From: Deltaproteobacteria bacterium
GTDB taxonomy: Bacteria; Desulfobacterota; Syntrophia; Syntrophales; Smithellaceae
DNA length: 36,432 nucleotides
Assembly (NCBI GenBank): GCA_025361065.1
Contig: JANYAY010000144.1
Location: 1-36,432, forward strand
Reading direction: 5' to 3'
The notes under the pieces were generated by a model. It saw only the letters and a program-made list of their open reading frames with translations, did not search any database and was not told where the DNA came from. Made by a program: the position numbers and the translations under genes. Shown piece after piece: positions 1-36,432 of the stretch (the stretch's first letter is position 1; each line of letters starts with the position of its first letter).

Positions 1-174
1 TTTATGGCCTAAGTTTGCCTGAAATCTTCCGACAAACATTATCGCTATGTCAAATGGCTCTTGCTTTTACTCCCGAACCAAATCCTATCTCTCTTTTCAT
101 TTATCCGTGCTAGTTTTCATAAAACTTTTGACACTACCATAAGTTCCATCTTTTTTTTCCCGTCGATCCATTTT

Positions 175-1167
175 TTATGCTGGCAACCGCATGTGGATCA
201 CTTGACCGGAATTGCCAACTTTATCAATAAATTTCCCATGAAACTGAATCGTTATTCCACCGGCATTGCCGATATCCAATTCAAACTTGGCGCCTTTGCG
301 TTCAATTTTTTCTCCAGGTTTTAAAAGAACTTGAAAAGGCGGGTTTCGATCGATTTTCATTCTTAACCATGTTTCTTCAATTGCTGTAATCACCAGGATA
401 TCGTTTCCTTTCTTAATTACAACCTGTTCTTTTTTTTCAACTACCGGAGCATTTTGCTGCGGAGGAGATATTAACTGAATTGCGTTTTGCTTTCCCGGTA
501 GTTCCGGTTGTGGTAACGCTGACGGAGCCGGCACCTGTTTACTTGTTTCACTCACAAAAGACTGCACAGCCTGTGCCGGTTGAGGTATTTTTGACAGCTG
601 TTGCAGCAGATTTGCCGACGTGTTGACTGGAGGATGCGCAGCAGGCGCGGCAATTTCGAGCGGCTTGAAGTCGACCGTAGGCACAAAACGATGTTGATGA
701 GAAATAATGCCGGTCGCAACAGCAATAATAATGGAGGCCGCCACTAAGTATGCTTTGTAACGAGGGATTCTTTTGCGGAACTCCTCCTCTATATGCTTTC
801 GTTGCGTAATTTCGCGTTCCAGTTCTTTGGAAAGAAATTTCCTTTCAGTGTCACCATCGACCAGCTGTTTCTCCAGCAAAATATTTGTTGCTTGGAGCTC
901 CTCCTCTATACGCTTCCGTTTCGTGACTTCGTGTTTCAGTTCCTCGGAGAGAAGTTCCCTTTCAGCGTTTCTCTTGGCCAGCTGCTTCTTCAGAGCAGCC
1001 GTGACTGCGGCGAACTCATCCTCTATAGCCTTTAGCTGAGATAAATCATTTTCCAAATCTGTCGTAATTGTATTCCATTCGTTAAACTGATAATTCATCT
1101 CAGGGATCTCTGAAACAGACCTGGTTAGAGCTGGAGACTTCTCCTGATTAAGTTCTTTATCTTGCAT
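175..1167 (-). CDS. Membrane-anchored coiled-coil protein with RodZ-like C-terminal domain (DUF4115)
   Basis: The protein has 330 residues. Residues ~38-133 are a charged heptad-type coiled coil containing two copies of a ~24-residue block (ERELLSEELKHEVTKRKRIE at ~70 and ERKFLSKELEREITQRKHIE at ~108). A single membrane span follows (~139-156), then a Pro/Gln/Ala-rich linker, and from ~255 a beta-rich domain (ITAIEETWLRMKID, LKPGEKIE) of the DUF4115 type found at the C-terminus of RodZ. In RodZ this domain lies outside the cytoplasmic membrane and the N-terminal helix-turn-helix contacts MreB. Here the coiled coil takes the place of the helix-turn-helix. I infer a type II membrane protein with a cytoplasmic coiled coil and a periplasmic domain, perhaps linked to cell shape or envelope. 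No clear Shine-Dalgarno (SD) sequence is visible. A candidate promoter lies at 1217-1244. The family call for the C-terminus is good; the cellular role is unknown. Confidence 0.75.
   Translation of the reverse strand: MQDKELNQEKSPALTRSVSEIPEMNYQFNEWNTITTDLENDLSQLKAIEDEFAAVTAALKKQLAKRNAERELLSEELKHEVTKRKRIEEELQATNILLEKQLVDGDTERKFLSKELEREITQRKHIEEEFRKRIPRYKAYLVAASIIIAVATGIISHQHRFVPTVDFKPLEIAAPAAHPPVNTSANLLQQLSKIPQPAQAVQSFVSETSKQVPAPSALPQPELPGKQNAIQLISPPQQNAPVVEKKEQVVIKKGNDILVITAIEETWLRMKIDRNPPFQVLLKPGEKIERKGAKFELDIGNAGGITIQFHGKFIDKVGNSGQVIHMRLPA
781..970 (-). repeat. Internal duplicated coiled-coil segment
   Basis: Within the DUF4115 gene, bases ~781-852 and ~898-970 are two imperfect direct copies of a ~72-bp block beginning CTCCTCCTCTATA on the plus strand. 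They encode the two repeated heptad blocks. This looks like duplication-driven lengthening of the coiled coil. Confidence 0.6.
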
Positions 1168-1216
1168 ATAAACACTTTTGCGTTAAGATTTTTTTTACTA
1201 TGACCAATATCGGATA

Positions 1217-1244
1217 AGTATATCACATGTTAAATTAAGCTCAA
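1217..1244 (-). promoter_or_regulatory. Candidate sigma70-type promoter for the DUF4115 gene
   Basis: On the minus strand TTGAGC (1244-1239) is followed after 16 bp by TATACT (1222-1217). This lies about 50 bp upstream of the ATG at 1167. It was found by pattern only. Confidence 0.45.
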
Positions 1245-1400
1245 CCATTTTTCAATAATCAATTCAATAAGAAAATTAGCGGTGGCTTTCTCCCCCGATC
1301 CCCTTGAAAGAATAAAGGGACATAGTACTTAATTCTCTGAATATAGCTATTATGACCTCAGAATTCCGCAAAAAACCTTCTCCGGCATGCCCAGGCATTC

Positions 1401-1541
1401 GAGACTGTGTCGTAATTACTTTTTGGTCATTCCGGGCAAGCGAAGCGCGACCCGGAATCCAGTATTATCAGTATGCTCTGGATGCCGATTTTCATCGGCA
1501 TGACGCTGTTGATAGAACTATTTCTATTACGACACAGTCTC
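1401..1541. mobile_element. MITE-like element, copy 1 (141 bp, 4-bp target duplication ATTC)
   Basis: The unit starts GAGACTGTGTCGTAATTAC and ends with the inverse, CTATTACGACACAGTCTC. It contains two internal hairpins (ATTCCGGGC...GACCCGGAAT; GGATGCCGAT...ATCGGCATGAC). The four bases ATTC occur directly before (1397-1400) and after (1542-1545). Compared in reverse complement it differs from the copy at 10187-10327 at only 3 of 141 positions by my count. It carries no transposase, so movement would need an enzyme acting in trans. It lies upstream of the first toxin-antitoxin promoter. Confidence 0.85.
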
Positions 1542-1611
1542 ATTCGCTGGGGTTTCCTGCCGGTCTTCGAGCCCTCAGCCTTCGGTTTGCAGCCTGCACA
1601 ACATAAACAAC

Positions 1612-1639
1612 TTGACTTCCGGTCCGATTTTGGTACTAT
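1612..1639 (+). promoter_or_regulatory. Promoter of Phd/RelE-type pair, with flanking inverted half-sites
   Basis: TTGACT (1612-1617), a 16-bp spacer and TACTAT (1634-1639). The imperfect inverted repeat ACTTCCGGT (1615-1623) / ACCGGAGGT brackets the -10 and covers the SD sequence. This is where an antitoxin operator would be expected. Autoregulation is inferred from the family habit. Confidence 0.5.
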
Positions 1640-1661
1640 TTTCGAACCGGAGGTTAATGCC

Positions 1662-1943
1662 ATGAATATCTTAGACGATATCAAACCAGTCACTTATTTA
1701 AAATCGAGAGCTGCCGATTTGCTCAATCAAATTAATGAAACACAAAGACCAGTAATTATTACCCAAAACGGTGAACCAAGAGCTGTACTGCAAGATCCGA
1801 AAAGTTATGAAAATATGCGCAATGCCATTGGCATATTGAAGCTTGTTTCACAAGGGGAAGCTGATGTTCGATGTGGCCGGACGAAGCCACAGGAAGATAT
1901 GTTCAATGAAATCGAAGCCGCATTAAAAGACGGGCTTAAATGA
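1662..1943 (+). CDS. Antitoxin, Phd/YefM family
   Basis: The protein has 93 residues. The N-terminus MNILDDIKPVTYLKSRAADL followed by INETQRPVIITQNGEPRAVL is the Phd/YefM fold: a DNA-binding N-terminal dimer that represses its own promoter and a C-terminal tail that wraps the toxin. I take the ATG at 1662 because GGAGG sits at 1649-1653. An upstream in-frame ATG at 1473 would run through the MITE-like repeat and is not credible. The stop overlaps the start of the toxin gene (ATGA, 4 bp), so the two are translationally coupled. The family is confident; the exact partner specificity is not known. Confidence 0.9.
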   Translation: MNILDDIKPVTYLKSRAADLLNQINETQRPVIITQNGEPRAVLQDPKSYENMRNAIGILKLVSQGEADVRCGRTKPQEDMFNEIEAALKDGLK

Positions 1944-2266
1944 ATAAAAAGTACAAGATTGAATGGGCGGCCGTTGCGGAAACGGATTTAAAACAGATTA
2001 TCGATTACGCGGCCGCTGATAGCCCAGGCAATGCTTTACAAATACTTAAGACAATTCGGCAAAAGGCATTAAGTCTTTATATGTTTCCTGAGCGCGGCCG
2101 GATTGTTCCCGAATTACAAGGTCAAGGAATAAACATTTACCGGGAATTGATTGCAGCTCCGTGGCGTATTGTTTATCGCATATCAGATGTCGCAGTTTTT
2201 GTTTTAGCAGTCATCGATTCCAGACAAAATGTTGAAGATATCCTGCTCAATAGGTTGCTTAAATAA
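1940..2266 (+). CDS. Toxin, RelE/ParE superfamily
   Basis: The protein has 108 residues. YKIEWAAVAETDLKQIIDYA at the N-terminus, FPERGRIVPEL in the middle and the strand WRIVYRISDVAVFVLAVIDS match the RelE/ParE fold (plasmid stabilisation toxin family). Members either cleave mRNA on the ribosome (RelE) or poison gyrase (ParE). The sequence alone does not decide which, but the spacing and the VPEL...YRELI segment are closer to ParE/RelE-like stabilisation proteins. It overlaps the upstream antitoxin by 4 bp, forming a standard antitoxin-first operon. No defect is visible, so the pair may be active. Confidence 0.88.
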   Translation: MNKKYKIEWAAVAETDLKQIIDYAAADSPGNALQILKTIRQKALSLYMFPERGRIVPELQGQGINIYRELIAAPWRIVYRISDVAVFVLAVIDSRQNVEDILLNRLLK

Positions 2267-2360
2267 TGTCCGTCACATAAATCCCGTCGGACTTGCTACG
2301 CTCCTGCTGATTTTTCATTTAGCTGCTTGCATGCGCGTTCGCTCTCAAAAAATGAAATTG

Positions 2361-2389
2361 TTGCCGTTATGACGTTTTGGTGCTACATA
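2361..2389 (+). promoter_or_regulatory. Candidate promoter of the second toxin-antitoxin pair
   Basis: TTGCCG (2361-2366), a 17-bp spacer and TACATA (2384-2389), 20 bp before the antitoxin start. It is only a fair match to consensus. The second pair therefore probably has its own promoter rather than reading through from the first. Confidence 0.35.
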
Positions 2390-2408
2390 ATAATCAGGAG
2401 GTGATATT

Positions 2409-2642
2409 ATGAGAACAGCGGCAATGCGCGCTACTGTGTATTTAGACCCGGAATTGCACAAAGCACTTCGCCTGAAAGCGGTGGAGACATCACAATCAGT
2501 ATCGAAACTCGTAAATGACGCCATCAAAGAAGCCCTTGCCGAAGACGCCGAAGATATTGCATCCTTCGCGGAAAGAGCAGGAGAGCCATTAGTGAAATAT
2601 GACGAGATGATCAAGAAGCTGAAAAAAGATGGCCGAATATAA
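2409..2642 (+). CDS. Ribbon-helix-helix antitoxin (CopG-like)
   Basis: The protein has 77 residues. MRATVYLDPELHKALRLKAV is the beta strand plus first helix of a ribbon-helix-helix DNA-binding fold, followed by SVSKLVNDAIKEAL (second helix). The acidic/lysine-rich C-terminal tail would bind the toxin. The start at 2409 has an unusually complete SD sequence, AGGAGGTGAT (2398-2407), almost fully complementary to the 16S rRNA 3' end, which suggests the antitoxin is made in excess. It overlaps the following toxin gene by 14 bp. Confidence 0.88.
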   Translation: MRTAAMRATVYLDPELHKALRLKAVETSQSVSKLVNDAIKEALAEDAEDIASFAERAGEPLVKYDEMIKKLKKDGRI

Positions 2643-2886
2643 AATCTATTTTAAAGAGTCCGTTGAGAAAGACTTCCATTCAATACCCAAGAAAGATCTG
2701 CAAAAGATTGTCCTACGCATTAAAGCACTGGCCAAAGACCCGAGGCCTCCGGGCCATGAAAAACTGACAGGACAAGACAGATACCGTGTTCGTCAGGGTC
2801 ATTACAGGATTGTCTATTCTATTCGGGATAAAGCACTTATGGTTTGCGTAGTGAAGGTAGGGCATCGAAAAGATGTTTATCGATGA
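2629..2886 (+). CDS. mRNA interferase-type toxin, RelE family
   Basis: The protein has 85 residues, a normal size for RelE. YKIYFKESVEKDFHSIPKKD, LAKDPRPPGHEKLTG, YRVRQGHYRIVYSI and the tail VVKVGHRKDVYR are the classical RelE signature, including the conserved basic and Tyr residues used on the ribosomal A-site mRNA. The gene begins inside the end of the antitoxin gene (14-bp overlap), the usual coupled arrangement. It looks intact. It is not closely similar to the toxin at 1940-2266, so the two neighbouring pairs are independent systems rather than a duplication. Confidence 0.9.
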   Translation: MAEYKIYFKESVEKDFHSIPKKDLQKIVLRIKALAKDPRPPGHEKLTGQDRYRVRQGHYRIVYSIRDKALMVCVVKVGHRKDVYR

Positions 2887-2989
2887 AGCGAAAGAGGGTG
2901 CCTGAAAGTCTTCATCTTGTATGCCTTCAGTGGTTATAAAAAACAATAATAGGAGACCTCTGAAAAACCTCATGAAACAAATCATTATG

Positions 2990-3062
2990 TCATGCTGGCG
3001 AAGGCCGGTATCGAGTATTCTCAAGCATTTTCTGGATTCCGGGTCAAGCCCGGAATGACGAA
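2990..3062. repeat. Intergenic palindromic repeat core, no MITE ends
   Basis: TGCTGGCGAAGGCCGGTAT and CTGGATTCCGGGTCAAGCCC followed by GGAATGACG form the two-hairpin core seen inside the MITE-like units elsewhere, but without the GAGACTGTGTC ends. It lies just before mutL. Such cores are widespread in Proteobacteria and often get mis-called as short genes. Confidence 0.6.
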
Positions 3063-3099
3063 TAGGGGAGTTATGCAAAATCTAAACAGGAGCTGAACA

Positions 3100-4887
3100 T
3101 TGTCCAATCGCATCGTCGTTTTATCAGAAGAAATAGCCAACAAAATCGCCGCCGGTGAAGTGGTGGAGCGGCCCGCATCCATTGTCAAAGAACTGGTGGA
3201 AAATTCCATTGATGCCGGGGCTCGCGATATTCGGGTGGAGCTGGAAAAAGGCGGCTGTGAATCAATAGCAATAATTGACAATGGTTCGGGGATAGAATAC
3301 GAAGATGTCGCCCTGGTCTTCGAGAGGCATGCCACCAGCAAAATCCATCACTTTGAGGATATTTACCGGGTAGCATCTTTTGGCTTCCGCGGTGAAGCAA
3401 TGCCCAGCATCGCATCCATCGCCCGGATGGAATTGTTAACAAGGCGCTCCGAAGACCTGGCCGGCACCAGAGCCGTTGTTGAGGGAGGTGTCATTAAAGA
3501 AATTTTACCGGCCGGTTGTTCTGCCGGAACGCAAATCCGGGTGACAAAAATATTTGAAAACGTTCCGGCGCGCCGCAAGTTTTTAAAAACTGAAACAACG
3601 GAACAGGGTTTGTGTCTGGATGCAATTACCCGCCTGGCCTTAGCCCATCCGGAAATCCGTTTTAAAGTTTTCGCCAATGGACGGGAGATATTTACAGCGC
3701 CGGAAGCGAAGGATATGGCTGAAAGAATTGCCATGGTCATGGGTGCTGATTTTTCCGACCATTGTTTAGCTGTCGCCGGAGAAAATGAAAATGTCAAGCT
3801 ATCCGGCTTCATTTCGCGACCCGAGTTTACCCGGTCCAATTCACGAAACATTTTTTTGTTTGTGAATTCGCGTTTTGTCCGGGATAACAGTGTAAGTCAT
3901 GCAGTGCTGTCGGCCTATCGTCAAATCATTGAAGCAAGACGTTTTCCTGCCGCGGCTTTGTTCCTGGATTTACCGGGTGATGATGTTGACGTTAATGTCC
4001 ATCCGGCCAAAATGGAGGTCCGGTTTAAAGATTCCCGCAACATCTATGATTTAGTTTCCCGGACGATTGCCCGGAGCCTGGCCGCAGGTGATGCGCCCAA
4101 AGGCAGTTTTGTATATCGGTTGGCGCCCCGTGAAAAAACGCAGCCGTCCGGCTTTCCCCGGTCCGCAGAAAACTTTCCACCGCGCTTGGCCGGATTATAT
4201 TCCCGGCAGAATCTGCAACAGGCAATTTCTTCTGATTTGTTGTCGCGTTCGGGAGTGGCGGAAGCAGCGCCCTTAGCCGGCAGTGACTACACCCCAAAGG
4301 AGAAAATAGCTTTTACCGACTTCTCCTATTTAGGACAATTTGCCAATACTTATCTGATTTTTGTAGGTGACAAAGGTTTTATATTAATTGATCAACATGC
4401 CGCACATGAGAGAATTGTTTTTGAAAAATTGAAGAAATCGTCAGGTGAGAAAATTATCGGTCAACCTTTGCTTTTACCCGAAGTTGTCAGTTTAAGCCCC
4501 GGACAGATAGCCCTTTTTTCCGGCTGTGTTGATTTTTTACAGGAAATCGGCCTGGAAATAGAAATATTCGGCCGTGATGCCATTGTGGTCAAGGCGCTTC
4601 CGGCTATTTTGCCCCAAACTCAGTCCCGCGAAATAATCGCCGATATCGCGGACCAACTGGCCGATCAAAATTCCTTGCCGGACTTGCAGGAGAGAAAAGA
4701 AAAAATATTAGCGGCTCTGGCTTGCCGGGCGGCGATTAAGGCCAATAGTGTTATGACCCCGGAAGAAGTAATGGCACTCTGTCGCGATTTGGAGGCAACA
4801 CCTTTTAATGTTACCTGTCCGCATGGACGGCCGATTATTGTTAATTTTTCTTTGGGCGAAATTGAGAGGATGTTTAAAAGGAAATAG
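3100..4887 (+). CDS. mutL: DNA mismatch repair protein MutL (with endonuclease motif)
   Basis: The protein has 595 residues. The N-terminal GHKL ATPase shows ERPASIVKELVENSIDAGA, DNGSGI and FRGEA. The C-terminal dimerisation domain carries DQHAAHERIVFE (431-442), an exact fit to the DQHA(X)2E(X)4E nicking-endonuclease motif, plus ACR (541-543) and CPHGRP (573-578). MutL couples MutS mismatch recognition to strand incision, and this motif set marks the MutH-independent type that nicks DNA itself. The start is TTG at 3100, with AGGAG at 3088-3092. No in-frame ATG is better placed. miaA follows after 3 bp. The mutL-miaA order is common in bacteria. Confidence 0.97.
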   Translation: MSNRIVVLSEEIANKIAAGEVVERPASIVKELVENSIDAGARDIRVELEKGGCESIAIIDNGSGIEYEDVALVFERHATSKIHHFEDIYRVASFGFRGEAMPSIASIARMELLTRRSEDLAGTRAVVEGGVIKEILPAGCSAGTQIRVTKIFENVPARRKFLKTETTEQGLCLDAITRLALAHPEIRFKVFANGREIFTAPEAKDMAERIAMVMGADFSDHCLAVAGENENVKLSGFISRPEFTRSNSRNIFLFVNSRFVRDNSVSHAVLSAYRQIIEARRFPAAALFLDLPGDDVDVNVHPAKMEVRFKDSRNIYDLVSRTIARSLAAGDAPKGSFVYRLAPREKTQPSGFPRSAENFPPRLAGLYSRQNLQQAISSDLLSRSGVAEAAPLAGSDYTPKEKIAFTDFSYLGQFANTYLIFVGDKGFILIDQHAAHERIVFEKLKKSSGEKIIGQPLLLPEVVSLSPGQIALFSGCVDFLQEIGLEIEIFGRDAIVVKALPAILPQTQSREIIADIADQLADQNSLPDLQERKEKILAALACRAAIKANSVMTPEEVMALCRDLEATPFNVTCPHGRPIIVNFSLGEIERMFKRK

Positions 4888-4890
4888 TAA

Positions 4891-5844
4891 ATGAATAAAT
4901 TGCCTCTCGTGATTATTAACTCGCCCACAGCAACAGGCAAAACAAAATTGGCGATAGATTTGGCTTCAGCCTTTGGCGGCGAAATCATCAGCGCCGATTC
5001 CCTGCAGGTTTACCGTTATCTGGATATTGGTACGGCCAAACCAACTATCGAGGAAAGAAATAAAGTCAAGCATCATTTGATTGATGTTGTCGATCCGGAT
5101 GAGGAATTCAATGCTGCCGTTTTTACCGGGCAGGCACATAAAATTATAGAAAATATTAGCCGGTCGGGAAAGCCTGTTTTTGTTACCGGAGGAACAGGTC
5201 TTTATATCCGGGCACTGCTTAAGGGTATTATTGAAACACCCCAAGTTGATGAGAATATCAGAAATTATTATCGCCGGCTGCGTGATGTCGAGGGCAAGGA
5301 GTATCTGCATAATCTTTTGCAAAAGAGGGATCAGGAGGCGGCTAGGCGAATAAATCCCAATGATTCAGTACGGGTAATCCGGGCACTGGAAGTTCTGGAA
5401 CAAACCGGTGAATCTATTGTGGCTATACAGCAGCGTCATTCTTTTAGTGAGAGTAAATATAATACTTACAAAATCGGCTTGCAACTTGATCGCCCGGAAT
5501 TGAAAAAAAGGATAATCGCCAGGACCGACAAAATGATTGCCGCCGGTCTGCAAGATGAAGTCAGAAGTCTGCTTATGCGGGGCTATGGAGAAAATGTTAA
5601 ACCAATGCAATCATTGGGGTATAAGCAGGTTATTGATTTTTTTAGAGGAAAACATGATTGGGGAAAGGCCGTGGATCAAATCAAACAAGAAACATGGCTC
5701 TATGCCAAACGTCAAATGACCTGGTTTGCCGCAGATAAAGAAATTAAATGGTATCCTCCTGAATTATCAGATGAAATAAATAAAAATGTGGGATCATTTT
5801 TAAAAGGGGCGGAGAAGGCTTACGAAAAATGCAATATTACTTGA
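4891..5844 (+). CDS. miaA: tRNA dimethylallyltransferase MiaA
   Basis: The protein has 317 residues, the usual length. It transfers a dimethylallyl group from DMAPP to N6 of adenosine 37 in tRNAs reading codons that start with U. Visible motifs are the P-loop SPTATGKTKLA (11-21), ISADSLQVYRYLDIGTAKP with the catalytic Asp/Ser region, HHLIDVVDPDE, TGGTGLYIRALLKG and KQETWLYAKRQMTWF. The first P-loop residue is Ser rather than the common Gly, which should not affect function. It starts 3 bp after the mutL stop, so it is very likely co-transcribed with mutL. Confidence 0.96.
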   Translation: MNKLPLVIINSPTATGKTKLAIDLASAFGGEIISADSLQVYRYLDIGTAKPTIEERNKVKHHLIDVVDPDEEFNAAVFTGQAHKIIENISRSGKPVFVTGGTGLYIRALLKGIIETPQVDENIRNYYRRLRDVEGKEYLHNLLQKRDQEAARRINPNDSVRVIRALEVLEQTGESIVAIQQRHSFSESKYNTYKIGLQLDRPELKKRIIARTDKMIAAGLQDEVRSLLMRGYGENVKPMQSLGYKQVIDFFRGKHDWGKAVDQIKQETWLYAKRQMTWFAADKEIKWYPPELSDEINKNVGSFLKGAEKAYEKCNIT

Positions 5845-5941
5845 CTTCGGAAGCCTCTGAGGCTAATTATATGAGCCTTTTGAGAGAAAAAAATCATTTT
5901 TATTGAGTATATATTAAAGCCTTCAATGAAAGGAGCATTAT

Positions 5942-7108
5942 ATGATACGTCAAATGAGAATAAAAAAATTAGTCACTTTCTTCCTGCTTTTTACGACAAT
6001 TTTACTGTTGATTTCCTGCGGACCTAAGGCACGAATACCGACCAGTCAGTTAGACACTCCGGAACATCATACTTATACAGGTTTGCGCCTTCTTGATCAG
6101 GCTAAATATGCTGATGCACAGCGGGAATTTGAACTGGCCACTTCGCTTGATCCTAAGTATTCCAAAGCTTACACCGGTATTGCTCTTGTTAAAACTGCTA
6201 CCGGCGAATTCGCTGCCGCCTGGGACAACCTTAAAATGGGTTGGAAATATGCCAAGGCTGATGATGAGAAACTTTTTGTTTATGTCAGCCGGATTCGTTA
6301 CTATACCGCCGGCAAAGTTGAAAAGAAATGGCTGGATCTTGCTAAAGACGAATTTGATAATGCCATCCTTATGGATGCCAAGCATGCTCCTGCATATTAT
6401 TTTATGGGGTTGGCCTATAAGTCCGCTCTGGAATTCGATTTGGCCGGCCGGATGTTTTCTAAAGTGCTTGATCTGAAAACCGATTATATAAGCGAAGCTG
6501 ATGTTCAGTGGAATTTAATACAAAAAATTCAACGTGCGATGCCCGGCACAATTAATGGGAAAATTATTGCCATTGTTGACCGTATCACCCGCGCCGATGC
6601 GGCGGCATTATTTATGGAAGAATTAAAAATTGATGTGCTTTACAAGAAACGGACTCTGAAGACTTTTGACACATCTTTCAAAGATCCGGAGAAGGCCGCC
6701 GTCAAACCTGCCGCAGTGACGGCTAAGGATATTGCCGATCATCCACTGAAGGCTGATATTGAGGGCATCCTGGAAATTGGTGTGCGTGGCCTGGAAAACT
6801 ATCCGGACGGCAATTTCCATCCGGCGGAAATAGTTACCCGAGCCGCCTATGCCATGATGCTCGAAGACATATTAATTAAGGTTACCGGTGATAATTCCTT
6901 GGCCACGAAATTCATCGGTTCTACCTCGCCTTTCCCCGATTTGAGGGCTGATCTGCCCTATTTCAATGCTATCATGGTTGTAACTTCCCGTGGCATTATG
7001 GAGGCCAAGGATATGACTTCCGGTGAATTTGCGCCTTTGAATCCGGTGCCCGGTGTGGACGCTCTTTTGATTATTCGAAAATTTAAGCAAGAGCTGAAAT
7101 TTAATTAA
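5942..7108 (+). CDS. Lipoprotein with TPR repeats and S-layer homology-like C-terminus
   Basis: The protein has 388 residues. A lipoprotein signal peptide ends in the lipobox LLIS-C (Cys ~27), so the mature protein should be lipid-anchored. Residues ~40-190 contain TPR-like helices (GLRLLDQAKYADAQREFELA; AYYFMGLAYKSALEFDLAGR). After residue 200 there are SLH-like segments (ILEIGVRGLENYPDGNFHPA, VTRAAYAMMLEDIL, then SPFPDLRADLPYFNAIMVV). SLH domains bind cell-wall or envelope polymers. In a Gram-negative setting this suggests an outer-membrane lipoprotein that also contacts another envelope layer (inference). AGGAG at 5931-5935 supports the ATG at 5942. The gene stands alone and is closed by a hairpin terminator. 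Confidence 0.85.
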   Translation: MIRQMRIKKLVTFFLLFTTILLLISCGPKARIPTSQLDTPEHHTYTGLRLLDQAKYADAQREFELATSLDPKYSKAYTGIALVKTATGEFAAAWDNLKMGWKYAKADDEKLFVYVSRIRYYTAGKVEKKWLDLAKDEFDNAILMDAKHAPAYYFMGLAYKSALEFDLAGRMFSKVLDLKTDYISEADVQWNLIQKIQRAMPGTINGKIIAIVDRITRADAAALFMEELKIDVLYKKRTLKTFDTSFKDPEKAAVKPAAVTAKDIADHPLKADIEGILEIGVRGLENYPDGNFHPAEIVTRAAYAMMLEDILIKVTGDNSLATKFIGSTSPFPDLRADLPYFNAIMVVTSRGIMEAKDMTSGEFAPLNPVPGVDALLIIRKFKQELKFN

Positions 7109-7135
7109 TTTCAGTTGGATAACATGAATTAAATG

Positions 7136-7230
7136 CAGGCGGGACATGAAATGTGTTCCGCCTGTACTTTGATTGATACTTTTCGGAAATGAGAAAATAA
7201 AAAAGGGCGAAAAGCCCTTTTGATTTTTAT
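7136..7230 (+). terminator. Tandem hairpins and rho-independent terminator after the lipoprotein gene
   Basis: A first hairpin, CAGGCGG (7136-7142) / CCGCCTG (7158-7164), is followed by a classical terminator: AAAAGGGC (7201-7208), loop GAAAA, GCCCTTTT (7214-7221), then a T-rich run to 7229. It separates the lipoprotein gene from valS. Confidence 0.8.
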
Positions 7231-7335
7231 CCCGTTAGATTAGGAAATAACTTTAAGTGCAAACTTTTGAAGAAGAGAATTTTTCCGAGGTTAATGCAGA
7301 GAATTAAATTTACCCGCCTGCATTTCTAACGGGAT
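7229..7335. repeat. ATCCCGTTAGA ... TCTAACGGGAT inverted-repeat unit, copy 1
   Basis: Perfect 11-bp inverted repeats, ATCCCGTTAGA (7229-7239) and TCTAACGGGAT (7325-7335), bound about 85 bp of AT-rich sequence in front of valS. The same ends (9-bp core) bound a different interior at 26186-26309. It could be a small mobile unit or a long-range stem in the valS leader. Confidence 0.55.
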
Positions 7336-7364
7336 TTATAAATTAGATTGGAGAGTAACAGCAC

Positions 7365-10022
7365 ATGGCAACAAGAGAGTTGAGCAAAGCATTTGAACCG
7401 CAGGAAACAGAAAAGAAATTATACGACTACTGGATGCGAAATTCGCTATTCCATGCCCAGGACAAGAGCGAGGCCAAGGCTTTTTCCATCGTGATTCCGC
7501 CTCCCAACGTAACCGGAATGCTGCACATGGGGCATGCCTTAAACAATACGCTGCAGGATGTAATTATCCGCTTCAAAAGAATGCAAGGCTACAATACTCT
7601 CTGGATGCCGGGAATGGATCATGCGGGGATAGCCACCCAGAATGTTGTCGAGCAGGAGTTGGCCAAAGAAGGAAAATCGCGCCATGATTTAGGGCGGGAA
7701 AAATTTGTGGCCCGGGTTTGGGATTGGAAGGAAAAATACGGCGGCGTCATTATTAATCAACTTAAACGACTGGGGTGTTCCTGTGATTGGGAGCGCGAGC
7801 GTTTCACAATGGATGAAGGCCTGTCCAAGGCGGTACGGGAAGTATTTGTGAAGCTTTATAATGACGGTATGATTTATCAGGGCGATTATATTGTCAACTG
7901 GTGTCCGCGCTGCCACACAGCTATTTCTGATTTAGAAGTGGAATTTAAGCCCGATCAGAGTTTCCTCTGGGATATCCGTTATCCTTTTGCTGACGGCAAA
8001 GGGGAAATAATTGTGGCCACCACCCGTCCGGAAACCATGCTCGGCGATACTGCTGTAGCCGTTAATCCCAATGACGACAGATACAAGGATGTAGTAGGTA
8101 AATATGTTATTCTACCTCTGGTTAACAAGAAAATCCCGATCATTGCCGATGATTATGTCACAACCGATTTCGGCTCCGGCGCAGTCAAAATTACCCCGGC
8201 TTCCGACCCGAACGACTTTGCCATGGCTTCCCGGCACAATTTGGAAATAATATCGGTTATTGACAGCCAGGGCAACATTAATGAACTCGGAGGAGTTTAT
8301 AAAGGCCTTGATCGCTATGCAGCCCGCGATAAAATTATCGCCGATCTGGAGCAGGGCGGTTATCTCGTTAAAACTGAGCCTTACGCCCATAGTGTCGGCC
8401 AGTGCTACCGCTGCAAAACAGACATTGAGCCGATGGTTTCCAAACAGTGGTTTGTGAAGATCAAGCCGCTCGCCAAACAGGCAATTGCGGCGGTCGTTAA
8501 AGGAAAGACAAGGATTGTTCCCGGCACCTGGGAGGCCACATATTTTGAGTGGATGAACAACATCCGTGACTGGTGCATTTCCCGGCAGCTATGGTGGGGG
8601 CACCGCATTCCCGTCTGGTATTGCGGCGGTTGCGGTAAAGTTATTGTATCCACGATTGATCCCGATAAATGTCCGGATTGCGGCGGGACGTCTTTAAAGC
8701 AGGATGAAGATGTGCTCGATACCTGGTTCAGTTCCGCACTCTGGCCCTTTTCCACATTAGGCTGGCCTAATAAAACCAAAGCACTGAAAACATTTTACCC
8801 GACTTCATTGCTCATTACCGGCTTCGATATCCTTTTCTTCTGGGTTGCCCGGATGATGATGATGGGAATATATGTAATGAAAGAAGTCCCCTTTAAGGAT
8901 GTTTACCTGCATGCCCTGGTCCGCGACGAAAAGGGCGAGAAGATGAGCAAATCCAAGGGCAATAGTATTGATCCGCTGGTGATGATCGATAAATACGGCA
9001 CCGATGCTTTTCGTTTTACGCTGGCGGCTTACACTGCTCAGGGGCGCGATGTCCGCATGTCTCCCGAGAGAATTGAAGGCTATAAATTTTTTGTCAACAA
9101 AATCTGGAATGCCTCTAAACTGACATTTGCTAATCTGGAAGACTACGATGAGAAAAGCAGCGCGCAGGCGGTGGACTCTCTTTCCGACAAGTGGATTAAA
9201 GCAAGGCTCAACCGCGCTATCGAAGAAGTTACGCACAGTCTGGATGAATATCATTTCAATGATGCCGCTGCTACCATTTATCGCTTTATCTGGCATGAAT
9301 TCTGCGACTGGTATCTGGAATTGAGCAAGCCCGCGTTCTATGGCAAACTCAGCCCGGAACAAAGATTCGCGACGCAGCGGACACTGCAGGACGTATTTAA
9401 AAATATGCTGCTGCTTTTGCACCCCTTTATGCCCTTTGTTACCGAAGAACTCTGGCAGGTGTTAAATAAGAGCGATGAAAAATCGATTATGGTCACTTCT
9501 TTTCCGGTTCCGGATATTGCCCGGGAAGATGCCGCCGCCGAAAAAGAAATGGAAGTTGTGATGAATATCATCACCAGTATCCGCAATATTCGCGGCGAAA
9601 TGCAAATACCGCCTTCCCGCAAGTTGGATGTACTTATTTCCGTTCCCGACTTGCAAACCAAAAGCATTGTCGAAGCAGGAAATAATTATATCATCAATCT
9701 GGCTAATCTGGAGAGCGTAGTTGTAGAAGTAAAATTGGCCGAGCCCAAAGGAGTGGCAACAGGTGTAGTCGGACCATTACTGATTTTTGTTCCGCTCACC
9801 GGGATTGTGGATATCGCCGGTGAAAAAGCGCGTCTGCAAAAAGAAATTGACAAGGTGCAAAAAGATTTGGATCAGTGTTCCCGGAAGCTGGCTAATCGTG
9901 ATTTCCGTGAAAAGGCGGCCGAAGCTGCCATCAAAAAGGAAGAAGATAAATTAAAAGAATCTCAGGATCGCCATGCTGCTTTGCAGAAGGCGTTGAATAA
10001 GCTCAAAGAAATTCAGGCGTAA
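7365..10022 (+). CDS. valS: Valyl-tRNA synthetase
   Basis: The protein has 885 residues. It attaches valine to tRNA-Val in the cytoplasm. Class I signatures are PPPNVTGMLHMGHALN with HMGH at 54-57, and GEKMSKSKGNS with KMSKS at 526-530. The editing (CP1) domain includes TTRPETMLGDTAVAVNP. A zinc-binding-like insert WYCGGCGKV...CPDCGG, the WFSSALWPFSTLGWP block and a C-terminal tRNA-arm coiled coil (from ~815, EKARLQKEIDKVQKDLDQ) complete the normal ValRS architecture. No T-box leader is visible upstream. The gene appears to be transcribed alone, from somewhere in the 135 bp after the terminator. Confidence 0.97.
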   Translation: MATRELSKAFEPQETEKKLYDYWMRNSLFHAQDKSEAKAFSIVIPPPNVTGMLHMGHALNNTLQDVIIRFKRMQGYNTLWMPGMDHAGIATQNVVEQELAKEGKSRHDLGREKFVARVWDWKEKYGGVIINQLKRLGCSCDWERERFTMDEGLSKAVREVFVKLYNDGMIYQGDYIVNWCPRCHTAISDLEVEFKPDQSFLWDIRYPFADGKGEIIVATTRPETMLGDTAVAVNPNDDRYKDVVGKYVILPLVNKKIPIIADDYVTTDFGSGAVKITPASDPNDFAMASRHNLEIISVIDSQGNINELGGVYKGLDRYAARDKIIADLEQGGYLVKTEPYAHSVGQCYRCKTDIEPMVSKQWFVKIKPLAKQAIAAVVKGKTRIVPGTWEATYFEWMNNIRDWCISRQLWWGHRIPVWYCGGCGKVIVSTIDPDKCPDCGGTSLKQDEDVLDTWFSSALWPFSTLGWPNKTKALKTFYPTSLLITGFDILFFWVARMMMMGIYVMKEVPFKDVYLHALVRDEKGEKMSKSKGNSIDPLVMIDKYGTDAFRFTLAAYTAQGRDVRMSPERIEGYKFFVNKIWNASKLTFANLEDYDEKSSAQAVDSLSDKWIKARLNRAIEEVTHSLDEYHFNDAAATIYRFIWHEFCDWYLELSKPAFYGKLSPEQRFATQRTLQDVFKNMLLLLHPFMPFVTEELWQVLNKSDEKSIMVTSFPVPDIAREDAAAEKEMEVVMNIITSIRNIRGEMQIPPSRKLDVLISVPDLQTKSIVEAGNNYIINLANLESVVVEVKLAEPKGVATGVVGPLLIFVPLTGIVDIAGEKARLQKEIDKVQKDLDQCSRKLANRDFREKAAEAAIKKEEDKLKESQDRHAALQKALNKLKEIQA

Positions 10023-10086
10023 CGACACTCGTAAAAAGTCCCCGGCATGCGCCGGACTCTGCATATGCGGAGTATATCCGGCGTAT

Positions 10087-10443
10087 GAGACTGTGTCAAA
10101 ATAGCAAAAGCGCTATAAAAGCAGTCATACCGGTCTTGTGACCTTCAGGTTACGAAAGCCGGTATCCAGACGTCGTCCCGGCGAAAGAGACTGTGTCGTA
10201 ATAGAAATAGTTCTATCAACAGCGTCATGCCGACGAAAATCGGCATCCAGAACATACTGATAATACTGGATTCCGGGTCGCGCTTCGCTTGCCCGGAATG
10301 ACCAAAAAGTAATTGCGACACAGTCTCGAAAGCCGGGAACCAGTTCAACGTTACTGGATTCCCCCGTATCAATTACGGGGCAGGCTCTCCGTATTGCGCT
10401 TCGCTTGTACGGAATGACAAAATGGCGATTACGACACAGTCTC
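10087..10443. mobile_element. MITE-like element, copy 2 (outer, interrupted; target duplication GTAT)
   Basis: The left end is GAGACTGTGTCAAAATAG at 10087 and the right end GGCGATTACGACACAGTCTC finishes at 10443. GTAT is duplicated on both sides (10083-10086 and 10444-10447), and outside it the arms TCCGGC / GCCGGA form a palindrome. The element is split by copy 3 (10187-10327) and also carries a short extra CTTCAGGTTACG-type insert near 10140. It is therefore older than copy 3. Confidence 0.8.
10187..10327. mobile_element. MITE-like element, copy 3 (141 bp, nested in copy 2; target duplication GAAA)
   Basis: Exactly 141 bp, in the opposite orientation to copy 1 and nearly identical to it. 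GAAA flanks both ends (10183-10186, 10328-10331). The target arms outside are a perfect 7-bp palindrome, TCCCGGC / GCCGGGA. The insertion thus fell in the 4-nt loop of a hairpin belonging to copy 2. The remainder of this gene-free stretch (10023-10086 and 10444-10601) holds only further GC-rich hairpins. Confidence 0.85.
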
Positions 10444-10601
10444 GTATGCCGGATGCGCAGCAGCTCTCGCGGCGTACCTTGTAGGGATTGTTCCCTGAAC
10501 AATCCGCAACCAACGGCGCGTTCAGGGAGCGCGCCCTACAACGCCCTCGTGCTCTGGAAAATTATTTTTGTTATTAAGGCTGAAAGTTAGTGAGGAACTG
10601 A

Positions 10602-11432
10602 ATGGTCTCCAGACAAATTCGTAAGATTATTGAGGCAGCGCTTTCCGAAGACATCGGCACGGGCGATGTAACAACTGCCGCCATTATCAACCGCGAGCTC
10701 GCCGGTAGTGCCCAGGCCATTGCCAAAGATGACTTCGTTGTGGCCGGAATTGATATATTCCAGGATGTATTCGTTTTCCTCGATGATCATAGCCGATTTA
10801 ATTTGCCGGTTCACGATGGAGAAACGGTAAAAAAGGGAGACGTCATTGCGGAAATTTCCGGCAGTTTATTTTATATTCTGCAGGCCGAGCGCGTGGCTCT
10901 TAATATTTTCCAGCGGATGTGCGGCATTGCTACCCTGACTCGAAAATATGTTGAAGCCGTAAGCGGCACAAAGGCGAAAATTCTCGATACCCGCAAAACT
11001 ATTCCCGGCCTGCGCCTGCTCGATAAAATGGCTGTGCGCATCGGGGGGGGATTTAATCACCGTATGGGACTATATGACGGTGTTCTGATTAAGGATAATC
11101 ATATTGCCGCCGCCGGCAGTATCGCCGCGGCTGTCGAAGCGCAGCGGCGCAGGCTGCCGCATACTCTGAAAATCGAAGTGGAAACAAAAAATCTGCCGGA
11201 AGTGCAGGCCGCTCTCACTTGCGGCGTGGAGATTATCATGCTCGATAACATGCCTCCCGCGGAAATGAAAAAAGCGGTAGAGCTGGTACGCGGAAGGGCG
11301 CTTATCGAAGCTTCCGGCAATGTCAGTCTGCTCAATGTTGCCGCTATAGCCGCAACCGGGGTAGATTTAATTTCTGTCGGAGAGCTCACTCACTCTGTTC
11401 GTGCTGCCGATATTTCATTAAAGATAAAGTAA
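10602..11432 (+). CDS. nadC: Nicotinate-nucleotide pyrophosphorylase (carboxylating), NadC
   Basis: The protein has 276 residues. It converts quinolinate and PRPP to nicotinate mononucleotide, CO2 and PPi in de novo NAD synthesis. Family motifs are ALSEDIGTGDVTTAAII near the N-terminus, LDTRKTIPGLRLLDK (quinolinate/PRPP site), RIGGGFNHRMGLYDGVLIKD, IEVETKNL, IMLDNM, EASGNVSLLNV and the closing TGVDLISVGELTHS. GAGG at 10592-10595 precedes the ATG. The gene stands alone between a repeat cluster and the CoA-transferase; nadA and nadB are not in the window. Confidence 0.96.
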   Translation: MVSRQIRKIIEAALSEDIGTGDVTTAAIINRELAGSAQAIAKDDFVVAGIDIFQDVFVFLDDHSRFNLPVHDGETVKKGDVIAEISGSLFYILQAERVALNIFQRMCGIATLTRKYVEAVSGTKAKILDTRKTIPGLRLLDKMAVRIGGGFNHRMGLYDGVLIKDNHIAAAGSIAAAVEAQRRRLPHTLKIEVETKNLPEVQAALTCGVEIIMLDNMPPAEMKKAVELVRGRALIEASGNVSLLNVAAIAATGVDLISVGELTHSVRAADISLKIK

Positions 11433-11572
11433 TAAAAGCTATATCGCTCAATAACCTTTGTAATTTCACTTTCCCTTTGCTTCTAAAGCCGCTATTCTCG
11501 GACCATTCGTTTTTGAAATTGAAGTCTTACTGATAAAATATTTATATTCCCGGACGAAAAGGAGACTTGTCT

Positions 11573-13558
11573 ATGCAAAACAATTCTGAAGTCAGTCCAG
11601 CCATATCGTATATTAAGACAAAAATGAAGCGCGGAAAGATCGTATCGGCGGAAGATGCCGTGCGCGTCATCCGGGACGGAGATACCGTAGGCCTCGACGG
11701 TTTTATCGGCTGCTGCGTTCCCGAAGAATTAATCATTGGTCTGGAAAAGCGCTTTCTGGAAACAGGGGAACCGAAAAATCTGACCTTGATTTATGCCTCC
11801 GGCATCGGGAATGGCAAGGATCAGGGTGTTAACCGCCTGGCTCATGAAGGGTTGCTGCGACGTGTTATTGCCGGCCACTGGGGATTGACCCCGAAGCTGC
11901 AGGCACTGGCTCTGAATAATAAAATTGAAGCCTATAATTTCCCCCAGGGTGTTTTAACCCACCTTTTCCGGGACATCGCCGCCAATAATCCCCGAACGAT
12001 TTCGCATGTAGGTCTGGGCACATTTGTGGATCCAAGGAACGGCGGCGGGAAAATTAATTCCCGGACCACCGAGGATTTGATCGAAATTGTTCAGTTCGAC
12101 GGTCGGGATTATCTGGCGTACAAAACATATCCCATCCAGATTGCTCTTTTGCGTGGCACCACGGCCGATATGGACGGCAACATAACTATGGAGAAGGAAG
12201 CCGTAACACTGGAAGTTCTGCCGCTGGCCATGGCGGCAAAAAATTCCGGCGGATTTGTCATTGTCCAGGTCGAAAGGATTGCCGAAAGGGGTGCCTTGAA
12301 TGCCCGACAGGTCAAAATTCCCGGCATTCTGGTTGACTGTGTCGTCGTTGCGAAGCCGGAAAACCACTGGCAGACATATGTGACACCCTATAATGCAGCC
12401 TACAGCTGTGAGTTTAAAATTCCTACGGCGACAGTTGAACCGCTGGTAATGGATGAACGTAAAATAATCGCCCGCAGGGCTGCTTTTGAACTTAAGCCTA
12501 ATATGATCGTCAATCTGGGAATCGGTATGCCCGAAGGAGTTGCCAATGTAGCCAATGAGGAAGGTATCTTCGACTACCTTACACTGACTGCGGAAGCCGG
12601 TTCCATTGGCGGCATTCCCGCCAGCGGCCTGAACTTCGGCGCCTCGACAAACATGGATTGCCTTGTCGATATGCACCAACAGTTCGATTTCTATGACGGC
12701 GGCGGCCTCGACTTGGCCTGCCTGGGCCTGGCCCAGATGGATCAATACGGCAATGTCAATGTCAGTAAATTCGGCCCCAAACTTGCCGGCTGCGGCGGAT
12801 TCATTGATATTACCCAGAATTCCAAAAAAATCGTCTTTGCCGGAACATTTACGGCCGGCGATATTCAGGTGGGGGTTAAAGACGGGAAGCTGCAGATCAA
12901 TAAGGAAGGCGGATATAAAAAATTCGTCAAAGATGTGGAACAGGTGACCTTCAGCGGCAGGAACGCGCAGATCAATAATCGGCAGGTATTTTACGTGACC
13001 GAGCGTTGCGTTTTCACTCTGGCTAAAGATGGTGTCGAACTCATCGAGATAGCTCCCGGAGTGGATCTGGAAAAGGATATTCTCCCCTACATGGATTTTA
13101 AACCGATTATCAGGAAACTCCGCCTGATGGATGAGCGCATTTTCCAACTGCCGCCTATGGGATTGAAGGAAGACTTGCTGACTATTCCGCTGGCGGAGCG
13201 TATGGCCTACGATTCTGCGGCGAACATTCTGTATCTTAATTTCGAAGGTCTTTCCATCCGGACGAAAGAAGATATCGATGGCATTGCGGCGGCAGTGGAA
13301 GATATCTGCAAACCGCTGGGTAAAAAGGTTAAAACCATCGTTAATTATGACAATTTCTCGATTGTCCAGGAGCTCGAAGACGACTATATTAACATGGTCA
13401 AATATGTCGTATCCGAATTTTATACAGACGTTACCCGATACACAACAAGCGCCTTCTTACGCATGAAACTGGGCGATGAATTAAAGAGACGGAATATGGC
13501 GCCTCATATCTTTCAGTCGAAAGAGGAGGCGAAGCGGGCGCTGGGAAAGAAGGACTAA
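11573..13558 (+). CDS. Acyl-CoA:acetate/propionate CoA-transferase, family I, with C-terminal extension
   Basis: The protein has 661 residues. It contains both alpha and beta halves of a family I CoA-transferase (YdiF/propionate CoA-transferase type): the N-terminal half with DGFIGCCVPEELIIGLEKRF and LLRGTTADMDGNITMEKEAV, the C-terminal half with NLGIGMPEGVANVA and TLTAEAGSIGG. Glu341 in the latter is expected to be the residue that forms the glutamyl-CoA intermediate. It moves CoA between short-chain acyl groups and acetate. Relatives end near residue 520-530. Here a further ~120 residues (about 540-661) have a strand-helix pattern resembling a SpoIIAA/STAS-like fold (weak inference). I prefer the ATG at 11573 because AAGGAG (11559-11564) is 8 bp away; the in-frame TTG at 11567 would be too close. 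Exact substrates are not decidable. Confidence 0.88.
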   Translation: MQNNSEVSPAISYIKTKMKRGKIVSAEDAVRVIRDGDTVGLDGFIGCCVPEELIIGLEKRFLETGEPKNLTLIYASGIGNGKDQGVNRLAHEGLLRRVIAGHWGLTPKLQALALNNKIEAYNFPQGVLTHLFRDIAANNPRTISHVGLGTFVDPRNGGGKINSRTTEDLIEIVQFDGRDYLAYKTYPIQIALLRGTTADMDGNITMEKEAVTLEVLPLAMAAKNSGGFVIVQVERIAERGALNARQVKIPGILVDCVVVAKPENHWQTYVTPYNAAYSCEFKIPTATVEPLVMDERKIIARRAAFELKPNMIVNLGIGMPEGVANVANEEGIFDYLTLTAEAGSIGGIPASGLNFGASTNMDCLVDMHQQFDFYDGGGLDLACLGLAQMDQYGNVNVSKFGPKLAGCGGFIDITQNSKKIVFAGTFTAGDIQVGVKDGKLQINKEGGYKKFVKDVEQVTFSGRNAQINNRQVFYVTERCVFTLAKDGVELIEIAPGVDLEKDILPYMDFKPIIRKLRLMDERIFQLPPMGLKEDLLTIPLAERMAYDSAANILYLNFEGLSIRTKEDIDGIAAAVEDICKPLGKKVKTIVNYDNFSIVQELEDDYINMVKYVVSEFYTDVTRYTTSAFLRMKLGDELKRRNMAPHIFQSKEEAKRALGKKD

Positions 13559-13711
13559 AAAACCATCGCAGCGCTACCGATATGCATTAAGGCAACGCAA
13601 AATCCATATTGTAAAATGGCATGATTTGAGCTCCCTGCAATTACAGGGTTGTATTCAATAATTCCAGTCATTCCTGTTATTAAGACAGGAAAATGAATGC
13701 TGCCGGTGGAA
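13559..13711. other. Convergent intergenic spacer with two short hairpins
   Basis: Between the CoA-transferase (plus) and the membrane protein (minus) are two short stem-loops, CCCTGcaattaCAGGG (~13633-13648) and CCTGTtattaagACAGG (~13675-13691). They may end transcription from either side, but lack convincing T-tracts. Confidence 0.3.
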
Positions 13712-14101
13712 TCATTTTCGTGCAACGAGCAAGGGCATAATGGCGAGCAGGCCCAGGCTTAAATAATACACCGCTCCGGAAACAGGATCACGGGTGGAAA
13801 AATAATCGCTGATTGTTAAGCCCCGAAGCCAAAGTACAAGAGAAAATTCAGCGGCAAGCAGAAGTCCCAGCGCAATAAAGCCCATGCCCAGCCGGCTGGA
13901 AAGAGTGAGCGGTAAAGAGAGATGCCGGACTATCCGGCGCGCTGCGAAGAATATGACGGCAATCATGATCGGCATTTCCATAAGCTCAGCCATTCGCGTG
14001 CCGAAATGAGGAACGACCCATAACAAGCGGACAGGTCCGAGAATGAAACCTGCTCCAAATACGGCGATGAAATAAAATATACCGGCTTTCATAATTTTCA
14101 T
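13712..14101 (-). CDS. Small integral membrane protein, unknown function
   Basis: The protein has 129 residues with four hydrophobic segments: ~6-28 (GIFYFIAVFGAGFILGPVRL), ~40-55 (MPIMIAVIFFAARRIV), ~70-92 (GMGFIALGLLLAAEFSLVLW) and ~108-126 (AVYYLSLGLLAIMPLLVARK). I recognise the general type, conserved hypothetical inner-membrane proteins, but no function. It is the last gene of a minus-strand group; the preceding stop of a possible 34-residue ORF is 6 bp upstream, which suggests co-transcription. The start could be the ATG at 14101 or the ATG three codons later. Confidence 0.7.
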   Translation of the reverse strand: MKIMKAGIFYFIAVFGAGFILGPVRLLWVVPHFGTRMAELMEMPIMIAVIFFAARRIVRHLSLPLTLSSRLGMGFIALGLLLAAEFSLVLWLRGLTISDYFSTRDPVSGAVYYLSLGLLAIMPLLVARK

Positions 14102-14107
14102 GAGAGT

Positions 14108-14212
14108 TTACAACCATTCTGCAGGATTGACACCCTGCCGTCCGATAACATAATCTTGCCTCCCGGCATACATCACATCGAGTTCTAAACCGCTTAATTT
14201 CCCGGTATTCAT
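14108..14212 (-). CDS. Possible small protein (34 aa)
   Basis: An ATG at 14212 opens a 34-residue frame (MNTGKLSGLELDVMYAGRQD, then YVIGRQGVNPAEWL) ending in TAA at 14108-14110. It fits tightly between the SdpI-like gene (15 bp upstream) and the membrane protein (6 bp downstream) on the same strand, with a weak purine-rich SD (GAAAGGGAAA). It has no hydrophobic segment. It may be a genuine small protein or the remnant of a longer gene. No known family is recognised. Confidence 0.35.
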   Translation of the reverse strand: MNTGKLSGLELDVMYAGRQDYVIGRQGVNPAEWL

Positions 14213-14227
14213 TTGTTTCCCTTTCTA

Positions 14228-14578
14228 TCAGTTGAGATTCCGAATCCGGATGAAGGTCAGGATTATGGTAATAACCAGGGGGCCTACTAATGCGACCAGG
14301 CTGGATTTGAGAAACTGTTCCGGAGTAAGTTCCGGCAGGGAATACAAAACATTTATGGCGATGGCTGAAACAACACTTGCGAAAACCATTCCCCAGCCGA
14401 AGAATGAATTTGCTTCGTACCATATTTCGTCGTTTCGCAGCGTTTTCGGTGTGCGGAACCCATAGAGGCCATTTCTCGGAACCTTACGCAAGATGAGAGG
14501 AATTGCCAGGAGAACAAAGAGTCCTGTGCAGGCCAGGATGGTAACGAGACCCTTAAAATAGACAGTATGTTCATTCAC
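14228..14578 (-). CDS. SdpI/YhfL-family membrane protein
   Basis: The protein has 116 residues with three membrane spans (~8-28, ~57-78, ~91-110). Between the first and second spans it has GLYGFRTPKTLRNDEIWYEA, matching the GFRT...TL.N...W...N signature of the SdpI family (the immunity protein to the SDP killing peptide in Bacillus is the founding member). Most members outside Bacillus have no proven role. The start is GTG at 14578, preceded by AAGGAG with 8 bp spacing; no upstream ATG fits. It probably heads the three-gene minus-strand group that ends at 13712. Confidence 0.82.
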   Translation of the reverse strand: MNEHTVYFKGLVTILACTGLFVLLAIPLILRKVPRNGLYGFRTPKTLRNDEIWYEANSFFGWGMVFASVVSAIAINVLYSLPELTPEQFLKSSLVALVGPLVITIILTFIRIRNLN

Positions 14579-14620
14579 TGGTGATACTCCTTCTCCTTGG
14601 CTGCAAAATATTGCAAAATA

Positions 14621-15187
14621 TCACTTTACCTTTAAGTTTTTTCCAATATCCCATGCCTTTCCAAGATTTTCGCCGATAGACCAATAGTGATTGTCCGGCA
14701 TTGTTAATGTGAAAGGTTTAATTTTTTTTATGTCCAGTTTATGATCGGTCATGTATTTTTCTTCCGTAAAAACTTCTTTCGGCTCTCCTATGTAAAGAGA
14801 ATTTACCGGCAATTTGACCACGTCATATACCGAACAGGATATACAAACCGGGCATTCTTTAATGAGCGGAGCTTTTTTTGATTCGCCATAGAAAACATTA
14901 AAAAGTTCAGATTTATCGGTTTTACTGCCGGATACCAGTCCACTGTAATCAGTTTTCTCGATGAGCGTGACATCCGGAATATTAATGCTGAACTCGCGAT
15001 TTTCGTCAATTCCTTTATTTGTATGGTGTGGACCTATCGCTATTGCCAAGAGAGGGGGTTTGTAGTTTACCCGGCAAACCCAGCCAACAGCCATGAAATT
15101 TACTTTACCCTCAAAGACGGAGCCTACCAGCACCATCGGCATCGGGTATAAAAAAGCCGCACCGTTTTCAATTTTGATTTTATCCAT
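14621..15187 (-). CDS. Flavin reductase-like FMN-binding protein (flavoredoxin type)
   Basis: The protein has 188 residues. YPMPMVLVGSVFEGKVNFMA, the AVGWVCRVNYKPPLLAIAIG segment, HHTNKGIDENREFSINIPD and FNVFYGESKKAPLIKECPVC are characteristic of the flavin reductase split-barrel family, in the branch that includes flavoredoxin of sulfate reducers. The protein binds FMN and passes electrons; the partner is unknown. Cys residues near 116-121 (CPVCISC) might bind metal or form a disulfide. AAGGAG lies 9 bp before the ATG. It is divergently arranged with birA. A second, distantly similar flavin reductase is at 35683. Confidence 0.85.
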   Translation of the reverse strand: MDKIKIENGAAFLYPMPMVLVGSVFEGKVNFMAVGWVCRVNYKPPLLAIAIGPHHTNKGIDENREFSINIPDVTLIEKTDYSGLVSGSKTDKSELFNVFYGESKKAPLIKECPVCISCSVYDVVKLPVNSLYIGEPKEVFTEEKYMTDHKLDIKKIKPFTLTMPDNHYWSIGENLGKAWDIGKNLKVK

Positions 15188-15346
15188 AGTTTCTAACTCC
15201 TTTTTGCTGATTTATAACTGAGACTGCTTTATTTTAAAGTGAAACTAAAGAGAAAAAAGCCTGTAAATCAGCAGGAAATGAGCTTCCGCCAACTGTTATT
15301 TTATGGTAAGAGAGATGAAAAATCAAGCTGGTAAAATAGAGAAAAA

Positions 15347-16171
15347 ATGGCAAAAGCTCAGGATGATAAATTTCCAGGATTTCCGAGGTCCCTTCTGGAG
15401 AAAAATCTGGCCGGGAAATTAATCGGCCATAAACTTTATTATTTTCCGGAAATTGGTTCGACTAATGATGAAGCATTTCGGCTGGGACAAGAAGGCGCGC
15501 CGGAAGGCACGGTTGTTATTGCCGATAGCCAGATCAAAGGGAGAGGGCGTATGCAGAGGATATGGCATTCACCTGCCGGCTCCAATATCTACACCTCGCT
15601 CATCTTGCGTCCTCATCTGAAAGCGGCCGTAGCGCCGCAAATTTCCCTTGTTGCCGGTGTGGCCGTGGCCGAAACGCTTACGCAATACTGCCCGGATAAG
15701 ATTGAACTCAAGTGGCCCAATGATGTTCTGGTAAATGGCAAAAAAATCTGCGGTATTCTGGCACAAATGAAAACAGCGGCAGAAGAGGTCGATTTTGTGG
15801 TGGTGGGCATAGGTATTAACGTGAACATCGGGAAAAATCAATTTCCGGCAGACATAAGCGATATTGCTACGTCTTTGAGCTTAGAAACAGGGAAGGAAAT
15901 TTCCCGTCAGGATCTGATAATCAATCTGTATGAAAATTTTGCAAAATGGTATAAAAAACTATTGCAAAATGGCTTTGCTGCCATTAAAGAAAAGTGGCTT
16001 AAGATGGCACCGATGATCGGACAGAATGTTCAAATAATGTTTCTCAATGAAAAGGTAATTGGAGAAGCTGTTGATCTTGATGACGACGGTTCTTTAATAA
16101 TTCTCACTGCAAAGAACGAGAAACTGAATATTTCGGCAGGAGACGCAACAATATTGAAAGAGAACAATTGA
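15347..16171 (+). CDS. birA: Biotin--[acetyl-CoA-carboxylase] ligase (class I BirA, no HTH)
   Basis: The protein has 274 residues. It activates biotin with ATP and attaches it to carboxylase/decarboxylase carrier domains. The signature GSTNDEAFRLG (37-47), the biotinyl-AMP loop KGRGRMQRIWHSPAGSNIYT (from 64), KWPNDVLVNGKKICGILAQM and VVVGIGINVN are all present, followed by the small SH3-like C-terminal domain (IGQNVQIMFLNEKVIGEAVD). The ~30 residues before the catalytic domain are too few for the DNA-binding winged helix of E. coli BirA, so it should be a ligase only, not a repressor. The SD is weak. Its stop codon touches a 100-bp repeat. Confidence 0.94.
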   Translation: MAKAQDDKFPGFPRSLLEKNLAGKLIGHKLYYFPEIGSTNDEAFRLGQEGAPEGTVVIADSQIKGRGRMQRIWHSPAGSNIYTSLILRPHLKAAVAPQISLVAGVAVAETLTQYCPDKIELKWPNDVLVNGKKICGILAQMKTAAEEVDFVVVGIGINVNIGKNQFPADISDIATSLSLETGKEISRQDLIINLYENFAKWYKKLLQNGFAAIKEKWLKMAPMIGQNVQIMFLNEKVIGEAVDLDDDGSLIILTAKNEKLNISAGDATILKENN

Positions 16172-16270
16172 TCCCGCTGGCGCGGGACGAGCGTTAATTC
16201 TCGTGAGCTCGCTCGCGATATAATGACGCTCATTTCACACCTCGTAAGCGAGCTCGCGAGGTGGTTGATT
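16171..16270 (+). repeat. 100-bp dispersed repeat, copy A
   Basis: It lies between birA and coaX and is rich in palindromes (CCTCGTAAGCGAGCTCGCGAGG; CTCGTGAGCTCGCTCGCG). Its reverse complement occurs at 21346-21445 with the same 100-bp length and roughly 90% identity by eye. It contains no plausible gene. Confidence 0.75.
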
Positions 16271-16298
16271 AATCCGGAGATGATAAAGGAGTGGTAAT

Positions 16299-17075
16299 AT
16301 GCTGTTAGTAATTGATGTCGGTAACACCAATACGGTTTTGGGTTTGTATTATGAAGATAAGCTGGTGCATGACTGGAGGATTCGTACAGAGATTGACCAT
16401 ACCATTGATGAATATGGTGTGCTTATTTTAAATTTATATCAAACCAGCCGCATGAAAATTAATGAGATAAAAACGATTTCGGCAATTATAATATCCTGTG
16501 TTGTGCCGCCGATGCTCAATATTCTGGAACCCCTATGTGTAAAGTATTTCAATATCAAACCTTTAATTGTGGGTCCCGGAATTAAAACGGGGATGCCGAT
16601 TTTTTATGATAATCCCAAGGAAGTCGGTGCGGATCGAATTGTTAACGCTGTCGCCGCTTACGATAAGTATCACAAGGAATCGATCATTGTTGATTTCGGT
16701 ACGGCGACCACATTTGATTATGTTTCGCCTAACGGTGAATACATGGGTGGCTGCATTGCTCCGGGAATCGTAATTTCCAGTGAAGCCCTTTTTGCCAGAG
16801 CTTCCAAATTGCCGCGCGTGGAATTCAGCAAACCGAAGAACATTATTACCAAAGACACCGTGAGCGCCATTCAGGCGGGCATCATGTATGGTTATGCGGG
16901 ATTGGTGGACGGCATTGTCGGGCGGATGAAAGCGGAAGTCAAAACAAACCCCCTGGTAATCGCCACGGGAGGACTGGCGAGGATCGTGGCTAAAGAAGCA
17001 AAAAGCATTGATAAAATAGAAGAGATGCTGACGCTGGAAGGTTTGCGCCTCATCTATGACCTCAATAAGAAATAA
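16299..17075 (+). CDS. coaX: Type III pantothenate kinase (CoaX)
   Basis: The protein has 258 residues, the normal length. It phosphorylates pantothenate, the first step of CoA synthesis. Motifs of the ASKHA fold are [16 protein letters not shown] (Asp6, Gly8-Asn9-Thr10, phosphate-1), [30 protein letters not shown] (phosphate-2), GGCIAPGI and [12 protein letters not shown] (adenosine region). AAAGGAG precedes the ATG at 16299. It is followed after 3 bp by coaE, so two CoA-synthesis genes form a unit, next to birA as in many anaerobes. Confidence 0.96.
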
Positions 17076-17078
17076 ATT

Positions 17079-17690
17079 ATGTTGAATATCGGATTAACAG
17101 GCGGTATTGCCTGCGGAAAATCTACTGTGTCGGAGATGTTTGTCCGCTTAGGCGCTCATCTGATTGACTTCGATAAGATCGCGCACGAAGTTCAGGAACC
17201 GGGAAAGCCCGCCTGGCAGGAAATTGCCGATTATTTCGGGCGCGACATTTTGGATCAGGACAAAAAAATCAACCGCAATAAAATGGCCGCGATAGTTTTC
17301 AATCAACCGGAAAAACTCAAAGTGCTCAATAGCATTGTCCATCCGCGCGTTTTCGAGGAATGGGAGGTCCGTCTGGAAAAGATAAAAGCAAACGATCCCC
17401 ATGCGATTGCCTTATCCGATGTTCCTCTTTTGTTTGAAGGGCAGATGCAGTTTTTATTTGATCTGACGATTCTGGTGATGATTACATCCGAAGAACAAAT
17501 TTGCCGGCTCATAGCACGTAACTGCCTGACACAAGATGAAGCTCAGGCCAGGCTTAGCTGTCAGATGCCCATTAACGATAAAATCGGCTTGGCGGATATT
17601 GTCATTGATAACCGGGGAACGATTGGAGATACCGAGAAGGAAGTGGAAAGAGTTTGGCAGGAACTGCGCAGGCGAGAAAAGCTAAAGTAA
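17079..17690 (+). CDS. coaE: Dephospho-CoA kinase (CoaE)
   Basis: The protein has 203 residues. It phosphorylates the 3'-OH of dephospho-CoA, the final step of CoA synthesis. The N-terminus is LNIGLTGGIACGKSTVSEMF with the P-loop GGIACGKST; LIDFDKIAHEVQEPGKPAW, HPRVFEEW, LSDVPLLFEG and ADIVIDNRGTIGDTEKEVE are the family signatures. It starts 3 bp after the coaX stop without its own strong SD, so it is likely translated by coupling. It is followed by a repeat cluster rather than another gene of the pathway. Confidence 0.96.
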   Translation: MLNIGLTGGIACGKSTVSEMFVRLGAHLIDFDKIAHEVQEPGKPAWQEIADYFGRDILDQDKKINRNKMAAIVFNQPEKLKVLNSIVHPRVFEEWEVRLEKIKANDPHAIALSDVPLLFEGQMQFLFDLTILVMITSEEQICRLIARNCLTQDEAQARLSCQMPINDKIGLADIVIDNRGTIGDTEKEVERVWQELRRREKLK

Positions 17691-17733
17691 AAAAATAATG
17701 TTTTTCGACCGAAGGAGCATTGCCGGGGCGAAT

Positions 17734-18092
17734 GAGGCTGAGTCGCAATGTCTTTGCGAGCGAATGTAATGAGCGAAGCAATCTCATGCTCTCCTTGTTC
17801 CTAGATTGCCACCCGGCATGCGAGACTGTGTCGTAATAGGATAAATTGCCATTTTGTGTCCTCCGCTGGCGGAGGTGTCACGAAGTGACGGAGGTGGACT
17901 AAGGAGTGCCAATGTGTAACTTATTAATATTACAGCCACTTAAAAAACATCCACCCCCTTGCCCCCGCCAGCGGTGGACATTACGAATAGACTGCAATCA
18001 GCATCTGTCAATTGCGACACAGTCTCATGCGCCAGTCAGGCAGTTCACTGTCGTGAACTAGCAATGACAAGCGAGGATTGCAACACAGTCTC
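17734..18092. mobile_element. MITE-like element, copy 4 (outer, interrupted; target duplication GAAT)
   Basis: The left end GAGGCTGAGTCGCAAT (two mismatches to consensus) starts at 17734, and the right end ATTGCAACACAGTCTC finishes at 18092. GAAT flanks both (17730-17733 and 18093-18096). It is split by copy 5. Its left part carries a GCGAGCGAATGTAATGAGCG-type palindrome different from the interior of copies 1 and 3, so ends are shared but interiors vary. Confidence 0.7.
17822..18026. mobile_element. MITE-like element, copy 5 (205 bp, nested in copy 4; target duplication ATGC)
   Basis: It starts GAGACTGTGTCGTAATAGG and ends CAATTGCGACACAGTCTC, with ATGC on both sides (17818-17821, 18027-18030) and CCCGGC / GCC arms outside. 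The interior (CCTCCGCTGGCGGAGG hairpin, CGAAGTGACGGAGG, CCCCGCCAGCGG) differs from copies 1 and 3, so the family has at least two interior types. Confidence 0.8.
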
Positions 18093-18190
18093 GAATGCCG
18101 GCGGGAGATCGTCAAAGGTATAAACCATAGATAGCAAGCCAATCTGGAATGTGGCTTTAAGAAAATAAAAAATTGCGGAGGCAAAATAAA

Positions 18191-18808
18191 ATGATTGAGA
18201 AAAATGTTGTAACTGATTTTAGTGCTCAGGCTTCGGAGCCTGTTATCGACCCTACCTGCTATGTCCATCCCCTGGCAGCGGTTATCGGTAATGTCATTCT
18301 GGGGAAAAATATAATGGTGTCGCCTTCAGCTTCCGTGCGCGGGGATGAAGGTCAGCCCCTCTTCATTGGTGATGATTCCAATGTACAGGATGGTGTTGTG
18401 ATCCATGCGCTGGAAACGGAAATGAATGGTAAGCCTATAGAAAAGAATTTAATGGATGTAAACGGGAAGAAATATGCTGTTTACGTCGGTAGCCGCGTGT
18501 CTCTCGCGCATCAGGTGCAGATTCACGGACCGGCAGTTGTGCTGGATAATACGTTTGTCGGAATGCAATCACTCGTGTTCCGGTCGTCTGTCGGGAAAAA
18601 TTGTGTTGTAGAGCCGGCATCAGTTCTTATGGGTGTTAAAATCGCCGACGGCCGCTATGTACCTGCCGGATCGGTTATTAAATCCCAGGCTGATGCCGAT
18701 AACCTGCCTGTTGTCAACGAGAGTTACCCGCTGAAAGATCTGAATAAGGGCGTTGTCCATGTCAATATCAATCTGGCGCGCGGTTATCTGGCTGCCGGGA
18801 AAAAATAG
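18191..18808 (+). CDS. Gamma-class carbonic anhydrase (Cam type)
   Basis: The protein has 205 residues. It interconverts CO2 and bicarbonate. The left-handed beta-helix family is clear from VRGDEGQPLFIGDDSNVQDG, VVIHALE, VSLAHQVQIHG and DGRYVPAGSVI. Compared from memory with Methanosarcina Cam, the metal ligands (His in VVIHALE, both His in SLAHQVQIHG), the Arg/Glu of VRGDEG (Cam Arg59/Glu62) and the Glu of HALE (Cam Glu84, proton shuttle) are all kept. This marks a true Cam rather than a CamH/YrdA relative lacking Glu62 and Glu84. The ATG at 18191 has GGAG 10 bp upstream. No secretion signal is seen, so it is cytoplasmic. A J-domain gene follows after 20 bp. Confidence 0.92.
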   Translation: MIEKNVVTDFSAQASEPVIDPTCYVHPLAAVIGNVILGKNIMVSPSASVRGDEGQPLFIGDDSNVQDGVVIHALETEMNGKPIEKNLMDVNGKKYAVYVGSRVSLAHQVQIHGPAVVLDNTFVGMQSLVFRSSVGKNCVVEPASVLMGVKIADGRYVPAGSVIKSQADADNLPVVNESYPLKDLNKGVVHVNINLARGYLAAGKK

Positions 18809-18828
18809 TAGAAGATTAAGAAAAATAT

Positions 18829-19566
18829 ATGAGAAAAGCGGCATCAACTAATGAGATTATTATTACGGCGGATAAAAAACAAAATCGCTGCCTTTCCTGC
18901 GGAACTATGGAAAATATGAAGAACCGCAAATACTGTTCTATTCGCTGCCGCCAGAACCTGCGGCAGAAGCTCAATACTCGAAGCGGTCTGTTGCAGGTTC
19001 TGAATACTCGTTATGCGACATTTTACTTTTCCGATACAACAATAATTATGGATGTTCTCCCCCGCGGACATAAAGAAATCTTCCGCTACACGCAAACGCG
19101 GACCTCCGGCCGGAAGCCTGCCGAAGACTTCAGCCAAATGACAAACATGCTGGGGACTGCCTGGTGGGAAGAAGAAAAAAGAACAAATAAGAAATATCTG
19201 GCGTCGAGACAAGTTTTGGAGCTGGCAACCAGGCATACAGTATCGCTCCTGTCCGTCCGGCCGTCAGTAATTAAGACTCCTACCGTTAAAACGGAATCAC
19301 TGAATTATCTGAAAATTGATAAAACCGATCTGCGGTCTGCCGATTTGCGCAAAATTATTAAAAATGCCTACCGCAGCCAGGCCAAAGTTCATCACCCGGA
19401 CAGCGGAGGCCATGCCGTTGGCTTTCGTAAACTGCACGCAGCCTACAAAGAACTGCTCTTCTGGTCGGACAACCCTTCATTCATTTGCCGGCGCGGTTTT
19501 CCTGATAAATGGTTTTATGATGGAGAAAATAAAAGGTGGGTGCAGCCGATGCCGGTTTGCAAATAA
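18829..19566 (+). CDS. J-domain protein with N-terminal Cys4 motif
   Basis: The protein has 245 residues. Near the N-terminus CLSCGTMENMKNRKYCSIRC gives a C-x2-C...C-x3-C zinc-ribbon-like motif. The middle (~60-150) is of unknown fold. Residues ~170-215 (DLRKIIKNAYRSQAKVHHPD, then FRKLHAAYKELLFW) form a J domain with the essential HPD motif, so it should stimulate an Hsp70 (DnaK) ATPase. The client is unknown. A short distance from the carbonic anhydrase gene suggests shared transcription. It ends at a strong hairpin. This family seems to be an uncharacterised DnaJ-domain group. Confidence 0.75.
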   Translation: MRKAASTNEIIITADKKQNRCLSCGTMENMKNRKYCSIRCRQNLRQKLNTRSGLLQVLNTRYATFYFSDTTIIMDVLPRGHKEIFRYTQTRTSGRKPAEDFSQMTNMLGTAWWEEEKRTNKKYLASRQVLELATRHTVSLLSVRPSVIKTPTVKTESLNYLKIDKTDLRSADLRKIIKNAYRSQAKVHHPDSGGHAVGFRKLHAAYKELLFWSDNPSFICRRGFPDKWFYDGENKRWVQPMPVCK

Positions 19567-19576
19567 TTCTATAAAG

Positions 19577-19604
19577 GGGAAGGCAATCAACAATCTGCCT
19601 TCCC
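19577..19604. terminator. Bidirectional hairpin terminator between convergent genes
   Basis: GGGAAGGCA (19577-19585) and TGCCTTCCC (19596-19604) form a perfect 9-bp stem with a 10-nt loop, placed between the J-domain gene (plus) and the transporter gene (minus). The T-run is short (ATTTGTTAAG), so efficiency is uncertain. Confidence 0.7.
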
Positions 19605-19639
19605 ATTTGTTAAGTTACACCTGAATTGAAAGTAAAACT

Positions 19640-20878
19640 TCAGGCATTTTTCTTCAATGGTGCTTTAACCAGAGAAATCATGACTACCGAAATTGCAACA
19701 ACAATTGCTCCAACAATAAACGGCACATAGTATGATTTGGTCATGTCTTTGAGCATGCCGCCGACAAAGGGGCCGACAAATCCGGCCAGACCGAAAGATG
19801 TAAAAAGCAGACCGTAGTTGGAACCCTGGGAAGTCGGACCGTAATATTGCAGGCAGGTGGAAGGGAAGAGTGTAAACATTCCACCGTAATTCCAGCCGAT
19901 TACTGCGGCAATCACTCCCAGGAAGACAACATCTTTCCCGGCAGGGTAGAGCAGGGCCATGGCGAAAACTTGCAGCGCCAGAATGGTGATGAGGGAGGCC
20001 TTGGCGCCGAATTTATCCGCCGCATAGCCGATAAGAATGCGTGTTGCAGCATTGAAAATCCCCAGGGTGCTGACTACAAGAGCCGCCTGCATCGGTTTCA
20101 ATCCGGAATCGATTCCATGACCGGCAATATGCCCGATAACCATCAGTCCGGCAAAAGCTCCGCAGAAATAGCCGATATACAACATCCAGAACTGTGATGT
20201 GCGAATTGTTTCGCTGAAAGTATAATCTCTTGTGGCTGCGGCAACCGGTGAACCGGCGGGTGGTGCCGGCGGATTCCAACCGACAGGCTTCCAGCCCTGG
20301 GGCGGGTTGGAAAGACAAAAAGCTGAAGCCAATCCCATAATGCCCATGGCCGTTCCCACAAAATAAAAAACGTAACGCCAGCCGTAATTGGGATCGGTAA
20401 TTATCGAAGTGGCCAGCGGCGCCATGATGAAGGAGCCCAGTCCTAAGCCCACGACGGCAAAACCGGTAGCCAGCGCTTTTCTATCCGGCCACCATTTGGG
20501 GGCAGTGGCAATAGGCGGCAGATAAACCAGGCCGCCGCCAAAACCGGCAATTAATCCATAAGCCAGATATAATTGTACCTTGGATTGAATAAACCCGGCT
20601 GATACAAAGCCGATGCCCAGAATGACGGACCCGATTGCAACAACAATACGCGGGCCATATTTATCACTCATTTTACCGGCCAGAAAAGTGGTAAGACCAA
20701 AAACCAGAAGACAAATGGAATAAGCCAGGGAAATATCCGCCCGGCTCCAGCCAAACTCAGCGCTTAGAGGTTTAATGAAAACGCTCCAAGCATACAAGAG
20801 CGAACCACATGTTGTTGATCCCAAAACACCGCCGAGCAATGGGATCCAACGAGGCCTTAAAGTTGCTTCCGTTGCCAT
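19640..20878 (-). CDS. MFS transporter, oxalate/formate antiporter (OFA) family
   Basis: The protein has 412 residues with about 12 membrane helices. [40 protein letters not shown], the [10 protein letters not shown] loop, [20 protein letters not shown] with [20 protein letters not shown], and the central [13 protein letters not shown] loop are typical of the OFA branch of the major facilitator superfamily. These proteins exchange or take up small carboxylates such as oxalate, formate or lactate; the substrate here is open. I prefer the ATG at 20878 (GGGAG upstream) over one 7 codons earlier. The next gene, divergent, makes acetyl phosphate/acetate enzymes, so a carboxylate link is plausible (inference). 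Confidence 0.88.
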
Positions 20879-21108
20879 TAGATATTCTCCCTTTAACAAA
20901 AAAATTTTTTGTTTTCTAACATGAAAATAATAGAATAATCAACAGAATAAAAATTTATTGATAAAATATTTTGGAATAGCAAATAACACCGTCGATGTCC
21001 GGTCCTCCTTCTTTTCTGTTGCATTGTTTTTGGGAAGATGTATTATTCATGATATTCGAATTTCCCAAGCGAATTACATTTCTTTGTTGATTGGATTTTC
21101 CGTCAAAA

Positions 21109-21305
21109 GAGAATGTGTCATAATTACCTTTTCGTCATTTTGTCCAGCCTGCCCAGGCATGCGAGACTGTGTCACAATAGCAAGAAGCGCGATAAAATCA
21201 GTCATACCGGCGAAAGCCGGTATCCAGAACCTACTGAAAAATACTGGATTCCGTATCGCGCTTCGCTTGTACGGAATGACGAAATGGTGATTACAACACA
21301 GTCTC
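21109..21305. mobile_element. MITE-like element, copy 6 (with extra internal left end; target duplication AAAA)
   Basis: The left end GAGAATGTGTCATAATTAC begins at 21109 and the right end GTGATTACAACACAGTCTC finishes at 21305. AAAA flanks both (21105-21108, 21306-21309). A second left end, GAGACTGTGTCACAATAG, starts at 21163 preceded by CCCAGGCATGC. The pattern fits a nested insertion whose right half was later lost by recombination between the two identical right ends. The rest of 20879-21523 holds AT-rich sequence upstream of the transporter and repeat copy B. Confidence 0.7.
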
Positions 21306-21345
21306 AAAAGCTGGGGTATAAACCAATGCCCGTGATTCACTCGCA

Positions 21346-21445
21346 AATCAACCACCTCGCGAGCAAGCTTGCGAGGCATGAAATGAACGTCTTTATAGCG
21401 CGAGCGAGCTCACGAGAATTAACGCTCGTCCCGTGTGAGCGGGAT
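21346..21445 (-). repeat. 100-bp dispersed repeat, copy B (inverted relative to copy A)
   Basis: The reverse complement of 16171-16270 with about 90% identity and identical length. Shared blocks include ACGAGCGTTAATTCTCGTGA and GCGAGGTGGTTGATT (as read in copy A). It lies directly upstream of the fused acetate kinase gene. Confidence 0.75.
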
Positions 21446-21523
21446 TAAAATAATTAAATCTCTGCCGGAAGCAGGTAACCTTGTATTTCAAAACCTGTCC
21501 TATTTTGTTTCTCAGGAGGAAAA

Positions 21524-23851
21524 ATGGAACTTCCGTTATTTCTTAAAAGCATTGAAATGCTGGCTGATTTACAAAATGAAGAACTTGCTCTCATTGCAGA
21601 AAACGCCCAGTTGCTGGATTTTCCCGAGGGAAGCATAATTATTAAACGGGGAGAATCAGGCCGTTTCCTGTGGGCGGTTTATGACGGCGAAGTGGAAGTG
21701 CTGCTGACAGAGGATGACGGCAGCCGGCGCACTGTCGCCTCATTAGAGCGCGGGCAAATCTTTGGCGAAATGTCCCTGCTAACCGGAGAACCGGCGGTTC
21801 TGGATGTAATCGCCGGGCGGGCAGCTAAAATTATTCGAATTCCGCGGGAAATATTTTCCCGGATCATCGCGGAAAATCCCAAAACACTTGGCAAATTCAC
21901 GCGCCTTGTCACCAAAAGACTGCTGCGCAATGAGCAGGATGATGCGAGGGAACGCCTGAAAAATGCGCACAGGGAAAACGAAGATCCTTACGACCTGAAC
22001 TTCACTTCCGTGTCTGAGCCCATGAAGATACTTACGGTGAATTGCGGCAGTTCCTCGCTGAAATACACTTTGTTCGATACAACCAAAACCTTGCCGCTGG
22101 TTGAAGGGCTTATAGAAAAGATCGGTTCCGGCGATGCCTCCTATATTATCAAAACGCCTGACGCTAAAAAAGAGCTTCCGGTCAAAGACATTATGGCTAT
22201 TGAAAAAGCTTTTGAGCTGATGGTTTCCACTATTACCGACATGGCTTATACGGGTATGAGAGATTTAGCCGAAATCAAAGCTGTCGGGCACCGTGTCGTC
22301 CATGGTGGCGCGAAGTTTCCCAGTTCAGTTAGGATCAACGATGAAGTGACCTCGGCAATTAAGGAGCTGTTTCCCCTGGCGCCGCTGCACAATCCTTATA
22401 ATCTTCAAGGGATCACGCTGATGCAGAAGCTCTTTCCCGCTGCCCCGCAGGTTGCCGTTTTCGACACCTCTTTCCATTTGGGCATGCCGGAAAATGCTTA
22501 CACTTACGCGCTGCCTTACGATATCTGCGAAGAAGAACAAATTCGGCGTTATGGTTTTCATGGAACAAATCATAAGTTTGTTGCTCTCAGTGCGGCGACT
22601 TTCCTGAAACGTCCTTTGGGCGAATTGAGAATTATATCCTGCCATTTGGGCAGTGGCGCCTCTGTTTGCGCTATTGATCATGGCCAAAGTGTGGATACGA
22701 GTATGGGGATGACCCCGCTGGAAGGCCTGGTAATGGGCACTCGCGCCGGAGATATTGACCCGGGAGTGATCCTTCATTTGCTGCGGCATCGCCAAATGAG
22801 CGCTGATGAAGTCGATCAAATGCTCAACAAGAAAAGCGGGCTTTTGGGAATTACCGGCAAAAGCAATGATATGCGGACGATTCTGCTGGCTGCGGAAGCG
22901 GGAGATCTCAGGTGTGAAAGGGCTATCAGTACTTTCTGCTACAGGGCCAGAAAATATATCGGATCATATATAGCGGCATTGGGCGGCCTGGATGCCCTTA
23001 TCTTTACCGGCGGAATCGGCGAGAACTCCGCCGAAATACGCGCCCGCATCTGCCAGGGTTTGGAAACCTTCGGCATCCTTGTTTATGATGACATTAACAG
23101 AAAGACTCGCGCTGAGCGCGGCCGGATTACCGATGTTTCCGAGCCCGGCTCCAAAATCAGAATTCTGATCATTCCGGCGGATGAAGAAAAAATGATTGCC
23201 CGGGAAACTATTCATGCTTTGGGCCGGGTAAGAACTGAAGATGACATCAAGAAACTTTATTCCCGGCCTATTCCTTTGTCCATATCGGCTCATCACGTTC
23301 ACCTCAGCCAGGAACATTTTACAATTCTCTTCGGTGCCGGACGGACGATGACGCCACGCACACCGCTTAGTCAGCCCGGCCAGTTCGCCGCCGTCGAAAC
23401 GGTTAATCTTATCGGCCCGAAAGGTAGAATCGAACGTGTCCGGATACTTGGTCCCGCCCGGAAAGAATCCCAGGTGGAGATATCCCGGACAGAGCAGTTC
23501 AAGCTGGGTATCGATGCCCCCATCAGAGATTCCGGGGATATTGAAGGAACTCCGGGAATCACAATTGAAGGGGAAGCCGGTACTGTTAAGTTGAGCAAAG
23601 GTGTAATCTGCGCCAAGCGCCATATCCACATGTCTCCGGAAGAAGCTCTGAGCCTCGGATTGCGGGATAAAGATGCGGTCATGGTCAAAGTCAAAGGGGT
23701 CCGGGAACTGATTTTCGGTGATGTTTCAATTCGCGTGCATCCCGATTTCCGGATGGATATGCATCTGGATACGGATGAAGCAAATGCCGCCCAGATTTCT
23801 GAAGGAGCGGTTGGCTATATCGAAGCTATTCAGCACCGCAACTCTATGTAA
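21524..23851 (+). CDS. Fusion: cyclic-nucleotide-binding-like domain + acetate kinase + PduL phosphotransacylase
   Basis: The protein has 775 residues in three parts. (1) ~1-150: a cNMP-binding fold with FGEMSLLTGEPAVLDV at 80-95; Ala91 stands where the phosphate-binding Arg is usual, so nucleotide binding is doubtful. (2) 167-565: a full-length acetate kinase with MKILTVNCGSSSLKY, HRVVHGG, FDTSFH, YGFHGTNHK, GTRAGD and GGIGEN (496-501); the known catalytic Asn, Arg, Asp, His, Arg and Glu are all present. (3) ~566-775: PduL with zinc-ligand motifs HHVH (590-593) and RHIHM (His700, His702) and RIERVRILGPARKESQ. PduL turns acyl-CoA plus phosphate into acyl phosphate; AckA then makes acetate and ATP, so one chain holds the whole pathway. 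AGGAGG at 21513-21518 supports the ATG. The frame is open throughout. Confidence 0.93.
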   Translation: MELPLFLKSIEMLADLQNEELALIAENAQLLDFPEGSIIIKRGESGRFLWAVYDGEVEVLLTEDDGSRRTVASLERGQIFGEMSLLTGEPAVLDVIAGRAAKIIRIPREIFSRIIAENPKTLGKFTRLVTKRLLRNEQDDARERLKNAHRENEDPYDLNFTSVSEPMKILTVNCGSSSLKYTLFDTTKTLPLVEGLIEKIGSGDASYIIKTPDAKKELPVKDIMAIEKAFELMVSTITDMAYTGMRDLAEIKAVGHRVVHGGAKFPSSVRINDEVTSAIKELFPLAPLHNPYNLQGITLMQKLFPAAPQVAVFDTSFHLGMPENAYTYALPYDICEEEQIRRYGFHGTNHKFVALSAATFLKRPLGELRIISCHLGSGASVCAIDHGQSVDTSMGMTPLEGLVMGTRAGDIDPGVILHLLRHRQMSADEVDQMLNKKSGLLGITGKSNDMRTILLAAEAGDLRCERAISTFCYRARKYIGSYIAALGGLDALIFTGGIGENSAEIRARICQGLETFGILVYDDINRKTRAERGRITDVSEPGSKIRILIIPADEEKMIARETIHALGRVRTEDDIKKLYSRPIPLSISAHHVHLSQEHFTILFGAGRTMTPRTPLSQPGQFAAVETVNLIGPKGRIERVRILGPARKESQVEISRTEQFKLGIDAPIRDSGDIEGTPGITIEGEAGTVKLSKGVICAKRHIHMSPEEALSLGLRDKDAVMVKVKGVRELIFGDVSIRVHPDFRMDMHLDTDEANAAQISEGAVGYIEAIQHRNSM

Positions 23852-23926
23852 TAAGGGACAACAGCCAGGCTGAAAGGCTGAAGGCCGTCCGGACACTTTG
23901 GACTGGATCATATTCTATCCGCACGT

Positions 23927-24661
23927 ATGAGGCAACCGCCCAAGATGAAACCAGATGATAAGCCAGAGAGAAAAATCTCTTCCGGGATAAAGAGCTGGCC
24001 GCAGGATGACCGGCCCAGAGAAAAGCTGCTCTTGCGCGGCGCGGGAGCACTAAGTAATTCGGAGCTTCTGGCAATCCTCCTGCGCACCGGTGTTAAGGGC
24101 AACAGCGCTATCGATCTGGCGCGGCAGATTATTGATAAGTTCGGCACCTTCCGCAATATGAGTCACACCGATATGCGGGAGTGGAAAGAATTCAAAGGCC
24201 TGGGCCCGGCCAAAATAGCCCAAATTCAAGCTGCGCTGGAAATCGGCAGACGTTTCCGGGAAAACGAAGTTCGGCCCGCCCGGCAAAAGATAGCTGCCGC
24301 GCAGGATGTCGTCAACATCATCATGCCGCAAATGCGCGACCTCAAGACGGAAGTATTTAAAGTCGTCTATCTCAACAGCAACAATCGTATCATCGATATT
24401 GCGGATGCCGCCACAGGAACCGTCAATCAGGCCATGCCGATTGTCCGGGAAATTATCCACGCAGCGCTGCAAAAATTTGCCGCGGCGATCATCTGCGTTC
24501 ACAATCACCCCAGCGCCAATATCGCACCCAGCCCGGAAGATAAAAAGTTTACCGGGGAACTTTCCGCCGCCGGAAAACTCCTCGGCATCAAGGTGTTGGA
24601 TCATATCATTATCGGTGACGGCAACTTCTTTAGTTTTGCGGATGACGGACTGATAGTGTGA
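23927..24661 (+). CDS. radC: RadC/JAB-domain protein
   Basis: The protein has 244 residues. The N-terminal half has a helix-hairpin-helix segment (MREWKEFKGLGPAKIAQIQA); the C-terminal half is a JAB/MPN domain with the JAMM-type motif HNHPSANIAPSPEDKKF, a predicted zinc metallo-site. Despite the name, RadC's role in DNA repair is unsupported and the biochemical activity is unknown. Related proteins are common on mobile and restriction loci. Downstream, at 27681-27755, is what looks like a second radC 3' end. The start at 23927 lacks a strong SD; the next in-frame ATG is 6 codons later. Confidence 0.9.
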   Translation: MRQPPKMKPDDKPERKISSGIKSWPQDDRPREKLLLRGAGALSNSELLAILLRTGVKGNSAIDLARQIIDKFGTFRNMSHTDMREWKEFKGLGPAKIAQIQAALEIGRRFRENEVRPARQKIAAAQDVVNIIMPQMRDLKTEVFKVVYLNSNNRIIDIADAATGTVNQAMPIVREIIHAALQKFAAAIICVHNHPSANIAPSPEDKKFTGELSAAGKLLGIKVLDHIIIGDGNFFSFADDGLIV

Positions 24662-24690
24662 AAATGACACTGAAGAGAGTATTCACATTT

Positions 24691-24769
24691 GTCATTCCGG
24701 ACAAGCGCAGCGCGATCCGGAATCCAGAAATAATATTAACTGGTTTCCGGCCTTCGCCGGGAAGACGAC
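24691..24769. repeat. Intergenic palindromic repeat core, no MITE ends
   Basis: GTCATTCCGGACAAGCGCAG ... GATCCGGAATCCAG and TTTCCGGCCTTCGCCGGGAA form the same two-hairpin core as in copies 1 and 3 but without GAGACTGTGTC ends or a 4-bp duplication. The rest of 24662-24895 shows no gene. Confidence 0.55.
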
Positions 24770-24895
24770 TACGATTATATCGGAAATACTATTATTGAAC
24801 AGTTTATAGGATGTAAAAGTGAAGATATCGCAGTATGCGATACGCCGGGTGGTTGCACCATTTGATTATTGAAAATATATAAAAGGTGAAAATCA

Positions 24896-25870
24896 ATGGC
24901 TGAATATGAAATCATGAAAAAGGATGACATTCAGCACCACATACATACCATCCGCGGTGTTCAGGTGATGTTAGATCGTGATTTGGCACATTTTTACGGG
25001 ATAGAGAATCGCGCATTGAAACAGGCTGTTAAGCGAAACCCCGCGAGGTTTCCCGATGATTTTATATTTACGTTGAACGATAGGGAAATTGAATTGCTGG
25101 TATCACAAAATGTGATACCTTCGAAAAAACATTTGGGTGGTGCGCGACCTTTTGCTTTTACCGAACAAGGGGTAGCAAGTCTTTCAAGTGTTTTGCAAAG
25201 TGAAAAATCAATAGCTATCAATATCCAAATCATGCGTGCCTTTGTCGCCATGCGCAGATTTTTGGCTTATAACGCGGAAGTTTTTCAACGCCTGGGCGCA
25301 GTGGAGAGAAAGCAAATCGAGCACAAGGCGGATACCGACCATAAATTTGAACAGATCTTCAATGCCATTGAAGAGCGCAGCATAAAACCCAAGCAGGGCA
25401 TCTTCTTTGATGGGCAGATATTTGATGCTTACCAGTTTGTATCCGACCTCATCCGCACTGCCCGCAAATCCATTGTGGTGATCGACAACTATGTTGATGA
25501 TGCCGTCTTGACATTGCTTTCCAAAGCTGGCAAGAAAGTGCAGATTACCATTCTTACCAAAACCATTTCCAAACAGCTTGCCCTGGATATCAAAAAGTAT
25601 AACGAGCAATACCCGGCAATCACGTTAAAGGAATTTCATAATTCACACGACAGATTCTTAATCATCGACGGCAAAACAGTTTATCATTTTGGCGCTTCGC
25701 TAAAAGACCTGGGCAAGAAATGGTTTGCCTTTTCCAAATTTGATAAAGATGCACTGACGCTCATGGAGAAACTGGCAGAGGTTGTCAGACTCTCCCACCC
25801 TCATTTAATCGGCGATTGGCAGCGCCACCGCAATCAGGAGAGCACATGGCTTGGAGCAAGGAATTTGTGA
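24896..25870 (+). CDS. ORF6N-domain protein with C-terminal PLD-like domain
   Basis: The protein has 324 residues. Residues ~10-100 are an ORF6N DNA-binding domain (IHTIRGVQVMLDRDLAHFYG, KRNPARFPDDFIFTL, GGARPFAFTEQGVASLSSVL), a type found in phages and mobile elements. Residues ~165-290 resemble a phospholipase D-like fold with one HKD-like motif, HDRFLIIDG (His251, Arg253 for Lys, Asp258). The protein may be a DNA-binding regulator or a nuclease of an accessory locus; its function is not established. The last ~25 residues (HPHLIGDWQRHRNQESTWLG) overlap the thioredoxin gene and look unlike the family, so the original C-terminus may have been lost at a recombination junction near 25790. Start supported by AAGGTG upstream. 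Confidence 0.82.
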   Translation: MAEYEIMKKDDIQHHIHTIRGVQVMLDRDLAHFYGIENRALKQAVKRNPARFPDDFIFTLNDREIELLVSQNVIPSKKHLGGARPFAFTEQGVASLSSVLQSEKSIAINIQIMRAFVAMRRFLAYNAEVFQRLGAVERKQIEHKADTDHKFEQIFNAIEERSIKPKQGIFFDGQIFDAYQFVSDLIRTARKSIVVIDNYVDDAVLTLLSKAGKKVQITILTKTISKQLALDIKKYNEQYPAITLKEFHNSHDRFLIIDGKTVYHFGASLKDLGKKWFAFSKFDKDALTLMEKLAEVVRLSHPHLIGDWQRHRNQESTWLGARNL

Positions 25871-26172
25871 AAAAAGAGCCGACCCGCGAAGAAATCGACG
25901 CGCTTGGCGAGCCGACTGTGCTGGAATTCGGCACCGACTGGTGCGGCTATTGCCAGGACGCCCAGCCACTCATCGCGAAGGCATTCGCCGCACATCCGCG
26001 CATTACACACATTAAGATCGAAGACGGCCGGGGCCGACCGCTGGGGCGTTCCTTTCGAGTCAAGCTGTGGCCGACGCTGGTGTTCCTGAAGGAAGGAAGG
26101 GAAGCCGCGCGCCTGGTGCGCCCGGAAAGCGTGCAGGCGCTCGAACAGGCCATGCAAAAGATCGAACGGTAA
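25846..26172 (+). CDS. Thioredoxin-fold protein (CGYC)
   Basis: The protein has 108 residues. PTVLEFGTDWCGYCQDAQPL contains the active-site Cys33-Gly-Tyr-Cys36 (CGPC in classical thioredoxin), and KLWPTLVFLKEGREA has the cis-proline. It should be a cytoplasmic thiol-disulfide oxidoreductase; no signal peptide is seen. The ATG at 25846 has AGGAG at 25836-25840. The gene overlaps the end of the ORF6N gene by 25 bp. Its base composition is visibly more GC-rich, with many GCG/CTG/CGC codons, than the genes on both sides. This suggests acquisition from another genome, the junction lying close to 25800. Confidence 0.88.
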   Translation: MAWSKEFVKKEPTREEIDALGEPTVLEFGTDWCGYCQDAQPLIAKAFAAHPRITHIKIEDGRGRPLGRSFRVKLWPTLVFLKEGREAARLVRPESVQALEQAMQKIER

Positions 26173-26185
26173 ACAGCCTTTTTAC

Positions 26186-26309
26186 CCCGTTAGAGATTCT
26201 CTTTTGGTGTGATAAATATATAAAAAAGTATGGATAACCCGTATTTGAAGAATCGGCGAAAACGCTTCCTAGCCCATATGGCAAGCTTGCGGGATGAATA
26301 TCTAACGGG
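26186..26309. repeat. CCCGTTAGA ... TCTAACGGG inverted-repeat unit, copy 2
   Basis: CCCGTTAGA (26186-26194) and TCTAACGGG (26301-26309) bound a ~106-bp interior not similar to that of copy 1 (7229-7335). It follows the thioredoxin gene. The rest of 26173-26513 has no gene except a short frame just before the next gene (26462-26524). Confidence 0.5.
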
Positions 26310-26461
26310 ATGAAGGCTTGTTATCGTAACTTGCCTTTAGGCCTGGGTTTTGCGGGATTATTACTTGCAATGTTTTCAAGAAGTCGTATTATTCGCTATG
26401 GTTTATGAAAATTCTCGTAGCTATCTTTTGAATAGATTCACTAAATGGAGCGATGAAATAG

Positions 26462-26524
26462 CAAATGCTTGGTGTGTGCGCGCAAACCTACGCCAATCTG
26501 AAGGAACTGGGCTATGGTAGCTAA
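26462..26524 (+). pseudogene. Possible 3' remnant of a type I restriction hsdM gene
   Basis: An open frame right after a TAG encodes QMLGVCAQTYANLKELGYGS and stops at 26524, overlapping the start of the DUF1016 gene. The ending NLKELGYG resembles the C-terminus of many HsdM methylase subunits, and DUF1016 genes commonly follow hsdM with a short overlap. The evidence is short and partly from memory; it could be chance. Confidence 0.3.
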
Positions 26525-27662
26525 AGTAAAAGGGCAGGTAGTTACCCGGTCTGATTTCGCCTTGCTGCTTGCTGATGTAAAGCAACGCATCCAGGTGGCT
26601 CAAACCAGGGCCATTTTGCAAGTCAACTCGGAGCTGGTAAGACTATATTGGGATATCGGCAAAATTATTGACCAGCGACAAAAGCACGAGGGATGGGGTG
26701 CCGCTGTCATTCCCCGCTTGGCCCGGGAATTGAAAAACGAGCTACCGGAACTGAAAGGTTTTTCCGAACGGAATATCGGGCGGATGATTGCTTTTTATAG
26801 GGCCTATCCCGAACCATCCGCAATTTTGCCACAACCTGTGGCAAAAACAGTTAGGTCTGAAGAAGTGCCACAACCTGTGGCAAAATTATCCGGTCCTTTG
26901 ATTTGGTCAGTGCCCTGGGCGCATCATGTAATCCTGCTGGATAAAATACCGGATATCTCCCTTCGCTATTGGTATATGGCGCAGACCATTGCCAATGGCT
27001 GGAGCCGCAATGTCCTTGCCATCCAAATTGATGCCTGTGCGCATGCCCGTCATGGCAAAGCCGTTTCCAATTTCAATGCTGCGCTGCCGGAGCCTCAATC
27101 CGATCTTGCCCAGCAAGCGCTTAAAGATCCCTATATTTTTGATTTTCTTACTCTGACCGAACGGTTTCAGGAACGCGAACTGGAAACAGAACTCATCCGG
27201 CACCTGGAAAAATTCCTGCTCGAACTTGGTCAGGGGTTTGCTTTTGTCGGCCGGCAATACCGGCTGGAGGTGGGGAACGAAGATTTTTATATAGACTTGC
27301 TATTTTATCATTTGAGGCTGAGGGCCTTTGTCGTCATTGAATTAAAAAAGGGAAAATTTAAACCGGAATATGCGGGCAAGCTCAACTTTTACTGCAATGT
27401 CGTCAATGACCGGCTTAAGCATTCCGACGACCAGCCCACTATCGGCTTGATTCTTTGCCAGACGCACGACAAGTTATTGGCTGAATACAGCTTTGCAGGA
27501 ATTGACAAACCTATCGGCATTTCGACCTATGAACTGACTCGCTCCCTGCCCAAGGAATACAAAAGCAGCTTACCGACCATTCAGGAAATCGAAGCGGAAC
27601 TGGCTGACGCGGCGAAGCCAAAGGATATCGCAAAACCAAAAAATAAGGGCGGCAAGTCATAA
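26514..27662 (+). CDS. DUF1016 / YhcG-type PDDEXK nuclease-domain protein
   Basis: The protein has 382 residues. The N-terminal domain (VNSELVRLYWDIGKIIDQRQ, GWGAAVIPRLARELKNELPE, FSERNIGRMIAFYRAYP) and the C-terminal nuclease-like domain (FYIDLLFYHLRLRAFVVIEL) are those of the DUF1016/COG4804 family. The PD-(D/E)xK core is Asp261 and Glu276-Leu-Lys278. Such genes often sit within type I restriction-modification loci; a DNA-processing or recombination role is assumed but not proven. The linker (~104-125) carries a duplicated PQPVAK segment encoded by two perfect 10-bp palindromes. A Lys/Ala/Pro-rich tail ends the protein. No hsdR, hsdS or complete hsdM is nearby. Confidence 0.88.
   Translation: MVAKVKGQVVTRSDFALLLADVKQRIQVAQTRAILQVNSELVRLYWDIGKIIDQRQKHEGWGAAVIPRLARELKNELPELKGFSERNIGRMIAFYRAYPEPSAILPQPVAKTVRSEEVPQPVAKLSGPLIWSVPWAHHVILLDKIPDISLRYWYMAQTIANGWSRNVLAIQIDACAHARHGKAVSNFNAALPEPQSDLAQQALKDPYIFDFLTLTERFQERELETELIRHLEKFLLELGQGFAFVGRQYRLEVGNEDFYIDLLFYHLRLRAFVVIELKKGKFKPEYAGKLNFYCNVVNDRLKHSDDQPTIGLILCQTHDKLLAEYSFAGIDKPIGISTYELTRSLPKEYKSSLPTIQEIEAELADAAKPKDIAKPKNKGGKS
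26824..26885. repeat. Duplicated palindrome inside the DUF1016 gene
   Basis: TTTTGCCACA-ACC-TGTGGCAAAA at 26824-26846 is a perfect 10-bp inverted repeat. Nearly the same sequence recurs at ~26865-26885 (GTGCCACAACCTGTGGCAAA). Both copies are in frame and encode PQPVAK. Confidence 0.7.
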
Positions 27663-27680
27663 GAGCAACTTTCAAGAAGT

Positions 27681-27755
27681 AAAATCTCCAACTACGCCAT
27701 TGTCGGCGATGACAGCTTCTTTAGCTTAGCGAACATGTTGAAACCCAGCTATTGA
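27681..27755 (+). pseudogene. Remnant of a second radC 3' end
   Basis: The frame KISNYAIVGDDSFFSLANML ... stop matches the end of the intact RadC (KVLDHIIIGDGNFFSFADDG) at about 8 of 20 positions, with most other changes conservative. The DNA over the FFS region is also similar. No upstream radC sequence is present; it follows directly on the DUF1016 stop in the same frame. The accessory block 24.7-27.7 kb is therefore bounded by an intact radC and a radC tail. Confidence 0.55.
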
Positions 27756-27773
27756 TTGAGGAAAGATTTTTCC

Positions 27774-28019
27774 ATGGATGTAAAACATGAAAAGGTGCAG
27801 GTCAAATGCTACAGCGGCTTCAAGGCCAATGAGCGGCCGACCGCCTTCACCCATCAGGGACGCCACCACGAAATCGCGGAGATTCTTGATCGCTGGTTCG
27901 AAGGCGGTCTTGATCCATCTCAGCCCAAAACAGATTATTTCAAAATCAAGACGATGGAAGGGGATGTATTTCTGCTTCGGTATTTGTCCTTGTCTTATGC
28001 CTGGGCCGTGCGTATTTAG
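27774..28019 (+). CDS. Small conserved-looking protein, unknown function
   Basis: The protein has 81 residues. MDVKHEKVQVKCYSGFKANE, then RHHEIAEILDRWFEGGLDPS and a beta-rich end (DYFKIKTMEGDVFLLRYLSL, AWAVRI) resemble small uncharacterised proteins I associate with Deltaproteobacteria, with an ILDRW...DYF...LRY...W.V pattern, but I cannot name the family. The ATG at 27774 has GAGGAAAG 8 bp upstream; a TTG 6 codons earlier is less likely. It lies between the radC remnant and the nuclease-helicase gene, on the same strand as both. Confidence 0.6.
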   Translation: MDVKHEKVQVKCYSGFKANERPTAFTHQGRHHEIAEILDRWFEGGLDPSQPKTDYFKIKTMEGDVFLLRYLSLSYAWAVRI

Positions 28020-28149
28020 TTTTGATAATCCCACTGCACTTTGGTCTTATCCACTATAACCAATCAACTATTTTCCTGATTTTCTATTGCAATGTTTCGG
28101 AGAAGTTGTATCATGACGCAAGACTTAAAGTCCAAACTGGAATCTACAA

Positions 28150-30126
28150 ATGAATCGAGCTTACTATTCAGCTACCATCAGAGATTTTCTTGATACGTCT
28201 TCAGAATCAATATTAGGTGAATTGACAAAACACAATACATTCACACTTGAACATAACCAACGTGATGCATGGTTGGAAGAAATAAGTATTCTTCGCAATA
28301 CTCTATGTAAACTCCAAGGAAAAATTTATTTTGAATTTTCCATCCCCCGAATGGGACAGAGAATAGATGTGGTGATTTTAATAGGGTCCGTGATATTCGT
28401 GCTTGAGTTCAAGGTAGGGGAAAAAGTCTTTACACCATACGCATTAGATCAGGTATGGGACTATACGCTTGATTTGAAAAACTTTCACGAAGCCAGTCAT
28501 GAAGAATTCATTGTCCCAATCTTGATTGCAACAAAGGCACCTTCTAATGATTATGAAATTGCTTTAACGCCACAAAATGACAAGCTCCTTTTTCCGATCA
28601 AATGTAATTCATTGATGCTTAGTGACGTAATTGAAAGTGTGTTAAATTTTTGTGATGGTAAAAACATCGATCACCTGAAGTGGGAGAGCGGCCGATATAG
28701 CCCCACACCCACAATCGTTGAAGCTGCAATGGCTCTCTATAATGGTCACTCGGTTGAAGAAATATCTCGCAATGATGCAAGTGCAATCAACCTAAACAAA
28801 ACGACCACCGCAATTTCCAATGCTATCCGTCAGTCAAAAGAAAAATCTCAAAAATCTATTTGTTTTGTGACGGGTGTACCTGGTGCAGGGAAAACATTAA
28901 TTGGACTTAATATCGCTACCACACATATTGATAAAACGAGCGACCTTTATAGCGTATTTCTGTCTGGCAATGGTCCACTTGTTGCAGTACTACGGGAAGC
29001 GTTAACTAGAGACAAATTACGTTATGACAAAGAACGCGGCAAGAAGACCAAAAAAGGTGCGGTTATGGCAAATGTAAAGATGTTCATTCAAAATGTTCAT
29101 CATTTTCGAGATGAATGTCTTCTTGACCAAACAAAACCACCCATCGAACACGTCGCGCTATTCGATGAAGCCCAGCGTGCATGGGATAGTTTGCAGACAT
29201 CGAGTTTTATGCGCCGAAAAAAGAATAATGCTAATTTTTATCAATCTGAACCGGAGTTTTTAATTTCTTGCCTTGATAGGCATACTGATTGGGCCGTTAT
29301 TGTCTGTCTCGTAGGCGGTGGACAGGAGATTAATACGGGTGAAGCGGGCATTTCCGAATGGATTGATTCGCTTGTCCGCACTTTTCCTAAATGGCATGTT
29401 TATATTTCACCACGTCTTACAGATAGTGAATATTCTGCTGGTGAGTCAATAAACAAGCTATTGTCAAGCACAAATGTTACTTATAATGACAAATTACACC
29501 TTGCGGTTTCAATGCGGTCATTTCGTGCAGAAAATGTTTCCTTATTAGTTAAGCAACTTCTTGATCTCGACATAGAAGGAGCTCGCAGTACACTAGAGAT
29601 AATAAAGGGGAAGTTCCCAATTGTTATTACGCGTGATCTTTCAAATGCAAGAAGATGGCTAAAGAGACAGGCCCGCGGAGCTGAACGTTATGGGATTGTT
29701 GTTTCGTCACAAGCAGAACGTTTGAAGCCACATGCTATTGATGTGAGAACTCCTGTTGACCCAATCCATTGGTTTTTGGATTCAAAGGATGATGTTAGGT
29801 CGTCATATTATCTCGAAGATGTAGCCACAGAGTTCCAAATTCAGGGGCTGGAACTCGATTGGGTTTGTTGCACTTGGGATGCCGATTTGAGATATGTAAA
29901 CAATCAATGGGAGTACTGGTCTTTTCGTGGGAGCAAATGGATGCATATTCGGAAAAAGGACCGACAAAACTATCTTAAAAATGCATATAGAGTACTTCTG
30001 ACAAGGGCACGGCAAGGCATGATTATCGTGGTACCAAATGGTGACGAAGAAGATCCCACTAGAAGCCCAGGTTATTATGACCCAATATTTGATTATTTAA
30101 CTAATATTGGCTTTAGTATTATATAA
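28150..30126 (+). CDS. PD-(D/E)xK nuclease fused to SF1-type DUF2075 helicase/ATPase
   Basis: The protein has 658 residues. The N-terminal ~200 residues contain a restriction-endonuclease-like core, [20 protein letters not shown], with Asp73 and Glu86-x-Lys88. From ~230 a superfamily 1 ATPase of the DUF2075 type follows: Walker A GVPGAGKT (242-249), Walker B FDEAQ (338-342), [42 protein letters not shown] (motif V) and [11 protein letters not shown] (613-623, motif VI). It should be an ATP-driven nucleic-acid enzyme, probably in defence or repair (inference). Its codon use is more AT-rich than flanking genes. No good SD precedes the ATG. An overlapping 26-codon frame at 28113 is possible upstream. 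It appears complete. Confidence 0.85.
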
Positions 30127-30286
30127 ATTAATAGAATATTCATTGCTGGTTCTAATTAATTGACATCCATCAGCAATCCAGGGCTATTCCTCTATTTCCG
30201 GCCATGCCTAACGGAAAGCCACGTGGAGATATTCAGGGGAACACTTAATTATCATGGCCCTGCATGCAACCCAGTAGGATAAAAAC

Positions 30287-30547
30287 ATGAACTAAATCAA
30301 TCCGGACATCTATTGCGGAATCTATTGTGGCGCGTGCTCAGTAGCAATGCATGGCGTAACGGGCAGTGTTGAAGGGTTTGTCGCCTGTCTTGGAAGCTTA
30401 CTTGGGGAGGAACTTTCCTGTAGCGGCCGCGAAAAAGCGGCCGAAGCATACAAAATTTCCGGATGGAAGAAGCTGCTGTGTCGTTTCGTGCTTCCGCTGG
30501 CGTATAGGAAGGAAAAGACGAAGACGAAGATGGGGAATGGTGAATAG
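30287..30547 (+). pseudogene. Decayed DUF3795 gene
   Basis: An ATG at 30287 is followed by AAC and then a TAA stop, after which the frame continues INPDIYCGIYCGACSVAMHG and FVACLGSLLGEELSCSG. This is the Cys-rich N-terminus of DUF3795 proteins. After CSG the expected CxxC-rich remainder is missing and replaced by unrelated Lys/Arg-rich sequence. An early stop and a lost C-terminus indicate a pseudogene. The rest of the gap 30127-30667 has no gene but holds a promoter for the radical SAM gene. Confidence 0.65.
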
Positions 30548-30606
30548 TTGGCGTGATTTGCCTGGCTGCGGTCGGGGACCGCGCCGGACGGGGATAATGT
30601 ATGGTC

Positions 30607-30634
30607 TTGACAATATGTGCTTTGAACCTATACT
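30607..30634 (+). promoter_or_regulatory. Promoter of the radical SAM gene
   Basis: TTGACA (30607-30612), a 16-bp spacer and TATACT (30629-30634), 33 bp before the ATG at 30668. A close match to the sigma70 consensus. Confidence 0.65.
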
Positions 30635-30667
30635 CTAATAAAAATTAATCATTGGTAAGGTGAAGCC

Positions 30668-31600
30668 ATGGCATTTGTCAGACCGGAAATTATCAGGCCC
30701 CCCAGCGAGCATGACAGTTATTATCTGCCTTTAACATCGGGATGTTCGAATAATTCTTGTACATTTTGCAACTTTTCATTTTCGAATCTCGGTATCCGCG
30801 ATCTTGAGGACGTCAAACAGGAAATCGACGCCATGTCCCTGTACGTGAATTCCCGCATGGTGATGCCGGGGCAGCCCCGGATTGTTTACTACATATTGCA
30901 GGATTGGGACGGCAGGAAAGTCTTTCTCCAGGATGGCGATGCCCTGGTCTATCCGTATCCCAAACTGCTGGAGGCTCTGCAGTATCTTAACCGGAAGTTT
31001 CCCAACATCCGGCGCATTGCCAGCTACGCCACGCCGCAGGACGTTCTCAGGCGCTCTGTTGCGGAATTAAAGGCGCTCAAAGAGCAAAAGCTCGGCATTC
31101 TGTATATGGGCGTGGAAAGCGGCGATGACGAAGTGCTGCGGAGGATTCAGAAAAACGCTACCCACGATCAGATGGTGGAAGCTGCCCAAAAAGTGAAGGA
31201 AGCCGGCATCCTGCTCTCTATGACGGTTATCCTCGGGCTTGGCGGCGTTAAAGGCAGTGCAAGGCATGTAGCGGAGACGGCCAGAATTCTGACGGAAATG
31301 GACCCGGACTTTGCCGGAGCGCTGACCCTGACGCTGATTCCCGGAACGGCGCTTCATAAGGAATGGGAGCTAGGCGAATTTGAGCTGATCACGCCGTTTG
31401 ATTCTTTGCGCGAGCTGAAAGGGCTTGTCGAGAATTCAACTTTCACCAACTGTTTTTTCAGCTCGATGCATGCGTCAAATTATTTTGCGATCCGGGGTAC
31501 GATGCCCAAGGACAAAGATAAAATTCTCCAGCAGCTAAATGCCCTGTTGTCCCGGCAAGATCCCCACATGCTGCGGCCTGAGTTCATGAGAGGGTTGTAG
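30668..31600 (+). CDS. Radical SAM protein (COG1032-like)
   Basis: The protein has 310 residues. TSGCSNNSCTFCNFSFSNLG provides the [4Fe-4S] ligands Cys26, Cys31 and Cys34 (spacing C-x4-C-x2-C instead of the usual C-x3-C-x2-C, as in a known subgroup with GCxxxxCxFC). Further motifs are IRRIASYATPQDVL, GILYMGVESGDDEVLRRI and ILGLGGVKGSARHVAETARI, which belong to the TIM-barrel and SAM-binding strands. No B12 domain is present. The substrate is unknown. AAGGTGA precedes the ATG. The hydrolase gene starts 19 bp after the stop, so the two probably form an operon. Confidence 0.88.
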   Translation: MAFVRPEIIRPPSEHDSYYLPLTSGCSNNSCTFCNFSFSNLGIRDLEDVKQEIDAMSLYVNSRMVMPGQPRIVYYILQDWDGRKVFLQDGDALVYPYPKLLEALQYLNRKFPNIRRIASYATPQDVLRRSVAELKALKEQKLGILYMGVESGDDEVLRRIQKNATHDQMVEAAQKVKEAGILLSMTVILGLGGVKGSARHVAETARILTEMDPDFAGALTLTLIPGTALHKEWELGEFELITPFDSLRELKGLVENSTFTNCFFSSMHASNYFAIRGTMPKDKDKILQQLNALLSRQDPHMLRPEFMRGL

Positions 31601-31619
31601 GAGGTGCGTATCCCGGTAA

Positions 31620-32303
31620 ATGAAATCAAAACGTATCACCATTACCATTTCGGAAAAGGAATCCGTATCCGCAATCCTGTCAGTTCCTCAGCGATTTGAA
31701 TCAGAGACTGCGGTCATTGTTGCGCATGGCGCAGGCAATGATATGAACAATCCTTTGCTGGTTTCTTTCTGCGATCATCTGGCTGGGGCGGGTTATTTGG
31801 CCGTAAGGTTTAATTTTCCTTATAAAGAGCAAGGACGGAAGGCGCCGGACAGGCAGGATGTTTTGGAAGATACGTGGCGGCAGGTGCTTAACTTTATGAA
31901 GGATACGTCAGGTTATACGCTGCGAAAAATCTTCACGGCAGGAAAATCCATGGGCGGAAGGGTGGCTTCCCAGATGCTGGCCAAAGGGAGTTTGACCTCT
32001 GACGGAATGATTTTTCTTGGCTATCCGCTTCATCCTGCAGGAGACAAGGAGAAACTGAGAGATGCGCATCTGCCTCTGATCAAGACCCCCATGCTCTTTA
32101 TTGCCGGCACCCGGGATCCTCTCTGCGCTCTTGATCTTTTGCAAATTGTCCTCAAACGATTGGGATCACTGGCGGAACTGGAGATTATCGAGGGTGGCGA
32201 TCATTCATTCAACGTGCCCAAATCATCCGGCCTTACCAGCCCGGAGGTCTATGAAAAAATTGCGGGAAAAAGCATTCGATGGGTACGCTCCCTGTCTCTT
32301 TAA
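31620..32303 (+). CDS. Alpha/beta hydrolase (KANL3/Tex30-like)
   Basis: The protein has 227 residues. VIVAHGAGNDMNNPLLVSFC is the oxyanion-side strand. FTAGKSMGGRVASQML contains the nucleophile elbow G-K-S-M-G-G, IAGTRDPLC carries the acid and EGGDHSFNVP the catalytic His. The arrangement matches the small KANL3/Tex30 hydrolase-like family. No signal peptide or membrane segment is present, so it should be a cytoplasmic esterase or related enzyme with unknown substrate. The ATG at 31620 lies 13 bp from GGAGGTG, a long spacing; no closer in-frame start exists. Confidence 0.85.
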   Translation: MKSKRITITISEKESVSAILSVPQRFESETAVIVAHGAGNDMNNPLLVSFCDHLAGAGYLAVRFNFPYKEQGRKAPDRQDVLEDTWRQVLNFMKDTSGYTLRKIFTAGKSMGGRVASQMLAKGSLTSDGMIFLGYPLHPAGDKEKLRDAHLPLIKTPMLFIAGTRDPLCALDLLQIVLKRLGSLAELEIIEGGDHSFNVPKSSGLTSPEVYEKIAGKSIRWVRSLSL

Positions 32304-32409
32304 CCAAAGCAGCAGCATAAAAAAATTGAGTATGGTTCTATTTGAATTTAAAGCGCAATGGTATGACGATCTCTGATGGCCCTGCACCCTCTGCGCATCA
32401 TTAGGCGCG

Positions 32410-32862
32410 TCATTCCTCCGGCAGGGGAATAATCATTACTTTTGCCGATCCCTGGCCTAAAAAGCCGAGCTTTCGCGCCGCCGCTCTCGTCAGGTCAATC
32501 AGTTCAAAGCTGCGCTTGCGGCAATGATCATTAATGGTCACCACAACCGACCGTTCGTTGGCAATGTTTAGCACCTTCACCCGTGTTCCATACGGAAGGT
32601 TCGGATGTGCCGCCGTCAATTTTTTATGATCGAAGATCTCACCGGAACTGGTTCTTCGCCCCTGGTATCTCTTAGCGTAATAGATGGCTAACCCTTCCAC
32701 GCCTTCAGATTCCCGGGGATTTGCCGATACCTTTTCTCTCTTTTCGTTTTTCAATGTATTTGCCGGTTCTTCCGCCTGCAAGGAATGGGCGGCAATCCCA
32801 AAGGCTATATGGCATAGCAGAATCAGCCAAATTAAGCGTTCTGTCGTTTTCTTCGAAACCAA
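32410..32862 (-). CDS. RlpA-like double-psi beta-barrel protein, secreted
   Basis: The protein has 150 residues. After a signal peptide (MVSKKTTERLIWLILLCHIA ... SLQA) the RlpA domain shows GLAIYYAKRYQGRRTSSGEI, KLTAAHPNLPYGTRVKVLNI, VVVTINDHCRKRSFELIDLT and GQGSAKVMIIPL, including the conserved Glu, His and Asp. RlpA proteins cleave glycan strands lacking stem peptides at the septum, or are structural; no SPOR domain is present. I place the start at TTG 32862 because GGGAGG lies 8 bp upstream. The ATG at 32883 overlaps a good -10 (GAATAT), so it probably is not in the transcript. It converges with the hydrolase gene and diverges from a small gene. Confidence 0.82.
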   Translation of the reverse strand: MVSKKTTERLIWLILLCHIAFGIAAHSLQAEEPANTLKNEKREKVSANPRESEGVEGLAIYYAKRYQGRRTSSGEIFDHKKLTAAHPNLPYGTRVKVLNIANERSVVVTINDHCRKRSFELIDLTRAAARKLGFLGQGSAKVMIIPLPEE

Positions 32863-32881
32863 AATATCCACCTCCCGCGCC

Positions 32882-32911
32882 ATATTCCTGCAAATCGCAC
32901 TTGTATGTCAA
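32882..32911 (-). promoter_or_regulatory. Promoter of the RlpA-like gene
   Basis: On the minus strand TTGACA (32911-32906), an 18-bp spacer and GAATAT (32887-32882). Transcription would start near 32875, giving a very short leader that just includes the SD. Confidence 0.5.
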
Positions 32912-32933
32912 GAATTTCCTGATTGTGAGTTGT

Positions 32934-32961
32934 TTGACATATTGTTAAAAAAGGATATACT
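32934..32961 (+). promoter_or_regulatory. Promoter of the 86-aa gene
   Basis: TTGACA (32934-32939), a 16-bp spacer and TATACT (32956-32961), back-to-back with the RlpA-like promoter (its -35 begins 22 bp away). Shared control of the two divergent genes is possible. Confidence 0.65.
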
Positions 32962-32980
32962 TTCCCAAATAAATTTCAGG

Positions 32981-33241
32981 ATGGAAAACATGACAGATCT
33001 GACAGATGACAGCCAGAAACAAAACCGTATCGAAATGATACGTGAGGCCTTGCGGGACAAGGCGCCCCGGACTTATGCGGAATTGGAGGAGGCGGGTGAT
33101 CTTCAGCAGTTTCTGGAAGCGCATGACGTGGAAATGATGTTGAGCTTCAACGAAGCGAAAAACAGGGCGTGGGAAGAAACAAAGTCAAACTTCCTGGAAT
33201 TTGCCGACCCGACCTATGATGAGACCTCGTCGCCGATGTAG
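32981..33241 (+). CDS. Small hypothetical protein
   Basis: The protein has 86 residues, largely helical and acidic (RIEMIREALRDKAPRTYAEL, FLEAHDVEMMLSFNEAKNRA). No family is recognised and no membrane segment or signal is visible. The start is the ATG at 32981 or the in-frame ATG at 32990; both lie 20-30 bp downstream of a strong promoter. The SD is poor (CAGGATGGA). The good promoter and compact position support a real gene. A longer frame opening upstream at 32684 overlaps the RlpA-like gene and is not credible. Confidence 0.6.
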   Translation: MENMTDLTDDSQKQNRIEMIREALRDKAPRTYAELEEAGDLQQFLEAHDVEMMLSFNEAKNRAWEETKSNFLEFADPTYDETSSPM

Positions 33242-33270
33242 CTGATGTTATAAATGCGGTTATGCCCTTA

Positions 33271-33333
33271 TCATTTTAAACGCATATATAAAATCGGCGA
33301 AGGAGTATGACCGATGGCCATGGAGATCGAACG
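33271..33333 (+). repeat. Direct repeat, copy 1: duplicated start region of the CYTH gene
   Basis: TTTAAACGCATATATAAAAT through GAAGGAGTATGACCGATGGCC to GGAGATCGAACG nearly matches 34705-34764 (a 2-bp indel and a few substitutions). The copy includes the SD and first codons of the CYTH gene, then diverges abruptly at 33334. Confidence 0.85.
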
Positions 33334-33481
33334 GGGGCATGATTGGGGCCAGGCCGTTGGGATGTTAGTTTTCAGTTGCCGGTTACTGGTTGGGAAGCAG
33401 ATGGCAAAGTTGGTAGTTTACGATTACCAGTATGTCCTGCTTAACAGGTGTATCGTCTGTTGTCATTCCATGCGTTCATGA
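33314..33481 (+). pseudogene. Truncated CYTH gene start (non-functional copy)
   Basis: The frame starts MAMEIER like the CYTH protein (MATEIER) and then runs into unrelated sequence (GHDWGQAVGMLVFSCRLLVG) before stopping at 33481. Only seven or eight codons are shared. It is a by-product of the direct repeat and is unlikely to be a useful protein. The remainder of 33242-33524 has no gene. Confidence 0.6.
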
Positions 33482-33490
33482 AAAATCGTC

Positions 33491-33518
33491 TTGACATGTC
33501 GAATTTTCATGATACTGT
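33491..33518 (+). promoter_or_regulatory. Promoter placing the ATPase start codon at the transcript 5' end
   Basis: TTGACA (33491-33496), a 16-bp spacer and TACTGT (33513-33518). The ATG of the next gene is at 33525, the expected transcription start. The TTGACA/TGTCAA pair also forms an inverted repeat (33491-33496 and 33516-33521). Confidence 0.5.
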
Positions 33519-33524
33519 CAAAGC

Positions 33525-34679
33525 ATGCAAATTCAAAGAATTGCCGAGATTGAAACATTAAACAGGCTTGTTAAGAACAATCCTGTTGTTGCCATTCTCG
33601 GGCCCAGACAGTGCGGTAAGACGACTCTATCCCATCAGTTTTCTGCGCAATGGCCGGTTGAGGCGACTTTTTTTGACTTGGAAAACCCCCGGGATATTCA
33701 GCGGCTCGACGAACCACTGCTGGCGCTGGAAAATGTAAGCGGCTTGATAGTGATCGATGAAATTCAAAGAACACCTGATTTATTTCCCGTACTTCGTGTG
33801 CTTGCCGACCGCAACAAAAAGGCGAGGTATCTGATTCTTGGATCCGCATCGAGGGATTTAATCAGGCAATCCTCGGAAACGCTGGCCGGTCGCATCAGCT
33901 ATCTGGAAATAGGAGGTTTCTCTTCTCGATTGGTGGGTGTGTCAAAAACGGAAAAGTTGTGGATCAGGGGGGCTTTTCCCAGGTCCTTTCTAGCGGCAAA
34001 GGAAGCAGCATCCTATCAATGGCGGCAGGATTTCATTGCAACTTTCTTAGAACGGGATATTCCGCAGTTGGGCATTAATATTCCAGCCAAATCATTAGGT
34101 CGATTCTGGAAAATGCTTGCGCATTATCACGGTCAGGTATTCAACGCTTCGGAAATCGGCAGGAGTCTTGGGGTGTCCGATCATACCGCGCAAAGATATC
34201 TGGATTTACTCTCCGGAACGTTTATGGTTCGTCAATTACGGCCTTGGTATTCCAACACAAAAAAGAGAATTGTCAAAAGACCAAAAATTTATTTTCGCGA
34301 CTCCGGAATACTGCATGCCTTATTCGCATTAGAAAACAAAAAAGATGTCTTGTCACATCCTAAACTCGGTGCTTCCTGGGAAGGTTTTGCACTGGAAGAG
34401 TCGGTAAAATCAGCGCAGCTCAAAGAAGATGAGGTTTTCTTCTGGGGAGTTCATTCCGCCGCTGAGATTGATCTGGTCTTTCAAAAAAAAGGACGGCTCT
34501 ATGGGATTGAGGTTAAATACGCCCAGGCGCCGAACATTACACAGTCTATGCGTTCCGCCATAGCCGAGTTGTCACTGAGTCATTTATGGATCATATACCC
34601 CGGTAAGGAATCGTACCCACTGGATCGTAATGTCACGGTGATCTCATTGTCGGATTTAAATAAGATCAGTGTTGATTAG
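33525..34679 (+). CDS. AAA ATPase with DUF4143 (AAA_14 family)
   Basis: The protein has 384 residues. The N-terminal ATPase has Walker A VAILGPRQCGKTTL and Walker B LIVIDEIQRTPDLFPVL, then LGSASRDLIRQSSETLAGRI. The middle has a winged-helix-like segment (FNASEIGRSLGVSDHTAQRY). The C-terminal DUF4143 region has EIDLVFQKKGRLYGIEVKYA, a PD-(D/E)xK-like core. The family is widespread and its function unproven; mobile, gene-island behaviour is typical. It has no SD, and a promoter ends 6 bp before the ATG, so a leaderless transcript is likely. The gene lies between two direct copies of the CYTH start region, which points to insertion. Confidence 0.88.
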   Translation: MQIQRIAEIETLNRLVKNNPVVAILGPRQCGKTTLSHQFSAQWPVEATFFDLENPRDIQRLDEPLLALENVSGLIVIDEIQRTPDLFPVLRVLADRNKKARYLILGSASRDLIRQSSETLAGRISYLEIGGFSSRLVGVSKTEKLWIRGAFPRSFLAAKEAASYQWRQDFIATFLERDIPQLGINIPAKSLGRFWKMLAHYHGQVFNASEIGRSLGVSDHTAQRYLDLLSGTFMVRQLRPWYSNTKKRIVKRPKIYFRDSGILHALFALENKKDVLSHPKLGASWEGFALEESVKSAQLKEDEVFFWGVHSAAEIDLVFQKKGRLYGIEVKYAQAPNITQSMRSAIAELSLSHLWIIYPGKESYPLDRNVTVISLSDLNKISVD

Positions 34680-34704
34680 AATAATCTAACAAACGGGGAT
34701 GGTT

Positions 34705-34764
34705 CAATTTAAACGCATATAAAATCCGTGAAGGAGTATGACCGATGGCCACGGAGATCGAACG
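34705..34764 (+). repeat. Direct repeat, copy 2: native start region of the CYTH gene
   Basis: The 60-bp counterpart of 33271-33333, holding AAGGAG (34731-34736) and the CYTH start codon. The two copies flank the DUF4143 ATPase gene, about 1.43 kb apart. Confidence 0.85.
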
Positions 34765-35206
34765 CAAGTTTTTGGTGTGCGGCGATGACTGGAGAACAGA
34801 TCAAGGTGTGCGCTTCCAACAAGGCTACCTCAACCGGGACAAGGAGCGGACTGTTCGCGTTCGCATCGCCGGTGCAAAGGCTTTCCTCACTGTCAAAGGC
34901 ATCAATACCGGAGCCACGCGTGCAGAGTTCGAGTACGAGATTCCCCTGGCTGATGCCGGGCAATTATTGCAGATTTGCGACGGCCCGCTGATCGAGAAAA
35001 CCAGACATACAATTGCCTATGCTGGCATGACCTGGGAGATCGATGAGTTTCACGGGGCAAACGAAGGGCTTGTGGTGGCGGAAGTGGAACTGGAAAAAGA
35101 AGACCAATACTTTGAACGCCCCGGCTGGTTGGGGCCGGAAGTGACCGCTGATACCAGGTATTTCAATTCCAATCTCTGCTGTAATGCTTATCGTGACTGG
35201 CGCTGA
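34745..35206 (+). CDS. CYTH-domain phosphatase (inorganic triphosphatase-like)
   Basis: The protein has 153 residues, the size of minimal bacterial CYTH proteins. It opens with the ExExK signature EIERKFL, followed by the tunnel strands RTVRVRIAG, FLTVKGIN, AEFEYEIP, IEKTRH, WEIDEFHG and VAEVELE, supplying alternating Glu and Arg/Lys for metal and triphosphate binding. Stand-alone enzymes of this type usually hydrolyse tripolyphosphate or nucleotide triphosphates; a class IV cyclase role is less likely. AAGGAG is 8 bp before the ATG. Its 5' end is duplicated at 33271-33333. Confidence 0.92.
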   Translation: MATEIERKFLVCGDDWRTDQGVRFQQGYLNRDKERTVRVRIAGAKAFLTVKGINTGATRAEFEYEIPLADAGQLLQICDGPLIEKTRHTIAYAGMTWEIDEFHGANEGLVVAEVELEKEDQYFERPGWLGPEVTADTRYFNSNLCCNAYRDWR

Positions 35207-35259
35207 AAAAAACAGATGTAATTAATTTTTGTAAAGGATAGAGGTAAGAGATACAAATT

Positions 35260-35601
35260 ATGGACGAGCCGCTTTCCTGTCTGCAATGCGGCAAGTGTTG
35301 TTTCGTCGATTTGACAGCCTATGCCGAACCGGGGGATTTTGAACGCTGGCGCGCCGAAAACAGGCAGGACATTTTGAACATCATCGAACACCGCCATCTC
35401 GTCTGGGCGGGGGATAGAATGGTTTCCGCGGAAACAGGCGATTACCAGCGGGAATGCCCTTTTCTTTACAGCGCCGGAAAAGCATGGCGCTGCTCCATAT
35501 ACGGGACAAGACCGCTGGTTTGCCGCCAGTATCAACCGGGATCGTCGGAATTGTGCCCTCAATGTAAAATCAACGGACGGCATAAAAGATCGGCTGCTTA
35601 G
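35260..35601 (+). CDS. YkgJ-family cysteine cluster protein
   Basis: The protein has 113 residues. CLQCGKCCF (Cys7, 10, 13, 14) near the N-terminus, then CPFL, WRCSIYGTRPLVCRQY and LCPQCK are the Cys motifs of the YkgJ/UPF0153 family, thought to bind zinc or an iron-sulfur cluster. The function is unknown. It follows the CYTH gene by 53 bp, with a distant GAGG, and precedes a flavin reductase gene on the same strand. A redox context is possible. Confidence 0.88.
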   Translation: MDEPLSCLQCGKCCFVDLTAYAEPGDFERWRAENRQDILNIIEHRHLVWAGDRMVSAETGDYQRECPFLYSAGKAWRCSIYGTRPLVCRQYQPGSSELCPQCKINGRHKRSAA

Positions 35602-35682
35602 AAATTCAGGTTATTCGAGCCTGTTCTTGATATAGTTGTTTTTAAAAGAAGGATTAATACTGATGAAAATAAGGAGATTGCC

Positions 35683-36183
35683 GTGAAAGACTTAAATTAC
35701 ATGAATATTGCCGAGGATGCGATCAGGAAAATCAAAAAGGGAGCCTTTTTAACCGTCAAAGCCGGAAACGCGCTCAACACCATGACAATCGGTTGGGCCA
35801 CTTTCGGGGTCATCTGGCAGAAGCCGATTATGATGGTGGCAGTCCGATCCACGAAGCACACCTTCGGTATTATGGAGAGGGCTGTGGATTTTACGGTTAC
35901 TGTTCCGTCGGGTGATATGGGTAAAGAAACTGCTTTTTGCGGTTCAAAATCCGGCCGGGACCTCGATAAGTTCAAAATGTGCAACCTGGAAACAACCGGC
36001 GGCCAAAAGGTTGTTTCGCCGATCATTAAAACCCCGGGGTATCATTTTGAGTGCAAGATAGTTTACAAGTCCGCCATGAATCCGGCACATCTCGACAAAA
36101 ATTATGATACGTCGCTTTATCCGCAAAAGGATTACCATACCCTTTACTTCGGCGAGATACTGGCTTGCTATGAAGCCGGATGA
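35683..36183 (+). CDS. Flavin reductase-like FMN-binding protein
   Basis: The protein has 166 residues. KKGAFLTVKAGNALNTMTIG, WATFGVIWQKPIMMVAVRST, HTFGIMERAVDFTVTVP and FCGSKSGRDLDKFKMCNLET are typical of the flavin reductase split-barrel family. It binds FMN and is likely an electron-transfer or reductase protein. The start is GTG at 35683 with AAGGAG at 35671-35676; the internal ATG 6 codons later lacks an SD. It is distantly related to the protein at 14621-15187 and not a recent duplicate. A MITE-like unit follows about 110 bp downstream. Confidence 0.88.
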   Translation: MKDLNYMNIAEDAIRKIKKGAFLTVKAGNALNTMTIGWATFGVIWQKPIMMVAVRSTKHTFGIMERAVDFTVTVPSGDMGKETAFCGSKSGRDLDKFKMCNLETTGGQKVVSPIIKTPGYHFECKIVYKSAMNPAHLDKNYDTSLYPQKDYHTLYFGEILACYEAG

Positions 36184-36291
36184 TATTGATACCAAGTTGC
36201 ATTCTTTAGCTAACTTTGTTGGCACAGCCTGCCCCGGCGCATGTCGGTTCCTCAACGTATGTATAATACGCCGGATGCCCGCCCGGCGAAT

Positions 36292-36432
36292 GAGACTGTG
36301 TCGTAATTACTTTTTTGTCATTCCGGGCAAGCGAAGCGCGACCCGGAATCCAGTAAAATTAATAAGTTCTGGATGCCGGTCTGCACCGGCATGACGACCA
36401 TTGTGGTAATTTCCCTTATTGCGACACAGTCT
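36292..36432. mobile_element. MITE-like element, copy 7 (cut by the window end)
   Basis: GAGACTGTGTCGTAATTAC at 36292, preceded by GAAT and CCCGGC, and the right end TATTGCGACACAGTCT reaching the last base. The interior hairpins match copies 1 and 3 (ATTCCGGGCAAGCGAAGCGC). Length is about 141-142 bp. A following GAAT outside the window is predicted. Confidence 0.8.

Follow-up and report, generated by a model that had tools for sequence, protein, structure and literature searches.

PduL domains have been described as parts of multidomain proteins, whose annotation is mostly acetate kinase; in 2016 Erbilgin, Sutter and Kerfeld suggested that such proteins channel their substrate (PMC4784909). 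Two-domain AckA-PduL proteins are also present on finished replicons of Polaromonas naphthalenivorans and Paracoccus, where they are annotated only as acetate/propionate family kinases. A reading of the present DNA made from the sequence alone (the sequence-only reading) had taken AckA and PduL to be normally separate proteins, which these fusions show to be too strong. At the L146 and L148 loci, the Polaromonas fusion is flanked by fabI and a DUF3141 gene, and the annotation of Sinorhizobium meliloti RU11/001 gives the last stretch of PduL as a short gene of its own. The same two reactions are also served by separate AckA and PduL proteins, with PduL replacing Pta, in the propanediol-type locus of Rahnella victoriana and in Dehalobacteriia (PMC10327494). 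Like the published fusions, the protein studied here joins PduL to an acetate kinase and has no encapsulation peptide. Unlike them, it carries a CNB-fold domain and a conserved linker ahead of AckA; PMC4784909 mentions no cyclic-nucleotide domain. It also differs from the Rahnella victoriana arrangement, in which AckA and PduL are separate genes beside microcompartment shell genes.

The window, by which we mean the whole stretch of DNA analysed, is an entire contig of 36,432 bases. It belongs to a 3.95-Mb draft genome (97% complete, 186 contigs) whose closest named relatives are Smithella and other Syntrophaceae/Syntrophales. The fusion gene (table 1) begins at an ATG preceded by a strong Shine-Dalgarno sequence (CAGGAGGAAAA-ATG), and no other in-frame start was found when the sequence 5' of the ATG at 21524 was read. 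Structure prediction, which the sequence-only reading had called for, gave an AlphaFold2 model of the whole protein with a pLDDT of 89.5 and a pTM of 0.88, in which all three folds were matched. The dN/dS between the window and five relatives was 0.06-0.14 in the CNB, linker, AckA and PduL parts, figures that cover only comparisons with unsaturated synonymous sites. The gene is under purifying selection.

Table 1. Coordinates of the fusion gene and its parts in the window, and of fusions with an eroded kinase site at other loci.
Feature	Position	Strand	Basis
Ribosome-binding site region, CAGGAGGAAAAA-type with AGGAGG core, adjoining the ATG on its 5' side	21512..21523	+	read from sequence
Single gene, CNB-AckA-PduL fusion, 775 aa	21524..23851	+	Pfam domains, AF2 model
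CNB-fold domain, residues ~1-140	21524..21943	+	PF00027 E 1.7e-18; VIA-align; relatives' cassettes
Conserved linker DPYDLNFTS, residues 154-162, joining CNB to AckA	21983..22009	+	alignment
Acetate kinase domain, residues 167-565	22022..23218	+	PF00871 full length, catalytic residues, VIA-align
PduL phosphotransacylase domain, residues 583-770	23270..23833	+	PF06130 full length, zinc ligands, VIA-align
Eroded-kinase fusions	L060 6001-8301; L064, L065, L067, L070 6001 onwards; L068 1380-3692		

Both enzyme domains are complete. Pfam placed PTAC/PduL at residues 585-758 (model positions 2-175 of 176, E 9e-76), and assignment to PduL (PF06130, NF011652) is supported by 254 bits in Pfam and by 259 bits against the NCBIfam subfamily cut-off of 209. 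The domain has the two-barrel PduL fold and aligns with Rhodopseudomonas PduL 5cuo at 1.1 A across 188 residues (VIA-align Z 28.4). In solved PduL, zinc 1 is bound by H48, H50 and E109 and zinc 2 by H157, H159 and H204, while R103 contacts phosphate (PMC4784909). The two HxH zinc motifs noticed at the outset, H591/H593 and H700/H702, are in place, and H747 supplies the remaining zinc-2 ligand. The counterparts of E109 and R103 are E652 and R646, a pairing made from conservation, order and spacing rather than from superposed coordinates; they complete the zinc ligands and the phosphate contact in the window protein. Across 34 aligned fusions, H591, H593, E652, H700, H702 and H747 are invariant, and the R646 position holds Arg in 31 and Lys in three.

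The Acetate_kinase model of Pfam spans residues 168-560 in full (positions 1-392 of 392, E 2.9e-144). With 481 bits against cut-offs of 22 and 293 (PF00871/TIGR00016), the kinase part also exceeds the TIGR00016 threshold of NCBIfam, and its ASKHA fold reached a VIA-align Z of 54 to solved acetate kinases. In the numbering of the Methanosarcina enzyme, the window kinase retains the equivalents of N7, R91, H123, D148, H180, R241, D283, R285, G331 and E384, and N7, R91, H123, D148, H180, R241, R285, G331 and E384 are also retained in most of the 34 fusions. Residue alignment thus agrees with the initial claim of an acetate kinase with every catalytic residue, and likewise supports the placing of two consecutive reactions on one polypeptide.

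The N-terminal domain was assigned to the CNB family by Pfam (cNMP_binding, PF00027) at residues 32-118, with 66.8 bits against a cut-off of 27.5. In isolation it aligned with CNB-B of PKG II at Z 20.6 (VIA-align, rmsd 1.6, 140 residues), and as part of the full protein it reached Z 19 to CNB domains. Its cassette sequence is FGEMSLLTGEPAVLDV, given over residues 80-97 as FGEMSLLTGEPAVLDVIA. The cassette Arg of canonical cAMP/cGMP receptors, which holds the phosphate, is missing, with Ala91 in its place as the sequence-only reading had stated, and we found the loss to be general: the position of PKA Arg209 is occupied by Ala in 11, Thr in 18, Ser in four and Glu in one of the 34 fusions, and by Arg in none. 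Gly81, Glu82 and Met83 are invariant in this set, glycines 43 and 46 of the beta2-beta3 loop are retained or nearly so, and the ribose-contacting Gly-Glu is preserved almost throughout the family. The conserved Asp94 was considered as a mark of the ligand and rejected as not diagnostic, because a CNB of the host that does bear the Arg (L120) has the same Ala-Asp-Val. The linker that follows the domain keeps D154-P155-Y156 in 32 of the 34 fusions, across phyla, and its motif was not found in the two-domain and free-standing AckA examined from the same order. The pLDDT of the linker was about 50 in a model of the isolated CNB and about 86 in the whole-protein model, which suggests that it packs on the enzyme.

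The host genome contains a single PF06130 match, the fusion itself, and at 97% completeness it gave no match for a Pta/Ptb-family gene (PF01515) or for a microcompartment shell protein (PF00936). The fusion is therefore the only recognisable phosphotransacetylase of its host. With no shell gene in the genome or among the neighbours scanned, a microcompartment role was rejected, and the protein falls outside the BMC-associated subgroup of PduL, the only one that encapsulation concerns. Within the order, PF06130 is present in 39 of 149 genomes. Every full-length match sits in a frame of at least 480 aa, the frames checked being AckA fusions, and among the matches listed a full-length Pta is missing from 33 of the 39 genomes. 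The fusion holds the sole AckA in genomes of Smithella, Fischerbacteria and Aminicenantes, which also lack a Pta-scale PF01515 match. In many of the groups that carry it, the fusion stands in for the usual separate enzymes. Syntrophus aciditrophicus speaks against this picture: it was reported to have neither Pta nor AckA and to rely on an AMP-forming synthetase (PMC4992975). Neighbouring genes are conserved only in close relatives, which suggests a gene standing by itself; among the neighbours scanned, no conserved gene hinted at the ligand beyond that range, and an operon partner that might reveal it was discarded as a lead. An imperfect inverted repeat (21109-21305; 38-nt arms, 79% complementary) lies in the gap that separates the MFS gene from the fusion, and its short frames read like a dispersed palindromic repeat element. 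At 16299-17690 a gene for type III pantothenate kinase precedes a dephospho-CoA-kinase-like frame, which places CoA synthesis genes some 4 kb 5' of the fusion.

The reading that best accounts for these observations, to which we give a probability of about 0.72, is that of a bifunctional enzyme that forms ATP and produces acetate, and whose N-terminal domain is an allosteric sensor for a small molecule other than a canonical cyclic nucleotide. The C-terminal PduL would convert acetyl-CoA (possibly propionyl-CoA) and phosphate to acyl phosphate and CoA. AckA, in the centre of the same chain, would then convert acyl phosphate and ADP to the acid and ATP, or run in reverse and activate acetate, and acetyl phosphate may pass locally between the two sites. 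The CNB, coupled through the conserved DPYDL linker, would sense its ligand and tune this activity. In Pta-less genomes such as that of the host, the fusion would serve as the acetyl-CoA/acetyl-phosphate enzyme outside microcompartments. We infer the reactions from what is known of the two families, and we likewise infer that the CNB regulates the enzyme and what kind of ligand it takes. For that ligand we favour a non-cyclic small molecule, which we do not name, since CNB families without the Arg can take others, such as the haem of CooA (PMC2246266), and since nucleoside-binding PKA of kinetoplastids offers a parallel. A broader version, in which a widespread and ancient class of CNB reads a non-cyclic metabolite (for instance nucleoside, adenylate or acyl-CoA-related) and directly gates an acetyl-CoA-to-ATP enzyme made as a single chain, is put forward tentatively and may well go too far.

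The CNB might instead be a ligand-free domain for structure or protein contact, serving oligomerisation or recruitment in an enzyme that is bifunctional and unregulated. Every fusion lacks the Arg, and the cassette of a second paralogue in one Syntrophales family (L134-L136) is more divergent still, reading GDMSVFTGNLVAFDY or SDMSIFTGNLVAFDY, with Glu changed to Asp and, in one copy, Gly lost as well. AckA-PduL proteins without any CNB exist in some Syntrophales genera, where the sensor must be dispensable. However, the invariance of Gly-Glu-Met and the near-constant loop glycines speak against an empty pocket, and the dN/dS of the CNB, at about 0.1, is near that of the enzyme domains. We therefore consider a ligand-free CNB somewhat unlikely; of the two possibilities raised by the sequence-only reading, another ligand or a purely structural role, it is the second that the retained pocket Gly-Glu and loop glycines disfavour.

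Compatible with a sensor-bearing bifunctional enzyme is the view that the fusion exists mainly to channel acetyl phosphate between active sites. Channelling as such, which the sequence-only reading had inferred, is plausible: one chain holds consecutive reactions, the idea has already been proposed for AckA-PduL fusions (PMC4784909), and alphaproteobacterial AckA-PduL fusions group apart in the tree of kinase domains. As the main reason for the fusion we think it rather doubtful, since members with an eroded kinase are still fused. One Spirochaetales and five Beta/Gammaproteobacteria-labelled members have lost or altered several kinase residues and have intact PduL and CNB signatures. Examples are GTRxGD changed to ASRAGS, G331 to Asp, Gln or Ala, and E384 to Asp; in the L060 member R91, H123 and R241 are altered too. 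These kinases perhaps have a changed phosphoryl donor or are dead. The eroded site was found in four of the 15 genomes searched (one Spirochaetales, three Betaproteobacteria), each of which encodes a second AckA and a full-length Pta as well. Where the fusion kinase is intact or nearly so, a full-length Pta-scale match was present in two of 11 genomes, those of the Elusimicrobiota and of L093. Erosion only alongside a backup Pta and AckA is what would be expected if the fusion were fully selected where it is the sole enzyme, a pattern that is suggestive rather than statistical proof because three of the four genomes are closely related.

Could the CNB bind cAMP or cGMP without the Arg and, in the manner of mycobacterial Pat, couple acetate metabolism to how much cyclic nucleotide is present? 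The host genome encodes four class III cyclase domains and at least six other CNBs that carry the cassette Arg; the cell thus probably makes use of cyclic nucleotides, though not through the CNB of the fusion. The best fold matches of this CNB are cGMP- or cAMP-bound domains. Against such binding, the key phosphate ligand is missing in 34 of 34 fusions, and in PKA a change of Arg to Lys alone cuts affinity nearly tenfold (PMC2246266). The loss of the Arg in every relative examined, with the ribose-contacting Gly-Glu kept, makes cAMP and cGMP improbable ligands.

The search for the same domain order that the sequence-only reading had proposed found it widely. Genus, family and order relatives of the host carry an uninterrupted frame with 62-86% identity over the full length. 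The order recurs in Nitrospirota (Magnetobacterium, Magnetominusculus, Magnetocorallium), Fischerbacteria, Aminicenantes, Elusimicrobiota, Myxococcota (Myxococcales), Hydrogenedentes, Spirochaetota (Spirochaetales) and Beta/Gammaproteobacteria-labelled genomes; a scan of species genomes with the CNB and linker as query thus places it in at least about ten bacterial groups. Although the source is a draft genome of 186 contigs, neither an error of assembly nor a chance read-through across three genes can account for the fusion, because the uninterrupted 775-residue frame recurs, equally continuous, in more than 50 other genomes, on contigs of up to 917 kb and in the isolate Sulfurisoma sediminicola.

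Several variants were seen beside the complete form. In fragments from Aegiribacteria, CNB-AckA runs to the edge of the contig, and in one of them (L054, 132-3863) a malic enzyme-Pta fusion lies just 5' of the truncated gene. Candidatus Magnetobacterium casense has a second gene (L052, 5971-7695) with CNB and AckA and without PduL, which keeps the DPYDLNF linker and has no cassette Arg. Seven Syntrophales genomes (L127-L133) encode two-domain AckA-PduL without a CNB. The divergent three-domain paralogue of one Syntrophales family (L134-L136, L144) has, at L144, a frame broken within AckA and a PduL frame that continues into a DUF3141 gene. In a tree of kinase domains with a small outgroup of free-standing AckA and the root drawn at the midpoint, all CNB-bearing kinases and five two-domain AckA-PduL kinases of Syntrophales formed one branch (98/98), within which the two-domain forms were weakly nested (80/76). 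This nesting fits a single origin of the three-domain form with later loss of the CNB.

How Syntrophales obtain ATP from acetyl-CoA is an energetic puzzle, and relatives within the order have the fusion as sole phosphotransacetylase. A genome survey restricted to pta would score the pathway as incomplete where it is present. If the sensor reading is right, Pta-less anaerobes such as Syntrophales gain post-translational control of an ATP-forming step. A CNB that has lost its Arg family-wide and kept its pocket is also a testable candidate for a new CNB ligand, and this one belongs to a soluble enzyme that is simple to assay.

Two known proteins bear comparison with the sensor. Mycobacterial Pat (Rv0998) likewise joins an N-terminal CNB to an enzyme touching acetyl-CoA metabolism, and the fusion CNB aligned with it (4avb) at Z 17.5 but with an rmsd of 8.6 over 150 residues (VIA-align). 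Pat, however, was solved with cAMP and modifies proteins, whereas the fusion CNB is without the Arg and its enzymes are metabolic. The clearest parallel is the nucleoside-binding PKA regulatory subunits of kinetoplastids (PMC10959531), in which the cassette Arg is replaced by Thr or Asn and the following Ala by Val, as in many fusions. The match is partial, and a pocket of the kinetoplastid type was rejected: those subunits bind ribose through a Glu at the position of PKA Ala202, where 33 of the 34 fusions have Ser84. In the openly searchable literature we found no description of a CNB-bearing AckA-PduL. The AckA-PduL fusion itself is already known and the CNB module is the undescribed part, so that what we report is a sensor-bearing, widespread form of a known fusion.
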